Below are positions 1-64,000 of a DNA stretch of 64,000 bases, piece by piece. Under the pieces are notes generated by a model. That model was not told the DNA's origin. It ran no database searches and saw nothing but the letters and a program-made list of their open reading frames with translations. Where the stretch lies: the NCBI GenBank assembly GCA_027028145.1, contig JALVJV010000005.1, positions 1-64,000 on the forward strand, written 5' to 3'. The position numbers and the translations under genes are program-made. This DNA comes from Archaeoglobaceae archaeon (GTDB lineage Archaea; Halobacteriota; Archaeoglobi; Archaeoglobales; Archaeoglobaceae). Within the stretch, counting starts at the first letter, position 1; each line of letters begins with the position of its first letter.

Positions 1-71
1 ATTTTAGATATTAAAATAATTCAATTTTATATAAATATTTGATAATATTACGTATAAAAATAAAGAAAAAT

Positions 72-2012
72 TTAGAGTTGCCAGTCGACGATCTGGATGT
101 ATGGAACCTTCTGGAGCTCCCACTCGCCGGTCTCTGGGTTCCTCCTGCCAACGACGAAGCACTTCCAGTTCTCGTCGTCGAGCTTCGGATAGTCGGTTCT
201 GTAGTAGTAACCGGGCCATCTTGTTTCTTGTCTGTAGAGCATGTGCTGGACGTGTGCTTCAGCGACGATGACTCTGTGCCACATCTCCCAGCATCTCATT
301 AGCTCGTGGAGGTTTCTTGCGGCGAGCTTCTCCATGTCCTCCTTGAGCATCTGCAATCTCTCGAGGGCGATCTTCAGCATCTTCTCGTTGGTCTTATACC
401 ACATCGAAGCTCCAGCCGCGTATTCGTCCATGATCTTCTGGAGTCTCCAGAGCGCCTGCTTCGGGAAGATGTAGTTCGGGTTGATGTCCTCTCTCGTTGA
501 AGCTCCCTTGAACTGCTCGTAGGTGACCATCGGCTGGAAGATCTTCTTCTTGAGCTCCTGCACCTTAGCCTCGTCGATCTCCGGTGTCGGGTTCTGCTCT
601 ACTACGTATCTCACTGCCTCCTTACCGGCGATTCTACCTTCGGTGAACGAACCGCTTGAGAACTTGTGCGGGTTGGCTCCACTGCAGTCACCGACTGCAA
701 ACAGTCCCTTGATCGTTGTCATTCTGTTGTAGCAGAGCGGGAACAACTTCTTGTATTCCTCTGGCATCAAGTCCTCTGGTCCGCAGACCCAGAGACCAGC
801 ACAGCCCGAGTGTGAACCCATCATGTATGGCTCAGCCGTCATGATCTCTGACGGAACCTTCTCTGGCTCGATGTTCAAAGCGGCCCAAAGCAGTGCCTGT
901 GAAACCGTCATGTCGAGGAAGTCTTCCCAAGCCTCGTTGATCAACTTCTTGAGGTCCTTACCCTCCTCGCTGAGCTTCTTGATGGCCCACTCCGTTCTCA
1001 TGAGGATCGGACCCCTACCCTCCATGAGCTCTACGAGCATCTGGTGGTTTCTCAATGGTGTCGGCGTTGGAACGGCGTCGGCATACGGCTTGTATTCTGC
1101 GATGGTCTCCTTCTTCTCGATGTAGACCTCATCGTATGCGTTTGTAGCTACCGACTTGAAGAGCAGGAACCATGCACCTACTGGCCCGTAACCGTCCTTG
1201 AATCTTGCCGGGATGAATCTGTGCTCCATCTGGCATGTGTGAGCTCCGGCTTCGATAGCCATTGCGTAACCGCTACCGGTGTTGAACACTGCATACCAGA
1301 TTCTACCCATACCCTCTCCGGTGCTTCTCGGTCTGAACAGCAGTGTAGCACCACCGGTTGCGAGGATCACGGCCTTAGCCTTGAAGATGTAGAACTTCGG
1401 CTCTCTTACGCTGAAACCTACGGCACCAGCAACCCTCTGCGGGTCGTTCTTGTCCATTAGCAGGTGTGTGATGAACACTCTCTCGATTATGTTCTCCTCA
1501 CCGAGAGCCATCTTTGCGGCTTCGGCGATTATCGGCTTGTATGACTCACCGTGGATCATGACCTGCCATCTTCCTTCTCTGACATACTTGCCGTTCTCAT
1601 CCTTCCAGATCGGTAGACCCCACTTCTCGAAGAGGTGAACCGTTCCATCTACATGCCTCGCGTAGTCGGCTACCAAGTCCTCTCTTGCGATACCCATCAT
1701 GTCGAGTGTTACGTATCTTACGTAGTCCTCGATCGTGTTCGGCTTGTCGCCAACCTGCTGGGCTCTGCCGGAAAGACCGAGGTATGTGTTGATAGCTGAC
1801 AGACCCTGAGCGACGGCACCGCTCCTCTCAATTGCCGCTTTCTCAACAAGCGTTACTTTTAATCCAGCAGCTTTAGCCCAGTAGGCAGCCTCGTAGGCTG
1901 CACCGCAACCCGAGAAACCACCACCGACGATGAGGATGTCGGTCTCTACCGTAACGTCCTCAACATCCTCCGGCTTGTATGTCTCTATATTCTTATATAC
2001 CTCAACCGCCAT
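72..2012 (-). CDS. aprA: Adenylylsulfate (APS) reductase, alpha subunit
   Basis: Cytoplasmic FAD subunit of dissimilatory APS reductase, which reduces APS to sulfite and AMP; pairs with AprB. The 646-residue length is that of the family. The FAD dinucleotide motif GGGFSG is at residues 30-35, followed by the flavin-domain pattern of the succinate dehydrogenase/fumarate reductase superfamily; long Trp/Tyr-rich C-terminal region as in AprA. It is the last gene of the minus-strand operon sat - small ORF - aprB - aprA; its ATG lies 23 bp after aprB and is preceded by a GGAGGTG-type ribosome site. The sequence after its stop (1-71) is very A+T-rich and fits transcript termination. Identity is very secure. 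Confidence 0.98.
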   Translation of the reverse strand: MAVEVYKNIETYKPEDVEDVTVETDILIVGGGFSGCGAAYEAAYWAKAAGLKVTLVEKAAIERSGAVAQGLSAINTYLGLSGRAQQVGDKPNTIEDYVRYVTLDMMGIAREDLVADYARHVDGTVHLFEKWGLPIWKDENGKYVREGRWQVMIHGESYKPIIAEAAKMALGEENIIERVFITHLLMDKNDPQRVAGAVGFSVREPKFYIFKAKAVILATGGATLLFRPRSTGEGMGRIWYAVFNTGSGYAMAIEAGAHTCQMEHRFIPARFKDGYGPVGAWFLLFKSVATNAYDEVYIEKKETIAEYKPYADAVPTPTPLRNHQMLVELMEGRGPILMRTEWAIKKLSEEGKDLKKLINEAWEDFLDMTVSQALLWAALNIEPEKVPSEIMTAEPYMMGSHSGCAGLWVCGPEDLMPEEYKKLFPLCYNRMTTIKGLFAVGDCSGANPHKFSSGSFTEGRIAGKEAVRYVVEQNPTPEIDEAKVQELKKKIFQPMVTYEQFKGASTREDINPNYIFPKQALWRLQKIMDEYAAGASMWYKTNEKMLKIALERLQMLKEDMEKLAARNLHELMRCWEMWHRVIVAEAHVQHMLYRQETRWPGYYYRTDYPKLDDENWKCFVVGRRNPETGEWELQKVPYIQIVDWQL

Positions 2013-2035
2013 TTAAAACACCTCCAAAATTAAAT

Positions 2036-2488
2036 TTAAGCCTTCTTCTTAACCTCAGGAAGCTTATCCATATCCAAAATCTGCGGCTCACCGGCAAGCA
2101 AGTTGTTCTTCAAGTCATCAACTTTCGGCTCTGGAAAGCCCTCAAACGGCTGAATCGAACCCCATGGGGTTGTTCTGATCGGGAACTTGAATCTCAAGAT
2201 CTTTCCGTTCCTGAACTTGATCGTCCACATGATCGCGTCGGTTCCTCTCATCGGTGTGCACTGAGCACCCAACGGAACGAAGTCTACGTAACCTCTCATC
2301 TCAATGGCGCCCTGCGGGCAGATCTTTACACAAGAGTAGCACTCCCAGCACATGTCGGGTTCCTGGTTGTATGCTTTCATCTGCTCTTTGTCCAAGACCA
2401 TAAGGTCGTTGGGGCAGATATACTGGCATGCTGTCTTCTCCAAAGCCTTACAACCGTCACACTTCTCCGGGTTTACATAACTTGGCAT
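2036..2488 (-). CDS. aprB: Adenylylsulfate reductase, beta (iron-sulfur) subunit
   Basis: Electron-transferring subunit of APS reductase, 150 residues. Two ferredoxin-type [4Fe-4S] cysteine sets are visible: C10, C13, C21, C25 and C47, C50, C53, C57, with the longer first spacing typical of AprB. The C-terminal half is the extended tail that wraps around AprA in known structures. The start is preceded by GGAGGTGAGAAT. It sits between aprA and the 115-residue ORF in the sat operon; a 107-bp A+T-rich gap upstream could hold a secondary promoter. Confidence 0.98.
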   Translation of the reverse strand: MPSYVNPEKCDGCKALEKTACQYICPNDLMVLDKEQMKAYNQEPDMCWECYSCVKICPQGAIEMRGYVDFVPLGAQCTPMRGTDAIMWTIKFRNGKILRFKFPIRTTPWGSIQPFEGFPEPKVDDLKNNLLAGEPQILDMDKLPEVKKKA

Positions 2489-2595
2489 GTATTCTCACCT
2501 CCAATCAATCAAAATTTTCGAATTTCGATTTTATCCAACCCTTACATGGTTCAAAAATTTAAAAAATTTACTATTTTTTTCGACTCTTATGACCA

Positions 2596-2943
2596 TTACT
2601 CGATTTCGGGTGGAGGGATGTATTCGGACTCCTTCTTAGCAGCCTCCTGAATCTCCGGCAATCTTTCGAGAACTTTGTCGATTACGTCCAACGACTTCGC
2701 CTTTGCGATTTCTTCGAACAACGCCCTCTTGAACGCGACCGGCAAGTCCTCGATGAACCCTCTTGAGTCGATTCTCGCTCTGTCGAAAGCCTTTAGGATC
2801 TGCTCTGACTTGTCCTCCGGAACCTCTACCACGAGCATCTTAAGTTGTCCGCCGAAGAGGTCTTGGATCTTCTCCTCGAGCGGTGTTCCCTTTATCTGGG
2901 CGAGTCTGTTCTCATCCAAAATAACACCGATGTAATGCGGCAT
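2596..2943 (-). CDS. Conserved small protein of the sat-apr operon
   Basis: A 115-residue protein between sat and aprB. In Archaeoglobus fulgidus a similar small ORF of unknown function is known at the same place. It is predicted soluble, mixed alpha/beta, acidic at the C-terminus, with no cysteine clusters and no signal peptide or membrane segment; the opening MPHYIGVILDE and mid-region KMLVVEVPED suggest a small ferredoxin-like alpha/beta fold, but this is inference. Starts 11 bp after sat behind a GAGGTGGTGTAG ribosome site, so it is co-translated with sat. No function can be assigned beyond co-expression with sulfate activation. Confidence 0.85.
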   Translation of the reverse strand: MPHYIGVILDENRLAQIKGTPLEEKIQDLFGGQLKMLVVEVPEDKSEQILKAFDRARIDSRGFIEDLPVAFKRALFEEIAKAKSLDVIDKVLERLPEIQEAAKKESEYIPPPEIE

Positions 2944-2953
2944 CTACACCACC

Positions 2954-4324
2954 TCACGCCTTGGGAATCTCCATCGGAGCCAAATCGACTTCAAGCTCCT
3001 TGTTCAGGTTCTCCAAGTATTTGTTGTTCACGAACGGGTAGCCGAAGACCTTCCACCACTTGACGATCGCCTTGTAGACCTCTGGCCTCATGACGACTTT
3101 GGGCGGCATGACACCCTCTGCAACCATACCTCTGAGGAACGATCCGCTGAACTTCTGCTTCTCTTTGACATGTCCACAGTTCTCACTGTAGGCGATCTCA
3201 CCGCATACCGGACAATACCAGAACTCAGCCATGTTCTGCGGAATGATCTTCAGACCCTTTTCAACCTCATTCGGCGGAGCCTCGAATCCGAAGCTCGGAA
3301 TACCTTCGCTCCAGAGGATCTGGGTTGCGTATTTGTCGTAGTATTCTCCCACAGCCGCGTGGTCTCTACCGAACATGTGGTGAGTGCAACCCATGTTCTG
3401 TCTTATGATACCGTGCAACAGCGATTCGATCGGGTTACCGTATCTCATGTCCCACAGCGTAAACGTGACCATGTGTCTCGACGGCTTGATGTATCCGTAT
3501 TTGTTGACAGCCTCATGTCCCTCCAAGATCGCCTCGTTCGGATAGTCACCCTTCCTCTTGGCACCGATGATGGCGTTAACCAAGATACCGTGGCAAGGCT
3601 CGATGTCACCCGTATACGCCGCACACTTCATCAGCATCTCGTGACCGGTGTGAGGAACGTTCCTCGTCTGGTGAGCTATGCAAGTCCTCCACTTCTTGAC
3701 GTGCTTGATTACGGCTCTGCACTCAGCCGGCGGGAGCCAGAACCTGTCGTATGGCTCTCTGAACTTCGGCGGGTTGATGATCGTCCACTTTCCGGCGATG
3801 ACGTATGGGTTCATGCACCTGTAGATCATCCAACCCGGATGCTTCTCATCAAACGGCTGTCTTACCACCTCTGGGTTGTTTTCCGGTGTTCCGAACGTCC
3901 TCGTAGCTACATCCTTCGGATCGATCTTGTATACCTCTTCGACATCCATTATTGCGAACGGCTGACCCTTAAGCTTGAGCAGGAGTCTGTCCCCCTCTTT
4001 AACGTCCAAAGACTTCAGATCCTCCTCGCTGACGTCGAGCAGAATCGGATACGGGAACACCCAACCGTTTTCGAGTCTTCTCTCCTTCAAAACACCTTCA
4101 AGATCGTTCTGAGTCATCGAACCCTCAACGGGGCTGAAGAAACCGTAGCAGACAGAAACGATCTCTCTGTAAACGTGTCTTATCGGAACGCCGTTCGGGT
4201 CGAGTGTCGGTTTGAGGTCGAACTCTATTGCACCCGCAGCCAAGCTTTCAGCATATTCTTTCTTCTCTATAACTCTATTAACCAACTCCCCACCGTGCGG
4301 TGGCGGCATCTTCAGTTTAGCCAT
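2954..4324 (-). CDS. sat: Sulfate adenylyltransferase (ATP sulfurylase)
   Basis: Forms APS and pyrophosphate from ATP and sulfate, the activating step of dissimilatory sulfate reduction. 456 residues. The nucleotide motif QTRNVPHTGHE (HxGH type) is around residue 220, and a C-x2-C...C-x-H zinc set (CPVCG...NCGH) is near residues 370-385, as in the zinc-containing homo-oligomeric archaeal/bacterial enzymes. First gene of the minus-strand operon with the small ORF and aprBA. The ATG is preceded by TAGGAGGTGAAATA and a TATA element at 4379-4385. Confidence 0.98.
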   Translation of the reverse strand: MAKLKMPPPHGGELVNRVIEKKEYAESLAAGAIEFDLKPTLDPNGVPIRHVYREIVSVCYGFFSPVEGSMTQNDLEGVLKERRLENGWVFPYPILLDVSEEDLKSLDVKEGDRLLLKLKGQPFAIMDVEEVYKIDPKDVATRTFGTPENNPEVVRQPFDEKHPGWMIYRCMNPYVIAGKWTIINPPKFREPYDRFWLPPAECRAVIKHVKKWRTCIAHQTRNVPHTGHEMLMKCAAYTGDIEPCHGILVNAIIGAKRKGDYPNEAILEGHEAVNKYGYIKPSRHMVTFTLWDMRYGNPIESLLHGIIRQNMGCTHHMFGRDHAAVGEYYDKYATQILWSEGIPSFGFEAPPNEVEKGLKIIPQNMAEFWYCPVCGEIAYSENCGHVKEKQKFSGSFLRGMVAEGVMPPKVVMRPEVYKAIVKWWKVFGYPFVNNKYLENLNKELEVDLAPMEIPKA

Positions 4325-4615
4325 TATTTCACCTCCTAAACAACAACTCCGTATTCAATACCGTCATTAACGGCACCATATATAAGGTTTTCTATTTTTT
4401 TGGATACGTCATTTAATAAACCTCGACGAATCCATATAAATGTTTCGAAATAATTTTAAACAATAAATTGTATGAAATTCCCTACATCCAAATTTCGAAT
4501 TTATTTGGACTATTTTTTATAAGTCATCCAAGCTTTGAACGTTTTTAATTTAGCCGAACAAACGACATAACATAACAATAATAATGATATAATAATTTGA
4601 TAAATAAGATCAACA
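4325..4615. promoter_or_regulatory. Promoter region of the sat-aprBA operon
   Basis: On the minus strand a TATA element (TTATATA, 4379-4385) lies about 55 bp before the sat ATG, giving a leader of roughly 30 nt that carries a strong GGAGGTG ribosome site. An imperfect palindrome CCGTTAATGACGG (4361-4373) lies between the TATA box and the expected start site, a plausible operator position. A second inverted repeat around 4488-4508 (CCAAA...TTTGG) lies nearer the end of hjc and may end that transcript. Otherwise A+T-rich with no ORF. Confidence 0.55.
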
Positions 4616-5017
4616 CTAAAACAACCTCTTCTGCCTCATATTGCCCACGAGTTCGTCAAATTCCAAACCGGAATAAAAGACGTCATCATCGACCTTGTAG
4701 CCGTTTTTTGTCCGTTTGAGGTCGTTCAAGCAAAGAAACCTCCATCCCTCGTTGGGAATCCTCACAGCAATAAAAGGTTCGGCACCGAAGACCTCCGAAA
4801 ATTTAACGAGATTATCAACATCCTCCTTTGGAATGTAAACCGGCAAGTTCGCTCTCATCTTAACTTCGATGGCTATGTATCTCCTCCCGTTTCCGGCAAT
4901 TATGTCCGGAACCGGGTAACTCATAGAGCCGCTTGCGGGACTTCTTATCGCGGCAAAACCGCTCTTCCAAAGCATGTGGACGAGTTCCCTTTCAAAGCGG
5001 TAGCCCTTGGACTTCAC
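4616..5017 (-). CDS. hjc: Holliday junction resolvase, archaeal Hjc
   Basis: Structure-specific nuclease that cleaves four-way DNA junctions in recombination. 133 residues, the normal Hjc size. Visible motifs: N-terminal KGYRFERELV with the catalytic Glu, the Asp of PVPDIIAG, and E-x-K in IAIEVKMR, the PD-(D/E)XK signature; PKEDVDNLVKF is also typical. Lies 32 bp downstream of argB on the same strand, so possibly co-transcribed. Confidence 0.96.
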   Translation of the reverse strand: MKSKGYRFERELVHMLWKSGFAAIRSPASGSMSYPVPDIIAGNGRRYIAIEVKMRANLPVYIPKEDVDNLVKFSEVFGAEPFIAVRIPNEGWRFLCLNDLKRTKNGYKVDDDVFYSGLEFDELVGNMRQKRLF

Positions 5018-5049
5018 GGAAGCACATACTTCGAAAAATTAGAAATCGT

Positions 5050-5922
5050 TTACGGTTCGATCATTGTTCCGATTCCTTCCCTCGTAAACAGTTCAAGCAG
5101 AATCGCATGCTCTCTCGAACCGTCTATTATGTGAGCCTTCTCAACACCCCCCTTCAAAGCCTTAAGAACGGCTTCAACCTTCGGAATCATCCCACCGACT
5201 ATCTTTCCTTCGTTAAGCATGTTCTCAAGCTCATCCGCCTTTATCTTCGAAATAAGCGAGGATTCGTCGTTGATGTCACTAAGAATTCCGGGGACATCCG
5301 TTAGCATTATCAGCTTCTTAGCTTTAACTGCGGCGGCTATGTTTCCCGCAACGATGTCCGCATTTATATTGTATGTGTTTCCCTCCAAATCAGTCGCAAC
5401 CGGTGAGACTACGGGAATGTAGCCGTGATCGATCAGAATCTTCAGAATTTCGGGATTCACGTATTCGGTTTCGCCGACATATCCCAAATCTATGACAACC
5501 TCTCTCCCGTCTTTCTTCTTCCTAATCAGTTTCTTCTTCGCAACTATAAGCAACCCGTCTTTACCGCTTAAGCCTACAGCCCTTCCGCCATACTTGATGA
5601 ACGTCGTTACTATTTTAGAGTTGATCTTACCGTCCAGCACCATCTCAACGATTTCCATAGTCTCCTTATCGGTAACTCTCAAACCGTCAACGAACTTCGG
5701 CTTTATTCCGAGCTTCTCCATCTTCTCAGTTATCTCTGGCCCTCCGCCGTGAACTACTATCGGCTTGATACCTACGAAATACAGTAACAGTATATCTTTA
5801 ATGGTGCTCTCCAAGATGTTCTCATTAACCATCGCATGTCCACCGATCTTTATGACCATGCAGGAACCGTAGAACTCCTTGATGTAGGGCAAGGCTTCAA
5901 CGAGCACCCGAACTTTTTCCAT
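5050..5922 (-). CDS. argB: Acetylglutamate kinase
   Basis: Phosphorylates N-acetyl-L-glutamate in arginine (ornithine) biosynthesis. 290 residues, amino acid kinase fold: nucleotide-binding KIGGHAM near residue 26, substrate loop VVHGGGPEI near 60, RVTDKETMEIVEMVL, and NINADIVAGNIAAA near 200. Isolated from other arg genes here. The start ATG follows an A+T-rich stretch; divergent from the gene at 5979. Confidence 0.97.
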   Translation of the reverse strand: MEKVRVLVEALPYIKEFYGSCMVIKIGGHAMVNENILESTIKDILLLYFVGIKPIVVHGGGPEITEKMEKLGIKPKFVDGLRVTDKETMEIVEMVLDGKINSKIVTTFIKYGGRAVGLSGKDGLLIVAKKKLIRKKKDGREVVIDLGYVGETEYVNPEILKILIDHGYIPVVSPVATDLEGNTYNINADIVAGNIAAAVKAKKLIMLTDVPGILSDINDESSLISKIKADELENMLNEGKIVGGMIPKVEAVLKALKGGVEKAHIIDGSREHAILLELFTREGIGTMIEP

Positions 5923-5978
5923 GATATTACTGGAGTTCGTTTGTTTAAAAGCTTGCTGAATCCAAAAAACTAAAATGT

Positions 5979-6542
5979 TTGCTTCCTAAGTTGGCCATGG
6001 ACTACGGAGAGATCCCGAGGAAATCGATCCACTTCTTAGGATTATCCTACATCCCAGCCTACGAGATCTTAGGCAGAGAAAACATGATAATAGCGGTCGG
6101 AGCGATCGTAACGTTTGCCGTTTTGATGGAAATCTTTAGGCACAGATACAGAATTATACCGGAGCCTTTGCTAAGAAGCTACGAAAGGAGGGGCATCGGA
6201 GCGTATATATACTTCGGCATGGCAACGTTCGTCATTACAGTTTTACTACAAAAAGAATCGTGTTTTGTCGGAATAATTGTCGGTTCTTTGGGCGACGGCA
6301 TCTCCGGAATTCTAAAACACCTTTTCAAGCTAAACAGGAATTTGGCATCTTTGGGAATGTTCGCCTCCTCCATACTCGCCATCTACCTACTGAATCTGCT
6401 TTCAATTCCATCCTTCTTAGCAGTAGTTGCGGGAGTTTTTGCAGAAAGGGTTGAGAGAATCGGAAGACTCTACATCAACGACAATCTAAGCGTTCCCATA
6501 GTTTCGGCTTTCGTCTACCAAGCCTTAGAAACCGTTTTATGA
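5979..6542 (+). CDS. Dolichol kinase/CTP transferase-like membrane protein
   Basis: Polytopic membrane protein, 187 residues with about six hydrophobic segments. The start region (RKSIHFLGLSYIPAYEILGRE) and SLGDGISGILKHLF near residue 105 match the SEC59/DGK1-type CTP-dependent lipid kinase and cytidylyltransferase-like family found in archaea. A second ATG at 5997 would shorten it by six residues. The probable role is phosphorylation of a polyprenol or similar lipid at the membrane; the substrate is not evident. Its last codons overlap the start of the HD-domain gene. Confidence 0.75.
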   Translation: MLPKLAMDYGEIPRKSIHFLGLSYIPAYEILGRENMIIAVGAIVTFAVLMEIFRHRYRIIPEPLLRSYERRGIGAYIYFGMATFVITVLLQKESCFVGIIVGSLGDGISGILKHLFKLNRNLASLGMFASSILAIYLLNLLSIPSFLAVVAGVFAERVERIGRLYINDNLSVPIVSAFVYQALETVL

Positions 6543-6562
6543 TGACGTGGCTATCTTTTGCT

Positions 6563-7114
6563 ATGGATCGGGATTCCGCTCTAAATCTTCTCAAACAATA
6601 CATCAAGAACGACAGATTGATCAAGCACTGCATTGCTGTAGGGGCTATAATGAAGGAACTCGCAAAGGAATTGGGAGAAGATGAGAAGAAATGGGAGATC
6701 ATCGGAATTCTGCACGATATAGATTACGAGATGGTCGAAGGCGACATGAACAAGCATGGAGTAGTAGGAGCGGAGATACTGAAGAAACACGGCGTCGATG
6801 ATGATATATGCGAGATCGTCAAGAGGCACAATCACACGCTGTTTGGCGATTACGAAAAGCCGGTTGAGATAGCCTTACAGTCCGCCGATGCCGTTTCCGG
6901 TTTGATAATCGCCTGCGCTCTGGTTAAAGGGGGAAAGATAACCGAAGTAACTCCAAAGACTGTAAAGAAGAAGTTTAAAGAGAAGAGCTTCGCGGCGGGA
7001 TGTGACAGAAATAGAATAAGGATGATCGAAAAGCTTGGAATCGAGCTACCAAAGCTTTATGAAATCGCGATAAGGGGTTTGATAGATGTCAAAGACGAGC
7101 TTGGGCTTGAGTGA
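6563..7114 (+). CDS. HD-domain (HDIG-type) phosphohydrolase
   Basis: Predicted metal-dependent phosphohydrolase, 183 residues from the ATG at 6563 (MDRDSALNLLKQY). Earlier ATGs at 6539 and 6542 would add an unlikely hydrophobic tail. Metal ligands: H of LIKHC, HD of GILHDIDYE, H of NKHGVVGAEIL, and RHNH, followed by D of SADAVSGL. Related archaeal proteins are annotated as HDIG or tRNA-related hydrolases, but the substrate is not known. It follows the dolichol kinase-like gene closely and its 3' end overlaps the site-2 protease start, so all three may form one transcript. Confidence 0.85.
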   Translation: MDRDSALNLLKQYIKNDRLIKHCIAVGAIMKELAKELGEDEKKWEIIGILHDIDYEMVEGDMNKHGVVGAEILKKHGVDDDICEIVKRHNHTLFGDYEKPVEIALQSADAVSGLIIACALVKGGKITEVTPKTVKKKFKEKSFAAGCDRNRIRMIEKLGIELPKLYEIAIRGLIDVKDELGLE

Positions 7115-8606
7115 GTTGGAGATACTCGGAATAATACTATTTGTAGCATACTGGATAACGGTCGAAGTCTTAAAGAGAAGGGGCACACTGCAACGAAAGA
7201 ACGTAACCGCGATAGGCCCAATTTTAATGATCCGAACAACAAAGGGGCTAAATTTACTCGAAAAGATATCAAAGCCGAAGAGATTCTGGAGAGCAGTGGC
7301 TACACTCGGAATTCCATCGGTATTCGTCGGTATGGCCTTTATGTTTTCCCTCATACTTATCACGGACTACATAATGATCACGGGGCCTCCGAAACCTTCC
7401 CCTGCAACGAATCCGAGAAACGCCCTGCTTATTCCGGGAATAAACCAGTTTATACCCTTCATTTGGGGATTGATCGGTTTAATAGTTACGTTGATCGTTC
7501 ACGAATTCAGTCACGCTATTTTGTGTAGGGTCGAGGGTGTGAAGGTCAAATCCTTGGGAGTCGTGCTGGCTTTAGTCCCGATCGGCGGGTTCGCTGAGCC
7601 GGATGAAAATGAGCTTATGGATGAAAAGAAGCTTAGGAGAATCCAAAGGATAAGGATATACTCAGCCGGAGTAATCAGCAACTTTATCGTTGCCTTCATA
7701 GCTTTCTTCGCTTTCTTCTACCTTCTGAGTTTTCTGCAACCTCACGTGGTCGTTATGTCTTCGAAGATCGAAGGGGTCAAGAGCGGATGCGTAATTTTGA
7801 GTATAAACGGTGTAAAGGTTCATAACGAGGATGACGTTCGAAAAGCTTTGAAAATTCACGATAGCTACGTTCTAATCGAACTGGACAACGGAAAGGAGCT
7901 CAAACTCGACAAGATTGCCGGAGTTTACATCGTCGGAACGCTTAAAGGCTATCCAGCCGAAAAAGCGGGAATTAAAAAAGGAATGGTTATAGTAGCCGTA
8001 AACGGCATAAAAACTCCAACTTTGAAGGATTTCATAAGGGTTATGAGAACTACCAAACCCAACGAAACCGTAGAAGTCTCGATATACGATGGAAAATCGA
8101 TAAGGAAAGTCAGTCTAACGCTCGCAAAGTCTCCGCAAGGAGATCACGGATTTATGGGAGTGCTAATCGACGGCGATTACGTTTCGGGATTGGTTCTCGG
8201 TTATTCGGACAGATTGCTGACGAGCTTGAAATCGATACCCCACCAACTCTTAAATGTAAGGGGATGGCTCTACGTGATCGCGATGCCCTTCATGTTCCAA
8301 GGTTTCAGCGGAGAACTCATGAGATACTTCACACCGACTGGCTTTTGGAAAGACTTCGGAAACGCATTGTTCTACCTTCTCAACACTCTCTACTGGATCG
8401 GCTGGATAAACTTCTACGTCGGAATGTTCAACTGCCTACCGGCAATTCCGCTGGATGGCGGGAGGGTTCTTCAGGAATCTCTAATGGGGATATTTAAGGG
8501 AGAGAGGGGTAGGGAAATTTCCACTCTAATAGTTAAGATGCTTGCGATAACCGTGTTTCTCTCGATAGCACTGTCGATATTAATTCCGAACATTCAAATA
8601 AAGTAA
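7086..8606 (+). CDS. Site-2 protease-family membrane metalloprotease with PDZ domain
   Basis: Intramembrane zinc protease (M50). 506 residues with several membrane segments. The zinc motif HEFSH is at about residues 138-142 and the third ligand motif NCLPAIPLDGG near 448-458. Between them lies a PDZ region (about 230-360) with AEKAGIKKGMVIVAVNGIKT. Likely cleaves membrane-bound regulators or signal peptides; the substrate is unknown. The start overlaps the last 29 bp of the HD-domain gene, so translation may be coupled. Confidence 0.92.
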   Translation: MSKTSLGLSELEILGIILFVAYWITVEVLKRRGTLQRKNVTAIGPILMIRTTKGLNLLEKISKPKRFWRAVATLGIPSVFVGMAFMFSLILITDYIMITGPPKPSPATNPRNALLIPGINQFIPFIWGLIGLIVTLIVHEFSHAILCRVEGVKVKSLGVVLALVPIGGFAEPDENELMDEKKLRRIQRIRIYSAGVISNFIVAFIAFFAFFYLLSFLQPHVVVMSSKIEGVKSGCVILSINGVKVHNEDDVRKALKIHDSYVLIELDNGKELKLDKIAGVYIVGTLKGYPAEKAGIKKGMVIVAVNGIKTPTLKDFIRVMRTTKPNETVEVSIYDGKSIRKVSLTLAKSPQGDHGFMGVLIDGDYVSGLVLGYSDRLLTSLKSIPHQLLNVRGWLYVIAMPFMFQGFSGELMRYFTPTGFWKDFGNALFYLLNTLYWIGWINFYVGMFNCLPAIPLDGGRVLQESLMGIFKGERGREISTLIVKMLAITVFLSIALSILIPNIQIK

Positions 8607-8659
8607 TTTTATCATTTTCCAAAAATTTTTAGGCGAGCCGAAAAATTAATATTCCCCTA

Positions 8660-8675
8660 ATGAATACATATTCAT
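8660..8675. promoter_or_regulatory. Palindrome abutting a start codon (possible operator)
   Basis: ATGAATA-CA-TATTCAT, a 7-bp inverted repeat with a 2-bp spacer, ends one base before the ATG at 8676. If the transcript is nearly leaderless (A+T-rich TAATATT about 30 bp upstream), a protein bound here would block initiation. No regulator is known from the sequence. Confidence 0.45.
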
Positions 8676-8870
8676 ATGCCGGGTGGAGATGGAACTGGCC
8701 CGTGGGGATGGGGTCCGAGAACCGGCAGAAGAGCAGGATTCTGCTCCGGCTACCCTGTTCCGGGATTCATGAACAGATGGGTCTTCCCGCCGTTCGGAGG
8801 TAGATGGATGGCCTTCTGGAGATACGGCTGGAGATTTGCAAGGAGATGGAGAAGAGGTTGGTGGTGGTAA
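8676..8870 (+). CDS. Trp/Gly/Arg-rich small protein, DUF5320-like
   Basis: 64-residue protein of strongly biased composition (Gly, Trp, Arg, Pro) opening [18 protein letters not shown], the hallmark of DUF5320-type proteins found in anaerobes, often beside iron-molybdenum-cofactor-type (NifX/NifB-like) or MRP ATPase genes. No such partner is nearby here. Function unknown. It is followed after 2 bp by a second protein of the same style, and preceded by the palindrome at 8660-8675. Confidence 0.75.
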
Positions 8871-8872
8871 CC

Positions 8873-9115
8873 ATGCCTTGGTGGGCTCCGGGTTGGGGAT
8901 GGGGAAGAGGCTGGGGCTGGAGATGGTGGTTCTGGGCGACAGGAATGCCGGGATGGATGAGATGGGCATACTTTACGCCATGGGCTTATCCACCGGCACC
9001 GAAGCCGGAAGAGGAACTTGAGTTGCTTGAGGAGATGAAGAAGGAGCTCGAAGCTGAACTTGAGGACATAAAGAAGAGGATCGAAGAGTTGAAGAGGGAA
9101 CTCGGTAAGCAGTAA
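8873..9115 (+). CDS. DUF5320-like protein with C-terminal coiled coil
   Basis: 80 residues from the ATG at 8873, two bases after the preceding stop. The N-terminal half is Trp/Gly-rich ([16 protein letters not shown]), followed by [16 protein letters not shown] and a Glu/Lys-rich heptad helix to the C-terminus (about residues 45-79), the typical DUF5320 layout of an aromatic head plus coiled coil. An in-frame upstream ATG at 8804 lies inside the previous gene and is not favoured. Likely co-translated with its neighbour; function unknown. Confidence 0.8.
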
Positions 9116-9192
9116 AGATATTATTTTTTAATAAATTTTATTTTACAATATAAATCAAAAATCTTTTAAATGTTTTTAGTTTATCAAATCGT

Positions 9193-9540
9193 ATGAAGGT
9201 GGGGGTTGTTAGGTGTGACCTCGTAGCGGAAAATTGCCCCGGTTCCGGCTGTTTTAAGGCGATGAGGGAGAAGAAGGGAGCATTTGAAGGTGTCGATGAA
9301 GAGATCGTTGTTGTGGGATTCATGACCTGCGGAGGTTGCCCGGGGAAGAAGGTTGCTTTCAAGGTTAAAGCCATGCTCGAAAAGGGAGCGGATACGATAG
9401 CATTATCTTCATGCATAACCAAAGGATATCCGATTGGAAAGGCGTTTCCGTGTCCTTATGCTGAGGAGATAAAGAAGGCTGTTGAAGCAACCGTAAAAAA
9501 GATCAAGCCAGATGCCAAGGTTATCGATTGGACTCATTGA
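9193..9540 (+). CDS. CGGC-domain protein
   Basis: 115-residue cysteine-rich soluble protein with the CGGC domain: N-terminal VGVVRCDLVAENCPGSGC, central MTCGGCPGKK and SSCITKGYP, plus PCPYAEEIKKAV. The family is predicted to bind metal or an Fe-S centre and is common in anaerobes; its biochemical role is not established. Probably leaderless: a CTTTTAAAT box lies about 26 bp before the ATG (GTATGAAGG). Confidence 0.88.
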   Translation: MKVGVVRCDLVAENCPGSGCFKAMREKKGAFEGVDEEIVVVGFMTCGGCPGKKVAFKVKAMLEKGADTIALSSCITKGYPIGKAFPCPYAEEIKKAVEATVKKIKPDAKVIDWTH

Positions 9541-9672
9541 TGGCTGAAAGTTTGCGTTAGTGATTTTACACAGAAGCCTTGTATATTACTACCAACGCTC
9601 CTTTCAATCTACTGTTCAGGGTGGGAAGGAGGTCAGTAACTTTAAATATATATTTGATACTTATGCCATATC

Positions 9673-10041
9673 ATGGGAATATTCGAAAAGCTCTTGGGAA
9701 AGTCAGAAAAGGTTCCCGTCGAAGAGTATGAGGAGTTGGATCTCAGCGAATACGAAGCAGAGATAGAAAGCGAGGGAACTACATACATAAAGGTTGCGGA
9801 GGTTACGGGAATAAACGAGATTCCGGAGATAAGAAGGCAGATATACGAAGGAAACATAGTGATAGCGGATATCGCATACATAAAGCATGACAAGCTAACA
9901 TTTGAGAGGGTTCTGAAGGATCTAAGGCTTTTGGCTGAAGATGTAAACGGAGACATCGTCGGATTGGGTGAGGACTACATCATAATAACACCCACGGGAA
10001 TAAAGGTGGACAGAAACAAGATAAGGGGGGTAAAGAAGTAG
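9673..10041 (+). CDS. sepF: Cell division protein SepF, archaeal type
   Basis: 122 residues. The N-terminal amphipathic membrane-targeting helix is MGIFEKLLG; after an acidic linker a compact SepF (DUF552) domain spans about residues 38-118 (TYIKVAEV...GNIVIADIAY...DIVGLGEDYIIITPTG). In archaea SepF anchors FtsZ to the membrane. A TATA-like TTTAAATATA about 26-30 bp upstream suggests a leaderless transcript. Directly followed by the ZPR1-type zinc protein. Confidence 0.93.
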   Translation: MGIFEKLLGKSEKVPVEEYEELDLSEYEAEIESEGTTYIKVAEVTGINEIPEIRRQIYEGNIVIADIAYIKHDKLTFERVLKDLRLLAEDVNGDIVGLGEDYIIITPTGIKVDRNKIRGVKK

Positions 10042-10042
10042 G

Positions 10043-10636
10043 ATGTTCGCCTGTCCCATCTGCGGAAGGGAACTCAGAATCGTGATGACCACATACGACA
10101 CACCCTTCTTCGGAAAGGTCTTACTGACATCCATATCGTGCGAATGCGGATTCAAGCACGCTGATGCGATAGTCGCTGAAGTGAAAGAGCCTGTCAGATT
10201 CACGATAAAGATAAACAAGGACAACCTGTTCACGAAGGTTATCAGATCGACATCGGGAACGATAAGGATACCGGAGATAGGCATAGACATCGAACCCGGC
10301 CCAGCATCGCAAGCTTTCATAACGAATTTAGAGGGAATTCTCGCGAGAGTCGAAGACATAGTCCAGATGGCTAAGAGGTGGAATGCCGACGACGAAGAGA
10401 AGGTTAAGATCTGCGATAGGATTCTGAAGAGGATCAGAGACACGATAGAAGGTAGAGACGAGTTAACGCTCATCCTCGAAGATCCGCTCGGAAACAGTCT
10501 CATCCTTTCGGATGAAGCCTTCAGAGAAAGGCTAAAGGATGAGGAGGCATCGAAGCTTAAGACCGGAATGACGATCATGGATATAACGGGCTTGAGCGAG
10601 AGCGAACTGATGAAGCTTGAGGAAGAGAAATCATGA
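10043..10636 (+). CDS. ZPR1-type zinc-finger domain protein
   Basis: 197 residues; single ZPR1 domain as in archaeal homologs. The zinc knuckle is C-x2-C...C-x-C (FACPICGREL at residue 3 and SISCECGFKHADA near 33), followed by the conserved beta-rich segment (PVRFTIKI, IEPGPASQAFITNLEGIL). In eukaryotes ZPR1 is a folding factor for elongation factor 1A; an equivalent role here is inference. It starts one base after sepF and overlaps the mqnC start by 4 bp, so translation of the three genes is probably coupled. Confidence 0.9.
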   Translation: MFACPICGRELRIVMTTYDTPFFGKVLLTSISCECGFKHADAIVAEVKEPVRFTIKINKDNLFTKVIRSTSGTIRIPEIGIDIEPGPASQAFITNLEGILARVEDIVQMAKRWNADDEEKVKICDRILKRIRDTIEGRDELTLILEDPLGNSLILSDEAFRERLKDEEASKLKTGMTIMDITGLSESELMKLEEEKS

Positions 10637-11709
10637 AGGATACGATCGATTTTTACGTTAGCAAAAATTTAAAGAATTGCGACCTCAGTTTTGATGAAGC
10701 TTTAAGGTTATTCGAACTTCCACTGCCCGTTTTGGGAAAGATAGCCGATGAGATTAGGAGAAGAAAGTGTGGAGATCTGGTTACGTTCGTAATAGATCGG
10801 AACATAAATTACACGAACATCTGCATATCAAAGTGCAAGTTCTGCGCTTTTTACGCTAAAAAGGAAGAAGATGGATACGTTCTGAGCAAGGACGAGATAC
10901 TGAAGAAGGTTGAGGAAGCAGTCAAGCTGGGAGCGACCCAGATTCTGATGCAGGGAGGAATGAATCCAGATTTGGAAATAGAGTGGTTTGAAGACATTTT
11001 TAGATCTATAAAGGAAAGGTTTCCGAATGTTGCCGTTCACAGCTTATCCGCTCCAGAGATTAAGTTTTTGGCTAAGAAAGAGGGGATGGGTGTTAGAGAA
11101 GTCTTGGAAAGGTTGAGAAATGCAGGATTGGATTCGTTGCCGGGAGGAGGAGCGGAAATTTTGAGTGATAGAGTCAGGAAGATAATAAGTCCGAACAAGA
11201 TAAATTCCAAGGAATGGCTTGAGGTTATGGAGATAGCTCACAGCATCGGAATGAAAACGACCGCAACTATGATGTTCGGGCATGTGGAAACGAACGAGGA
11301 CATAATCGAGCACCTCTTCAAGATAAGGGATCTCCAAGCCAAAACCGGCGGATTCACGGCATTCATACCTTGGACGTTCCAGCCGAACAGAACGGAATTA
11401 TACGAGCAAGTTAAAGAGCCTGCTCCTCCGACGAGGTATCTACAAGTGTTGGCGATTTCGAGGATAGTCCTCCACAACATCAGAAACATACAGGTATCTT
11501 GGCTAACACAAGGCTTCGAAGTAGCGACCCTCGGACTCACCTTCGGAGCTAACGATTTCGGCGGTGTCATGCTTGAGGAGAACGTCGTCAGGGCAACCGG
11601 CAAGCCATTTAGACCGGCAAGAGTGGAAGAGATAGTTAAAGCCGTTAAATCGATCGGCAGACCTGTCGCTTTAAGGGATACGTATTACAGAATTCTGAGA
11701 TACTTTTAG
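10633..11709 (+). CDS. mqnC: Dehypoxanthine futalosine cyclase (radical SAM)
   Basis: Radical SAM enzyme of the futalosine route to menaquinone, the electron carrier that feeds the DsrMKJOP complex. 358 residues. SAM cluster motif C-x3-C-x2-C is in NICISKCKFCAFY near residue 60; other family motifs are GGMNPDLEIEW, PGGGAEIL, MFGHVET, FIPWTFQPN and FGANDFGGVMLEENVV. The related F420 enzyme CofH shares the fold, but the PGGGAEIL and FGANDFGG wording fits MqnC better. Start ATGA overlaps the stop of the ZPR1 gene. Confidence 0.88.
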   Translation: MKDTIDFYVSKNLKNCDLSFDEALRLFELPLPVLGKIADEIRRRKCGDLVTFVIDRNINYTNICISKCKFCAFYAKKEEDGYVLSKDEILKKVEEAVKLGATQILMQGGMNPDLEIEWFEDIFRSIKERFPNVAVHSLSAPEIKFLAKKEGMGVREVLERLRNAGLDSLPGGGAEILSDRVRKIISPNKINSKEWLEVMEIAHSIGMKTTATMMFGHVETNEDIIEHLFKIRDLQAKTGGFTAFIPWTFQPNRTELYEQVKEPAPPTRYLQVLAISRIVLHNIRNIQVSWLTQGFEVATLGLTFGANDFGGVMLEENVVRATGKPFRPARVEEIVKAVKSIGRPVALRDTYYRILRYF

Positions 11710-11930
11710 CTCTTCGAAAGTCTGTAAGCCTTGTAAATTACACCCCAGCCGATCGCTATCGTTCCGATACCCAAACAGATCATCTGCAAACCTCTTTGCT
11801 TATCCACGAGCCCCATGAATATTCCAACAGTTACGAGCACGTAACCTACGAACTTCATTCCGGAGCCGATAAAAAATAGTTTTATAACTCTGCGCGTTGT
11901 TGGATCAACTCTTCTCCATCGGAGATACAT
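11706..11930 (-). CDS. Small two-span membrane protein
   Basis: 74 residues with two hydrophobic segments (about 25-42 and 49-68) and a basic N-terminus. Starts inside the last 26 bp of the carboxylase gene on the same strand, and its 3' end meets mqnC tail to tail. No family recognised; may be a conserved Archaeoglobales membrane protein. Confidence 0.6.
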   Translation of the reverse strand: MYLRWRRVDPTTRRVIKLFFIGSGMKFVGYVLVTVGIFMGLVDKQRGLQMICLGIGTIAIGWGVIYKAYRLSKS

Positions 11931-13350
11931 TCACCTCGAAAACCTCGCCTTCTATCTCAACCTTAAACCTTCCTTCTATCTTCCCTCCCGGCACCGGGAA
12001 CGGTTCTTCTTCGATCTCTCCCTTGAGGAACTTCAAGCCGGTCTGCGGGAACAGGGCGTAGATCAGCACATCCTCATCGCTCGGATTTTCGAATCCCATC
12101 TCTATCAACTCCTGCCTCCTCTTCTCGAATTCCGGCTCGAGTAGATCCGCCGGCCTGCAATCTATCGGCTTCTCATCTCCTAATATCTTCTTCCTTATCT
12201 CCTCCTTTATCGGAGCCGGAGTTCTGCCATACATGCCCTTAACCAAATCCCTCGTTTCCTTCGTAACGACCTTATACCTTTCTCCCATCAAAACGTTCAA
12301 AACAGCCTGAACTCCAACTATCTGGCTCGTCGGAGTGACTAATGGCACGTAGCCCAAATCTTCCCTAACTTTAGGAACCTCCTTGAGAACTTCAGGAAGC
12401 TTGTCCAAGGCGTTGTATTCCTTAAGCTGGGCGATCAGGTTTGAAAACATACCGCCGGGGATTTGATAAACGAGAACGTTCGTATCCGGGATGGTAGATC
12501 TCCAGTCCAGATAGCCGGAATACTTCTCCCTTATCTTCATGAAGTATTCTCTGACTTCCAACAGCACATCCAAATCGACTCCGGTATCGTATCCAAGCTC
12601 GTTCAAAGCGTAAACCATGCTCTCGGTTGGCGGATGGGATGTTCCTCCACTTAGCGGTGACATGGCGGTATCTATCATCTTCGCTCCGGCTTCAACAGCC
12701 TTAAGTAAAGCCATAGAAGCCATTCCGCTTGTGTAGTGTGAATGAACATCTATGGGCAATCCGACTTCCTTCTTCAAAGCTTTAACAAGTCGATAAGCCA
12801 TCTTCGGGGAAAGCAATCCAGCCATATCTTTTATACACAACGAATCGACTTCAAGATAAGCAAGCTCGTTCGCTATTTCGATATACTTCTCTATAGTATG
12901 AACCGGGCTTATGGTGTAACATATCGTTCCCTGCACGTGAGCACCAAGCTTCTTCGCAACCTTGATCGAGGTTACGAGGTTTCTGACATCGTTCAGCGCA
13001 TCGAAAATTCTGAAAACATCCAGTCCATACTCCACAGTCTTCTGAACGAACTTCTCGACTATATCATCCGGATAATGCCTGTAACCTACCAAGTTCTGCC
13101 CCCTCAACAGCATCGAAATGAGAGCGTTCTTTATCCTCTTTCTTATCTCCCTAAGCCTCTCCCAAGGATTCTCGTTAAGAAAACGATGGCAAGCGTCGAA
13201 AGTTGCTCCACCCCAAACCTCAAAGCAGTATATGCCGGCAGAATCGAAGGTTTCGAGTATCGGCAACATGTCTCTCGTTCTCATTCTCGTAGCCAGCAAG
13301 GACTGATGAGCGTCTCTAAGCGTTAGATCGACTATCCTCACCTTTGCCAT
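11905..13350 (-). CDS. pycB: Pyruvate carboxylase subunit B / oxaloacetate decarboxylase alpha-type carboxyltransferase
   Basis: Carboxyltransferase that moves CO2 between carboxybiotin and pyruvate/oxaloacetate. 481 residues; HMG-CoA lyase-like TIM barrel with metal/substrate motif LRDAHQSLLATR at residues 11-22, CIKDMAGLL near 170 and HSHYTSG near 200, followed by the conserved carboxylase C-domain. The C-terminus stops at the EGEVFEV beta segment: the usual biotinyl domain with its EAMKM lysine motif is absent, so a separate carrier protein is needed. Likely leaderless, with a TATA element (CTATAAAA) about 26 bp before the ATG. Confidence 0.92.
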   Translation of the reverse strand: MAKVRIVDLTLRDAHQSLLATRMRTRDMLPILETFDSAGIYCFEVWGGATFDACHRFLNENPWERLREIRKRIKNALISMLLRGQNLVGYRHYPDDIVEKFVQKTVEYGLDVFRIFDALNDVRNLVTSIKVAKKLGAHVQGTICYTISPVHTIEKYIEIANELAYLEVDSLCIKDMAGLLSPKMAYRLVKALKKEVGLPIDVHSHYTSGMASMALLKAVEAGAKMIDTAMSPLSGGTSHPPTESMVYALNELGYDTGVDLDVLLEVREYFMKIREKYSGYLDWRSTIPDTNVLVYQIPGGMFSNLIAQLKEYNALDKLPEVLKEVPKVREDLGYVPLVTPTSQIVGVQAVLNVLMGERYKVVTKETRDLVKGMYGRTPAPIKEEIRKKILGDEKPIDCRPADLLEPEFEKRRQELIEMGFENPSDEDVLIYALFPQTGLKFLKGEIEEEPFPVPGGKIEGRFKVEIEGEVFEVNVSPMEKS

Positions 13351-13458
13351 CGCAGAACATAGTCAAAATCAATTTTTATAGGTTTCGCTAACGCAAGCTC
13401 ACAGTTCAAAGCTGAACGAGCGGGGGAAATTTTATATAACCTACCGAACACGTGTTCG
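13351..13458. promoter_or_regulatory. Divergent promoter, pycB / symporter operon
   Basis: Minus-strand TATA (CTATAAAAATT, about 13372-13380) serves pycB; plus-strand TATA (TTTTATATAA, about 13432-13440) serves the 48-residue ORF and the symporter. Between them is an inverted repeat GTTCA-AAGC-TGAAC (13404-13417), a possible shared operator. Both transcripts appear leaderless from the spacing. Confidence 0.5.
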
Positions 13459-13605
13459 ATGATGAGAAAGGTAGTTGAGGTGGCATTCGTATTGGCTATG
13501 CTTATCCCATTCGCAATCAGATTCGAGTGGACATACCACTACTGGATCGCAGTTACAGCGACTTATCTGGCATATATAACGGCAAGGAGGTGGGAGTATG
13601 AATGA
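13459..13605 (+). CDS. Small membrane companion of a sodium:solute symporter (DUF3311-like)
   Basis: 48 residues from ATG at 13459 (or 13462). One hydrophobic segment (VVEVAFVLAMLIPFAIRFE) and a second weaker one (YWIAVTATYLAYI), ending RRWEYE. Its stop TGA lies inside the start of the symporter gene (overlap 13598-13605), the arrangement seen for small DUF3311-like subunits placed directly before SSS-family symporters. The TATA box at 13432-13440 is at the right distance for a leaderless mRNA beginning here. Confidence 0.7.
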   Translation: MMRKVVEVAFVLAMLIPFAIRFEWTYHYWIAVTATYLAYITARRWEYE

Positions 13606-14938
13606 TTTCATGGCACTGGTATTCTTCTACGCGATCTTGGGAACTGCAATAGCTCTCTACGCAAGGAAAGGCACGAAAACGCAGGAGGATTTCTTCGTAG
13701 GAGGCAGAAACATAGGAGGTTTAATCTCAGCCTTAACCTACGCCGCAACGACATACTCCGCTTTCATGATGGTCGGATTGGTCGGATTGAGCTACATGAC
13801 GGGAGTCGGAGCTACTGGATTTGAATTGATGTATCTGGTCGGAACGCTCTTTTTACTGTCATACTACGCTCCAAAAGTTTGGAGGCTCGGAAGAGAAAAG
13901 GGCATAGTATCTCCGGCTGAAATATTCGCCTACAGATACGGAACGCTCACGGCTAAGGTGGCTACAGTTCTCGCTCTAATCGCCCTCATCCCTTACACAT
14001 CCATCCAGATGATCGGGGTTGCATTAATACTTCAAAAGAATGCAGGAATAAGCTTTGCAAGCGGTGTGGCGATAGCTTCTATTTTGATCGCCCTCTGGGC
14101 TTTCTTAGGCGGGCTAAGGGGTGTAGCTTGGACGGATGCAATTCAGGGACTGTTCATGCTCGCAGTTGCAATATTAGCCGTTTTTTGGACTTACAATTAC
14201 ATCGGCGGTTTTGGAATTCCGAAGGATCTCGCAGTAGTCCCGAACGAGTTCTGGACTCCGCTCAAGTTTGCTACGCTGACCATCCCGTGGTTCTTCTTCG
14301 CGTTAACCAATCCTCAGGTTTTCCAAAGGTTGTTCATTCCAAAGGACGAGAAGGCTTTGAAGAGAATGGTAGTATTGTTCGGTCTGTTCGGACTCATCTA
14401 TACGGTGCTCGTGACTTTTCTCGGACTTGATCTCAGATTCGGAACCGAAATCGGTAAGTTTCCGGCAGTTGCGGACAGAGACGAAGTTACGCCGACTCTG
14501 CTCAGCATGATGCCCTACTGGATCGCTCTACCGTTGGCTTTGAGCATAATAGCGGCAGCCGTCACCACAGCGAACTCGATAATTCTGACCCTCTCTTCGA
14601 TGGTTTTAAGGGACGTGATCGGAGAGAAGACGAGGATCGTCGGAGGAAAGATAGTAGTAGTCGTTTTAACCATCGTAGTCGCGCTCTTCGCTTTAAAGAG
14701 GATCAGCTACATCGTTGAGCTTGCAGTTCTGTCGTCAACGATCCTGCTTTGCCAGCTACCACTGATCTTAGGAGTCTTTCACTGGAAACGGGGCAAGGAG
14801 AGAACGGGATTGGCTACGCTGATGTGCGGATTCATAACCGCCATCGTTCTATCTGCGATAAAACATCCGATGGTTTCGATCGCGACTTTCTGCGTATCGT
14901 TTGCAGTGTTCTTGGCTGTAAGCCTAATCGATAGGTAG
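13598..14938 (+). CDS. Sodium:solute symporter (SSS family)
   Basis: 446-residue polytopic transporter of about 12-13 membrane segments. Family features: KTQEDFFVGGRNIGG near residue 28, the conserved A-x-x-Y-SAF region near 50, GGLRGVAWTDAIQG near 170, and ALTNPQVFQRLFIPKDEKAL near 240. Substrate (organic acid, pantothenate or other) cannot be told. Preceded by GGAGGTGGGAGT and overlapping the 48-residue companion gene; 3' end overlaps the convergent lipoprotein gene by 15 bp. Confidence 0.9.
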   Translation: MNDFMALVFFYAILGTAIALYARKGTKTQEDFFVGGRNIGGLISALTYAATTYSAFMMVGLVGLSYMTGVGATGFELMYLVGTLFLLSYYAPKVWRLGREKGIVSPAEIFAYRYGTLTAKVATVLALIALIPYTSIQMIGVALILQKNAGISFASGVAIASILIALWAFLGGLRGVAWTDAIQGLFMLAVAILAVFWTYNYIGGFGIPKDLAVVPNEFWTPLKFATLTIPWFFFALTNPQVFQRLFIPKDEKALKRMVVLFGLFGLIYTVLVTFLGLDLRFGTEIGKFPAVADRDEVTPTLLSMMPYWIALPLALSIIAAAVTTANSIILTLSSMVLRDVIGEKTRIVGGKIVVVVLTIVVALFALKRISYIVELAVLSSTILLCQLPLILGVFHWKRGKERTGLATLMCGFITAIVLSAIKHPMVSIATFCVSFAVFLAVSLIDR

Positions 14939-15943
14939 AGGAACGATACCGGCATCTCTGCATGCCTTTATATCCACGAGACAACCGTTCCAAGGATCGT
15001 CGTCCGTCAAATTCTTCCAATTTTCTTTCAATTCGAGTAAACCTTCGTTGAGCGCCGCACTGAAACTTGAATTTATCATGGTCGTTTCGAGAGCATACAT
15101 AAGCCCATCTTTCGGATCGATCCAAGCTACGAACGCATGTTTTGGGAGTAAAACGATGTATGGCTTAAAGCCGAGAGCTTCAATTGCCGATGCGAACAGA
15201 ACCGATCCGTCGACGCAGTTTATGGCTCTAAGCCTTAGAGATCCGGACGGCAATCTTACGCGCTGAACGAGATCCTTCCCGTATGTAAACGGCGTATTTA
15301 CGTAGCTGATGTTGTATTCGAACTTCAGAGCGTTGAATACGGCTTCAACCTGCGGAACGCTTTTCCCTTCGGCTCCCTTCAGCTCGTGATTCGGAGCGAA
15401 TTTCCTCGCTTTCGCTAAGAGCTCTTGAACGTATCTATCGTTTGGATTTACGAAGACAGCTATGTAGTCCTGCATATTTATTCTCTTTCCATTCTTCAGC
15501 TTCAAAGCCCAGACCATAACGTCTAAAGGATAAACGTCCACCATTACCGTCTGCTCGCACCAAGTTTTCCATTCGTTCCCAGTTCTATACTCAACCTTGT
15601 AGTGAAGGCAGATCTCAGTTTCCGACTTGATTTCCTTGATTTTATCCAGAATAAGGGGAATGGTCTGATTGACAACCACCGTTTCACCCGGTTGGATTAC
15701 AAGCGTTGAAACCGCTGGATTGCTAATTCCGACGTATTCGGAAACGATTCTAACAGTAACCGGCTCGTTTGTCGGATTTGTAATTTTAAAGGTTACGTCC
15801 GGTATCTTCTGCTCCCAAAACGCATTGTAGAATGCTAAGGGGTAGGGATCGTAATACGACGTTCGAACTATCAGCTTAACGTTTTCGGAGCAACCAAGCG
15901 TAACAACTGCGAGCAGTATAATCGGTATGAAACACTTTTTCAT
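14924..15943 (-). CDS. Secreted lipoprotein with transglutaminase-like domain
   Basis: 339 residues. A signal peptide with lipobox (IILLAVVTLGC, Cys18) predicts lipid anchoring on the outer face of the membrane. Residues about 30-150 look like a beta-sandwich (CARDB/Ig-like). The C-terminal half carries a transglutaminase/cysteine-protease-like core: RAINCVDGSVLFASAIEALG (Cys), LPKHAFVAW (His) and a following Asp. Enzymatic activity or peptide binding is inference. Convergent with the symporter. Confidence 0.75.
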   Translation of the reverse strand: MKKCFIPIILLAVVTLGCSENVKLIVRTSYYDPYPLAFYNAFWEQKIPDVTFKITNPTNEPVTVRIVSEYVGISNPAVSTLVIQPGETVVVNQTIPLILDKIKEIKSETEICLHYKVEYRTGNEWKTWCEQTVMVDVYPLDVMVWALKLKNGKRINMQDYIAVFVNPNDRYVQELLAKARKFAPNHELKGAEGKSVPQVEAVFNALKFEYNISYVNTPFTYGKDLVQRVRLPSGSLRLRAINCVDGSVLFASAIEALGFKPYIVLLPKHAFVAWIDPKDGLMYALETTMINSSFSAALNEGLLELKENWKNLTDDDPWNGCLVDIKACRDAGIVPLPID

Positions 15944-16034
15944 AGGCTACCGATTCGAATCCTTGCTTATATCTTTATCTAAGCTTATGACACGACCGAA
16001 ATCTTTATAATCTCTTCGATAAATCCTCTTTCAA

Positions 16035-16108
16035 GGGCCGGTAGCTCAGCCTGGTAGAGCGTCGCCTTGGCATGGCGAAGGCCTGGGGTTCAAATCCCCA
16101 CCGGTCCA
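16035..16108 (+). tRNA. tRNA-Ala (anticodon GGC)
   Basis: Full cloverleaf of 74 nt without encoded CCA: acceptor GGGCCGG/CCGGTCC with the G3:U70 wobble pair that marks alanine tRNAs, D arm GCTC/GAGC, anticodon stem TCGCC/GGCGA with loop TTGGCAT (anticodon GGC), T arm TGGGG/CCCCA with TTCAAAT, discriminator A. A TATA-like CTTTATAATC lies about 26-30 bp upstream. Confidence 0.97.
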
Positions 16109-16145
16109 TTTTTAAATCTGTTTTGGATTGGGTTATTCAAAAAAT

Positions 16146-16203
16146 GCCACTCAGAAGTGGTAAAGTTCATCACCGTTCAGCGGCTCGCTTTCATCATCGT
16201 GGC
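16146..16203 (-). ncRNA. C/D box sRNA (2'-O-methylation guide) 1
   Basis: On the minus strand: terminal stem GCCAC/GTGGC, C box ATGATGA (16191-16197), D' box CTGA (16177-16180), 3-nt spacer, C' box GTGATGA (16167-16173), D box CTGA (16151-16154). Guides: 10 nt before D' (16181-16190) and 12 nt before D (16155-16166). The layout is the standard archaeal double-guide C/D RNA; targets, probably rRNA or tRNA, not determined. Confidence 0.88.
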
Positions 16204-16234
16204 TGAAGATATTAGCACGGATGTCTAAAAAACT

Positions 16235-16294
16235 GTGGCGATGATGAGGGGCCAACGCGCTGAGAGGTGATGAAATGTTCCGCCTCTGAGCCTC
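16235..16294 (+). ncRNA. C/D box sRNA (2'-O-methylation guide) 2
   Basis: Plus strand: C box ATGATGA (16241-16247), 12-nt guide (16248-16259), D' CTGA (16260-16263), 3-nt spacer, C' GTGATGA (16267-16273), 12-nt guide (16274-16285), D CTGA (16286-16289); short terminal stem GGC/GCC. Ideal archaeal spacing. Divergent from guide RNA 1, with only 31 bp between the two 5' ends. Confidence 0.92.
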
Positions 16295-16445
16295 AACGGG
16301 GAACCAACCACCGATGTAATGCGTTGGTAACAAGCGAGCATGCGAGTCTACAAATGTGCCTTGTAATCTGTTCTAATTTTAGGAAGAATTGCCCGATCGT
16401 ATAATCAGCGTAAGTGTAATCTTACCAGATAAACAATTCGGCGCA
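16295..16445. other. Intergenic region before methionine aminopeptidase
   Basis: No convincing gene. It contains a short hairpin-forming segment (ACCAAC...GTTGGT near 16310-16334) and ACAAG...CTTGT near 16332-16368, which might be part of an RNA tail or a separate small RNA but lacks C/D boxes or a clear H/ACA fold. An A+T-rich TATAAT lies at about 16399-16404. Confidence 0.3.
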
Positions 16446-17303
16446 ATGATCGAGAAGTATATAGAAGCCGGAAAAATCCTAAGACAGGTTAAGGAAGAGG
16501 CGGTTAAGCTGATAAAGCCCGGAGTTAAGCTTTTGGAGGTTGCGGAGTTCGTTGAAAATAGGATCAAAGAATTAGGTGCGGAGCCGGCTTTTCCGTGCAA
16601 CATCTCGATAAACAGCGATGCCGCCCATTTTACGCCGAAGGCTAACGATGAAAGGGAATTTAAGGAAGGAGATGTTGTCAAGCTCGACATAGGAGCGCAC
16701 GTGGATGGCTACATAGCGGATACAGCAGTAACGGTTGATTTGGGAGACAACGAAGATCTCGTAAAGGCCGCTGAGGAAGCTTTGAAGAACGCTATAGATG
16801 TTATACACGCCGGGGTGAATACGGCCGAAGTTAGCGAAGCTATATTCAATACGATCACAGAATTCGGATTCAAGCCTGTTATAAATCTAACCGGGCACGG
16901 TTTGGATCGCTACATAGCCCATGCACCTCCAACGATATACAACGTCAAAATCGATAAAGGAGTTGAGCTTAAGGAGGGGATGGTGATAGCAATCGAACCC
17001 TTCGTCACGAACGGAGTCGGAAAGGTTGCGGAAAGGAGTGAGTGCGAGATATTCTCGTTGATAGCCGTTAAATCGGTTAGGATGAAGCAGGCGAGACAGC
17101 TTATGGATGAAATTCTGAGGAAATATAAAACGTTGCCTTTCGCAAAGAGGTGGCTGAAAGCTTCCGACATAATTTTGGCGAAGCTCGTTAGAGAAGGAGT
17201 TCTCAGAGCTTATCCCGTGCTTGCTGAGGTTGGAAAGGGTTTGGTAAGCCAAGCTGAGCATACGGTTATAGTTGAAGAAGATGGAGCGAGAGTTATCACG
17301 TAG
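16446..17303 (+). CDS. map: Methionine aminopeptidase, type II
   Basis: Removes N-terminal Met from new proteins; di-metal enzyme. 285 residues from ATG 16446 ([12 protein letters not shown]); a TTG 57 bp upstream extends the frame but family members begin at this position. Metal ligands visible: [18 protein letters not shown] (two Asp), [15 protein letters not shown] (His), EPFVTNG (Glu), SQAEHTVIV (Glu). The roughly 60-residue type II insert between the ligands is present ([10 protein letters not shown]... region). Followed closely by cofD. Confidence 0.95.
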
Positions 17304-17314
17304 GGTTGAAAAAT

Positions 17315-18220
17315 ATGAAAATAGTTGTTCTATCCGGAGGAACCGGAACGCCGAAGCTCTTGCGAGGATTGAAGGAACTCGTCGATGATCTAACCGTAAT
17401 AGTGAATACAGCCGAGGATATTTGGATTTCCGGAAACAAGCTTTGTCCGGACATAGATTCCGTCGTATACGCTCTCGCGGATGTTATAGATGATGAAAAA
17501 TGGTGGGGGATAAAGGGTGATACGTTCAAAACGCACGAACAGCTGAAGAGGCTCGGATTCGATGAGTTCATGATGATAGGCGATTTGGATAGAGCCACTC
17601 ATATCTTTCGTTCCGAACTTCTAAAGCAAGGATACACGCTAACGGAAGCTACAAGAAAGCTTAAGAATGCGTTCGGAGTGAAAGCCGAAGTCCTGCCGAT
17701 GTGCGAAGAAGAAGTTGCTACCATCATCGTGACACCTCAAGGAGAGATGCACTTTCAGGAGTTCTGGGTTAAGCACAAAGGCGAGCCGGATGTAATAGAT
17801 ATATATTTTAAGGGAATCGAAAATGCAAAGGCTACCGATGACGTAATTAAGGCTTTGAATAGATGTGATGGTGTTATAATAGGGCCGAGCAATCCTGTTA
17901 CGAGCATAACGCCGATTCTGCTCGTTAAAGGGATAAGGGATGGGTTAAGGCGAAAGAAGGTTATAGCGGTTTCGCCGATTATAGGCAATAAGCCGGTGAG
18001 CGGACCAGCTGGTAAGTTCATGAGGGCTAAAGGTTACGATGTATCCCCTTTGGGTGTTGCGGATGTTTACGCAGATTTTTTGGATGTCTTGGTTGTCGAT
18101 AACTCCGATGCCGATTTGGTCGGTAGGTATAAGGATATTGAAGTCGTGGCAACCGATACAATCATGAAAAGCAAGGAAGACGCCAAGAGATTGAGCGAGT
18201 TTTTGCTTGAACTTTTGTGA
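17315..18220 (+). CDS. cofD: 2-phospho-L-lactate (phosphoenolpyruvate) transferase, F420 biosynthesis
   Basis: Joins the phospho-lactyl or PEP-guanylyl group to FO in coenzyme F420 synthesis; F420 is the hydride carrier of Archaeoglobales. 301 residues from ATG 17315; a TTG three codons earlier is less likely. Motifs: [14 protein letters not shown] at the N-terminus, [20 protein letters not shown], and [15 protein letters not shown] near 190. Eleven bp after map. Confidence 0.96.
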
Positions 18221-18254
18221 TCAAATTTTTAAATAAGCTAAACTAACTTAAAGT

Positions 18255-19607
18255 ATGGCTATCGAAATTAGAAAGATTGTCATTAGGAATTTTAAAAACC
18301 TAAAGGATGTCGTTATATATCCCAAAAAGTTTAACGTGCTTATAGGTCCAAATGGTTCTGGGAAAACGAACTTTCTTGAATTTTTCAAACTTTTGAGGAA
18401 GATTTACGTTGAAAGGAACCCTTATCCGTTTTTGGAGTGGGATGGTTATGAGAATGTCGTTTGGAATCATAAGAGGAGTTTGCCGATAGAGTTCGAGATT
18501 GAAACCGTTAAGAGGACTACCTTTAAGAAGCTCATAAGAATCAAAGGGGTTAAATTAGATAAAGATCAAATTTTTGAGATAATCCATAGAATTTCCTCAA
18601 GTTTTTGGGCTGACAGCTCTGAAAATTTAAAAATATTAAGAGAGAAGGCGGAGATTGAAATACCAAATTTAAACTTTCAATTTTCAATTGAGAAAAGTGG
18701 TGATATGTGGAAGATTAGGCTGAACGATAGGTTGTATAAAATCAAAGAGTTAGATGTCGATAATTTACTCTTTACAATATCATGGATGATTGAAGAAGGA
18801 TTGCGATTTCACGATGAGGGGTATGTTCGTGATAGTCTAAACATGCTAATTGTTGATGAAGTTAAATCTAAATTACCTGAAGATGCCTTTGAGTTAGAAT
18901 TAGAAAAAACACTCTCCTCAATATCAAACAATTTTTCAATTTTAGTTTCGTCAATAATCATCTCAGAAATCTTATCAACGATCTATCTTCCGCTATTCAC
19001 CATCTTCAAAACAATTGTCTTGTTTCCATTGAACATGATCGATATCAAGCAAAAACGTAAGGTCGTTCCAAGGGATGAACCCGTAAGTGAAAGAGGAGAG
19101 AACGCACTCGATGTATTGGCTTTGATGCAACTCAAGGAGAACAAATTACCAGAAAGAATCGAATACGCTATAGAGAACTACTTCAACGGGAGGGTTTATT
19201 TCAAAAATATGGATCTCTACCTTTACGATCTCAACACCAAGGTTGAGTATTCAAAAGAGCATCTTCCAGATGGGCTTCTAAAACTACTTGTAATTCTAAC
19301 AGCCTTGGAGCAAAATCCAAGTATACTGTTTATAGACGAAATAGAGAACTCATTACACCCTGAACTGCTCGAATTCTTGATCAACACGCTGAAAGAAGAT
19401 AGCGATGGATACGTTTTCATAACGACGCACTCACCAGTAGTCTTGAACTTAGTAGAGCCGGAAGAAATCTACATCTTTAAGCCTAAGGATGACGGAAGCA
19501 TCGAAATCAAAAATGCCACAGAGTACAAGAGTAAAGAGGAGCTTATGAAGGAGCTTGAAGAGCTGGGCATTAGCTTGGGTGAAAAGATTCTCTATGGACT
19601 GACGTGA
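18255..19607 (+). CDS. AAA ATPase (RloA/AbiL-like, OLD/SMC-type fold)
   Basis: 450-residue ABC/SMC-like AAA ATPase. Walker A GPNGSGKTNF at residues 32-41; late Walker B ILFIDEIENSLHPELLEFL near 360; FITTHSPVVLNLVEP near 395 supplies the His switch; an insertion of about 250 residues with helical character lies between. This is the AAA_15/AAA_21 layout of RloA, AbiLi, PARIS AriA and OLD ATPases. A TTTTTAAATA box about 26 bp upstream suggests a leaderless mRNA. Followed after 9 bp by a TOPRIM-like gene, making a two-gene module whose role in defence is inference. A+T content is higher than in neighbours, suggesting transfer. Confidence 0.85.
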   Translation: MAIEIRKIVIRNFKNLKDVVIYPKKFNVLIGPNGSGKTNFLEFFKLLRKIYVERNPYPFLEWDGYENVVWNHKRSLPIEFEIETVKRTTFKKLIRIKGVKLDKDQIFEIIHRISSSFWADSSENLKILREKAEIEIPNLNFQFSIEKSGDMWKIRLNDRLYKIKELDVDNLLFTISWMIEEGLRFHDEGYVRDSLNMLIVDEVKSKLPEDAFELELEKTLSSISNNFSILVSSIIISEILSTIYLPLFTIFKTIVLFPLNMIDIKQKRKVVPRDEPVSERGENALDVLALMQLKENKLPERIEYAIENYFNGRVYFKNMDLYLYDLNTKVEYSKEHLPDGLLKLLVILTALEQNPSILFIDEIENSLHPELLEFLINTLKEDSDGYVFITTHSPVVLNLVEPEEIYIFKPKDDGSIEIKNATEYKSKEELMKELEELGISLGEKILYGLT

Positions 19608-19616
19608 GGGCTGTAG

Positions 19617-20168
19617 ATGAAAGTTGCGATATTCACAGAGGACACGTATGCACCTAAGTTCATTAAAAATGTGATCAACCGCTTGATTTCAGAGGGTTTT
19701 ATATCAACCAAGATCGAATTCGCCAAATTACATACTCCATCGCTCATAAAAAAGTGTCACAACGTAAGGAAGGTTCTTTCAGTAGTCAGAGACGTTGATA
19801 GAATTCTGATTCTAATCGACAAAGAAAATAGCGACGAATACGACGAAGATAGAGATGTTTGGAGACATCTGAGAAATCTGAAAGAGCAAGATAAGAGAAA
19901 GATCGTTGTAATAGCGACCGAACCGGAGATAGAGGAGTGGATATGTGAATCTCTGGACATACCTTTCGATAAAACTGGCAAAGACTTAGAAAGAAAGCCG
20001 AGCAAAATTTTGGGTAAAAATCATAACTATAAGAAGTCAAAGCTTCCAAAATATGCCGAAAATCTTGATTTTGAAAAGTTGCTTAGAAAATCCAAAAGTT
20101 TTAAGGAGTTCTATCTCTCTTTGAAGTTCAAAGATCAGGAAACCCAGCCATCATCATCAAATCAGTAG
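19617..20168 (+). CDS. TOPRIM-like DUF4276/RloB-type protein
   Basis: 183 residues. N-terminal VAIFTEDTYAPKFI, an acidic core RILILIDKENSDEYDEDRD near residue 62, then VVIATEPEIEEWICESL near 100, and K-rich C-terminal region KPSKIL...PKYAENLDFEKLL; this order matches DUF4276/RloB small TOPRIM partners of AAA ATPases. Such pairs (RloAB, AbiL, PARIS-like) act in phage defence, with the TOPRIM protein as nuclease effector. The last codons (SSSNQ) lie within a C/D sRNA encoded on the other strand. Confidence 0.7.
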   Translation: MKVAIFTEDTYAPKFIKNVINRLISEGFISTKIEFAKLHTPSLIKKCHNVRKVLSVVRDVDRILILIDKENSDEYDEDRDVWRHLRNLKEQDKRKIVVIATEPEIEEWICESLDIPFDKTGKDLERKPSKILGKNHNYKKSKLPKYAENLDFEKLLRKSKSFKEFYLSLKFKDQETQPSSSNQ

Positions 20169-20192
20169 GTACCGACCGTCATCATCCAAAAA
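20130..20192 (-). ncRNA. C/D box sRNA 3, antisense to the end of the TOPRIM-like gene
   Basis: Minus strand: C box ATGATGA (20179-20185), 13-nt guide, D' CTGA (20162-20165), 4-nt spacer, C' ATGATGA (20151-20157), 12-nt guide (20139-20150), D CTGA (20135-20138). Correct order and spacing for an archaeal double guide. It overlaps the last 11 codons of the gene on the plus strand. Confidence 0.82.
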
Positions 20193-20219
20193 TCACATAA
20201 AATCAAATGCATAAAAATC

Positions 20220-20280
20220 TACCCTCAGCCAGCCATCCTTTCATCATCGATCAGTAGCTCACCAGCTTCATCATCGGCAT
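20220..20280 (-). ncRNA. C/D box sRNA 4
   Basis: Minus strand: short terminal GCC-type stem, C box ATGATGA (20268-20274), 13-nt guide (20255-20267), D' CTGA (20251-20254), 3-nt spacer, C' ATGATGA (20241-20247), 12-nt guide (20229-20240), D CTGA (20225-20228). Lies about 30 bp upstream of sRNA 3 on the same strand and downstream of the helicase gene; the two may come from one precursor. Confidence 0.88.
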
Positions 20281-20346
20281 ATTGTATTGAATAACAATAT
20301 GAGTGATCTAAATTTTTCCTTGAAAATCCCCCAACGTAACAACGAT

Positions 20347-22671
20347 TTAAACACTAAGGATAATATTTAAAGTCTGCGAACTCCTCATACTTCTCCAAAT
20401 CCAGTTTACCCCTCTTCCCCTCAAAATCTTCTCAAGCACGTTCATCGCACCGATTCTGTTTAGGGGTTGGTTGTTGTTACCGCATTGATAGCTGTATGTG
20501 CACTTCGGGCATCCATCTGTTCTGTTGCAATCGCAGTTCTTCAGAACTTCGTAGGCAATTCTGAAAGCTCGATCCAACCTTCTAAACAGTAACTTGCTCA
20601 ATCCGCTTCCGCCGATCGTAGCATCGTAGACGAATATATCTCCTTCGGGCGTCGAAATTCCGCCCATCTGCTGGCTTCCGCCGCCGGTTAAAGCGTTGCT
20701 CGCTTCTATTAGCACATGCTCCAAAGCGTGGAAAGTTCCGGCGTAGAAATCGTCGTAATCCATCGGATCCGGCATTGGAGCGGAAAGGACGAATCCTTTA
20801 GTCGGGAATGTGTAGCTGACCGGCTTCTCCAAATACCTCGTCCTCCCCTTCCTCTCCCTCGAAAAAACGTCCCTTTCTACATAGCCATAGACTATCATGG
20901 TAATTTCGAGAGAGCAATATGCGGCTTGGTAATCATTTCTGACGCTCTCAACCTTAACGATCCTCGGAATTGACATGTATAAGGGTTCCGTAATTTCGTT
21001 GCCGTGGGGATAATCCACCAATACCGCTTCCTTCTTCTCAAGATCGAGCCGCTTTGACATAAGCCTCTGCCCGTTGTGGATTATTATGCTTCCCGGGAAC
21101 AGCTCCTTAAGGGCTATCGGTAAGTTCCTTTCACCGATCACCCTACCGTCTTTTATCATTCTAACGCTTTCTCCAATCCCGCGCATGTTGAAATTCGCGA
21201 AGAAATCGGATGCGTTGGCTGAAGGAATAAAGAGACCGTTTATCTCGATTACCAAACCCCTCCTCTTAAGCCATTCGATTACATCCGCCCATTCCTCCCT
21301 TACTTCGGATTTATCGAGAGGTTTTTCCATGACCATCGAAAGGATCTGAAATTTCATGATCTCGTCGTTAAACTTTTCAACGTAGCCATACTGCTCGTCC
21401 TTAAAGTAATCTTCTGGCTTTTGCCTGTAATAGTTGCTTATAGCATCATCTTCCCTCAACAACAGAATCCCTATGCTCTCCTGCCCCTTCCTTCCAGCCC
21501 TTCCCACCCTTTGCAGAAATTGAGAGTAGCTGACCAACTCCGAAATCACGACATCTACATCGCCTATGTCAATTCCGAGCTCAAGCGTCGGAGTTGCAAC
21601 CACTATCCTAAGCTTTCCCTCTCTAAAATCGGCTTCAACCTTCTCCCTAACATCCTTGGGCAAGCCTCCCTTGTGGATAGCCAAGTTAATCCCTTCCCTC
21701 TTCAGAATCCAGCCTATCGTCTCCACGACCTTGTAGCTGTTTCCGAATATCAGTATCTTCTTACCCTTCAAAGCCTTCACGAGATCCCTTACCGATGCGT
21801 ATATAGATGGCGTGAATCGCATGATGAAGTGCAAGATCGATTTCCTGTGCTCACCGTGGACGTGAACGAACTCCCTTTCAAATAACTCCTCAGCAAACTC
21901 TTTAGCATTCGCAATCGTTGCGGAAGCACATGCTATTTGGAAATCCGAAAACCTCTCAAGTCTTTTGATGAGGTAATGCACGTTCGTTCCCAACAAGCCA
22001 GTGTAGCTGTGAAGCTCATCGACGGCAACAAATCTTATTTCTTCGGCGATCCTTCTGAAGGCAGGAGTGTTCCTCAGATGGTAGTCGATCATATCCGGAT
22101 TGGTAAGTATTACGTCGGCTTCCCCTCTCAAGACAGCTCTTCTTTCCTCGAAGCTCGAATCTCCATCGAATCTGATGGCATTCAAGCCTAAAGAATCCGC
22201 GTAAAACTTAAGCTTTAGCTCCTGATCCTTCGCCAAAGCCTTGGTAGGATAAAATACGATTCCGATTCCTCCGTTTAAGGCTATCCTTTCGAGCATCGGA
22301 ACAACGAAGGCTTCTGTCTTCCCGAAACCCGTCGGAGCCGTTATAACGACGTTTCTACCCCTTCTAAGCTCTCTTATGGCTTCAAGCTGGAATGGATAAA
22401 GTTTAACTATTCCCCTACTCCTCAAAGCTCTCTCAAGCGGTTTCAAAATATTCGCCTCTTCGATTGGAACTGTCGGATTCGGATTAAACGGCTTGAAGAT
22501 CTTGTAGAATATTATCTCGTCTTCGCAATCGAAAATAGGCTTTAAATCTGCTCTATCGCCAGCTACCTTAAGCAGTAATTCCAAATTTTTCTTCCGAACG
22601 TCAAGCTTTCTGCATATGCACTTCCTCTTGAGTCTACCGCACTTCGGACAAAACAAGTCGTCGATGTTCAT
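20347..22671 (-). CDS. DEAD/DEAH-box helicase with C-terminal DUF1998 zinc domain
   Basis: Superfamily 2 helicase of 774 residues, related to MrfA/Hrq1-type repair helicases. N-terminal cysteine knuckle CPKCGRLKRKCICR (residues 8-21); Walker A TAPTGFGKTEAF; VAVDELHSYTG as motif II; motif VI QRVGRAGRKGQE. The C-terminal DUF1998 region has a Cys cluster CDCNRTDGCPKCTYSYQCGN that should bind metal. MrfA and Hrq1 unwind DNA in crosslink repair; a similar role is inferred. Preceded by a TTTTATC box about 35 bp upstream. Confidence 0.9.
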   Translation of the reverse strand: MNIDDLFCPKCGRLKRKCICRKLDVRKKNLELLLKVAGDRADLKPIFDCEDEIIFYKIFKPFNPNPTVPIEEANILKPLERALRSRGIVKLYPFQLEAIRELRRGRNVVITAPTGFGKTEAFVVPMLERIALNGGIGIVFYPTKALAKDQELKLKFYADSLGLNAIRFDGDSSFEERRAVLRGEADVILTNPDMIDYHLRNTPAFRRIAEEIRFVAVDELHSYTGLLGTNVHYLIKRLERFSDFQIACASATIANAKEFAEELFEREFVHVHGEHRKSILHFIMRFTPSIYASVRDLVKALKGKKILIFGNSYKVVETIGWILKREGINLAIHKGGLPKDVREKVEADFREGKLRIVVATPTLELGIDIGDVDVVISELVSYSQFLQRVGRAGRKGQESIGILLLREDDAISNYYRQKPEDYFKDEQYGYVEKFNDEIMKFQILSMVMEKPLDKSEVREEWADVIEWLKRRGLVIEINGLFIPSANASDFFANFNMRGIGESVRMIKDGRVIGERNLPIALKELFPGSIIIHNGQRLMSKRLDLEKKEAVLVDYPHGNEITEPLYMSIPRIVKVESVRNDYQAAYCSLEITMIVYGYVERDVFSRERKGRTRYLEKPVSYTFPTKGFVLSAPMPDPMDYDDFYAGTFHALEHVLIEASNALTGGGSQQMGGISTPEGDIFVYDATIGGSGLSKLLFRRLDRAFRIAYEVLKNCDCNRTDGCPKCTYSYQCGNNNQPLNRIGAMNVLEKILRGRGVNWIWRSMRSSQTLNIILSV

Positions 22672-22804
22672 TTCTAAACACTCGATGTCGGTTTGAAGAT
22701 AAAACGGTTTTTCGTAACTCTGATCGAATCAGTCAGTAAACGGCAATAGGAGTCTTTAAGTTGGCCAAATATCCATGCGCGAACCTTCGCATCTTCGTCG
22801 TGAT

Positions 22805-23071
22805 CTAAGTTCTCTTTGATCTCACCAAGGCTTTGAGCTCTTTTACGAACATCCTCCAGTTTAGCGTAAAGTGCAGGACTGCAACGGCTATGATCAACAA
22901 ACCGACGTATTTATGATAGTCACTCCACATATGCTTGGTCAGTCCGAAAAGTAGGAGGTTCCCGGAGCCTTGTCCGTGTGGAGCGAATAAAAGGATGAGT
23001 CCGCTTACAGCCTGAAACAGCCCCAAGACGATCATACACGAAGAAACGACAGCCCTTAATCTCGCACCCAT
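22805..23071 (-). CDS. Small cytochrome b-like membrane protein (DUF4405-like)
   Basis: 88 residues with two hydrophobic helices (about 8-30 and 54-72). HKYVGLLIIAVAVLHFTLNW has the two spaced His of DUF4405-type di-helical cytochrome b-like proteins. The heme role is inference. Its start lies about 50 bp from the UDG gene on the same strand. Confidence 0.65.
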   Translation of the reverse strand: MGARLRAVVSSCMIVLGLFQAVSGLILLFAPHGQGSGNLLLFGLTKHMWSDYHKYVGLLIIAVAVLHFTLNWRMFVKELKALVRSKRT

Positions 23072-23121
23072 GCGGAATAAGTCGCGTTTGGATATATAAA
23101 TTTTGAAGTTCGAATTTCGAT

Positions 23122-23736
23122 CTATACGAAATCAAGCAGAGTGGTCTCCTTAACTTTGCGAGGTTTCTCTTTAAGCAATTCTACGATCTTTTTGAAGTCG
23201 TTCTCAAAATCCTCTTTGAGTTGAGGTCTGTAGAGAACGGCAGCCGGGTGATAGACCGCAATGACCTTAACGTTCTTTCCCCACTTCTCAACTTCAAAGA
23301 TCTTTCCCCTAACCCTGCTTATTCCGGGGAAATTCAAGCCGAAAAGATCGAATATCACTCCGGCGGAGTGTCTGCCCAAGCACACGATGACATCCGGCTT
23401 GATTGCTTCGAGCTGTTTGATCAGGAAAGGCTTGCAGGCTTCCACTTCTTCGGGCTTCGGATCTCTGTTGTTGGGCGGGCGACACTTAAGAACGTTCGTG
23501 ATATAAACATCCTCCCGCCTCAATCCGAACTTCTGCATGACCTCCGTAAGGTATTTGCCGGCGTTACCTACGAAGGGGCGTCCTTGCTTGTCTTCTTCTC
23601 TTCCCGGGGCTTCTCCGACGAAAACAATTTTAGCCTTCGGATTTCCCTCTCCGGGAACGTAGTTGGTTTTCGTCTTCCAGAGCTCGCATCTCTTGCAGTT
23701 TTTAATTTCACGCTCGATCTCCTCAAGCGATTGCAT
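23122..23736 (-). CDS. Uracil-DNA glycosylase, family 4 (iron-sulfur)
   Basis: Removes uracil from DNA, important at high temperature where cytosine deaminates. 204 residues from ATG 23736 (MQSLEEIEREIKNC); an upstream ATG adds seven residues. Motifs: KRCELWKT with C-x2-C, FVGEAPGREEDKQGRPFVGNAG (active site), VLKCRPPNNRDPKPEEVEAC (remaining cluster Cys), VYHPAAVL near the end. The very C-terminus EKPRKVKETTLLDFV resembles a PCNA-binding peptide, an inference. Confidence 0.95.
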   Translation of the reverse strand: MQSLEEIEREIKNCKRCELWKTKTNYVPGEGNPKAKIVFVGEAPGREEDKQGRPFVGNAGKYLTEVMQKFGLRREDVYITNVLKCRPPNNRDPKPEEVEACKPFLIKQLEAIKPDVIVCLGRHSAGVIFDLFGLNFPGISRVRGKIFEVEKWGKNVKVIAVYHPAAVLYRPQLKEDFENDFKKIVELLKEKPRKVKETTLLDFV

Positions 23737-23759
23737 CAAGCAATTCTTAATCTGCAAGC

Positions 23760-24548
23760 TTAATAATCTTTACATGTTGTGGCAAGTTCTTCCGCCAGTA
23801 AGCACGCACCCTTGGCAACCGCAAGCGGATCCTTAAGAGTCTTAATTTCCGGCTCGAATCCCTCCATGAGATACCGATATATCTCGGTTTTGAGAATTTG
23901 AACATCGAGGTTTCCGCCGATTCTGCCGCCGAAAATTACCGCCTCGGGATCGAGCAACGTTACGGCGTTTGCAACCGCTATGCACATAAGCCTGAAGCCT
24001 TCAATTCCGTAGATGCTACCGTCTTCAAACAGCTCCTTCGCATCCCTTCCGAACCTCTTTCTGATGCTCCAACCGCCGAAATAAGCTTCCAAGTGTCCCC
24101 TCCCTCCGCAGGTGCAAACTTCATCCCCTCCGACAAACCAGTGCCCGATTTCTCCAGCCAAGCCTTCACCTCTGACCAATCTCCCATCCATCACTATTCC
24201 GCTACCTATTCCGGTGCCGATCGTGATTCCGATGGCGTTCTTGAATCCGAACAGCTTAGCCGAGTAGTATGCGAAGCAGTTCGCGTCGTTGTCAAGAACG
24301 AACGGAACGTTCAAGTTGATATCAAACTTCCCGCCTATGTTCGGCATCTTAACGATCTTGCCTTTCTTGATCCAAGCAGCCAGCCCGATTCCCACAGCCT
24401 TAACGTTGAACTGCTCGATGAGATCGTTCAAAATTTCGTTCAGGTTTGCCAAAGTTGCTTTCGTCTTGTATGTGGCAACATGCCTGAAATCACCATCAAA
24501 AACGACGATGTCGATGTTTGTCCCGCCGATGTCCACGCCGAGTATCAT
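23760..24548 (-). CDS. ROK-family sugar kinase (glucokinase-like)
   Basis: 262-residue ASKHA-fold kinase. N-terminal phosphate loop LGVDIGGTNIDIVVFDG, VLDNDANCFAYY with the catalytic Asp near residue 95, ITIGTGIGSGIV, GEIGHWFV and the ROK zinc motif CTCGGRGHLEAY. Probably phosphorylates glucose, N-acetylmannosamine or a related sugar; substrate undefined. Stop is 23 bp before the UDG start on the same strand. Confidence 0.88.
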   Translation of the reverse strand: MILGVDIGGTNIDIVVFDGDFRHVATYKTKATLANLNEILNDLIEQFNVKAVGIGLAAWIKKGKIVKMPNIGGKFDINLNVPFVLDNDANCFAYYSAKLFGFKNAIGITIGTGIGSGIVMDGRLVRGEGLAGEIGHWFVGGDEVCTCGGRGHLEAYFGGWSIRKRFGRDAKELFEDGSIYGIEGFRLMCIAVANAVTLLDPEAVIFGGRIGGNLDVQILKTEIYRYLMEGFEPEIKTLKDPLAVAKGACLLAEELATTCKDY

Positions 24549-24746
24549 GATTCAATTTGCAAAACAGTTCATATAACATCTGCGGAATTTTCGGAGTTTA
24601 TCGCATTGTTGGTCCCGCTAAACGAACTTCTGATTCACGTAAACGGTATAATTTCGGCTAAAATCGTAAAACGGAAGTCTGCGATAAGAGATGATGTTGC
24701 AAAACCTTGCTCGAAGGTTAAAAGATAGCTTAAAAAGTAGGAAAAA
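24549..24746. other. Intergenic region, ROK kinase to DsrK-like gene
   Basis: About 200 bp with no convincing ORF or RNA. It must contain the ROK gene promoter on the minus strand and the end of the DsrMK-like transcript. Confidence 0.4.
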
Positions 24747-26354
24747 TCAGAACATTTCGATGAACGGTTCTTCGATGTCAACCATTGCGTTGACCATCAA
24801 CTCCACGAGACCGCCGTAGTAGATTCCGCACTTCATCGTAGCCTGATAGTGATCGAGCATGTCTCTGATTGCACCCTTGCAGTTCGAGCACGGTGCGCAG
24901 ACATACTTCTTTATGCTCGGATCGATGCAGTCTTGGAACGCCGTAAGGATCTGCTTGAACTTCATCCTCGTAGCGACCTTGTTCCTCCACTCCGGGAAGT
25001 TCATTGAAGTCATGATGGCAAAACCGCTTCCACCGCCGCAACAGTAGTTGTAAACGCCGTGCGGTTCCATCTCCCTGAATTGCGGGCAGATCTCCCTCAA
25101 AATCTTCCTCTGAGGCTCAACGACACCCATAAGTCTTACCATGTTGCACGGATCGTGCAACGTAACCGGGAAGTTGTTCTTCTCCGGATCCAAGTTCAGC
25201 TTCTTCTTTCTGACGATGTCCCAAAGGATCGGCATACAGCTTTCTCTCGGAATGTTGTATTCGTCCGCAAGCACCCTGTCAGCTACAACGCACAAAGCCT
25301 TGTGTGCATGTCCACACTCTCCAACGACTATCCTGTTAACATCCAGCTTCCTCGCAACCTCCACGTGCTTTCTCGCGATCCTCGCAAGCTGAACGTCATC
25401 ATACCACACACCGTAGTTAACGGCATCGTATCCAACAAGCTCACTGCTTAATGTCCAGCTTATTCCAGCCTCCTCGAAGATTATAGCAAAAGCGGCTGGA
25501 TTTTCGGGCCAGCTCAGGTATTCTCCAGCGTTGTGGATTAGCAAGATGTCCGCTCCCTTTTCATCCACGGGTATCTTTATGTTTTTACCCGTTCTCTCCT
25601 TTATATCGTCTTCGATGAACTCGATGATGTCCTTGAAACCTTCAGGAGTTAGAGCGGTGCTCGAACCAACTCTGAGATGCTGAACCGTTCCAAGCTCGTG
25701 CAAAGCCTTAGGAGCTACACCCATCTCCTGACTGAACAGCTTTCTTATCTCATGAGCGATAAGACCGTTATCAACACCGATTGGACAAACCTGAGTGCAT
25801 CTCCTGCAGAGTGTGCATCTGTAAGCCAACTCCGCGAGCCTCGCTATTGTATACCAGTTGAGTTCTATGTCTCCGCTGACGAACTTTCCGAAGACCTTTC
25901 CAGCGGGAGTAAGATACCTCTTCCATATCCTTCTCAGAACCTCGCTCCTATACGTGGGTCTGTAAATCTCCTTCTTTCCGCTCGACAGATAAATCGGACA
26001 AGCGTCGTTGCAAGTCTGACACTTGGCACAGAACTCCAACGACAGCAGTAGAGGCTGGAGGAATGTCCAGTTGTTCTCCTTATCCAACAACTTCTTCAAA
26101 CCTTCCAAGAACCTCTGGATAAGCCTCTGCTCCTCCTCTTTAGTTTTCGGCTTTTCAAACGGAACATCTATCGCTATGTAGCCGTCCAATTCCGTAATGT
26201 ATTTCTCTCTCCACTCCTCCTTAGGCTCGGTCATCTCGGGCTCTTCGCCGGGTTTGTCGTATGGTGGAGGAAGTTTCATAAGATCCTCAAGTCTCAGCTT
26301 GATCAACTGCTTCGAAGGTTTACCAATATCCTTAATCCTAACCTCCTTACTCAT
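24747..26354 (-). CDS. DsrK/HdrD-like iron-sulfur protein (second copy)
   Basis: 535 residues from ATG 26354, which overlaps the stop of the upstream dsrM-like gene (ATGA). Cytoplasmic catalytic subunit related to HdrD. Two [4Fe-4S] ferredoxin motifs: CAKCQTCNDACP near residue 110 and CTLCRRCTQVCPIG near 180; one full CCG domain toward the C-terminus: HDPCNMVRLMG, YNYCCGGGSG and CAPCSNCKG, which would hold the noncubane cluster. Partner is the cytochrome b-like protein at 26351. Likely a menaquinol:thiol/disulfide redox module; the real acceptor is unknown. Confidence 0.9.
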   Translation of the reverse strand: MSKEVRIKDIGKPSKQLIKLRLEDLMKLPPPYDKPGEEPEMTEPKEEWREKYITELDGYIAIDVPFEKPKTKEEEQRLIQRFLEGLKKLLDKENNWTFLQPLLLSLEFCAKCQTCNDACPIYLSSGKKEIYRPTYRSEVLRRIWKRYLTPAGKVFGKFVSGDIELNWYTIARLAELAYRCTLCRRCTQVCPIGVDNGLIAHEIRKLFSQEMGVAPKALHELGTVQHLRVGSSTALTPEGFKDIIEFIEDDIKERTGKNIKIPVDEKGADILLIHNAGEYLSWPENPAAFAIIFEEAGISWTLSSELVGYDAVNYGVWYDDVQLARIARKHVEVARKLDVNRIVVGECGHAHKALCVVADRVLADEYNIPRESCMPILWDIVRKKKLNLDPEKNNFPVTLHDPCNMVRLMGVVEPQRKILREICPQFREMEPHGVYNYCCGGGSGFAIMTSMNFPEWRNKVATRMKFKQILTAFQDCIDPSIKKYVCAPCSNCKGAIRDMLDHYQATMKCGIYYGGLVELMVNAMVDIEEPFIEMF

Positions 26355-27274
26355 GGCTTCCACCTCTCGATAACATCCAACTTGGGATTCGCCGCCTCCT
26401 CAGCCCAAGTTCTTCCGGCGATATGCGGTGCAGACCAGCTCACTCTGAACTGCAGGCACCTCTTGACCTTCCTCTCAACCTCGCTACCCGGCTTGTTGAT
26501 AGCGTCCTCCCAAAGGACTGTGTGGAACGTGTAGTATTTGCCTACGTAGTGGGCGATCTTCGTGAACGGTATGTAGATGAACAGAAGCTCGAGCAGTATT
26601 AGATGCACCAAGATCGGTTTTGGTAATTCCGGCATGGGTTGTGAGCCGAACGAAACTAAGCTGAGCATGTATTCCTTAGCTATGTTGAAATTCGGATCGA
26701 ACTTTATCCATGCAAAAAGACCGGTTAGAAGGACAGCAAGAACGAAGAGCAGGTTGAATATCTCAACGCCAGCGCTGTATTCTCTAAGCTCCCAACTTCC
26801 AACCCTCTTTATCAGCAACCCTAAGCATCCGAGCGTTGCTGCGATGACGCCTATCGCACCGGCGATCATTATTAAAGCGTCGGCGATCGGAACCAAGCTA
26901 TGAACGCCGGCGATCACGAGAACAGCTCTGATGAACAGCAAGGCGAGCCAAACGAGTATCAGGTAAACCCCGGCATGGAAGGGCCATGAGACATACCAGA
27001 GATCCCTCTTGTTCTGGAACATCCTCTTGATGAACAGCATCTCCTCGAACATCTCCTTAAGTTCATTCAGCTTGTCGTGTTTCCTCTCCAACTGCCATAT
27101 GTTCTGGTGTTCGAAGAAACTACCGCCGTGCTCATGCTCCGGCTCGTGTGGAACCGGATAGAGCTCCCATCTCAGATGGATGGGCATCGTTGCATATTTT
27201 ACGAACTTCCACACCACAACTACGACGAAAATTGCAAACGCCAAATACGAAGAGATTTGCAGTGGAGTTAACAT
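26351..27274 (-). CDS. DsrM-like cytochrome b membrane subunit (second copy)
   Basis: 307 residues; about five to six membrane helices with His residues suited to b-type hemes, NarI/DsrM type (e.g. FHAGVYLILVWLALLF near residue 100 and VHLILLELLFIYIPFTKIAHYVG near 220). It should oxidise menaquinol and pass electrons to the DsrK-like partner encoded immediately downstream with a 4-bp overlap. Start preceded by GGGGAGGTGTATGA; TATA-like CTTATATAG at 27315-27324. Confidence 0.9.
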   Translation of the reverse strand: MLTPLQISSYLAFAIFVVVVVWKFVKYATMPIHLRWELYPVPHEPEHEHGGSFFEHQNIWQLERKHDKLNELKEMFEEMLFIKRMFQNKRDLWYVSWPFHAGVYLILVWLALLFIRAVLVIAGVHSLVPIADALIMIAGAIGVIAATLGCLGLLIKRVGSWELREYSAGVEIFNLLFVLAVLLTGLFAWIKFDPNFNIAKEYMLSLVSFGSQPMPELPKPILVHLILLELLFIYIPFTKIAHYVGKYYTFHTVLWEDAINKPGSEVERKVKRCLQFRVSWSAPHIAGRTWAEEAANPKLDVIERWKP

Positions 27275-27869
27275 TCATACACCTCCCCTTTTTGGGTTTT
27301 GTCACATTTTAAAGCTATATAAGATTTTTTATTTCACCCATAATAATAGATTAGAAGATAAAGTCTTCATATTATAATCTAAAACCGGTAGGCTGATTAA
27401 TCAAGAATAATAATGTTTAAATACAATAGGATATAGATTATAAATTAAAATAGAGCGATGTTAACGGTTACGTTCGGTTGTTCCGTTGCCGGGGTATTAC
27501 CGTATCCAACCGCCGAAATATTAGTATTTGGGGTATTTCACGGGCTGTAAGATTGTGTATCTACTACCGCTGGTGTTTTTCTCGATATCAGAAGTCCCGA
27601 GATGCATAAGTCTCTACGTATGTGATGATCGAATCCAAACTTTTCGGTTATTCTTTATAAGATCATCGTGTGCCGTTGTCTCGATTAGATGATCTTAATT
27701 GCACGCCGAATTTCTTGGGATATCGAAAAATCAACGCAATCGACGGGGATCTAACCGTAAAGGATAGAGGAGCAAAGGGGTCGGCCCGATTGCAGATGTT
27801 TAGTATAAATAACCTTTTATATTTTTATTATTCAAAGCCGTTTTTAAGCTCAATCCAGATCAAACTTTG
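27275..27869. other. Long intergenic region before the CbiA-family gene
   Basis: About 595 bp. The first 60 bp hold the dsrM-like promoter. A 30-codon ATG frame at 27458-27550 sits about 20 bp after a TTATAAATTA box; its hydrophobic product is unsupported. A 9-bp inverted repeat AAGATCATC (27658-27666) / GATGATCTT (27688-27696) and a TTTATAAG box at 27653 lie nearer the cbiA gene. On both strands short frames broken by stops suggest either a decayed gene or an unrecognised RNA. No confident gene. Confidence 0.35.
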
Positions 27870-29252
27870 ATGGATATTCCGAGGGTTGTGATCGCCGGAA
27901 TTAAAAGCAAGATCGGAAAGACGATGGTTTCGATCGGCTTAATGAGAGCTCTAACGAATAGAGGCTACAAAGTCCAGCCGTATAAGATCGGTCCGGATTT
28001 CATCGATCCGAGTTTTCACTACTTCGCGACGGGTAGATACTCCCGCAATCTTGATGATTTCATGCTTTCGAAAGCGGATCTGATCGAAACATTCGAGAGA
28101 AACTTTAGAGGAGCGGATATAGCGATCATAGAGGGAAAAACCGGACTATACGATTCCCATGACGGTGTTGATGAGAAGGGTAGCACCGCGCATGTCGCGA
28201 AGATCCTCAAGGCTCCGGTGATTCTCATTGCGGATGTAGAGAGGATAAACAGAAGTGTCGCCGCGATGCTCTTAGGCTACAAACTCTTCGATCCCGAAGT
28301 TGACATCAGAGGTGTGATCCTAAATAGGATCGGAAATCCCAGACACGCGGTGAAGGTTAGAAATGCCGTTCAGAAGCTCGCGAAGATGAAGGTCTTAGGC
28401 TTGATTCCGAGAAAAGAAGGAATAAACATGCCGTATAGACATTTAGGCTTGATTCCGGCTCATGAGAGAGAAGAATTCGAAAATCTTTTCGACAGCCTCG
28501 CCGAATTGATAGAAAAACACGTCGATGTGGATAAAATCGTGGAGATCGCACAAAAGGCTCCAGAGCTTGAAGCTGTTGAAGGTAATCCGATATTCGAACC
28601 TTCAAAGAGAGACGTTACCGTTGGAGTGATAAGGGACAAGCCATTCTCGTTCTATTATCAAGACAACATCGACGCCCTCTCTGCGAAAGCCAAAGTTACA
28701 GTTATAGACTCGCTTAAAGACAGAAAACTGCCGGAAATCGATGCTCTCTACATAGGCGGAGGGTTTCCGGAGGTCTTCGCCGAAGAACTTGAAAAGAACG
28801 CGTCTTTACGAAAGGACATTTATGACTTCTGCGATTCTGGAAAACCCGTCTATGCGGAATGCGGAGGTTTGATGTTCTTGGGAGAAAGCATAATTACCGA
28901 AAACGGAGAGTTCGAGATGGTGGGATTTCTGCCGTTCAAAACGGAGATGCACAGGAGATTTCAAGCCTTGGGATACTGCATTTACAAAGCTATAAAGCCC
29001 AATATTGTTAGTAGGAAGGGCGACACCGTAATCGGACACGAGTTCCACTACTCGAAGGTGATTCCAACCGGCAAATTGGAATTCGCGTATAAGGTTAAGA
29101 GGGGAAAGGGTATCGACGGCAAACACGACGGGGTTATAAAAAAGAACACGCTCGCAAACTACATTCACGTCCACGTCTTGTCTTATCCAACTATGGTAAG
29201 GAGGTTCGTAGAATTTGCAAGGTCGCAAAAATTTAACGACAACAACTCCTAA
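27870..29252 (+). CDS. CbiA/CobB-family amidotransferase (DsrN-like or cobyrinate a,c-diamide synthase)
   Basis: 460 residues from ATG 27870 (a TTG directly before it is unlikely). N-terminal ATP-dependent synthetase domain: VVIAGIKSKIGKTMVSIGL P-loop, YKIGPDFIDP; C-terminal triad glutaminase: YIGGGFPEVFAEEL, AECGGLMFLGE (Cys nucleophile near 332) and HEFHYS. Uses glutamine to amidate carboxylates of a tetrapyrrole. Beside dsrC and dsrOPMKJ, so the siroheme amidase DsrN role (siroheme amide of sulfite reductase) is attractive; the cobalamin enzyme CbiA/CobB or CfbB cannot be excluded by sequence alone. Confidence 0.85.
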   Translation: MDIPRVVIAGIKSKIGKTMVSIGLMRALTNRGYKVQPYKIGPDFIDPSFHYFATGRYSRNLDDFMLSKADLIETFERNFRGADIAIIEGKTGLYDSHDGVDEKGSTAHVAKILKAPVILIADVERINRSVAAMLLGYKLFDPEVDIRGVILNRIGNPRHAVKVRNAVQKLAKMKVLGLIPRKEGINMPYRHLGLIPAHEREEFENLFDSLAELIEKHVDVDKIVEIAQKAPELEAVEGNPIFEPSKRDVTVGVIRDKPFSFYYQDNIDALSAKAKVTVIDSLKDRKLPEIDALYIGGGFPEVFAEELEKNASLRKDIYDFCDSGKPVYAECGGLMFLGESIITENGEFEMVGFLPFKTEMHRRFQALGYCIYKAIKPNIVSRKGDTVIGHEFHYSKVIPTGKLEFAYKVKRGKGIDGKHDGVIKKNTLANYIHVHVLSYPTMVRRFVEFARSQKFNDNNS

Positions 29253-29345
29253 ATAGCGTATTTCTAAAGAAAAATTTTATATTTTAATCATATAAAATTA
29301 ATAAGATGTAACAAATCAAAAAAATATGATATAGGAATGGGAAGG

Positions 29346-29690
29346 TTAGACACAACCCGTTGGCTTGGGCAAACCGGCAATTCTACAAGCGTCCTTAGCT
29401 GGACCCTGCGGGAACAACTTGTAAATGTATTGCAAGTCGCAGTTCGGGTTTACTTCCTTCTTACAGAATTTTACAAGCATTCTAATTGGCGGAGCAACAC
29501 CGTACTTCAGGAAGTAGTCTCTAATGTATTTTATAATTTTCCAGTGTTCCTCCGTCAACTCAATAGCCGGTCCGAATCTCGTGTCTTTAGCCAAAGCCTC
29601 GGCAACTTCTTCGTCCCATTCCTCCCAGTCCTGCAGAAAACCGTCCTCATCGAGCTTAAGCTTCTTTCCTTTTACTTCGAGTTCTGGCAT
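29346..29690 (-). CDS. dsrC: DsrC, sulfur-carrier protein of dissimilatory sulfite reduction
   Basis: 114-residue soluble protein of the TusE/DsrC family. The C-terminal swinging arm carries both conserved Cys: CRIAGLPKPTGCV, the form that makes a trisulfide with sulfite reductase and is then reduced by DsrK. Middle part FLQDWEEWDEEVAEALAK and ELTEEHWKIIKYIRDY are typical. Divergent from the dsrOPMKJ operon, its functional partner. ATG preceded by GGGGGTGAACGA. Confidence 0.97.
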   Translation of the reverse strand: MPELEVKGKKLKLDEDGFLQDWEEWDEEVAEALAKDTRFGPAIELTEEHWKIIKYIRDYFLKYGVAPPIRMLVKFCKKEVNPNCDLQYIYKLFPQGPAKDACRIAGLPKPTGCV

Positions 29691-29985
29691 TCGTTCACCC
29701 CCACTATTTAAAACTTGCTACTCGCATAAATAATTTACGGTATTTGTCCGTTTCGGTTCTAATCCATCTTGGCTTTTATAGACTACCTACCGACCAATCG
29801 GTAATTTCGTATCACCAAACGAAAACCCTACAAAACCCTAATTCAACTAATTTAAAAACCAAAAAATTAATAAATTCTGAATTAGAATGAGACGGGGAAA
29901 AAGACCAAAATCTTTGGAATCTACATAGATGGGGGACTAAAATGAAACGAAAAATCAGTTTTAAGTTTAAGAAGGGGGTATATGT
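29691..29985. promoter_or_regulatory. Divergent dsrC / dsrOPMKJ promoter region
   Basis: 295 bp without an ORF. Minus-strand A+T boxes (AAATTATTTA near 29729-29738 and TTTTAAATA near 29707) can serve dsrC. Plus-strand candidates are AATTTAAAAA near 29850 and TTTTAAGTTT near 29957; the dsrO ATG has GAAGGGGGT 7 bp upstream. A 6-bp inverted repeat TACCGA-CCAA-TCGGTA (29788-29803) lies mid-region, a possible operator shared by both directions. Confidence 0.45.
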
Positions 29986-30777
29986 ATGATCTCCAGACGT
30001 AAATTTCTGGTGTTAGTCACAGCGAGCGCAGCGACACTTGCAACGGGTAAAGCGCTGTCGATCGGCGACAATGGAAACGAGCATTACACCGTCGACCTGT
30101 CAGAATACAAGTGGGGTATGATCATCGACGTGGACAAGTGCACGAAATGCGTCTTGGATATAATGAAAAAGGAGGGCATTGATGACATCGAAAAGGTCAG
30201 ACCGCCGTGCATAGTGGAGTGCGACAAGGCTAACAACGTTCCGCACAGCGACAAATACTACTACAGCCTCATAAGACTCTACATGGTCAAGGAAACCGAA
30301 GACGCGAATCCTCTCGTATTTCCGGTGATGTGTCAGGAGTGCGAACATCCCGCATGCGTCGAGGTTTGCCTAACTCAAGCCAGTTACAAGAGGGAGGACG
30401 GAATAATCGTCATAGATCTGCACAGATGCATAGGATGCAGATATTGCATGATAGCCTGCCCGTATAACGCGAGAAGGTTCCTATGGGAGGATCCCAAAGA
30501 ACTGCTGAAGGTCGTGAACCCGGAGGCACCGGTAAGGAAGCACGGAGTCGTTATGAAGTGCGAGTTCTGTGTGTGGAAGATTGACAGAGAAAGAGCGGAG
30601 GGCAAAGAACCGAAGCCGGTGTGTGTTGAAGCTTGTCCGCACAACGCACTGATATTCGGAAACCTAAAGGATCCGAACAGCGAAGTTTCCAAGATACTGA
30701 GAACGTCGAAGGTCTTAACCTTGAGAGCCTACTTGGGAACGAATCCTAAGGTTAAGTATAAGTTGTGGGGTGATTGA
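29986..30777 (+). CDS. dsrO: DsrO/HmeA-like periplasmic ferredoxin subunit
   Basis: 263 residues. Twin-arginine signal SRRKFLVLVTASAATLATG at residues 3-21 predicts Tat export. Four Fe-S motifs: DVDKCTKC...PPCIVEC, CQECEHPACVEVC, HRCIGCRYCMIAC and KCEFC...PVCVEACPHN. Electron-transfer subunit of the Hdr-like menaquinol-oxidising (Hme/DsrMKJOP) complex, working with DsrP and DsrJ outside the membrane. First gene of the five-gene operon. Confidence 0.95.
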   Translation: MISRRKFLVLVTASAATLATGKALSIGDNGNEHYTVDLSEYKWGMIIDVDKCTKCVLDIMKKEGIDDIEKVRPPCIVECDKANNVPHSDKYYYSLIRLYMVKETEDANPLVFPVMCQECEHPACVEVCLTQASYKREDGIIVIDLHRCIGCRYCMIACPYNARRFLWEDPKELLKVVNPEAPVRKHGVVMKCEFCVWKIDRERAEGKEPKPVCVEACPHNALIFGNLKDPNSEVSKILRTSKVLTLRAYLGTNPKVKYKLWGD

Positions 30778-30779
30778 CG

Positions 30780-31982
30780 ATGGGTGCGGAGGTTCCGAAG
30801 ATAGATTTCAAAAAGATTGACGGTTCATCGCCCGGATACTATGCCATCTGTGCCATATGGCTTATCATCTGTCTCATCGGTGTTTACGCCTACTATCTGC
30901 AGTGGATATACGGTGAGCAGTTGACCGGTTTGAACAACCAAGTTCCGTGGGGATTCGGAATCGCGGCTGTCTGTTACCTTATAGGTGCCAGCGCCGGATC
31001 TCTGATTGTATCTGCACTGTCGGGAGTCTTCGAAAAGGAGGAGTTCAAGATCTTCTCAAGGAGTGCGGCGTTCTTCGCTGCTGCGATGATCGTTGCGGCT
31101 ATGGGTGCTATCTTCACTGACATCGGCAACCCCGCTAACAGCATAAACTTCCTGATTCACTTCAACCCGACATCGATCTTCTCATGGAACGCGTTTCTGT
31201 ATTCAAGCTACTTCGTCGTCTGTGTTGTGTATCTGCTGGCGCAGTTTGAGGAGAAGAAGTTTCTAACAAGGTGCATAGCCGTATTCGCAGTAGGTTGGGC
31301 TATTCTGGTTCACAGCGGCACTGGAGGTATCATCGGATTCATCTATTCAAACGACTTCTACCACTCATCCTTGACGGTTCCGCTGTTCATAATTTCAGCC
31401 ATCGCAAGCGGTTTGGGTCTACTGATACCGACATACATACTGACGTTCAAGTGGACCAAGAGGGAATACGACCTCGATCTCCTCTGGACGCTGACCAAGA
31501 TCATGGGTGCCATGGTAATTCTGCTGATATACTGCTTCATCGTCGAAGGATTCGAGAAGGGTTACATGCCCGCAAGCCATGAAGCCTTCTTGAGGATGAT
31601 AACCAGTCCAGAAACACCTGAAGTATACGTCTACTGGATCGGACAGATCGGACTGATGCTCCTAGCCTTGGCAATAATGCTCAGCCCGTTCAGAAAGAGA
31701 GAGTGGGCGATAATAACTGCCGGTTTACTCGTTGCAGTTGCGGTGTTCTGCGAGAGATACACGTTAGTCGTTCCGGGACTGTCCTACCCGTATGACATAT
31801 TCCCAGGATACGAGGTGGTCAAGCCGTTCCACATAGTGCCATACTACCCGAGCTGGACGGAGTGGGCGATCGTGTTAGCGTTGTTCGCTGGAGCATACTT
31901 GGCTTACTGTATTGGTATAAAGATATTCGCGCTTCTTCCAGAAAAAGCCGTGAAAATTGAGAAGGGAGAGGTGAAGAAGTGA
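30780..31982 (+). CDS. dsrP: DsrP/HmeB-like NrfD-family membrane subunit
   Basis: 400 residues from ATG 30780 with GGGGTGAT upstream (a TTG six bases earlier overlaps dsrO and is less likely). About ten membrane helices, NrfD/PsrC fold that exchanges electrons between menaquinone and the periplasmic subunit. Typical early segment GEQLTGLNNQVPWGFGIA and EGYMPA-like loop (FEKGYMPASHEAFLRM). Its stop overlaps the dsrM start. Confidence 0.95.
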   Translation: MGAEVPKIDFKKIDGSSPGYYAICAIWLIICLIGVYAYYLQWIYGEQLTGLNNQVPWGFGIAAVCYLIGASAGSLIVSALSGVFEKEEFKIFSRSAAFFAAAMIVAAMGAIFTDIGNPANSINFLIHFNPTSIFSWNAFLYSSYFVVCVVYLLAQFEEKKFLTRCIAVFAVGWAILVHSGTGGIIGFIYSNDFYHSSLTVPLFIISAIASGLGLLIPTYILTFKWTKREYDLDLLWTLTKIMGAMVILLIYCFIVEGFEKGYMPASHEAFLRMITSPETPEVYVYWIGQIGLMLLALAIMLSPFRKREWAIITAGLLVAVAVFCERYTLVVPGLSYPYDIFPGYEVVKPFHIVPYYPSWTEWAIVLALFAGAYLAYCIGIKIFALLPEKAVKIEKGEVKK

Positions 31983-32989
31983 TGAGCGAGATAATGTATA
32001 TATTTTATATTTTACCCTACGTAGCGTTTGCGATATTCATCGTTGGCGTAATATACAGGATAATCAATTGGGCTAACAGTGCCGTTCCGCTGAAAGTTCC
32101 CACAACGGCGGGTCAGCAACCTACGTTCAACTTCATCAGGAGAACTTGGGTAGACAAGATAGACTCGCCATCGAACAAGTTCTGGGCGTTCATCAGAATG
32201 CTATTCGAAGTTTTCCTGTTCAGGAGTCTCTTCAGAAACACAAAATACTACGTTGAAAAGGGCGGTAAAAACGCCGACACGAGATGGCTATGGTTGTTCG
32301 CAATGCTGTTCCACTACTCGTTGCTGATAATAGTCATAAGACACCTGAGGTTCTTCACGAATCCGACACCGAAGTTCGTAAGCACGATCGAATACCTCGA
32401 CGGATTGGTAGGTGTGGCAATAGTTCCGCCGTTACTGATGACAGGAGTCATAGCTTTGGTTGCACTTGCGTTCCTCTGGGGCAGGAGAATATTCTTGGCT
32501 AAGGAGAGAAGCATATCGTTGCCATCAGACCACCTGATACTCTTCTTCATGGCGGTGATACTCGTCAGCGGACTACTGATGAGATACATCGTCAAGGTCG
32601 ACCTAAGCTACGTCAAGATGTTCGCTCTCAGCATCATAACGGTCCATCCGCCAAGCCCAGAAGTATTGGCGAACCTCCACTGGCTGTTCCTGATACACTT
32701 CACATTCGTCTGCATAACGATCGCTTATCTGCCGTTCAGCAAGGTAATGCACTTCGCCGGTGTTTGGTTCAGCCCGACGAGAAACATGCCGAACGACAAC
32801 AGAAGAAAGAGGCACGTCAACCCGTGGGATCCGAACCCAGAGGTTCCCATACTTGCGAGGGTCGGTATAGTCGTGGACGGGCAAGTATTCAAATCCAAGA
32901 AACTCGACTGGAACACGTATTACGAGATGTATAAGGATCAGCTCGATGAGATTGCCGAGAATAATTACACGATTAAGCCCGAGTTGTGA
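31982..32989 (+). CDS. dsrM: DsrM/HmeC-like cytochrome b subunit
   Basis: 335 residues from ATG 31982 behind GGAGAGGTGAAGAAGT; the A of ATG lies in the dsrP stop. NarI-type membrane protein with about five to six helices and His for b hemes (LFHYSLLIIVIRHLRFF near 110; LHWLFLIHFTFVCITIAYLPFSKVMHF near 240). Takes electrons from menaquinol and gives them to DsrK. Paralog of the gene at 26351. Confidence 0.95.
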   Translation: MSEIMYIFYILPYVAFAIFIVGVIYRIINWANSAVPLKVPTTAGQQPTFNFIRRTWVDKIDSPSNKFWAFIRMLFEVFLFRSLFRNTKYYVEKGGKNADTRWLWLFAMLFHYSLLIIVIRHLRFFTNPTPKFVSTIEYLDGLVGVAIVPPLLMTGVIALVALAFLWGRRIFLAKERSISLPSDHLILFFMAVILVSGLLMRYIVKVDLSYVKMFALSIITVHPPSPEVLANLHWLFLIHFTFVCITIAYLPFSKVMHFAGVWFSPTRNMPNDNRRKRHVNPWDPNPEVPILARVGIVVDGQVFKSKKLDWNTYYEMYKDQLDEIAENNYTIKPEL

Positions 32990-32999
32990 GGTGGTTTGA

Positions 33000-34673
33000 A
33001 TGAGTGAGGTTCCGGAGAAGCTTGAGATTAAGCAGAGGTTTCCGCTTTGGAAGAAGTGGCTGAAACCTATCACCGAAAAGGACTACAAACCCGGGTTCTA
33101 CTCATACATGGCTCTACCGAAGCAGGTTAACTCCGACTTCTTCAAGATGCCGTTCGGAGATGTGGTAAGAGAGCCGCTTGAGAAGGACTGGAAGCTCCCG
33201 GAAAACTGGAAGGACATAATACTCAAAGAGATGAAAGATACACTTGAAAAGAACAGAGCATTCAAGGTTTTCATGGACATCTGCGTTAGATGCGGTGCCT
33301 GTGCCGACAAATGTCACTACTATCTCGGAACGGGAGATCCCAAAAACATGCCCGTAATGAGAGCGGAGACGGTTAGATCTATTTACAGATACCACTTCAC
33401 ACCGTTTGGCAGGATATTCGGTGAATGGGCCGGAGCGAGACCCCTCACAGAGGATGTCATAAAGGAATGGTATTACTACATGTATCAGTGCTCACTATGT
33501 AGGAGATGCTCGCTCTTCTGCCCATACGGTATAGACACAGCCGAAATCGTATGGTGGACGAGGAGGCTGCTCAGCAGGATAGGAATCAACCAGAGGTTCA
33601 TGTGCATATCGATAGAGGCTTGTTCGAGGACAGGAAACCACTTGGGTCTTTACGCCGGAGGTATGGCTGGAGCCATACAGCAGGGTTTGGAGGAGTTGAA
33701 GGACATAACCGGCTTTGAGCTTCACACATACATAAACAAGAAGGGCGCCGATGCGCTATTCGTCGCACCCTCGGCAGATTACTTCGCAACGCCTCACTGG
33801 TATGTAATGCTTGGATACCTGCTACTGTTCAACGAGCTCGAGGAGAGATACGGAATAACAATAACGTGGTCAACTTACGCGAGTGAAGGTGGTAACTTCG
33901 GAACGTTCCACAGCTATGAAGCCGCACAGCTACTGAATTCGAAGATATACAAGGAAGCCGAGAGGCTGGGTGTCAAGTTCATAATAGGCGGTGAGTGCGG
34001 ACACATGTGGAGAGACAAGCACCAGTTCATAAACACGATGAACACCCTACCAAAGAATGAGGAATGGAGAAGGTTCTGGGACGATCCCGACTTGGGACAG
34101 ATTAGCGGAGGTCTCAAGGGAATAAGGCTCGATGAATACATATCGGGTGAGCACGGCTGGATACACATACTCGAGTTGGTTGCGGCGCTAATTAAACATA
34201 AGAAGATAGATTTAGACAAGAGCAGGAACGACCACTGGAAAGCAACATACCACGATCCCTGCAACGTTGCGAGAGGTATGGGAATGCTCGAAGAGCCGAG
34301 ATACGTGATTAAAAACGTCATGAACCACTTCTACGAAATGCCAGAGCACACGATAAGGGAGAAGACATACTGTTGCGGTGCTGGTGGAGGAATGCTCGCA
34401 GACGAACTGATGGAGCTCAGAATGAGAGGTGTCATGCCGAGAATGATGGCTTTGAGATACGTTGTCAAGAAATACGGTGTCAACATAATGCTGACACCAT
34501 GCGCCATAGACAAGGCTCAGTTCCCAGTTGCTGTGGAATACTGGAAGATTCCAGTAGAGATCGGCGGACCGATGGAGATGGTTGGCAACGCGCTTGTGTT
34601 GACGGCTTTGGGAGAGAAACCAGAGGATAGGAAATACGACCTAAGAGGAACGCCCATTAGGGAGGAGGAGTGA
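33000..34673 (+). CDS. dsrK: DsrK/HmeD-like catalytic iron-sulfur subunit
   Basis: 557 residues, cytoplasmic, HdrD-related; thought to reduce the DsrC trisulfide. Two ferredoxin motifs CVRCGACADKCH (near residue 97) and CSLCRRCSLFCPYG (near 165). CCG-domain pieces HDPCNVARG and TYCCGAGGG are present, but the last motif reads LTPCAIDKAQ, so the second Cys of the usual CxxC is not at the expected place (the paralog at 24747 keeps it). Start ATG behind GAGGTGGTTTGA, 10 bp after dsrM. Confidence 0.95.
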   Translation: MSEVPEKLEIKQRFPLWKKWLKPITEKDYKPGFYSYMALPKQVNSDFFKMPFGDVVREPLEKDWKLPENWKDIILKEMKDTLEKNRAFKVFMDICVRCGACADKCHYYLGTGDPKNMPVMRAETVRSIYRYHFTPFGRIFGEWAGARPLTEDVIKEWYYYMYQCSLCRRCSLFCPYGIDTAEIVWWTRRLLSRIGINQRFMCISIEACSRTGNHLGLYAGGMAGAIQQGLEELKDITGFELHTYINKKGADALFVAPSADYFATPHWYVMLGYLLLFNELEERYGITITWSTYASEGGNFGTFHSYEAAQLLNSKIYKEAERLGVKFIIGGECGHMWRDKHQFINTMNTLPKNEEWRRFWDDPDLGQISGGLKGIRLDEYISGEHGWIHILELVAALIKHKKIDLDKSRNDHWKATYHDPCNVARGMGMLEEPRYVIKNVMNHFYEMPEHTIREKTYCCGAGGGMLADELMELRMRGVMPRMMALRYVVKKYGVNIMLTPCAIDKAQFPVAVEYWKIPVEIGGPMEMVGNALVLTALGEKPEDRKYDLRGTPIREEE

Positions 34674-34675
34674 AT

Positions 34676-35071
34676 ATGTATCACAAACCGTATGTAATTT
34701 TGGGCATCGTCGTATTTTTAATAATTTTGGCGACGCCATATTGGGTTACTGCCGGCAACATAAAATACGAGGACATACACAAGGAGCTTGCTAAACCGAA
34801 GGGTGTGAACTGTATAATGGGCGTCAAGTGGATGGCATCCAAACACATGGAACTCCTGAACGAATGGAGAGAGATCGCCGTAAGAAAAGGCGTAAGGAAA
34901 TACAAAACCGAAAACGGTGTGTTCAACGTGAGTCTCACGGAATGCTGGAGGTGCCACAACTACGACGAGTATTGTAAGAAGTGCCACGAATTCATGGATG
35001 TAAGACCGGTCTGCTGGGACTGCCACTACAATCCGGGAATGAAGATACCGACCGTAAACTACATAAAATAA
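34676..35071 (+). CDS. dsrJ: DsrJ/HmeE-like triheme cytochrome c
   Basis: 131 residues from ATG 34676 with GGAGGAGTGA upstream. Uncleaved or cleaved N-terminal membrane helix (VILGIVVFLIILATPYWV). Three heme c motifs: CWRCH (near 85), CKKCH (near 96) and CWDCH (near 110), and an additional Cys (VNCIMGVKWM) that may ligate one heme as in other DsrJ. Extracytoplasmic subunit of the complex. Last gene of the operon. Confidence 0.96.
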   Translation: MYHKPYVILGIVVFLIILATPYWVTAGNIKYEDIHKELAKPKGVNCIMGVKWMASKHMELLNEWREIAVRKGVRKYKTENGVFNVSLTECWRCHNYDEYCKKCHEFMDVRPVCWDCHYNPGMKIPTVNYIK

Positions 35072-35097
35072 AAATTTTATAAAAATTTTTATTTTAT
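35068..35097 (+). terminator. Terminator of the dsrOPMKJ operon
   Basis: Right after dsrJ an A/T inverted repeat (AAAATTTTATAAAAATTTTT) runs into a T-rich tract, consistent with archaeal U-rich termination; it lies between converging transcripts. Confidence 0.4.
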
Positions 35098-35828
35098 TTA
35101 CTATTTAACCATTCTCTGACGATATCGTCTATGAGGCTCCTACCTTCGTCGCTATCGAACAGCGGAGGGTTCCACTCTTCAACTATCCTCCTCCGCTTGA
35201 AACTAACTTTTTTGCCTTGAAACTCTTTCTCAAGCTCTATTTCCTGCCAATATAGCAGAATACCTCTCCTCTGCCAAGCCGGTGTTTTCGCCGGGTTTAT
35301 ACCTTTACCGTGAAGTATATCATGCAACTCGGGGCTCTTCCTTCCCTCCAGCATCTTCTGAACTTTCCTGCGGTCTCCGATCTCTTTAAGCAACGTGTAG
35401 AAGGCGTAGCTGTTCAAATGATTCCGCCAAGCCTCATCCTGTCTCCAAGCCAGGTAATCCCAAATCTCATCCAAGCTCGCAAAGATTACCCTCGAATCGA
35501 AGCTAACGGGAAAACCCAGCTTCAGAGAAACCCTTGAGGCTAATTCGGATGCAACGATGGAATCTATCTTTTCAAGTCTGCAACCGAAAACGTCCCTCAT
35601 TAAAAATGTAACCTCGTCGCTGAACGTGTATGCAAAAGCGGCGTTGAACTCCCTCATCGTATCCTTACAACATTCGACCATTATCTTGGCGAATCTCAAG
35701 TCGTAAGGCTTTTCAAAATTCTCCAAAACCCTCCTAAAATTTCTTCCGTCCAGTCTAACCAAAAAAATGTTTGGTGTCAGAAGTTTCGAATACAACTCAC
35801 GAGACTTCCAGTTCACCCTCTTCTTCAT
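35094..35828 (-). CDS. tRNA(His) guanylyltransferase-like protein (Thg1)
   Basis: 244 residues. Thg1 family adds nucleotides in the 3'-5' direction, either G-1 of tRNA-His or repair of tRNA 5' ends. Catalytic carboxylates: FLVRLDGRNFRR (Asp near residue 27) and TFSDEVTFLM near 70; KGINPAKTPAWQRRGILLYW near 180 matches the family. Overlaps the PRC-barrel gene by 32 bp on the same strand. Which activity dominates is not evident. Confidence 0.88.
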   Translation of the reverse strand: MKKRVNWKSRELYSKLLTPNIFLVRLDGRNFRRVLENFEKPYDLRFAKIMVECCKDTMREFNAAFAYTFSDEVTFLMRDVFGCRLEKIDSIVASELASRVSLKLGFPVSFDSRVIFASLDEIWDYLAWRQDEAWRNHLNSYAFYTLLKEIGDRRKVQKMLEGRKSPELHDILHGKGINPAKTPAWQRRGILLYWQEIELEKEFQGKKVSFKRRRIVEEWNPPLFDSDEGRSLIDDIVREWLNSK

Positions 35829-36072
35829 GCTTCTTCTTTCTCTTGAAAACGTCCTTTATTATGACTATGTCTCCGACGGACTTAACGAGTCTATACGGCA
35901 GAATAACACCCGGTGCTTTGGAGTCTATTAGGGCTTTGTTGAATTCGGATAGAGCCAAACCCCTTATCTGTCTTCTGTCCAAGTCTATTATCACGTCGCT
36001 AACGACACCGATAAACCTACCCTCATCCGTATAAACCTTCAAACCGAAGAGCGTCGAAATCTCGCCGATCAT
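35797..36072 (-). CDS. PRC-barrel domain protein
   Basis: 91 residues: FGLKVYTDEGRFIGVVSDVIIDLDRRQIRGLAL is the PRC-barrel signature, followed by VILPYRLVKSVGDIVIIKD and a charged KKKHEEEGE tail. Small archaeal versions are linked to cell division or RNA processing; role unknown here. Likely leaderless (ATATATATTT box about 26 bp upstream), overlapping the Thg1 gene downstream. Confidence 0.88.
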   Translation of the reverse strand: MIGEISTLFGLKVYTDEGRFIGVVSDVIIDLDRRQIRGLALSEFNKALIDSKAPGVILPYRLVKSVGDIVIIKDVFKRKKKHEEEGELEVS

Positions 36073-36195
36073 TAAACTTTACGTTATGTAATAAATATAT
36101 ATCCCTTGTCCTAACGTGTTCGAACATCGCTCCCGCTGAAATTGGTAATCCCGAACGCTAACGTTTTATACATCCAGAACTTACCCCTTCCGGTA

Positions 36196-38457
36196 ATGGA
36201 CTACGTTCATCATCCCCTGATCAAAGAGGGAACGGTCGAGAGGAGGAGCTATCAGATTGCGATAGCCGCAACGGCTTTGATGCACAACACCCTCGCTATT
36301 CTTCCAACCGGTTTGGGTAAGACCGTAATAGCTTTACTCGTTATAGCCTCAAGGCTTCACAACAAGGACGGAAAGGTTCTTGTTTTGGCTCCGACGAAGC
36401 CCTTAGTTGAGCAACACGCCGAATTCTTCAGAAGAACTCTCAAGATTCCTCCGAATCAGATCGTAGCTTTGAGCGGTGAGATTCCGCCGGAAAAGAGGTT
36501 AAGTCTTTGGAAAAATGCGAAGGTAGTGGTTTCGACACCGCAAGTCATTGAGAACGATTTAATAGCCGGTAGGATCACCCTTGAGGATGTTATCCACATA
36601 ACTTTCGATGAAGCTCACAGAGCGGTCGGAAATTACTCCTACGTATTCATAGCCAAGACTTACTTCAAACAGGCTAAGGATCCGCTCGTTTTAGCCATCA
36701 CAGCCTCTCCGGGCAGTGATGTCGAGAGGATAAGGGAGGTCGTTAACAATCTGCACATCGAGGAGATCGAAATTAGAACGGAGTTCGATCCGGATGTAAA
36801 GCCATACATCCACGAGAAGAAGATCGAATGGGTAAAGGTAGATATGCCGAAGGAGCTTGAGGAGGTCAGAAACGCTTTCAAAAAATGCTTGGAGCTTAGA
36901 TTCAAGAGGCTTGAAGGATTGGGGATTGCCGTAAATCCGAATATGACGAAGAAGGAGCTTTTGGCGTTGCAGGAAGCTTTGCAGAGCGAAGCTGTTGAAA
37001 CGGGAGATCAAAGGCTCTTCGAAGCTGTATCGGTTTTGGCTGAGGTTCTGAAAATTCAGCACGGGATCGAGTTAATCGAAACCCAAGGCTTGGACGCTCT
37101 AAAGCATTACTTAAAGAGGCTCGTGATAGAAGCGAAGTCGAAGGGAGGAAGCAAAGCTTCGAAGAGCATAATAATAGATCCCACTTTTAGAAAAGCAGTT
37201 ATCAAGGCTTTGAAGTGCGAAGTTGATCATCCGAAGCTTGAGAAGCTGAAGGAAATAGTCTCAGATCAGCTTGCAAAAAAGCGGGATTCGAGGATAATCG
37301 TTTTCACGAACTTCAGAGATACGGCTGAGGTTATAGCTAAGGAGCTTCGGAAGATCGGAATTAAGGCTGTCAGATTCGTCGGGCAGGCAAATAGGGCTGA
37401 AGATAAGGGGATGAAGCAGAGGGAGCAGATAGAAGTTTTGGAGAGATTCAGGGCTGGTGAGATCAACGTCTTGGTTGCGACATCGGTTGGAGAGGAAGGT
37501 CTCGATATTCCAGAGACAGATCTCGTAGTGTTCTACGAAGCTGTTCCTTCCGAAATTCGGGCTATTCAGAGAAAGGGGAGAACGGGAAGGGCAAGGGAGG
37601 GCAGGATAGTCGTTTTGGTTACGAAAGGAACGAGAGACGAAGCCTACTACTGGATATGCCTAAGAAAGGAGAAGATGATGTTCGAAAGACTTTACGAGCT
37701 AAAGGAACAGCTTAAAAGAACTTTGAAGAATTATGATCTAACCACGTTCGCCAAGCAGGAAACTCAGAAGAGCCTTTCGGAATTCGCAAAGCCGATAGTA
37801 ATTTACGCGGATGCGAGGGAGATGAAGTCGGAAGTGGTAAAAAAGCTGTTCGAGAAGGGCGTTGCTGTTAGAGTTCAAAATTTGGATGCCGGAGATTACG
37901 TTTTGAGCGAGAGAGTTGCTGTTGAAAGGAAAACGGCTGAGGATTTCGTAAACAGCATAATCGAAAGGAAGTTGTTCGATCAGCTTCTTAGGTTGAAGAA
38001 GTTCTATCTGAAACCGATTCTGATAATCGAAGGTAACGGGCTTTACGGAAGGCTCAGCCCGAACGCCGTTAGGGGAGCTTTGGCTACGATAGCCGTGGAT
38101 TTCGGGATACCGATAATTCAAACGGCGAATGCTGAAGAAACCGCCGAGATTCTAATAGCGATCGCAAGGAGGGAGCAGGAAGGGAAGGAAAGAGCCGTAA
38201 GCCCGCATGTTGGAAAGACGAAGATGACCTTAAGGGAGCAACAAGAATACGTTGTTTCGGCCATATCTGACATAGGTCCGGTTTTAGCCAGAAATCTGCT
38301 CGAACACTTCCAGACGATCGAAAGGATCGCAACCGCAAGCGAGGAGGAGCTTATGAAGGTTCCGAAGATAGGCAGAAAGATCGCCAAAAAGATTCGTATG
38401 CTAATGACGACTCCATACAGCGAAGCAGACAAAGTCGATCCCGACGATATTACTTAG
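36196..38457 (+). CDS. hef: Hef helicase/nuclease (XPF/MUS81/FANCM family)
   Basis: Processes stalled replication forks. 753 residues from ATG 36196; a TTATACA box 26 bp upstream fits a leaderless start and disfavors the longer frame from a TTG at 36142. Helicase part: LPTGLGKTVIALL near residue 38, TFDEAHRA near 137, QRKGRTGRAREG near 460. Nuclease part: DAREMKSEV, AVERKTAEDFVNSI (ERK active site near 576), and a C-terminal helix-hairpin-helix pair (SDIGPVLARNLLEHF, VPKIGRKIAKKI). Full-length archaeal Hef. Confidence 0.96.
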   Translation: MDYVHHPLIKEGTVERRSYQIAIAATALMHNTLAILPTGLGKTVIALLVIASRLHNKDGKVLVLAPTKPLVEQHAEFFRRTLKIPPNQIVALSGEIPPEKRLSLWKNAKVVVSTPQVIENDLIAGRITLEDVIHITFDEAHRAVGNYSYVFIAKTYFKQAKDPLVLAITASPGSDVERIREVVNNLHIEEIEIRTEFDPDVKPYIHEKKIEWVKVDMPKELEEVRNAFKKCLELRFKRLEGLGIAVNPNMTKKELLALQEALQSEAVETGDQRLFEAVSVLAEVLKIQHGIELIETQGLDALKHYLKRLVIEAKSKGGSKASKSIIIDPTFRKAVIKALKCEVDHPKLEKLKEIVSDQLAKKRDSRIIVFTNFRDTAEVIAKELRKIGIKAVRFVGQANRAEDKGMKQREQIEVLERFRAGEINVLVATSVGEEGLDIPETDLVVFYEAVPSEIRAIQRKGRTGRAREGRIVVLVTKGTRDEAYYWICLRKEKMMFERLYELKEQLKRTLKNYDLTTFAKQETQKSLSEFAKPIVIYADAREMKSEVVKKLFEKGVAVRVQNLDAGDYVLSERVAVERKTAEDFVNSIIERKLFDQLLRLKKFYLKPILIIEGNGLYGRLSPNAVRGALATIAVDFGIPIIQTANAEETAEILIAIARREQEGKERAVSPHVGKTKMTLREQQEYVVSAISDIGPVLARNLLEHFQTIERIATASEEELMKVPKIGRKIAKKIRMLMTTPYSEADKVDPDDIT

Positions 38458-38554
38458 ACCTTTTGGCGGTAGTTCCATTAATTTTTTTTTAAATTATTAA
38501 ATCGAGCAGATATGTTCGAAATCTCGTCTGAATTTGATAATGGGGTCATCACAA

Positions 38555-39460
38555 TCATGGTTTATAAAGGTAGAAGACCTTTCCCATAAACTCAACCCTT
38601 TTAACCCCATCCAACGATTCAACGAAACTCAAATCCTCTCCGAACTTCCCAAGAAAATCCTTAAGCTGATCCTCCCTCATCGGATGCCTCTTCAGCAAAG
38701 CCTTTACGGCTTCTTCAGCGGATGAGAAACATTCGGTCGAAAACTCCCCGATTTCGGGATCTATAACCCTCACAACATCTCCCAATATAGCATTAGCTCT
38801 CATTATGCCGATTTCGTCTGCTGGCTCCACGTTTGAAGCTGGAGGTCTTACAGGCGTTAGCAGATAAACTCCGTCAGGCTTTATCCTCTCCAAAGCGGAT
38901 TTTATCGCGAAAAGAACTTCTTCGCTGTCGTTGTAACCTTTAACGAGCATTACTTCTACGTAAAACTTCCCGTTATACTCCTTACCGAATTCGATCATTC
39001 CGTCGATTATCTCATCGATCCTAAGATCTTTATGCGGTCTGTTTATCCTTCTAAACGTTCTTTCATCTCCCGCATCGAGCGAAGGAATAACGACGTCAGC
39101 TTCCGCCAAATCTTGCCTGACGTCCTCTCTGAAAAGCAAAGAGCCGTTCGTGAGAACAGCGATGGGCTTATCCGTGATCTTCTTTATCTCCTCAATCAGC
39201 CAGCCTATATCCTTGCAGAGCGTCGGCTCTCCTTCGCCGGCAAACGTTATATGATCAGTTTCAACCCTGCCGATTACTTCGGCGACCTCCTTCAGAATAT
39301 CCTCCTTCGGAAAGAAGCTCCTACGCTCGTTTATTAGATTCGTCGTTTTTCCCAACTGACAGTAAACGCATGAGTAGTTGCAGGTTTTAAACGGGATCAC
39401 GTTTATTCCCAAGGATCTCCCGAGCCTTCTTGAAGGAACCGGCCCATACACGAATCGCAT
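38555..39460 (-). CDS. Radical SAM protein (COG0731-like)
   Basis: About 301 residues from ATG 39460 (MRFVYGPVPSRRLGRSLG); a longer frame to 39538 overlaps the MgtE-like gene and adds an unlikely tail. SAM motif C-x3-C-x2-C in KTCNYSCVYCQLG; FAGEGEPTLCKDI and PSLDAGDERTFRRI are typical of a branch related to Fe-S oxidoreductases with tungsten/wyosine-type relatives. Substrate unknown. Confidence 0.85.
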   Translation of the reverse strand: MRFVYGPVPSRRLGRSLGINVIPFKTCNYSCVYCQLGKTTNLINERRSFFPKEDILKEVAEVIGRVETDHITFAGEGEPTLCKDIGWLIEEIKKITDKPIAVLTNGSLLFREDVRQDLAEADVVIPSLDAGDERTFRRINRPHKDLRIDEIIDGMIEFGKEYNGKFYVEVMLVKGYNDSEEVLFAIKSALERIKPDGVYLLTPVRPPASNVEPADEIGIMRANAILGDVVRVIDPEIGEFSTECFSSAEEAVKALLKRHPMREDQLKDFLGKFGEDLSFVESLDGVKRVEFMGKVFYLYKP

Positions 39461-39498
39461 CCTTCTCAATTTTAACTTTGGATTTATAACGCTGTTGC

Positions 39499-40650
39499 TC
39501 AGATTATTCCGAAGATCTTCAGCGATAGAATAAGGCAACCGGTTCCGATGACATCCATTAACGAAGTTATTAGCGGAATTCCAACGTTGTCCGGATCTAT
39601 CCCCTTCATGAACGACAGAACCGAAAAGTAGTATGCCATGATGTTGAGCAAAGCCGTTAGCAGTTGCCCCGCGAGTATCGTCGTAGCAAGCATGTAGACA
39701 GTCGGAACGGTCGGAATTGATAGTGTGTAATTTACGATCTGTCCGAAGATTCCAACGAGGGTGAAGACGATTAAGCCCAAGAAGTGCATAACTCCGAAGC
39801 TCCTCAGAACATCCCTCTCTGGAATCAGCTTGGGTTCAAGCAAACCCAAATGCAACATCGACGAGAATCTCGATGCCAGAATTCCGCCCATCGCACCTCC
39901 GTCTTCTAAGAACGCTGGGATTATGGTCATAATACCCGCAATAGCTATGAGACCTTCTACTTCCTTGCCGAGGATCGTTCCAGCGCCGAAGTCGATCATG
40001 GCACAAGTTAACAGAATCGGCGCGCTCTCTCTGATAATCCTCCATCCTATCTCCCCCTTGCTTAATCTATACAGAACGAGGGTTGCGAGGGCCACCATCA
40101 TTACCAAGGTAAGCTTCAGCGAAAAATTCATTGAAAAAACGACGTCGACGGATGCGAAGATAAGCGGAAGGGTTATTATGTCTCCCATAAGCGTTATTAA
40201 AGGAGCGGTTAGGTTGTCGGGATCCCATCCCCATCTGTAACTACCTATCGCCAACGCTAACGTTGCGGGAACCATGAATACCGCCGAAAGGAATGCCGCC
40301 AAAACCGTGATTAGAATTAGGTTCAAAACCAAATCGAGAGTAAACTTGTGCAATCCTAAGATGGAGGCTATTTCCGCGGAAACTACGCCGTTGAACATGC
40401 CAAAAACGAGTAGCAGAAAAGTGGAGGAGTAAACGTTCTCGGCTACAATCGGATCGGGTTTGAACTTAGGCTCTATTCTACCGGTATGAAGATACGTGCT
40501 CAGTCTCGAACCCAAAGACCCGTATATGTTACCCCTTAAATCAGTGCTCGACGGTAGGAGAATGATCAAAGCCGGCAAAACAACGAATTCGTGCGAATTT
40601 GATCCCATCACGAGTCCGGTTATGAGATCTCCGAACGTGCACAGAATCAA
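39499..40650 (-). CDS. MgtE/SLC41-type divalent cation transporter
   Basis: 383 residues, two tandem SLC41/MgtE membrane halves (LLPSSTDLRGNIYGSLGSRLS near residue 32 and PAFLEDGGAMGGILASRFSS near 245), no CBS domains. Likely Mg2+ or other divalent ion transport or channel. The nearest standard start is TTG at 40650, but the ribosome site GGGGGTGAA lies about 45 nt further upstream, directly after the ASCH gene; the frame is open between them without ATG/GTG. A non-canonical start may add about 14 residues. Confidence 0.8.
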   Translation of the reverse strand: MILCTFGDLITGLVMGSNSHEFVVLPALIILLPSSTDLRGNIYGSLGSRLSTYLHTGRIEPKFKPDPIVAENVYSSTFLLLVFGMFNGVVSAEIASILGLHKFTLDLVLNLILITVLAAFLSAVFMVPATLALAIGSYRWGWDPDNLTAPLITLMGDIITLPLIFASVDVVFSMNFSLKLTLVMMVALATLVLYRLSKGEIGWRIIRESAPILLTCAMIDFGAGTILGKEVEGLIAIAGIMTIIPAFLEDGGAMGGILASRFSSMLHLGLLEPKLIPERDVLRSFGVMHFLGLIVFTLVGIFGQIVNYTLSIPTVPTVYMLATTILAGQLLTALLNIMAYYFSVLSFMKGIDPDNVGIPLITSLMDVIGTGCLILSLKIFGII

Positions 40651-40699
40651 CGAAAAAAGACTTTCCTTTACATCTCTAAGCTCGATAACAGTTCACCCC

Positions 40700-41239
40700 C
40701 TAAATGAGTCCCTTCTTCCTCAGCTCGTTATAGCACTTCCTAAGAATCTTGCGGATTACACCGCGCTTTTTCATGCTCCCAAGCTTCATAGCGGTCTTCC
40801 TTATGCTACCGGTCTTGACGAAGAGTTCGAGGATCCTCCTATCCGCTTCGCTTAGATTCAAATTCTCGAGCGCGAGTTTTGCTATCTCCACCAAATCCGC
40901 ATCACCGTAATACATCTCGTGCGGATCTATCCCCTCCTTAAATTCCTTAAACCTAAATCTTATCACGTAAACCTTCTCCGGATTTCCGTAGAGTCTTCTA
41001 AGTTCTTCGAGCAGATCTTCGAGGCTTTCGAACCCGTCGGCTTTAGCGTCGTCTTCCGTGAGCTCTTCAAGTTTCTTCTCCTGAACGTCTATGATCTTTG
41101 CGGTTCCTATTATCTTCCCACCGCAATGGACGAAAACCTCCTGACCCTTCTTAAACGGGCATTGGAGTCGAATGGTTGCTGTTTTCTTCCCGCTCTTCAG
41201 CAGTTCTCTGTATTTGTCCTTGAATTCCAAGTGTTTCAT
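40700..41239 (-). CDS. ASCH-domain protein with C-terminal helical region
   Basis: 179 residues. N-terminal ASCH (PUA-like) domain at about 1-105: FKDKYRELLKSGKKTATIRLQ, VFVHCGGKIIGTAKI, TEDDAKADGF, VYVIRFRFKEF. C-terminal residues 120-179 look like a winged-helix/HTH (SEADRRILELFVKTGSIRKTAMKLG...). ASCH proteins bind RNA; a regulatory role is inference. Ends at the ribosome site of the MgtE-like gene. Confidence 0.85.
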   Translation of the reverse strand: MKHLEFKDKYRELLKSGKKTATIRLQCPFKKGQEVFVHCGGKIIGTAKIIDVQEKKLEELTEDDAKADGFESLEDLLEELRRLYGNPEKVYVIRFRFKEFKEGIDPHEMYYGDADLVEIAKLALENLNLSEADRRILELFVKTGSIRKTAMKLGSMKKRGVIRKILRKCYNELRKKGLI

Positions 41240-41289
41240 GCCTAAGTCGGTAACATTTTGCTATAAAAATACCTTTTGACAACCGTTAT

Positions 41290-41979
41290 ATGCACAACCC
41301 ACAAATGCCGATAGTGTTTAAGCCGAAGGCGTTAGCAGTTGATATCGACGGAACTCTGACGAACAAGAAGAGGGCTATAAACTGCAATGCGGTCGAAGCT
41401 TTGAGGAAGCTGAGAATTCCTGTCGTTTTGGCAACTGGCAACATATCGTGTTTTGCCAGAGCCGCCGCTAAGCTCATCGGAGTTTCCGACATCGTCATAT
41501 GCGAGAACGGTGGAGTCGTTAGATTCAGCTACGACGGAGATGACATCGTGCTCGGAGACAAGCAGAAATGCCTGAAAGCGGTCGAAATTTTGAGCAAGCG
41601 ATTTAAGATAGAATTCTTGGATTTTGAATACAGAAAGTCCGAGGTTTGCGTAAGAAGAACCTTTCCGATTGAAGAGGCAAGAAAGCTTCTGCCGAAAGAT
41701 GTTAAGATCGTTGATACCGGCTTCGCTTATCACATAATGGATGCGAACGTCAGTAAAGGCAAAGCTCTGAAATTCATTGCGGAAAGAATCGGAGTCGACG
41801 TTAAGGATTTCGTAGCAATAGGAGATTCGGAAAACGACATAGAGATGCTCGAAGTTGCAGGATTCGGCGTTGCCGTTGCGAATGCGGATTTGAAGCTTAA
41901 GGAAGTTGCGGATCTCGTCACTTCGAAGCCCAATGGTGATGGTGTGGTTGAAGCCCTGAAGTTCTTGGGTCTGATATAG
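41290..41979 (+). CDS. Phosphoglycolate phosphatase, archaeal HAD-IIB type
   Basis: 229 residues. HAD motif I LAVDIDGTLTNKKR near residue 16, motif II VVLATGN near 47, motif III K of SKGKALKF, motif IV AIGDSENDIEM near 175; matches the archaeal phosphoglycolate/sucrose-phosphatase-like family. Two possible starts: ATG 41290 (TATAAAAAT box about 26 bp upstream supports a leaderless mRNA) or ATG 41305. Detoxifies 2-phosphoglycolate from DNA repair. Confidence 0.92.
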   Translation: MHNPQMPIVFKPKALAVDIDGTLTNKKRAINCNAVEALRKLRIPVVLATGNISCFARAAAKLIGVSDIVICENGGVVRFSYDGDDIVLGDKQKCLKAVEILSKRFKIEFLDFEYRKSEVCVRRTFPIEEARKLLPKDVKIVDTGFAYHIMDANVSKGKALKFIAERIGVDVKDFVAIGDSENDIEMLEVAGFGVAVANADLKLKEVADLVTSKPNGDGVVEALKFLGLI

Positions 41980-42015
41980 AAAAGCTATAAGTAGAATTAA
42001 GGACTATGAACCGGT

Positions 42016-42297
42016 ATGAAATTTAGGATCGTCAGAATTGAGCTTAAAGACGATAAAAACGTTCTTATTTATCTTAAAACCGTTCAAAAGAGGGGAGAGC
42101 TTTTGCCGAAGGCTGACCTGTCGAATCCTGCAAGTTTGTTGGAGTTCAGCATGCAGATGGGGATGGCTGTGTCGAAGAAGCTTGAAGAACTGACGACTTT
42201 TGATGCCTTCATAACTCTTGAATTCGAGCAGTATGAAATTCTCGATTTGAAAGTCGGTGACATCGTTGAAATCGATATCAAGCATGCGGAGCGTTGA
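42016..42297 (+). CDS. Conserved hypothetical protein
   Basis: 93-residue predicted alpha/beta protein (FRIVRIELKDDKNVLIYLKT...GDIVEIDIKHAER); no Cys, no membrane segment. No family recognised. Its last 14 bases overlap the start of the solute-binding-like gene, so the two are probably translated together. Confidence 0.7.
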   Translation: MKFRIVRIELKDDKNVLIYLKTVQKRGELLPKADLSNPASLLEFSMQMGMAVSKKLEELTTFDAFITLEFEQYEILDLKVGDIVEIDIKHAER

Positions 42298-43168
42298 TTC
42301 GACTTCCGAAAACGTTATCGATTGTAGCGACATCCATAAGCTTATGGAGATGCCCGTAATTCCAAGCGAAAGGGCTGACGATATTCACGGATTGGAATAC
42401 TTGGATAAGGCTGAACTGATACTTTTCATGGCTGGAAACCAGTTCATGGTGATGGACGAGCTCATCCAAGCTTTTAAAGAAGAAACTGGCATAGAGAGGA
42501 TATTTTACGAAACGCTTCCGCCGAGGCTTATGCTGAGACAGATTATTGCAGGAGGGGCGAAGTTTAGAGATATAATTTTGCCCGGAACGCCGGATGTATA
42601 TTCATCGGTCAGCGAGGATTCCATGAAGCTTTTGAAGGAGAAGGGATTAATAGAAGATTACTTCGTTTATCTTCACAACAGGATAGTTCTGATGGTTCCG
42701 AAGGATAATCCTGCTGGAATTAAATCTCTACTCGATTTGGCGAGGGATGAGGTTAGGATATCTCAGCCGAATCCGGAAAACGAAGACATCGCGAGATACA
42801 TAATGGAGATGTATAGAAGAGTCGGAGGGGATGAGCTTGTGAGAAGGATCATGGAGGAGAAGGTTGAAAAGGGAACTACGATGCTTACGACTGTTCATCA
42901 TAGGGAAACTCCGGAAAGGCTTATGAAGGGGATTTGCGACGTCGGCCCTGTTTGGGCAACGGAAGCTATGTATGCGAAGATGAAGGGTTTGCCTCTGGAC
43001 TTCATAGAAGTCGGAGAGGAATTTGATATGAGGGATAAGGTTAATTATTACATCACGAAACTGAAGAACGCTCCGAATCCCGAGAATGCCGAGAGATTTT
43101 TGGAATTCATAAGGTCGGAGAAGGCTCAGGAGATATACAAGAAATACGGCTTCGTTCCGATCATCTAA
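42284..43168 (+). CDS. Solute-binding-like (type 2 periplasmic-binding fold) protein without signal peptide
   Basis: 294 residues from ATG 42284, overlapping the preceding gene's stop. The body (ELILFMAGNQFMVMDELIQAFKEETGIERIFYETLPPRL, GICDVGPVWATEAMYAK, FLEFIRSEKAQEIYKKYGF) is that of type 2 extracellular binding proteins such as molybdate/tungstate-binding ModA/WtpA, but no signal peptide or lipobox precedes it and no ABC permease or ATPase is adjacent. It may be a cytosolic ligand sensor. The N-terminal 40 residues (ENVIDCSDIHKLMEMPVIP) match nothing known to me. Confidence 0.75.
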   Translation: MRSVDSTSENVIDCSDIHKLMEMPVIPSERADDIHGLEYLDKAELILFMAGNQFMVMDELIQAFKEETGIERIFYETLPPRLMLRQIIAGGAKFRDIILPGTPDVYSSVSEDSMKLLKEKGLIEDYFVYLHNRIVLMVPKDNPAGIKSLLDLARDEVRISQPNPENEDIARYIMEMYRRVGGDELVRRIMEEKVEKGTTMLTTVHHRETPERLMKGICDVGPVWATEAMYAKMKGLPLDFIEVGEEFDMRDKVNYYITKLKNAPNPENAERFLEFIRSEKAQEIYKKYGFVPII

Positions 43169-44012
43169 ACTTCAGGAACCTTTTCCAGTAATTTTCAACG
43201 GCAATAGTCTGTTTCTCAGAAAATAGCGGACGAACTTGGTCGAACTGTAGTATTATCTCAGACCGTGAAAGCAGGGGTTTAACATCCTCCTTCAATTTTT
43301 CGCGCTCGATTTCGAAATCTTCAAAATCTCCAAGATCCAAAAATCTGCTGACCATGCGTTCTTCTCCTTCATACCTTAAGGCTACCCAGATATCTGCATC
43401 CAAGTATCCAGCCTCATCGTAATATTCTATTTTGGTATCTTCACCACCCACAAAAAGTCCGTAAATTGGCCCTTCTATTTTCTCCAATAGCCTAACAGCT
43501 TCGCTGGGGAGTTCTCCCAAAACACCAGTTAGCACGACATCCACGCAGTAAGGATTTTCGTTCTTAAAGAAGATACCTTCTATCGAACTGTAGTAATCCA
43601 TTTTAACGAAGATAGGGATTGAATTTCTTGCAATACCCTGATATAACCCGAGATAAACTAGGTCTCCTAACGGCTTTATACGCCACACTGTGTTTCCCGA
43701 AGTCAGGCTTAGCATAGGATCAGCGTTCTCTCCCTTCAACTTCTTCCGATACTCCTTATGCAGATCTCTCTTACTCCTTGGATCGCCTACAATCATAGGT
43801 GCATATTTAGAAAGAGTTCCCCTTATTGTTACGACCATGCCTTCCCTTAACTCGTACTTGCTTCTTCTACACATCTTCCAAAATCTCCTTACGCTACTTA
43901 CCTCAATCGTAGGTCTTCTCTTCCTTTCGCTTAGCCTCTTCCAAATTCCATGGATAACTTCGGGTGTTAAGAAGTTTGTCAATATTCCTGCTATTACACT
44001 TTCAAAGAGCAT
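43161..44012 (-). CDS. Hypothetical membrane-anchored protein
   Basis: 283 residues from ATG 44012 (MLFESVIAGILTNFLTPEV); an earlier ATG at 44054 adds 14 residues. One N-terminal hydrophobic segment followed by a basic stretch (KRLSERKRRP) and a large soluble region with acidic end. No recognised domain. Its 3' end overlaps the solute-binding-like gene tail to tail by 8 bp. Resembles an accessory, possibly lineage-specific gene. Confidence 0.65.
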   Translation of the reverse strand: MLFESVIAGILTNFLTPEVIHGIWKRLSERKRRPTIEVSSVRRFWKMCRRSKYELREGMVVTIRGTLSKYAPMIVGDPRSKRDLHKEYRKKLKGENADPMLSLTSGNTVWRIKPLGDLVYLGLYQGIARNSIPIFVKMDYYSSIEGIFFKNENPYCVDVVLTGVLGELPSEAVRLLEKIEGPIYGLFVGGEDTKIEYYDEAGYLDADIWVALRYEGEERMVSRFLDLGDFEDFEIEREKLKEDVKPLLSRSEIILQFDQVRPLFSEKQTIAVENYWKRFLKFR

Positions 44013-44081
44013 GACAACATAACGTCGATCCAAAATAATAGCTTTCGGTAACAATATATTACGTTCGAATTAGGTGTCATC

Positions 44082-44690
44082 GTGAAATACGGGAAGCTTA
44101 TCAAAGTTTATTTGGGCGGTGAGGCGGAGGTAAGGATTTACGAGAACGTCGTCGAGAAGATTCGGAAACCTAAGCGTTATAGACATCCCAAGCTGGATGA
44201 AAGCTTAAGGAAAAGCAGGACGAGAACGGAAGCTAAGATAATTGCCTTAGCGAGAAAGCACGGAGTTCCGACTCCGATAATCTTGGACATCGAAGGGGAT
44301 AAGATAATCATGGAAAGGATTAAGGGGGAGCCTGTAAAAAACGTGATGAGCAAGGAGATCAGCAGAGAGATCGGAAGAATGGTTGCCAGATTGCACAAAG
44401 CCGGGATAATTCACGGCGATATAACGCCGATGAACATGATACTGAGCGACGGTAAAATATACTTCGTGGACTTCGGTCTTTCGTTTATAGAGGATAGGGT
44501 CGAGCCTAAGGGTGTCGATCTGCACGTTTACTTCGAATCCCTAAAAGCCGGCTTCGACAACTGGGAGGAGCTTAAGGAGGCTTTCATCGAAGGCTATAAG
44601 GAAGAATACGAGAAGGCTGACGAAGTTCTTGAGAGGGCCAAGGAGATCGAGCTCAGAGGGAGATACATCGAGAAAAGATTGGTTTCATAG
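44082..44690 (+). CDS. bud32: KEOPS complex kinase/ATPase Bud32
   Basis: 202-residue small atypical kinase that acts with Kae1 in forming t6A37 in tRNA. Motifs: RTRTEAKIIALARKHGVPTP near residue 48, HGDITPMNMIL (catalytic loop) near 113, YFVDFGLSFIEDRVEPKGVDLHV near 130 (metal DFG-like motif and KEOPS-specific VE-KGVDL). Stand-alone, not fused to Kae1 as in many archaea. Start is GTG 44082 with TAGGTG upstream; no ATG closer. Confidence 0.95.
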   Translation: MKYGKLIKVYLGGEAEVRIYENVVEKIRKPKRYRHPKLDESLRKSRTRTEAKIIALARKHGVPTPIILDIEGDKIIMERIKGEPVKNVMSKEISREIGRMVARLHKAGIIHGDITPMNMILSDGKIYFVDFGLSFIEDRVEPKGVDLHVYFESLKAGFDNWEELKEAFIEGYKEEYEKADEVLERAKEIELRGRYIEKRLVS

Positions 44691-44709
44691 TAACCTACTC
44701 CAAATAAAG

Positions 44710-45353
<644 letters not shown>

Positions 45354-45370
45354 TTAATAGTAATTTAAGC

Positions 45371-45937
45371 TTACTGTCTTAGCATCCTCGTTCTTTCTTT
45401 GATTTCTTCTTTAATAGTTCTTTTTATTTCCTCTTCACGTTCTTTTAGCTCTTCTGGACTATTAACGTTTGGACTATTAACGTTGAACCAGAGGATTTTC
45501 CAATCTGAAAGAGCTTTTTCCTTCTTTTTATCTCGCTCTTCGGGATGCCATCGAACATGTCCAACTTCTATAGCAAGCTTCAGATCTGGAAATGCAAAGT
45601 CAAGGATGTATCCTTTGACTTCATACTGGAACTCGTAGTTGGTTAGTCTAAGATCCTCAAGAAACCGTTTCATAATTAATTCGAGTTCGGTATTGTAAGT
45701 TGATATTCGTCTTTTCGAAGGAGCTCTAATGACTATTTGCCCTGAACGATAATAGACTTCTGCGTGAGGTTGGAGTTTTAAGTTTAGCAAGTATGCAAAC
45801 GCTCTTTCCTTAGATCTGCACAGATCTAATATTTCTTTAACACTTATCCTTCCCTTTAATTCCGGAATATCCTCTAACATTTTCTCCAAATACTCTTCGG
45901 TTGTAACTTTATTCCAATCTACCTCCAACTCCGCCAT
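45371..45937 (-). CDS. DUF559/Vsr-like endonuclease-fold protein
   Basis: About 188 residues from ATG 45937; an ATG at 45976 overlaps the upstream stop (ATGA) and would add 13 residues. Core motif near the C-terminus: KGYILDFAFPDLKLAIEVGHVRWH, then KEKALSDWKILWFNVNSP, typical of DUF559/very-short-patch-repair-like restriction-fold nucleases (Asp...Glu...). The region after it carries a 15-bp tandem duplication giving VNSPNVNSP. Possible DNA-processing or defence nuclease. Confidence 0.75.
   Translation of the reverse strand: MAELEVDWNKVTTEEYLEKMLEDIPELKGRISVKEILDLCRSKERAFAYLLNLKLQPHAEVYYRSGQIVIRAPSKRRISTYNTELELIMKRFLEDLRLTNYEFQYEVKGYILDFAFPDLKLAIEVGHVRWHPEERDKKKEKALSDWKILWFNVNSPNVNSPEELKEREEEIKRTIKEEIKERTRMLRQ
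45456..45484. repeat. 15-bp tandem duplication inside a nuclease gene
   Basis: Two copies of GGACTATTAACGTTT (second copy differs only at the last base) lie in frame in the DUF559-like gene and give the peptide repeat VNSPNVNSP. The repeat lies after the proposed catalytic motifs, so it need not break the protein. Confidence 0.9.
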
Positions 45938-45972
45938 ATTTTTAAAACTAAACTTATGTTTAAGATTGCATT

Positions 45973-46836
45973 TCATTCAATAACGAACTTCCAATCTCTT
46001 CTTATTTGGGGAGGATTTCTTGCGATCGCACTCCTTCTAACAAATTTTAGATCGTTAAAATCCTCCAACTGCTTGAGTATTTCGTCCAAAACCACCTTTA
46101 TACAGCCCGGAATAACTGTCTTAACGAATTCGCTGCATCTGTAAACGATCCTAAGGTAATCGTAAAGGCTTTCGGATCTATCCAAATCGAAGCCGAGTTT
46201 TTGCAAATCCGTCAGGCATTCTTCGTAAACCGAACAAGGCTGAACGAAGTGCTCATCTACTCCGATTTCACCGAGCATCTCCGCAAGTTTAACCAACTCT
46301 TCGTCGTTTATACCGGGTAAAAAGACGGATCTAACCGTAGTTATGCAGTCCATGTCGATAGCCTTCTCAATATTGTTAATTACATCGCTAAATTTATCCG
46401 AACCGGTAATAGCCCTATAGCTTTCGGCATTCAAGACATCCAAACTTATCATCGCTATATCGATGAGTCCGTCCAAATCCGTAAAGTCAATCGTGCCGTT
46501 CGTTTGAAGATCGATTCTGACGTCTCCAAATCTCTCCCTCAGCCCTTCTATTATCTTGGCAACCCTGTCGACTCCGGCCAAAAGCGGTTCGCCGTATTGG
46601 GATATCGTAATAGCCCTTGGATTTAGATCACCGTAATATCCCGGCTTCGGAGCGGTTTTATTCAGCACCGCTACCTTTGAATAGCAGTAGACGCAGTTCA
46701 GATTGCACCTCGTTGTGATCTCGTAAGACGGATGATGCTTAGGCTCTTTGATCGATAAATCCAAACCCTCACAATGAACACAGTGAAGGGGATGCTCAAC
46801 TCCAAGAACGAATTTTCTAAAATCTAAAAAATCCAT
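45973..46836 (-). CDS. Radical SAM protein
   Basis: 287 residues from ATG 46836 (MDFLDFRKFVLG), just after the eS1 stop. SAM motif CNLNCVYCYSK near residue 45; earlier HPLHCVHCEGLDL could bind an auxiliary cluster, and later Cys at FVQPCSVYEEC support a second cluster. Central parts ISQYGEPLLAG and IDLQTNGTI match anaerobic activating/maturating enzymes. Substrate unknown. Confidence 0.82.
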   Translation of the reverse strand: MDFLDFRKFVLGVEHPLHCVHCEGLDLSIKEPKHHPSYEITTRCNLNCVYCYSKVAVLNKTAPKPGYYGDLNPRAITISQYGEPLLAGVDRVAKIIEGLRERFGDVRIDLQTNGTIDFTDLDGLIDIAMISLDVLNAESYRAITGSDKFSDVINNIEKAIDMDCITTVRSVFLPGINDEELVKLAEMLGEIGVDEHFVQPCSVYEECLTDLQKLGFDLDRSESLYDYLRIVYRCSEFVKTVIPGCIKVVLDEILKQLEDFNDLKFVRRSAIARNPPQIRRDWKFVIE

Positions 46837-46837
46837 G

Positions 46838-47494
46838 TTAAGAAGCAACCGCTTCTGCTTCCTCTTTCTTAACCTCTACAGGCTGAGCCTCCTCTTCCTG
46901 CGGCTTAGGCTCCGCGAGCAGTTCGATCTTCCTTATCTCCACCCTCCTAAGCGGATATATCTTCTTTGCGTTCTTGTAGATTTCGGAAGGAATCCTACCC
47001 AAAATGCACTCCTGCAAGAATTGGACGAAGTTCTTCTGGTTCGCGTTGTTTGTAATTATTTCCCTCATGATCTTTCTTATTGCACTCTTCTGAGATGTCT
47101 TGCACCTCTTTATCGTAAATGCAACTGGCTTAACTCTTAGCTTGTAACCGTCCGCGGTAACGACATCGATTACGTCATCTATTTTGCTCGTTCTCCTCCT
47201 TATCAAGCTGTTTATGTATTCCCTCATCATCTCGAAGCGGTGGAACTTCGTGTATGCGTTTTCTCCAGAAACCTTGTAGACTTTAAAGATCAACTTTTTG
47301 TATGGGTTCTGATTTGAATAGTCGTTTGTGAGCTCGGCTAAAGTTACCTCAACCGTTCTGTTTATGACTTTGTTAGGATCGTCCGCCGGTGTTTCTCCTA
47401 TCTCCGCCATACCGAAGTATTCCGGTGCTATGAGTGTGAACCATTTCTTCTGACTCCACTTGTCCTTTACCCTCGCCTTTCTCTTTCTCGCCAT
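46838..47494 (-). CDS. rps3ae: 30S ribosomal protein eS1 (S3Ae)
   Basis: 218 residues from ATG 47494 (MARKRKARVKDKWSQKKWFTL). Conserved small-subunit protein: YFGMAEIGETPADDP, RRTSKIDDVIDVVTADGYKLRVKPVA, and the C-terminal EIRKIELL plus acidic tail. Three extra codons upstream are unlikely. Apparently leaderless (TTTATTAATT box upstream). Confidence 0.97.
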   Translation of the reverse strand: MARKRKARVKDKWSQKKWFTLIAPEYFGMAEIGETPADDPNKVINRTVEVTLAELTNDYSNQNPYKKLIFKVYKVSGENAYTKFHRFEMMREYINSLIRRRTSKIDDVIDVVTADGYKLRVKPVAFTIKRCKTSQKSAIRKIMREIITNNANQKNFVQFLQECILGRIPSEIYKNAKKIYPLRRVEIRKIELLAEPKPQEEEAQPVEVKKEEAEAVAS

Positions 47495-47503
47495 GCTAAG
47501 CAA

Positions 47504-47779
47504 TGATTTTTGGAGAATTAATAAAGTTTTTCTTCGAAGCCGTGTGATCGATGGACCATGTTCTTTGCGGAAAAAACGTTGGAGAATTCTCTAAAAATAT
47601 TTCCAAAGAAAGTAACGCTAGTATTTTCGTCTGCAAGTTTTATCGGCTCCTTTGTTGAGTAACCTCTCAAAATCGGCTACCCGGCTTCAGCTTTAAAGCC
47701 AGTCCGCCTGTTTGGTATGAACTACTAAAAGCATCCTCGCGTAGCCAATTTAATAAACTTCTAACTGGAAGTAATTTTA
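47504..47779. other. Divergent eS1 / Sir2 upstream region
   Basis: 276 bp without ORF. Contains short inverted repeats such as GGCTT...AAGCC near 47680-47697 of uncertain meaning. Promoters for eS1 (minus) and Sir2 (plus; AATTTAATAAA near 47748-47758) are here. Confidence 0.4.
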
Positions 47780-48526
47780 ATGGAAGAGTTGATAGGGAGG
47801 ATAGCCGAACTCCTTGCCAATTCGAAGCATGCGGTGGTTTTCACCGGAGCCGGTATTTCGGCTGAAAGCGGAATTCCGACGTTTCGAGGAAAGAACGGGT
47901 TGTGGAAGAAGTTCGATCCCGAAGAAGTTGCTTCAATTCGGGGATTCATAAGGAATCCAAAAGCTTTCTGGAACTTCGCAAGGGAGTTGATTTTGAAGAC
48001 GAAAGCAAAGCCCAACGCCGGACACTACGCGATTGCGGAGCTTGAAAAAATGGGAATCGTAAAAGCGGTAATTACCCAAAACATCGACATGCTACATCAG
48101 AAAGCCGGAAGCAAAAGAGTTCTCGAGCTTCACGGCTCGTTGGAATTAGTCGATTGCTTGGATTGCGGAAAGACATACAGATGGGACGACTTGGTTGATA
48201 GAATTGAGAGGGGTGAAGTTGCATGCGACGAATGCGGAAGTCCATACTTAAAGCCGAGGATAGTCTTCTTCGGCGAAGCCTTGCCTAAGGAAGTTTTGAG
48301 CGAGGCTATTGAGGAAGCTAAGAGATCGGATGTATTCGTTGTGGTCGGCTCTTCTCTACAAGTTTATCCGGCCGCGAGCATTCCTTTCATAGCCAAGGAC
48401 AGCGGTGCCAAGCTCGTCATAGTAAATGCCGATCCCACGGATAAGGACTGGCTTTTCGACGTAGTTTTGCACGGAAAAGCCGGTGAAGTTCTGCCTAAGA
48501 TAGTTAAAAAGATTAAGAACATTTAA
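47780..48526 (+). CDS. cobB: Sir2-family NAD-dependent protein deacylase
   Basis: 248 residues. NAD-binding GAGISAESGIPTFRG near residue 22, TQNIDMLHQKAG near 95, catalytic His in ELHGSLELVDC, zinc Cys4 CLDCG...CDECGS (near 128-150), VVGSSLQVYPAA. Removes acyl groups from proteins, for example chromatin protein Alba or acetyl-CoA synthetase; target not determined. Confidence 0.95.
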   Translation: MEELIGRIAELLANSKHAVVFTGAGISAESGIPTFRGKNGLWKKFDPEEVASIRGFIRNPKAFWNFARELILKTKAKPNAGHYAIAELEKMGIVKAVITQNIDMLHQKAGSKRVLELHGSLELVDCLDCGKTYRWDDLVDRIERGEVACDECGSPYLKPRIVFFGEALPKEVLSEAIEEAKRSDVFVVVGSSLQVYPAASIPFIAKDSGAKLVIVNADPTDKDWLFDVVLHGKAGEVLPKIVKKIKNI

Positions 48527-48550
48527 TTGACTCAATAAAAGGAGCTAAGA

Positions 48551-48712
48551 ATGGCAAAAACCCGTGAGTTGCCAAGTATCGCAAACTTACACAGTATCTT
48601 GAAATTTAAGACTGGCTTTGGGTCCTCATAATCCCACTTGTTGGATGACATCTTTATTTGCACATTGATGAGTCATGACAGGTCAAATTTATGGCAGAAT
48701 GTTGAACAATAA
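48551..48712 (+). pseudogene. Short coding-like relic with an internal stop
   Basis: A frame of 53 codons, opening ATG GCA AAA ACC and reading MAKTRELPSIANL, is interrupted once by TAA (48629-48631) and then continues with protein-like sequence (LLDDIFICTLMSHDRSNLWQ) to a second stop at 48710. It looks like the decayed 5' part of a gene, possibly a transposase, but the family is not certain. Part of the 9-bp inverted repeat GGTCAAATT...AATTTGACC flanks its end. Confidence 0.3.
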
Positions 48713-48825
48713 TAGAAATATAATAATAATTTAAATTATATATTAATATCCTGCAGAATTTGACCATTTGGTAAGAAAAAATTTTAATAGTATCAATTAA
48801 GAATCGTAGAGTGGTGAGAAGAACT
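48713..48825. promoter_or_regulatory. A+T-rich upstream region of the first surface-protein gene
   Basis: Rich in A/T with TTAAATTATATATTAA near 48731-48746 and ATTTTAATAG near 48780-48790; the latter lies about 40 bp before the ATG at 48826 with GGTGAG as ribosome site. An inverted repeat GGTCAAATT (48680s) / AATTTGACC (48760s) spans part of it. Confidence 0.4.
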
Positions 48826-51630
48826 ATGATTATGAGAAAATGTTTGGCGATCTTTATAGTAGTAGTTTCAGTTCTATTATTATCAGGAACTGTCAGCGCT
48901 TTAAGCGTCACGGTAAGTGATACGACGCCCACTATTGTTGCTCCCATGGAAAACTATAGTGCTTATAACATAACGATAACCTTAGGGACAATAGCTTCGG
49001 CAACATTGGAATGGCTCAACGTTACGATAAATAAGACTGTTCCAAATCCGGCATCCCTTAGTAATATTAAAAACATAAGTGTAATTATAAACACAACGGG
49101 ACAGAACATAGTTAATTATGCTCTCAGGTCTTCTAACGGCAGTTGGATATGTCTGAACTTAAGCGCTACGCCAATTAGTAACACTACTCCAAACATTTTA
49201 ACCGTTTACATACTCCTCAACAATACAGGCTTAGTGGATGGCTCCGAACTCGCACTTAACGGAACACTCGTAATGAATGTTACAAGGTCTTCTGGTGGTA
49301 ACATAACTAATGACCCTGCCCCCGAGATAATCAACGTCCTAAACGCTACGCTAAACATAACGGACGAATACGCCGCCCAGAATCAGGATAATATCGTGGT
49401 CGCAAATTTAGCAATAACACCCGGTAACAACTCCGTTTCCACACATCTCGATGCTGTAACATTCAACATTACCAGCATAACAAATCTAAGCCCAAATAGC
49501 ATAAAGAGCTTCACGCTGTGGAACGATACAAACGGAAACGGTAAGCTCGATCCATCCGATCAACCTATAGCTACAGAGCCGGGAGGCAAGTTTAACGTCA
49601 GCTTTACTAACCTCAGTAGCAATCCTCAATCTTTAATTCCGGCTGGAGCCGTGAATCATCACTTCTTCCTGACGATAAACGTGAGCGGAGCTAAGGTTGG
49701 TGCCCGTTATCAGCTACAGATTTTTGCTCAAAACATAGTAATAGATCAGGGAACGGGTGACTCGGATACAAAGGTAAGTCCGACATATCTAACGATAATG
49801 AAGGCGGAAGAGGATACGACTCCGGTAACGCTGATCGCCCCGGGTGAAACTGTTACAGCCTTCAACGTTACGTATTACGAAAGAACGAGTGACACGGATG
49901 GATCCACGATTCAAAGTATATCTATCGATTGGAACAAATCCGCAATAAATCTTGCGGAGCCGAGCAACATAATGAATATTACTATACTGAACGCAACAAC
50001 GGGCGCCTTGCTTAACTACACGGGACCCATAAGTAGTTTTCCCATAACCCTTCCATTAAATGTTGTAGTTCCCGACAACAGCTCTTATAAGATTATGATA
50101 TGCGTAACTGCAAGCACAAGTGGCTTAATCGACGGAAAGAACATATCGCTCAACGTAACTATCAGAGACAACGAAAGCGAAGTTTTGTATGCGAGCGATC
50201 CATATCCTGAGACGATTAACGTCCTTGATGCTCAGGTTCACCCAACCCTCGCTCACGCATCTGAGGGTCAAAAGTTCGTTGTAGTTGCGAATGTCACGGT
50301 TGACCCCGCAAATGATACCGTCAACACATACCTCAGATCGATAACATTTAAGGTTACTCCGATTACAACTCTAACGAAGAATTATATCGAAAGCTATATT
50401 CTCTGGAACGATACAAATGGAAACGGTAAGCTCGATATTAATCAGGACACCCCGCTCGAAAAGATAGTAAGTCCAAGCGGAGTTAACGTAACATTTACTG
50501 TAAACTCGCTCATACCCGCTGGACACGTTAACAGATACTTCCTAACGCTTAACCTGTCTTCGGATATTCCCCAGAATCAAATCCATTATCAAGTTGAGAT
50601 ACCGGCACAGGGGATAGTGATAAGTCAGGGATCAGGAGACAGCAAGGATCTTAAGTTCCAGATCCTCTCCATAACGACCGTTCGAGATTCTCCCATAACT
50701 TACGTGCATCCGGGAGAAACTTATCTGGCATACAACATAACTTACGCCGAGAACATGAACGATGCAACCGGTGAACAGTTGAGATGGCTTAACGTAACCG
50801 GAATGAGTGCCGGCACAATTAAGGATATCGTAAATGTTACCGTCAGAAACGCGACCGACGGAACATTGTTAGGATACAACAACTCTTTTGTTAGTTTTCC
50901 GATCAGCGTAAAGCTTAACGCCATTGTTCCAAACAACGGAACATACAAGCTCGCGGTTTACGTTACCGCCAGTCCATCGGTTCGGGATGGAACTCGCATA
51001 GCACTAAATGCGGAGCTGAAAACAAACGAGACATATAAAGCCTTAGTCGTCAATGATCCTTCACCAGAAATTGTCAGTATAACTGGAATAAGAATAATAG
51101 CACCAAGTAAAATTTATGCTGGATGGAGTGACATAACCGTAAAAGTTGTAGATCCCGCCGGGAATCCGTTATCAGGCTGTAGAGTTACTTTATCGGGTTG
51201 CGGAATTAAACCAATTACAAAGATTACGAACAAGAACGGAATTGCCTTGTTTAAAATATTCACTATGTATGGCGGCACTATCAAGATTCTCGCAACTTAT
51301 ACGAATGTAGCAGGGGAAAAGCTGACTAAAACAACATACATAACAGTTTTACCGCTGAGCACCAGTGGTGGTGGTCAGTTTATTAATTATATTCAAACTC
51401 CGACAACCACTCCTAAACAATTATCTACTCCAAGACCCACCCTAGTTCCGACTACCGCGCCAACTCCGACACATAAGCTGACGCCAATTCCAACTCCCAC
51501 ACCCACGCCGACACTAACTCCGACACCCAAGCCGACTCCAACACCTACGAAGAAGTCACCTGGATTCGAAGCGATATTCGCCATCGCTGGACTAATATCA
51601 ACCACATATATGCTAAGGAGGTTATTATGA
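48826..51630 (+). CDS. Surface glycoprotein with PGF-CTERM sorting signal and EF-hand-like repeats
   Basis: About 934 residues from ATG 48826 with GGTGAG upstream (GTG at 48811 is less likely). Signal peptide MIMRKCLAIFIVVVSVLLLSG...VSA. Body of beta-rich repeated modules with dense N-glycosylation sequons (NxT/S); twice it carries the same calcium-binding loop DTNGNGKLD, near residues 240 and 535, as in EF-hand/dockerin loops. Pro/Thr-rich linker near 880-910 and C-terminal PGF motif SPGFEAIFAIAGL followed by membrane helix and RRLL: processed and lipid-anchored by an archaeosortase. Probably an S-layer or surface adhesin-like protein. Confidence 0.85.
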   Translation: MIMRKCLAIFIVVVSVLLLSGTVSALSVTVSDTTPTIVAPMENYSAYNITITLGTIASATLEWLNVTINKTVPNPASLSNIKNISVIINTTGQNIVNYALRSSNGSWICLNLSATPISNTTPNILTVYILLNNTGLVDGSELALNGTLVMNVTRSSGGNITNDPAPEIINVLNATLNITDEYAAQNQDNIVVANLAITPGNNSVSTHLDAVTFNITSITNLSPNSIKSFTLWNDTNGNGKLDPSDQPIATEPGGKFNVSFTNLSSNPQSLIPAGAVNHHFFLTINVSGAKVGARYQLQIFAQNIVIDQGTGDSDTKVSPTYLTIMKAEEDTTPVTLIAPGETVTAFNVTYYERTSDTDGSTIQSISIDWNKSAINLAEPSNIMNITILNATTGALLNYTGPISSFPITLPLNVVVPDNSSYKIMICVTASTSGLIDGKNISLNVTIRDNESEVLYASDPYPETINVLDAQVHPTLAHASEGQKFVVVANVTVDPANDTVNTYLRSITFKVTPITTLTKNYIESYILWNDTNGNGKLDINQDTPLEKIVSPSGVNVTFTVNSLIPAGHVNRYFLTLNLSSDIPQNQIHYQVEIPAQGIVISQGSGDSKDLKFQILSITTVRDSPITYVHPGETYLAYNITYAENMNDATGEQLRWLNVTGMSAGTIKDIVNVTVRNATDGTLLGYNNSFVSFPISVKLNAIVPNNGTYKLAVYVTASPSVRDGTRIALNAELKTNETYKALVVNDPSPEIVSITGIRIIAPSKIYAGWSDITVKVVDPAGNPLSGCRVTLSGCGIKPITKITNKNGIALFKIFTMYGGTIKILATYTNVAGEKLTKTTYITVLPLSTSGGGQFINYIQTPTTTPKQLSTPRPTLVPTTAPTPTHKLTPIPTPTPTPTLTPTPKPTPTPTKKSPGFEAIFAIAGLISTTYMLRRLL
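51529..51593 (+). repeat. C-terminal PGF cassette, copy 1
   Basis: 65 bp coding for the end of the linker and the PGF-CTERM core; it differs from copy 2 (56677-56741) at only three positions. Far more alike than the rest of the two proteins. Confidence 0.85.
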
Positions 51631-51717
51631 TGATACACCTATTCTATTTTTATAAAAATTAATTGGCCGTGATATTGTATTATTTAAATAAATATATTTC
51701 ATCAACAGTATTGCATC

Positions 51718-53085
51718 CTACCAATTAGTTCTCTTGGGCTCGATGTATTCCTTCGGAGCGCATTCTATGGGCTCGAGATACTTTCTTAAAACCTTCGGAA
51801 TCTCGACCCTACCGTCTTCAAGCTGGTAGTTTTCGATTATGGCTGTGATAGCCCTCGTTGTGGCTATGGCGGTGGAATTCAGTGTATGAACGAAACCCTT
51901 CGTAGGCTTTCCTCTCTCTTCAGCGAACCTTATGTTAAGCCTGTAGCTCTGCCAGTCCGTGCAATTTGAGCATGATACCATCTCTCTGTATCTGCCCTGA
52001 GCGGGCATCCAAGCTTCCAAGTCGTATTTCTTCGCCGCAACTACGCCTATATCTCCCGAGCATATGTTTACGATTCTGTAAGGAATTCCCAAGCCTTGCC
52101 AAAGCTTTTCGGCGTTTTCTATAAGCTTCTCATGCCACTCCCAGCTTTGATCCGGTAAGCAATAAACGAACTGCTCAACCTTGTTGAACTGGTGGACTCT
52201 GAAGATACCTTTAGTATCCTTCCCGTGAGCTCCGGCTTCCTTCCTGAAGCACGGGCTTACTCCTGCGTAGAGCAATGGGAGTTCGTCTTCCTCAAGCACT
52301 TCGTTCATATGCATGGCCGCGAGGGGATGTTCGGAAGTCGCGATCAGATAAAGATCCTCGTCTTCGATCTTGTATATAACTTCCTCGAAATCGCTGAAAG
52401 CTGTAACTCCCTGATAAGCTTCTCTTCTCATCATGTAGGGCGGATTAACGATTTTGAATCCCTTTTTAGCAAGAAAATCCAGAGCGTAAAACGTTAAAGC
52501 GAAGTCCAGCCAAACTAAATCGTCGAACAGATAGTAAAACCTCGAACCGGCAACCTTTCCGGCTCTTATTATGTCCGCCCAGCCGAACCTCTCTACTGCA
52601 TCCGCATGCCCCAACGGTGTTTTATCGATTACTTCGTATTCGACATCGAAACCCTTCGTTTGCTCTAAAAATTGATCCAAATGCTCCTTGTAAACCTTCG
52701 GCTTACCCCAAAACCTTATAGGCACGTTATCGTTCTCATCTCTTCCCTCTGGAACGGATTCGTGCAGTATGTTCGGAATCGAAAGCAGAACCTTGCTAAG
52801 CTCTTCCTCAATCCTCTTAAGCTCCTCCTCTCCCTTCTTAACGAGTTCCGAAATTTCTTTGGCTTTTGCAATCAGTTCGGCTTTCTTCTCCTTCGGAGCG
52901 GATTTTATCTCTTGGGATAGCTTGTTTCTCTCGTGCCTCAGCCTGTTTAGCTCCTTAAGCTTTTGTCTCCATAGTTTGTCGAGTTCTATCGCTTTTTCGA
53001 CTATTTCAACGCTTTCTCCTCTCTTTTTCTGAGACTCGATGAGAATCTCAGGGTTCTCTCTCAGAGCTTTGAGTATGCTCCACAT
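51718..53085 (-). CDS. serS: Seryl-tRNA synthetase
   Basis: 455 residues, bacterial/common type (not the methanogen form). N-terminal coiled coil (residues about 30-105), class II motif 2 CFRKEAGAHGKDTKGIFRVHQFNKVEQF near 270, motif 3 near 395 (LNSTAIATTRAITAIIEN). Serine-binding TSEHPLAAMH near 235. Charges tRNA-Ser and provides tRNA-Sec precursor. Likely leaderless (CTTTATAAAC box 26 bp upstream). Confidence 0.97.
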   Translation of the reverse strand: MWSILKALRENPEILIESQKKRGESVEIVEKAIELDKLWRQKLKELNRLRHERNKLSQEIKSAPKEKKAELIAKAKEISELVKKGEEELKRIEEELSKVLLSIPNILHESVPEGRDENDNVPIRFWGKPKVYKEHLDQFLEQTKGFDVEYEVIDKTPLGHADAVERFGWADIIRAGKVAGSRFYYLFDDLVWLDFALTFYALDFLAKKGFKIVNPPYMMRREAYQGVTAFSDFEEVIYKIEDEDLYLIATSEHPLAAMHMNEVLEEDELPLLYAGVSPCFRKEAGAHGKDTKGIFRVHQFNKVEQFVYCLPDQSWEWHEKLIENAEKLWQGLGIPYRIVNICSGDIGVVAAKKYDLEAWMPAQGRYREMVSCSNCTDWQSYRLNIRFAEERGKPTKGFVHTLNSTAIATTRAITAIIENYQLEDGRVEIPKVLRKYLEPIECAPKEYIEPKRTNW

Positions 53086-53481
53086 AACAGAAATGCCAGA
53101 GCCTGCCCTGTTTATAAAGGTTTAATCGCAAATTAATTTTTGAAATGTTTGATTTTTTGATTTTTAAAATTATTTTGTATTTTGATTGTTTCGAGTTCTA
53201 AGTTAAAAAATTTGAATTAGATTTTTCCGTAAAAAAGTGGTGGGTGTTTTTAGCGTGTTGGAGGTCTAACAAATAATTAACGATTACTTTTACGCTGTTC
53301 GACGATTTTAATTGTTTTTTATTATGCATTCTATAGCAAAAAGCTTAAATATGTCATGGATTTTATAAAGGAAAGGTGACGGCGGGGGTAGTCAAGAGAA
53401 TAGCTATCTCCGCCGTCACAAAGAGTAGGGTTTATATATGGTTGAGTGGAAAAACTGTTTGGTTTTGGGAGGTAGAGAAAT
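53086..53481. promoter_or_regulatory. serS / surface-protein divergent region with 5' stem-loop
   Basis: About 395 bp, very A+T-rich. P1: TTAAATAT (53345-53352) places a start site at about 53375, exactly where a strong stem begins: GTGACGGCGGGGGTAG (53376-53391) pairs with CTATCTCCGCCGTCAC (53404-53419) over 16 bp with two G:U pairs and a 12-nt loop. P2: TTTATATA (53431-53438) gives a start near 53461. Both precede the ribosome site GGGAGGT (53467-53473) of the surface-protein gene at 53482. The serS side carries its own TATA box on the minus strand at about 53111-53120. No ORF. Confidence 0.7.
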
Positions 53482-56400
53482 ATGAAAGGATTGGGTAAAG
53501 TAGGTTTAGCAATATTAGCGACACTACTGATTGCAGTGGCTACAGCGAGTGCGGCAACGGTAACGATTGCAGTCAACAAAACTGCGAGCAAAAACCCAGT
53601 GTCCAACTACGTCATCAGCGGATTAAACTATACAGCGATTGACGTGAACGTTACGGGCTTAGCTACCAATTGGACTACTCTTTACATCAACGTAAGCGGT
53701 TGTGATACTAACATTGTTGGAGCACAGTTATTGGCAAATGGTTCTACTACAAATGTAACGCTTAATAGTCCAGTAGTAACTGGCACGAGTGTTAAGATAA
53801 CAACTAATGTTGTTGGAACTAATCCGAGTTCACCAACATGGGTAAAAGTTCTACTTAAGGTATTCCCCAAGACAACGGGAACATTAACGATAACAGCCGA
53901 TGCATATAATGGAACTACTCCAGTAAACAGCACTACTAACACAATTGATGTCGTAGCATCCGACACGGGGGCTCCGTTGCCGATCGATAACATTCAGCTT
54001 AAGTATTATAACACTACAACCAAGAGCGTCCAGTTCATGATTAAGTTCTCACCGGCAAGCGACTATAAGACTGACACATATCCGAAGATAATCCAGTATG
54101 ATTACGGCAACAAGATTACGATTGATGTTTACAACTACAACCCCAACACGGATTACTACACGATGGTAGAGGTCAAGAACTTGGACAACGGTTTAATCGC
54201 CAAGTCGTTCAGCATGGGTAAGGGTGTTACATACGGCACATTCACGATCGACACAACTGAGATCGGTCCGGGTAACTACACAATCATAATAACGAACGGT
54301 CCAATGAAGTGGAACATAACTGATCCGAGTGCTCCTACGAACGCTGGTGCTCACAAGATTTACGTTAAGTCAGTCTCACCAATAGTATCAGTTAGCCTGA
54401 TGAACCCGAGAACGCCTATAGCAATGGGTGATATCGCCAAGTTCAAGATAAAGGTTCAGGGTTACGTGGGTGCGGCTACTGTAAAGGTTGAAGGTCCATT
54501 TGAGAACTCGCCAGTCACAAAGACGTTGTATTTCGGTGGTTCTAACGGAACCGAGCAGATATTCTTGGTTGATACATCTAACACAACAGAGTTCAAGAAC
54601 GCACATGCTGGAACATGGGAGTTGAAGGTAATAGTCGGTTCGACCACTGCAACCTACGACTTCCAGGTTGCAGATGTCACTGTCAGCGCCAACTTGCCGT
54701 CAACAGCGTATCTGTCGCAGGAGATCAAGCTTAGCGGTGTTACCAACATAGCGGAAACCGGTAGCTCATACGATGCAAACGGTGACAACTATGTATACAT
54801 ATACATCTTCAGTCCAAATGGTAGCCTGATTCAGTGGAATAACGGAGCATGGGTCATAAACACCAGCCTGACTACATCAAACGTTAATCCTGAGACCGAC
54901 CTTGCCAATGTATCGTGCAAAGTTAACGTGAAGTCCGACGGTTCGTGGGAGTTTGCGCACAACCTCAAGCTTAACCTAAGCTGGGACACCGGTGCATACA
55001 GAATCGATGTCGTGGCAAGAACAGTATCGTCACCCAACGCACCAAGCTCGATGTATGACCACGAGACATACTACATAAACGTCAAGAAGCCAAAGATCGA
55101 GTGGAGAATGAGCAAGCTTACGTTTACGAACGGTGAGAGCATAGTATTCAAGGGTATTGCAACCGTAAACGCTGGAACTAATGTATACATTGCATGCACA
55201 AGCGGTAGCTTGAAGGACTTGCTTGAAGAGCCACTGTCTAACGACTACATCGTCGTGTCCGTTAGCACGGATGGAACCTGGAAGTCCAACGAATACCACA
55301 TAAGCCCGAGCGCCGCAAGAACGTCATACACGCTTGTAGCATACATCACGAAGGATAACAAATATGCCAGCTACACAAGCACGGATGTCCTGTGTTCAGC
55401 ATATACAACGATAACGGTAGTTAAGGCAACTATAAACGCAAAGCTGTCGAGACAAGTTCTCGTAAGAGGCGCTGACGTTGTATTATCAGGACACAGCCCA
55501 ATTGACACGCTATACCTTTACACGGACAAGGAAGGTGTATTTGACAACATTGCCAAGTTGCCATCGACATCAACATGGTTGACCAAAGACCATCCGACGC
55601 TCGTTGTCAAGACCGACTCAAACGGAAACTTCAAGATAACGCTCACAGTCAGCAAGACGGTTGATTCTGGTTCATACATCCTGTATGTAATTGCTCCAGC
55701 AAACACAAGTGAGATCAATCTCGGAACGGACGCTTACGTGCAGATACCAGTAACGATCCAGAGTGTGGGATTCGTCCACGTTCCAGACAAGATCGTAATA
55801 ACGAGAGGTGGACAGAAGGATGTCTACATTGCCGTGAATGCCGAGCCTGACACGGTCGTCATCGCGGCATACAAGCTTAAGGGACACGGTGTTGACATCG
55901 ACTATGGCACGCCTCCGAACTTCCACGGATTCAACAAGTTCAGCAAGTGGAACGAGACGAACGGCACATACTGGATGTTCGTTACACTGTATCCATACTA
56001 CAACCCAGACACCACAAGCCTGAACTCCACATGGACACCGGGATGCAAGCTGTTGCCAGTTGGTCAGTATGAGTTCTCAATTAAGCTATACAAGAAGAGC
56101 ACCGGGAACTACTGGGAGGAGGCAGATGAAGTAAAGATACCGCTGATAATAGAACCTGTAAAGCTCACGGTGGACGTTCCATCGGTTGTCAAGAAGGGAG
56201 ACGAGATAGTTGTAAAGATCAAGGAGAACAGAGTTGGTGAGAAGTCATACGACCACATCTACGTCGTGCTCGACCTCGGAACCAAACTCAGGAAGTATGA
56301 GTCCGTAGCTCTTAACGCAAGCGGTGAAGCAATCGTTAAGATACCCACAGCCGACATCACACCTGGCACATACAAGCTCTATGTTAGAGATACGCTTGGC

Positions 56401-56778
56401 AACGACGGTCCGAACGACCAGTGGTTCGTTAACAACATTAGCACATACTACAACGTGCCTCCTACTGACAGCTACGCAAAGGTATTCGGTGGAGACGATG
56501 ACATACTCGTAGTCAAGGATGTTACGATCACGGAGAACGTAACCGCTGTGGCCACGCCAACACCAACACCGACACCCACGCCTACGCCCACACCTACGCC
56601 CACTCCAACACCCACGCCTACGCCAACACCGACTCCGACACCTACGCCCACTCCAACACCCACGAAGACTCCCGCTAAGCCGACGCCAACACCTACGAAG
56701 AAGTCACCTGGATTCGAAGCGATCTTCGCCATCGCCGGACTGCTGGCAGTAGCATACCTGCTGAGAAGAAGACAGTAA
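53482..56778 (+). CDS. Major surface (S-layer-like) protein with PGF-CTERM anchor
   Basis: 1098 residues. Signal peptide MKGLGKVGLAILATLLIAVATASA; long beta-rich ectodomain with many NxT/S sequons; (Thr-Pro)n linker from about residue 1020; C-terminal SPGFEAIFAIAGLLAVAYLLRRRQ, i.e. PGF-CTERM core plus membrane helix and basic end. The strong ribosome site GGGAGGT, two possible promoters, a stable 5' leader hairpin and codon-rich G+C pattern suggest very high expression; this is probably the main cell-wall protein of the organism. The archaeosortase that would process it is not in the window. Confidence 0.85.
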   Translation: MKGLGKVGLAILATLLIAVATASAATVTIAVNKTASKNPVSNYVISGLNYTAIDVNVTGLATNWTTLYINVSGCDTNIVGAQLLANGSTTNVTLNSPVVTGTSVKITTNVVGTNPSSPTWVKVLLKVFPKTTGTLTITADAYNGTTPVNSTTNTIDVVASDTGAPLPIDNIQLKYYNTTTKSVQFMIKFSPASDYKTDTYPKIIQYDYGNKITIDVYNYNPNTDYYTMVEVKNLDNGLIAKSFSMGKGVTYGTFTIDTTEIGPGNYTIIITNGPMKWNITDPSAPTNAGAHKIYVKSVSPIVSVSLMNPRTPIAMGDIAKFKIKVQGYVGAATVKVEGPFENSPVTKTLYFGGSNGTEQIFLVDTSNTTEFKNAHAGTWELKVIVGSTTATYDFQVADVTVSANLPSTAYLSQEIKLSGVTNIAETGSSYDANGDNYVYIYIFSPNGSLIQWNNGAWVINTSLTTSNVNPETDLANVSCKVNVKSDGSWEFAHNLKLNLSWDTGAYRIDVVARTVSSPNAPSSMYDHETYYINVKKPKIEWRMSKLTFTNGESIVFKGIATVNAGTNVYIACTSGSLKDLLEEPLSNDYIVVSVSTDGTWKSNEYHISPSAARTSYTLVAYITKDNKYASYTSTDVLCSAYTTITVVKATINAKLSRQVLVRGADVVLSGHSPIDTLYLYTDKEGVFDNIAKLPSTSTWLTKDHPTLVVKTDSNGNFKITLTVSKTVDSGSYILYVIAPANTSEINLGTDAYVQIPVTIQSVGFVHVPDKIVITRGGQKDVYIAVNAEPDTVVIAAYKLKGHGVDIDYGTPPNFHGFNKFSKWNETNGTYWMFVTLYPYYNPDTTSLNSTWTPGCKLLPVGQYEFSIKLYKKSTGNYWEEADEVKIPLIIEPVKLTVDVPSVVKKGDEIVVKIKENRVGEKSYDHIYVVLDLGTKLRKYESVALNASGEAIVKIPTADITPGTYKLYVRDTLGNDGPNDQWFVNNISTYYNVPPTDSYAKVFGGDDDILVVKDVTITENVTAVATPTPTPTPTPTPTPTPTPTPTPTPTPTPTPTPTPTPTKTPAKPTPTPTKKSPGFEAIFAIAGLLAVAYLLRRRQ
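56555..56668 (+). repeat. Thr-Pro codon repeat
   Basis: Repeated ACN-CCN (Thr-Pro) codons form the linker of the surface protein; the degenerate 6-bp unit gives a simple-sequence tract prone to length change. The same style, shorter, occurs at 51470-51545 in the other surface protein. Its reverse strand shows a long false Val-Gly frame. Confidence 0.9.
56677..56741 (+). repeat. C-terminal PGF cassette, copy 2
   Basis: 65 bp nearly identical (62 of 65) to 51529-51593; both code for the same PGF-CTERM core. See copy 1. Confidence 0.85.
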
Positions 56779-56820
56779 CTTCCCCAATTTTTTCCTTTTT
56801 TCTTTATTTTGTTTTGAAAT
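56779..56820 (+). terminator. T-rich terminator of the surface-protein gene
   Basis: Immediately after the stop there is AATTTTTTCCTTTTTTCTTT followed by more T, as expected for archaeal intrinsic U-run termination. Confidence 0.55.
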
Positions 56821-56870
56821 ATCAAATAATCGGCACAACCGTTATCTTTAGCCAATTTTGAAATATTCCT

Positions 56871-57434
56871 ATGGAGCACCTTATATCGGCTTTGAGAGAT
56901 CTCGGATACAACGATGCCGATGTAGATACAAACGTAACCCTAAAGCATCCGCTTCTCAAACAACCGATTGTTATCGACTGCGCGGTTTTGAAGTATGGAG
57001 AGAGAAGATACGGAATGATAATCAAGTTCGGGGAGATAAGCAAAGATACTGAAGCTGAATTGTGCGGAATATGCGCTTTAATAGGTGCAAAATACGGGAT
57101 TCTGACCGACGGCTCGAAATACGTGGTTATCAAACCTAAGGACGGCTACAGTTGGGATTATCTCGATAACATCCCTTCGAAGATAGAGCTCGAAGAGGAG
57201 CTCGGCATCAAGAGACATTTAATCATAGCCATCTCATACGACGAATACGAATCCAAGGTGGACGATATCGGATTCGTGATCGATAACAGCAGATACGTGT
57301 ATTCCGACATGGATAAGGATGAGGTCGTTATAGTTCATCCAAATGCGAAACTCGTCAGGTGGCTCATGGACAGAAACGTTAGATTCAGGGAATTCGACGA
57401 CGAAGATTTCAGCAGACTTCTCGATTTAGATTGA
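56871..57434 (+). CDS. Hypothetical protein, possible restriction-endonuclease-like fold
   Basis: 187 residues. Region about 30-75 (IVIDCAVLKYGERRYGMIIKFGEI) and IGAKYGILTDGSKYVVIKP recall type I restriction R-subunit N-terminal (HSDR_N) folds with Asp...Lys, but the catalytic pattern is incomplete and no methylase or specificity gene is near. C-terminal YIYDM-like acid-rich segment. Best called unknown. Confidence 0.55.
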   Translation: MEHLISALRDLGYNDADVDTNVTLKHPLLKQPIVIDCAVLKYGERRYGMIIKFGEISKDTEAELCGICALIGAKYGILTDGSKYVVIKPKDGYSWDYLDNIPSKIELEEELGIKRHLIIAISYDEYESKVDDIGFVIDNSRYVYSDMDKDEVVIVHPNAKLVRWLMDRNVRFREFDDEDFSRLLDLD

Positions 57435-57491
57435 TAATGCAATAGAATTCGCCAAGGCAAACATTTATTACCTTCCTACAAATCCAACATT

Positions 57492-57824
57492 ATGCTTCCA
57501 ACCAACATCAAGCAGATGAAGAAGATGATGAAACAGATGGGAATAGACATCGAAGAATTGGATGCCGAGGAAGTGATAATTAGAACATCCACAGAAGAGT
57601 TGATTTTCAAAAATCCCAGCGTTACTAAGATCTCCGGAAGGGGTATAGAGATGTTTCAGGTAACTGGGAGCTACGAAGTCGTAAAGAGAAAGCCGGAGAT
57701 AAGTGAAGAAGACATCAAACTCATAATGGAACAGGCTGGCGTAAGCGAGGAGGTAGCCAGAAAAGCACTCGAAGAGGCTGGTGGGGACTTAGCTGAAGCT
57801 CTACTTAAGTTGCAGGAATCATGA
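57492..57824 (+). CDS. nac: Nascent polypeptide-associated complex protein (archaeal NAC)
   Basis: 110 residues. NAC beta-barrel (GIDIEELDAEEVIIRTSTEELIFKNPSVTKI) and C-terminal UBA domain (EEDIKLIMEQAGVSEEVARKALEEAGGDLAEALLKL). Binds new chains at the ribosome. Probably leaderless (TTTATTA box 26 bp upstream). 3' end overlaps trmI by 4 bp. Confidence 0.96.
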   Translation: MLPTNIKQMKKMMKQMGIDIEELDAEEVIIRTSTEELIFKNPSVTKISGRGIEMFQVTGSYEVVKRKPEISEEDIKLIMEQAGVSEEVARKALEEAGGDLAEALLKLQES

Positions 57825-58564
57825 TCAAGCCGCCCGTCGTTTTGCTTAAGGGAAAGCACAGCTTTTTAGTTGAGAAGTTCGAGGGGCAACTTCACACGCA
57901 TCACGGAATCATAAATCTGGAGGAGCTTAGAAATAAGAATTACGGCGATGAGATAGAAACTCATTTGGGCGTTAGATACAAGATTCTCCCCTTCAAGCCG
58001 GCTGACTTCTTCAAACACTTCAAACGTAGCGCAACGCCGATAATGCCCAAAGATATCGGAGCGATCATAGCCTATACCGGCTTAAGCCCCGATTCCCTGA
58101 TATTGGATGCCGGAACCGGCACCGGAATGCTTGCGGCATACCTTGCTTACTTCAACAAATACGGTGAAGTCGTAACAGTGGAAAAGCGTCCGGAATTCGC
58201 TAAGATAGCGAGGGAGAACTTCAAATTGGCTAAATTAAAGAACGTTCACCAGATAATCGGGGACGTCAGGTTTGTCGCTGAGGGCTTCAAGAAGGAGTTC
58301 GACCTCATAGTGCTGGATATGAAGGACGATGTCGAGTTCATTCCAACTGCTAAGAAGTTGCTGAGGATCAGTGGCTATCTCGCAGTTTACAACCCATACA
58401 TAGAACCCACGAGGAGAGTTTACGAAACCATGCTGAAGGAGGGATTCAGAGAAGTCGAAAGCTTCGAGATAATTCGGATAGATCTCGAACACAAAAGGAT
58501 TGGAACCCGACCCTTCACGAGGGTTTGGCATACCGGTTTTATCGTCATAGGTAGGAAAGTCTAA
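57821..58564 (+). CDS. trmI: tRNA (adenine-N1) methyltransferase TrmI
   Basis: 247 residues; methylates A57/A58 in the T loop of tRNA. SAM site LILDAGTGTGMLAAYL near residue 88, VVTVEKRPEFAKIARENF, and the N-terminal domain with GAIIAYTGLSPDS. Start ATGATC overlaps the NAC stop, so translation is coupled. Confidence 0.93.
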   Translation: MIKPPVVLLKGKHSFLVEKFEGQLHTHHGIINLEELRNKNYGDEIETHLGVRYKILPFKPADFFKHFKRSATPIMPKDIGAIIAYTGLSPDSLILDAGTGTGMLAAYLAYFNKYGEVVTVEKRPEFAKIARENFKLAKLKNVHQIIGDVRFVAEGFKKEFDLIVLDMKDDVEFIPTAKKLLRISGYLAVYNPYIEPTRRVYETMLKEGFREVESFEIIRIDLEHKRIGTRPFTRVWHTGFIVIGRKV

Positions 58565-58631
58565 GTTTTCAGGTGTGATGAAGCTTGCTTGCATAACGTA
58601 TTTAAGTTAATTTTTCAGTTCTTTAGTGAGT
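58565..58631. promoter_or_regulatory. lon upstream region
   Basis: Contains a TATA-like TATTTAAG near 58597-58604, about 26-30 bp before the lon ATG at 58632; a leaderless or near-leaderless mRNA is likely. A GTGATGA at 58573-58579 is not followed by CTGA and is not a C/D RNA. Confidence 0.4.
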
Positions 58632-60515
58632 ATGGAGATTAAGTTGCCATCCAGAGAGGAAGTTGACGAACTTGTCGGAGGCTTGAAGTTTAACACTACA
58701 GCCGAAATTGAGGTTCCCAAGAGGCTGATCGATCAGGTTATCGGACAGGATCACGCCGTTGAAGCTATAAAAAAGGCCGCAGTGCAGAAGAGACACGTAA
58801 TGCTCATCGGCTCCCCGGGAACAGGTAAATCGATGCTCGCAAAAGCCATGGCTGAACTTCTGCCGAAGGAGGAGCTTGAAGACATCCTCGTATTCCCGAA
58901 TCCGAAGGATCCGAATCAGCCGAAGATCAAGGTCGTTCCGGCCGGTAAGGGAAGGGAGATAGTCGAAGCTTACAAGCAGGAAGCCCTGAAGAAGGCTCAG
59001 GCGAGGAACTTCTTCCTGATGATGCTCGTTTTCATGATAATCGGCTACACAATTCTGATTAGCCCTAAAGACTTTATCTGGGGCATCATTGCCGCGATAC
59101 TGTTGTTCATGATGGCAAGATACATGATGCCAAGAGAGGAGAGAAACGTTCCCAAACTCTTGGTTGACAATGCTGATAGAGAAACCGCCCCTTTTGAAGA
59201 TGCAACCGGAGCTCATGCCGGTGCTTTGTTTGGAGACGTGCGTCACGATCCTTTCCAATCAGGAGGACTTGAAACTCCGGCACATGAGAGGGTTGAAGCC
59301 GGAGCGATTCATCGCGCTCATAAGGGAGTTCTATACATAGATGAGATAAACACGCTAACGATCGAATCTCAGCAGAAGCTACTTACAGCGATGCAGGAGA
59401 AGAAGTTCCCGATTACCGGGCAGTCGGAGCGTTCGAGCGGTGCGATGGTTAGAACCGAACCTGTTCCTTGCGACTTCATACTCGTTGCGGCCGGAAACAT
59501 GGACGCACTTATGGGGATGCATCCGGCTTTGAGGAGCAGGATCGAGGGTTACGGATACGAGATATACATGAACGATACCATGCCCGATACTCCTGAAAAC
59601 AGGAGGAAACTCGTTAGATTCGTGGCTCAGGAGGTCGTTAAAGACGGCAGAATCCCGCACTTCGACCGTTACGCCGTCGCTGAGATTATAAGAGAAGCTA
59701 AAAGAAGAGCCGGAAGGAGAGGACATCTAACGCTCAGACTGAGAGAGCTCGGAGGTCTTGTCAGAACCGCCGGAGACATCGCGAAGAGCGAAGGTTCCGA
59801 TGTCGTCAGATTGGAGCACGTGCTTAAGGCTAAGAAGATTGCCAAAACGATTGAGGAGCAGTATGCGGATGAATACATCGAAAGGAGAAGGGACTACAAG
59901 CTATTCAAGACGGAAGGTGCCGAGATTGGTAGGGTAAACGGTTTAGCCGTAATAGGTCACTCCGCTGGGATAGTCCTGCCGATAATTGCGGAAATTACGC
60001 CGGCTTTAAGCAAGGAAGAGGGGAGGGTTATAGCAACCGGAAGGTTGCAGGAAATTGCGAGGGAAGCCGTTATGAACGTTTCCGCAATTATCAAGAAGTT
60101 CACGGGCAGGGACATCTCAAACTACGACATACACATTCAGTTCGTCGGAACTTACGAAGGAGTAGAAGGTGATTCGGCAAGCATAAGCGTAGCAACTGCA
60201 GTCATATCGGCTTTAGAGAGTATTCCGGTCGATCAAAGCGTTGCGATGACAGGAAGTTTGAGCGTTAGAGGAGATGTTCTGCCGGTTGGCGGGGTTACGC
60301 AGAAGATCGAAGCCGCTATTCAAGCCGGTCTGAAGAAGGTCATAATTCCAAAGGACAACTTGGACGACGTCTTACTCGATGCCGAGCACAAGGGAAAAAT
60401 CGAGATAATTCCCGTTTCGAGAATTGAAGAGGTCTTAGAGCACGCTTTGGTTGAATGCGATGAGAAGAGAAAGTTAATGGAGAAGTTCAAGCAAATTATC
60501 TACTCCAATAATTAA
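58632..60515 (+). CDS. lon: ATP-dependent protease LonB, archaeal membrane-bound
   Basis: 627 residues from ATG 58632. AAA domain: Walker A GSPGTGKSMLAK near residue 60, interrupted by two membrane helices near 126-160 (MMLVFMIIGYTILI, GIIAAILLFMMARYM) that anchor it to the membrane; Walker B YIDEINTL near 240. Protease domain: nucleophile in GDSASISVATAVISAL near 513, Lys in KKVIIPKDN near 570. Archaeal Lon; degrades misfolded proteins. Confidence 0.97.
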   Translation: MEIKLPSREEVDELVGGLKFNTTAEIEVPKRLIDQVIGQDHAVEAIKKAAVQKRHVMLIGSPGTGKSMLAKAMAELLPKEELEDILVFPNPKDPNQPKIKVVPAGKGREIVEAYKQEALKKAQARNFFLMMLVFMIIGYTILISPKDFIWGIIAAILLFMMARYMMPREERNVPKLLVDNADRETAPFEDATGAHAGALFGDVRHDPFQSGGLETPAHERVEAGAIHRAHKGVLYIDEINTLTIESQQKLLTAMQEKKFPITGQSERSSGAMVRTEPVPCDFILVAAGNMDALMGMHPALRSRIEGYGYEIYMNDTMPDTPENRRKLVRFVAQEVVKDGRIPHFDRYAVAEIIREAKRRAGRRGHLTLRLRELGGLVRTAGDIAKSEGSDVVRLEHVLKAKKIAKTIEEQYADEYIERRRDYKLFKTEGAEIGRVNGLAVIGHSAGIVLPIIAEITPALSKEEGRVIATGRLQEIAREAVMNVSAIIKKFTGRDISNYDIHIQFVGTYEGVEGDSASISVATAVISALESIPVDQSVAMTGSLSVRGDVLPVGGVTQKIEAAIQAGLKKVIIPKDNLDDVLLDAEHKGKIEIIPVSRIEEVLEHALVECDEKRKLMEKFKQIIYSNN

Positions 60516-60539
60516 AACGCATCGCGACAAAAAAGTGAA

Positions 60540-60605
60540 CCCCCGTCTGGGACCACTCCGTCATCGCTCGCATTATCTGTTTCATAGCTACGGAGTGGGT
60601 GAGCT
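60540..60605 (-). ncRNA. Structured intergenic RNA candidate
   Basis: Downstream of lon, a 9-bp perfect stem CCACTCCGT (60553-60561) / ACGGAGTGG (60590-60598) with a 28-nt loop. On the minus strand the loop side contains GATGA next to the stem as in a kink-turn. The flank CCCGTCTGG (60543-60550) also occurs in the H/ACA RNA at 61544. No ACA after it, so class unclear: either an H/ACA relative with an unusual end or a terminator hairpin. Confidence 0.35.
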
Positions 60606-60660
60606 GGTCGTCTTTAATTATTCGAAGATACTAATAAATTTTGCTGTCATCAACGAAAGA

Positions 60661-61548
60661 ATGAAGTTGAAGCTAACGATAGCAACATACTCCGCGATAG
60701 TTCTGGTTAAGTTCGTATGCTACGCGATTACCGGATACCTCGCGATGCTTGCGGAAGCCCTACACAACGTCGTCGATTTGCTCATATTTTCGGCTTTACT
60801 ATACTCTGAGAAGATCTCCGCAAAGCCCGCCGATCACCTCCATCCCTTAGGACACGGACTCGCAAAAAATCTGAGCGGAGTTGTAGTTGCCGTGGTATTT
60901 ATAACGGTCGTAGCCTTCGAACTCTTTTTGGAGGGGATCGAAAGGATCCTGCATCCTTCAGCCGGCAGATACCCGGAGTTCGCCGTAATCGTCCTCGTTG
61001 CAACGATATTGGCACCCGCCTTATTGACCTTGATCTACCGTGGTGAAAGGAGCTCTACGGAAGAGTCGGCTTTTGCGGAGTTGTTAAACGACATAGCATC
61101 ATCACTCGGAGCTATTTTCGGAATATACTTCAGTTCAATCGGATATCCGATTGCCGACGGTTTGGCATCCATCTTCATAGCCGTGCTGATAAGCCTAAAC
61201 GGCTACAGACTTTTCAAAACTAACGCAAGCTATTTGCTCGGAAGGAGCCCGGACGAAAGCTTTTACGAGAGGGTTAGGGCTATAGTAGAGTCGTTTCCGG
61301 AGGTTGAAGACGTTCACGACATCATAGCCATATACATGGGCGAGAACAGAATCCACTTGGATATGCACGTAACGGTCGATGGCTCGATGAGCGTTAGGGA
61401 GGCCGATGAATTAACGGCGAGAATTGCTAAGAAGATTTTGCAAGAAATACCGGAAGTCGCATACGTTCTGATTCACGTTTGTGCTGAAAGAGGCAAAGAA
61501 TTCAAAACGACATACGATTCCGTTATGAGAAGGGTCTTCAAGATGTAG
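60661..61548 (+). CDS. Cation diffusion facilitator (CDF) transporter
   Basis: 295 residues from ATG 60661 (MKLKLTIATYSAIVLVKF); a longer frame would pass through the structured RNA. Six membrane helices; zinc/iron site pieces HNVVDLLIF with first HxxxD and LNDIASSLGAIFG, LADG near 180. Cytoplasmic end with HDIIAIYMGENRIHLDMHVTVDG. Exports divalent metals. Its stop overlaps the ACA box of the H/ACA RNA on the other strand. Confidence 0.9.
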   Translation: MKLKLTIATYSAIVLVKFVCYAITGYLAMLAEALHNVVDLLIFSALLYSEKISAKPADHLHPLGHGLAKNLSGVVVAVVFITVVAFELFLEGIERILHPSAGRYPEFAVIVLVATILAPALLTLIYRGERSSTEESAFAELLNDIASSLGAIFGIYFSSIGYPIADGLASIFIAVLISLNGYRLFKTNASYLLGRSPDESFYERVRAIVESFPEVEDVHDIIAIYMGENRIHLDMHVTVDGSMSVREADELTARIAKKILQEIPEVAYVLIHVCAERGKEFKTTYDSVMRRVFKM

Positions 61549-61608
61549 CCCGTCTGGAGCCCACGGGACATCATGCTTCTCAGTCCCGCCGGGTTCTAAC
61601 GGGCATAC
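61544..61608 (-). ncRNA. H/ACA box sRNA (pseudouridylation guide)
   Basis: Minus strand: lower stem GCCCGT/ACGGGC (61599-61604 with 61548-61553), an internal pocket (TAGAA 5', CTCCAG 3'), upper stem CCC/GGG and CGGGAC/GTCCCG, terminal loop TGAGAAGCATGAT that forms a kink-loop with two TGA elements for L7Ae, then ACA (61544-61546) one base after the lower stem. Pocket-to-ACA distance of about 13-14 nt fits archaeal H/ACA guides. A minus-strand TATA-like AGATATCTTT lies about 26 bp upstream. Target not determined. Confidence 0.72.
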
Positions 61609-61679
61609 ATCGTTTGCTGAATGGAAAGATATCTTTTTCGCATCAACATTTTTATACTTTGCCAACCATTTTTACATCA

Positions 61680-63935
61680 ATGGAAGCCGAGATCTGGGTC
61701 GAAAAATACAGACCGAAAACGCTCGACGAGGTCGTAGGGCAGGATGAGGTTATTAAGAGGCTCAAGAGTTACGTTCAAAAGAAGAACATTCCCCATCTGC
61801 TTTTTGCCGGTCCTCCGGGAACTGGAAAAACCGCTACCGCCATCGCCTTGGCAAGGGATTTATTCGGTGAGAATTGGCGAGATAACTTTATAGAGATGAA
61901 CGCTTCAGTAACCCCAGACACACCCATCCTCGTAAGAATCAACGGAGTGATCAAGAGAACTACGTTTGAAGAGATCGATAGAATGTTTTTCAAAGACGAA
62001 AAAGAAGAATATGTGGTTCCGATCAATTTGGAAACTCTAAGCTTCCGCGAAGATGTCGGATTTTATCCCGTTTCGTTCATAGCAAGACATAAAGCCGATA
62101 GGATTCTGAGGATAAGGTTCGAAGGCGGAGAGGTAAAAACAACGCCAGATCACTCAGTCATGGTTCTGAATGAAAAGGGAGAGATAGTCTCTAAGAGAGC
62201 CGACGAACTCAAAAAGGGCGACTTTCTGCTGTCGTTTAAGAAATGCTTAGAGGGCTCAGAGCTATCGATAAATCTGCTGGAATATCTGCAGGGCTACAAC
62301 AACCCGAAGCTAAGAACCGTGCTGACTGAGTTCCCGATCAACGAGCAGACATCTTGGATAATGGGACTATTTTTGGCTGAAGGCTGTCTGAGTTTTAGAA
62401 ACGAAACTTCTGGACAAGTAATATTTACAGTATCGGCAAAAGAGCAGGAACTAATTGAACGAGTAAAGAGCTTCGGTTGCGCTTTTGGCATTTCGACATA
62501 CACCCAGCCGGCATATTCCGGCTTTGATAGAAGTAGAGCATCAGCCGTTCACGTTAAACTTCTGAATACTCAGCTCGCAAGGTTCTTCAGAGATGTCTTC
62601 AGCGGGCATGTAGCAAGATCAAAGAGAGTTCCAGAGATAATATTTAACAGCACATTGCGAAACAGACTGTCGTTCCTAATGGGCTACATGGGTGATGGAT
62701 GCGGAACTTGGGGTAGATACGTAAGATATACCTCCGTATCTAAGGACATACTGATAGACATCGCTTGGCTCGGTAGGATTTCTGGTTTAGAGTCATCGGT
62801 GTTCGATAGAGAAGTAAGACTCGTTTGGGATGCGTTCTCATACGTAAGATCAGAGTTACTACCGGTTGAGCCGTTTAAGAGGTTCTTCAAGCAGATAGAC
62901 GGAAAGATAGACATCAATTGGAAGTATCTACTTAGACATCAACTCTACAGCGGAAAGAGAAGAGTTAAGAAGTCTACACTGCTGAAGATTCTGAAAGCTA
63001 TTAGAACTGAAGAGCTGGATGAGGAAGAAAGAAAGACGTATTTGAGACTCAAAGCTTTAGCTGAATCTAGCTTGTATGCTGTGGAGATCAAGGAGATCGA
63101 AAAGATAAGCTACGATGGATGGGTTTACGACTTCAGCGTTCCTAATTCAGAGGTGTTCTTCGGCGGAACGACACCCGTTTTATTGCACAACTCGGATGAG
63201 AGGGGTATAGATGTCGTTAGACACAAAATAAAAGAATTTGCAAGGACTGCTCCTATTGGTGGTGCACCATTCAAGATCATATTTTTGGATGAAGCCGACG
63301 CTTTAACAGCTGATGCTCAAGCGGCGTTAAGGAGAACCATGGAGATGTACTCGAAAACATGTAGATTTATACTGAGTTGCAACTACGTCAGCAGAATTAT
63401 AGAGCCGATACAGTCGAGATGTGCGGTATTTAAGTTCAAACCGGTTCCGCCGGAGGCTATGAAGAAGAGACTGCTTGAGATAGCAGAGAAGGAGGGCTTA
63501 AAAATTACAGAAGATGGGCTCGAAGCACTGATTTATATAGCAAATGGAGACTTCAGAAAGGCTATAAACGCTCTGCAAGGTGCCGCGGCCTTCGGAGAAG
63601 TTATCGACGCCGAAGCCATATATCAAATAACCGCTACTGCTCGTCCAGAAGAGATCAAGAAACTGCTTGAAACTGCTTTGGAAGGCAGATTCATGGATGC
63701 TCGACAGATGCTCGACAGGATGATGGTGGAATACGGAATGAGCGGGGAAGATGTAGTTTCACAGCTTTTCAGGGAGATAATAGCTTCGAAGATAGACGAA
63801 AAAACGAAGGTCATGCTAATAGATAGGCTCGGCGAGATAGATTTCAGGCTTACCGAAGGAGCGCACGACAGAATCCAGTTGGATGCTTACTTAGCATATC
63901 TCGCAACGATCGGTAAACGGAAGAAAGAAACGTAG
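61680..63935 (+). CDS. rfcS: Replication factor C small subunit, interrupted by an intein
   Basis: Clamp-loader subunit that loads PCNA. Precursor of 751 residues from ATG 61680 (TTTTTATACT box 26-30 bp upstream supports a leaderless start). Extein of 322 residues, the usual size: RFC box II-type WVEKYRPKTLDEVVGQ, Walker A GPPGTGKTATA, then after the intein the SDERGIDVVR, FLDEADALTADAQAALRR (Walker B) and SCNYVSRIIEPIQSRC boxes. The intein (429 residues) sits at NA/SDERG, the classic RFC insertion site. Splicing restores the normal protein. Confidence 0.97.
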   Translation: MEAEIWVEKYRPKTLDEVVGQDEVIKRLKSYVQKKNIPHLLFAGPPGTGKTATAIALARDLFGENWRDNFIEMNASVTPDTPILVRINGVIKRTTFEEIDRMFFKDEKEEYVVPINLETLSFREDVGFYPVSFIARHKADRILRIRFEGGEVKTTPDHSVMVLNEKGEIVSKRADELKKGDFLLSFKKCLEGSELSINLLEYLQGYNNPKLRTVLTEFPINEQTSWIMGLFLAEGCLSFRNETSGQVIFTVSAKEQELIERVKSFGCAFGISTYTQPAYSGFDRSRASAVHVKLLNTQLARFFRDVFSGHVARSKRVPEIIFNSTLRNRLSFLMGYMGDGCGTWGRYVRYTSVSKDILIDIAWLGRISGLESSVFDREVRLVWDAFSYVRSELLPVEPFKRFFKQIDGKIDINWKYLLRHQLYSGKRRVKKSTLLKILKAIRTEELDEEERKTYLRLKALAESSLYAVEIKEIEKISYDGWVYDFSVPNSEVFFGGTTPVLLHNSDERGIDVVRHKIKEFARTAPIGGAPFKIIFLDEADALTADAQAALRRTMEMYSKTCRFILSCNYVSRIIEPIQSRCAVFKFKPVPPEAMKKRLLEIAEKEGLKITEDGLEALIYIANGDFRKAINALQGAAAFGEVIDAEAIYQITATARPEEIKKLLETALEGRFMDARQMLDRMMVEYGMSGEDVVSQLFREIIASKIDEKTKVMLIDRLGEIDFRLTEGAHDRIQLDAYLAYLATIGKRKKET
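61905..63191 (+). mobile_element. RFC intein with LAGLIDADG homing endonuclease
   Basis: 429-residue intein from Ser (TCA 61905) to Asn (AAC 63191). Splicing motifs: N-terminal SVTPDTPILVRINGVIK, block B TTPDHSVMVL, block F/G VYDFSVPNSEVFFGGTTPVLLHN with the penultimate His, and Ser (+1) of the extein. Between them two LAGLIDADG-type helices: TSWIMGLFLAEGCLS near 62350-62400 and FLMGYMGDGCG near 62670, with Glu/Asp at the catalytic places, so the homing endonuclease may still be active. First residue Ser (not Cys) is notable. Confidence 0.95.
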
Positions 63936-63937
63936 AG

Positions 63938-64000
63938 ATGTTCGCGGAAAAGAAGAAGACGAGGATAGCGGGATTGCATGCGGACAACTCAAAGCCGGTT
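63938..64000 (+). CDS. Start of an unidentified gene (cut by window end)
   Basis: ATG at 63938, two bases after the RFC stop, opens MFAEKKKTRIAGLHADNSKPV to the window end; only 21 residues are seen, too few to name. Close spacing suggests one transcript with rfcS. Confidence 0.6.
   Translation, partial: MFAEKKKTRIAGLHADNSKPV

Follow-up and report, generated by a model that had tools for sequence, protein, structure and literature searches.

The window analysed here, a stretch of 64,000 nucleotides from an Archaeoglobaceae archaeon (contig JALVJV010000005.1), carries a gene for an S-layer-type surface protein of 1098 amino acids. The protein matches Pfam PF18204 and scores over the cut-off of NCBIfam PGF_CTERM, its match to the S-layer glycoprotein model lies below the threshold, and its N-terminus resembles a signal peptide; we infer that it represents the main surface protein. 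A second PGF-CTERM surface protein of 939 amino acids is encoded on the far side of serS (48811-51630, plus strand), and its C-terminal end is similar to that of the S-layer protein. The locus is composed of the following features.

51718-53085, minus strand: serS, the upstream neighbour, pointing away from the S-layer-type gene (divergent)
53337-53352, plus strand: promoter P1, consisting of the BRE-like CAAAAAGC and the TATA box TTAAATAT (53345-53352), from the sequence and the comparison of 38 leaders
53361-53369, plus strand: A+T-rich TTTTATAAA directly ahead of the predicted P1 start, a putative melting region, from the sequence
53372-53376, plus strand: predicted 5' end of the P1 transcript, from the usual archaeal TATA-to-start spacing (PMC4247193)
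53376-53419, plus strand: 5'-terminal hairpin with arms 53376-53392 and 53403-53419 and loop 53393-53402, from folding, 38 family leaders, covariation and class-level relatives
53425-53438, plus strand: promoter P2, GTAGGG followed by the TATA box TTTATATA (53431-53438), from conserved spacing and the expected TATA exchanges
53458-53462, plus strand: predicted 5' end of the P2 transcript with a leader of about 20-25 nt, from the TATA spacing
53467-53473, plus strand: Shine-Dalgarno sequence GGGAGGT (GGAGG at 53468-53472), from the sequence
53482-56778, plus strand: gene of the S-layer-type surface protein (1098 aa, PGF-CTERM, ATG at 53482), from Pfam and NCBIfam

The hairpin is built on the inverted repeat GTGACGGCGGGGGTAG (53376-53391) and CTATCTCCGCCGTCAC (53404-53419), whose arms are separated by 12 nt and whose 16 positions comprise 14 Watson-Crick and two G.U pairs. 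RNA folding of the leader adds one U.G pair, yielding 17 bp closed by a 10-nt loop, and the hairpin starts 31 nt from TTAAATA. Hereby, the segment 53370-53480 folds with -34.7 kcal/mol, compared to -20.6 ± 2.7 kcal/mol for its shuffles (z = -5.2), so that the 16-bp G+C-rich stem which an earlier note on this DNA had placed at 53376-53419 is borne out. The 60-mer following TTAAATAT reaches -31.2 kcal/mol, far ahead of the runner-up (-15.2 kcal/mol), so that none of the other 37 TATA-like sites counted in the window precedes a comparable structure; equally good folding was found for only 1 of 6394 sampled 60-mers. All promoters used for this comparison lie within the window. Across the 38 leaders compared, the core of the stem is still paired at 80 °C in 34; the leader of genome G012 has a stem of merely 5 bp, which melts at this temperature.

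A DNA search using the leader found it across the Archaeoglobaceae, for instance in G035 at C1:848537-848643 on the minus strand. Twenty leaders were then combined into a covariance model, with which 393 genomes sampled from the phylum were searched; it matched 36 of the 55 family genomes and gave no match outside the Archaeoglobaceae, and some 330 further genomes of the phylum yielded no copy of the leader. For some of the unmatched family genomes, contigs break at the gene (e.g. G001). Strong matches number one or two per genome, and every one with a readable gene start precedes an S-layer-type gene, while the two weak matches that were inspected (E about 0.1-0.2) look like noise. The search for the same stem ahead of S-layer genes in other Archaeoglobales, which the earlier note had proposed as a check, thus turned out positive.

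The common layout was derived from 38 leaders of 34 Archaeoglobaceae genomes in 10 genera, all belonging to S-layer-type genes, and runs from BRE/TATA1 over a spacer of 31 nt to a hairpin spanning 15-90 nt, and from there over 13 nt to TATA2 and a further 50 nt or so to the start codon. The distance from TATA1 to the first stem pair has a median of 31 nt (range 25-33) and is exactly 31 nt in 17 of the 38 leaders, the distance from the end of the stem to TATA2 is 13 nt (9-15), and TATA2 lies 46-66 nt, mostly 50-51 nt, before the ATG in the first 25 leaders measured. Because both spacings are fixed and the span of the hairpin ranges freely, with an apex of any length, each end of the hairpin is anchored to one of the two promoters. 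Little or no variation is seen in the AAA of the BRE and in TTA.ATA, the position of TTTTATAAA is A/T-rich in all leaders compared, and the variants of TATA2 (TTTATATA/TTTAAATA/TATATATA) are those that a TATA box would be expected to show. Two further proposals of the earlier note hold up in this comparison, namely that the stem sits where a transcript from TTAAATAT is expected to begin, relative to the predicted start, and that a second TATA box at 53431-53438 follows it, which is conserved among the family leaders. An AGGTGA-like motif occurs at the base of the stem and again 10-20 nt past TATA2 in many leaders (53440-53470 and relatives).

Beyond the family, two genomes of the same class but of a different order (G038 and G039) carry S-layer-type genes preceded by TTAAATA, about 30 nt, AGGTGACGGG...CCCGTCACCT, GGAGG and ATG, with no clear TATA box after the stem. 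Therefore, the hairpin and P1 are kept more widely than P2. In 59 genomes of the class the pattern TTAWATA-N(20-28)-GGTGRCGG gave 37 matches, a few of which (G065, G020) are not S-layer leaders, compared to five for the reversed control, and a stricter pattern applied to the 393 genomes retrieved G038 and G039 (f3) together with one probable chance match in G041. The element is absent at the S-layer gene of G010 (genus g7), and the S-layer-like genes of the sister family f2 have no clear copy of the leader: G037 shows a TATA2-like block (GTAGACTTTATATAG) without a clear 5' hairpin, and G036 shows neither. As judged from these genome comparisons, the leader is a conserved element of S-layer genes in the Archaeoglobi, and the distance between promoter and predicted hairpin is held constant across the 38 leaders and their 10 genera.

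When the arms are aligned by the stem, 88.5% of the cells pair, a level that none of 500 shuffles reached and that compares to at most 63% in slid versions; the covariation score likewise lies above that of every shuffle and every slid version, with both figures leaning in favour of pairing as the arms had been aligned to suit the stem and come from related rows. Stronger indications than these alignment statistics come from two-sided changes within single genera and from the excess of G.U. Within genus g9 one pair is A-U in G012 and G-C in G022, and within genus g4 the same type of exchange separates G034 (A-U) from G027 (G-C). Among 304 cells, 26 are G.U and five A.C, four of the latter belonging to one clade (G034, G064, G018, G007), and this excess suggests that it is the sense RNA which pairs. 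The sequence of the arms is conserved too (GTGRCGGCG).

These observations bear on the view that a regulator of P1 and P2 binds the two arms as inverted DNA sites, each placed at a fixed distance from its promoter. Such sites would account for the constant position of arm 1 relative to TATA1 and of arm 2 relative to TATA2 at a variable distance from each other, and for the conservation of both arms. Compensatory changes on both sides and G.U outnumbering A.C nevertheless fit pairing of the sense-strand RNA, and G038 and G039 keep both arms without a clear TATA2, which leaves paired DNA sites an unlikely explanation.

Identity of the leader to its counterparts in G003 and G002 amounts to 95% and 90%, compared to 91% and 83% for the DNA of serS and to 46% and 41% for the mature S-layer protein. 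The leader is hence, in these comparisons, more conserved than the neighbouring serS and far more conserved than the S-layer protein it precedes. Kept while the protein changed so much, the hairpin probably protects the beginning of this message, expected to be very abundant, or serves it in some other way. Within single genomes, copies of the conserved leader stand ahead of hypervariable coat genes. In the paralogue pairs of G014, G028, G033, G023 and G039 the leaders are 90-98% identical and the mature proteins can scarcely be aligned (about 21-33% wherever the alignable stretch is long enough, some genes being truncated in the DNA compared). This likeness of leaders between paralogues could stem from selection, from gene conversion between the copies, or from both. 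Contigs G001:C47, G004:C9/C4 and G039:C67 and C150 end within or just after an S-layer leader or signal peptide.

Recombination among S-layer copies might in itself keep the leader alike as a cassette, in which the hairpin would have little function of its own. The contrast between leaders and mature proteins of the same genome and the ending of contigs at these genes in several genomes would suit such a process, but gene conversion within a genome produces neither compensatory changes nor a constant spacing between genera. We therefore judge this account highly improbable, although recombination between copies may take place alongside a function of the hairpin.

A G+C-rich stem within an A+T-rich leader also resembles a terminator, an attenuator or a stem that masks the ribosome-binding site. 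The serS gene upstream is divergent, and the stem is followed by AAAGAGTAGGG, including AAAGAG, rather than by a U-run; termination of an upstream transcript, which the earlier note had named as the finding that would speak against its proposal, is thus a misfit, and an intrinsic terminator is disfavoured. In the P1 leader the Shine-Dalgarno sequence has an unpaired probability of 0.94, and this probability exceeds 0.5 in 35 of the 38 leaders, and a search of the leader against Rfam gave nothing relevant, which speaks against a masking or riboswitch-like element. Taken together, this group of explanations is barely credible. Two other candidates were dismissed. A reading frame from the GTG at 53376 is open here and meets an in-frame stop in other genera (GTG GCG GCG GGT TAG in G028), so that it is no conserved uORF, and a dispersed inverted-repeat mobile element is at odds with the low number of strong matches, one or two in each genome, and with their S-layer-type contexts. 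Another view holds that P1 mainly yields a separate small RNA ending before the gene, with the mRNA made from P2, which by itself has a normal mRNA geometry with its TATA box about 50 nt before the ATG. As there is no U-run between the stem and the gene and the leaders occur only ahead of S-layer-type genes, a separate small RNA is very improbable.

In our view the best mechanism, with a probability of roughly one in two, is that the hairpin protects the S-layer mRNA from 5' decay. In T. kodakarensis the TATA motif lies a median of 23 bp upstream of transcript starts (PMC4247193); because archaeal TATA-to-start spacing was applied here, the predicted P1 start falls a few nt from the stem. P1 transcripts would thereby start about 0-5 nt from the stem, and the mRNA would open with a nearly blunt, heat-stable hairpin. 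This predicted location, measured by the TATA1 spacing of the 38 leaders, fits that of a 5'-terminal stabilising stem-loop. With the hairpin in place, beta-CASP exoribonucleases working in the 5'-3' direction and 5'-end processing enzymes would find no single-stranded end, which would prolong the life of a long and very abundant mRNA. P2, in turn, would give a short, ordinary Shine-Dalgarno-led mRNA without the shield, adding output or altering the lifetime. In Sulfolobus, aCPSF2 is a 5'-3' beta-CASP exoribonuclease affecting mRNA and 5'-end-bound aIF2 protects RNA (PMC3792030), and in bacteria a 5'-terminal stem-loop counteracts decay (introduction of PMC3792030). The genome from which the window derives encodes aCPSF1 and a shorter, 407-aa aCPSF2-like beta-CASP protein as candidate nucleases; no RNase J proper was found over the cut-off in this genome. 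Because of the Sulfolobus proteins, the bacterial stem-loops and the presence of aCPSF1 and the aCPSF2-like protein, a 5' shield is the simplest reading. The 5-bp stem of G012, the missing leader in G010 and family f2, and the missing RNase J count against it. Within the literature collection searched, no description of an archaeal S-layer leader with a stem-loop came up, and no start-site map of A. fulgidus was recognised among the results.

Shielding alone fails to explain the conserved sequence of the arms and the fixed 13 nt between stem and TATA2. Since a shield needs only a stem, the conservation of both suggests a further constraint. One alternative is an effect on transcription, whereby the nascent hairpin behind RNA polymerase would stop backtracking and speed up promoter escape or re-initiation, raising the output rather than the lifetime of the mRNA. 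Its position at the predicted start, the conserved arms in the initially transcribed region and the fixed spacing to P1 agree with such an effect, yet any stem would serve, so that the arm sequence is again left unexplained, and stems spanning up to 90 nt would form late; we hold it to be rather unlikely. Conservation of the arms beyond the needs of pairing could instead mark the stem as the site of an RNA-binding protein, through which, for example, a stress protein or one related to the S-layer would exert feedback on the mRNA that encodes it. With loop and span varying freely and no known partner, a protein-binding site is quite unlikely.

The earlier note had further suggested that the two promoters switch between a stable and an unstable form of the mRNA. 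As a hypothesis such a switch is possible, and the claim is weaker than the structural one, which has good support. Moreover, it is unnecessary for a role of the hairpin, because G038 and G039 possess the hairpin without a clear TATA box after it. Tentatively, and with considerable doubt, both aspects may be combined into a cap-like 5' hairpin shield found throughout the class, to which the Archaeoglobaceae would have added P2 and thereby a choice between a long- and a short-lived message.

Little is known about what determines mRNA lifetime in archaea, and a hairpin at the predicted start of an mRNA expected to be very abundant makes 5'-end protection directly testable in this domain. The leader is furthermore a candidate strong leader for genetics in hyperthermophiles, and the combination of a conserved leader with a variable S-layer protein suggests that the coat can be exchanged without loss of expression.

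Elsewhere in the window, the most stable hairpin of all lies at 61542-61611 (plus strand; -42.3 kcal/mol, z = -7.9), ends in GGGCATACATC and is flanked by a cation-efflux-like ORF and a replication factor C ORF; it has no Rfam match and is perhaps an H/ACA-like guide RNA. The replication factor C-like ORF (61614-63935, plus strand) appears, from its translation, to contain an intein. A C/D box guide RNA at 20223-20278 (minus strand) matches the Rfam family sR1 just above the gathering score.

5'-terminal stabilising stem-loops are known from bacteria, namely from ompA and papA of E. coli and from the aprE leader of B. subtilis, where their documented role is protection against 5'-end-dependent decay. 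In line with these, the stem described here is predicted to stand at the 5' end, or close to it, of an mRNA expected to be very abundant, and it leaves the ribosome-binding site open. It differs from them in being archaeal, with a BRE/TATA promoter, other nucleases, a conserved promoter behind the stem and conserved arms, and in that its role is predicted. The S-layer gene slpA of Lactobacillus acidophilus has several promoters and a structured leader that is linked to the stability of its mRNA; the two systems share the type of gene, the structured leader and the multiple promoters, which are predicted in our case, whereas sequence and organism are unrelated. Stabilising bacterial 5' stem-loops also figure among the titles cited in PMC3997798. 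In the archaeon Methanolobus psychrophilus, alternative starts give mRNAs with and without a stem-loop, and long 5' UTRs are structured (PMC5378194). Both cases concern archaeal genes with two starts, predicted in ours, and with forms that contain or lack a stem-loop, but the stem in M. psychrophilus is predicted to mask the ribosome-binding site, whereas here this site is open and the stem 5'-terminal. Finally, in Sulfolobus, according to PMC3936769 and PMC3792030, aIF2-gamma protects the 5' end of mRNA from 5'-3' decay. The shield in that case is a protein on the triphosphate, and the one proposed here would be an RNA structure that would likewise block decay in the 5'-3' direction.
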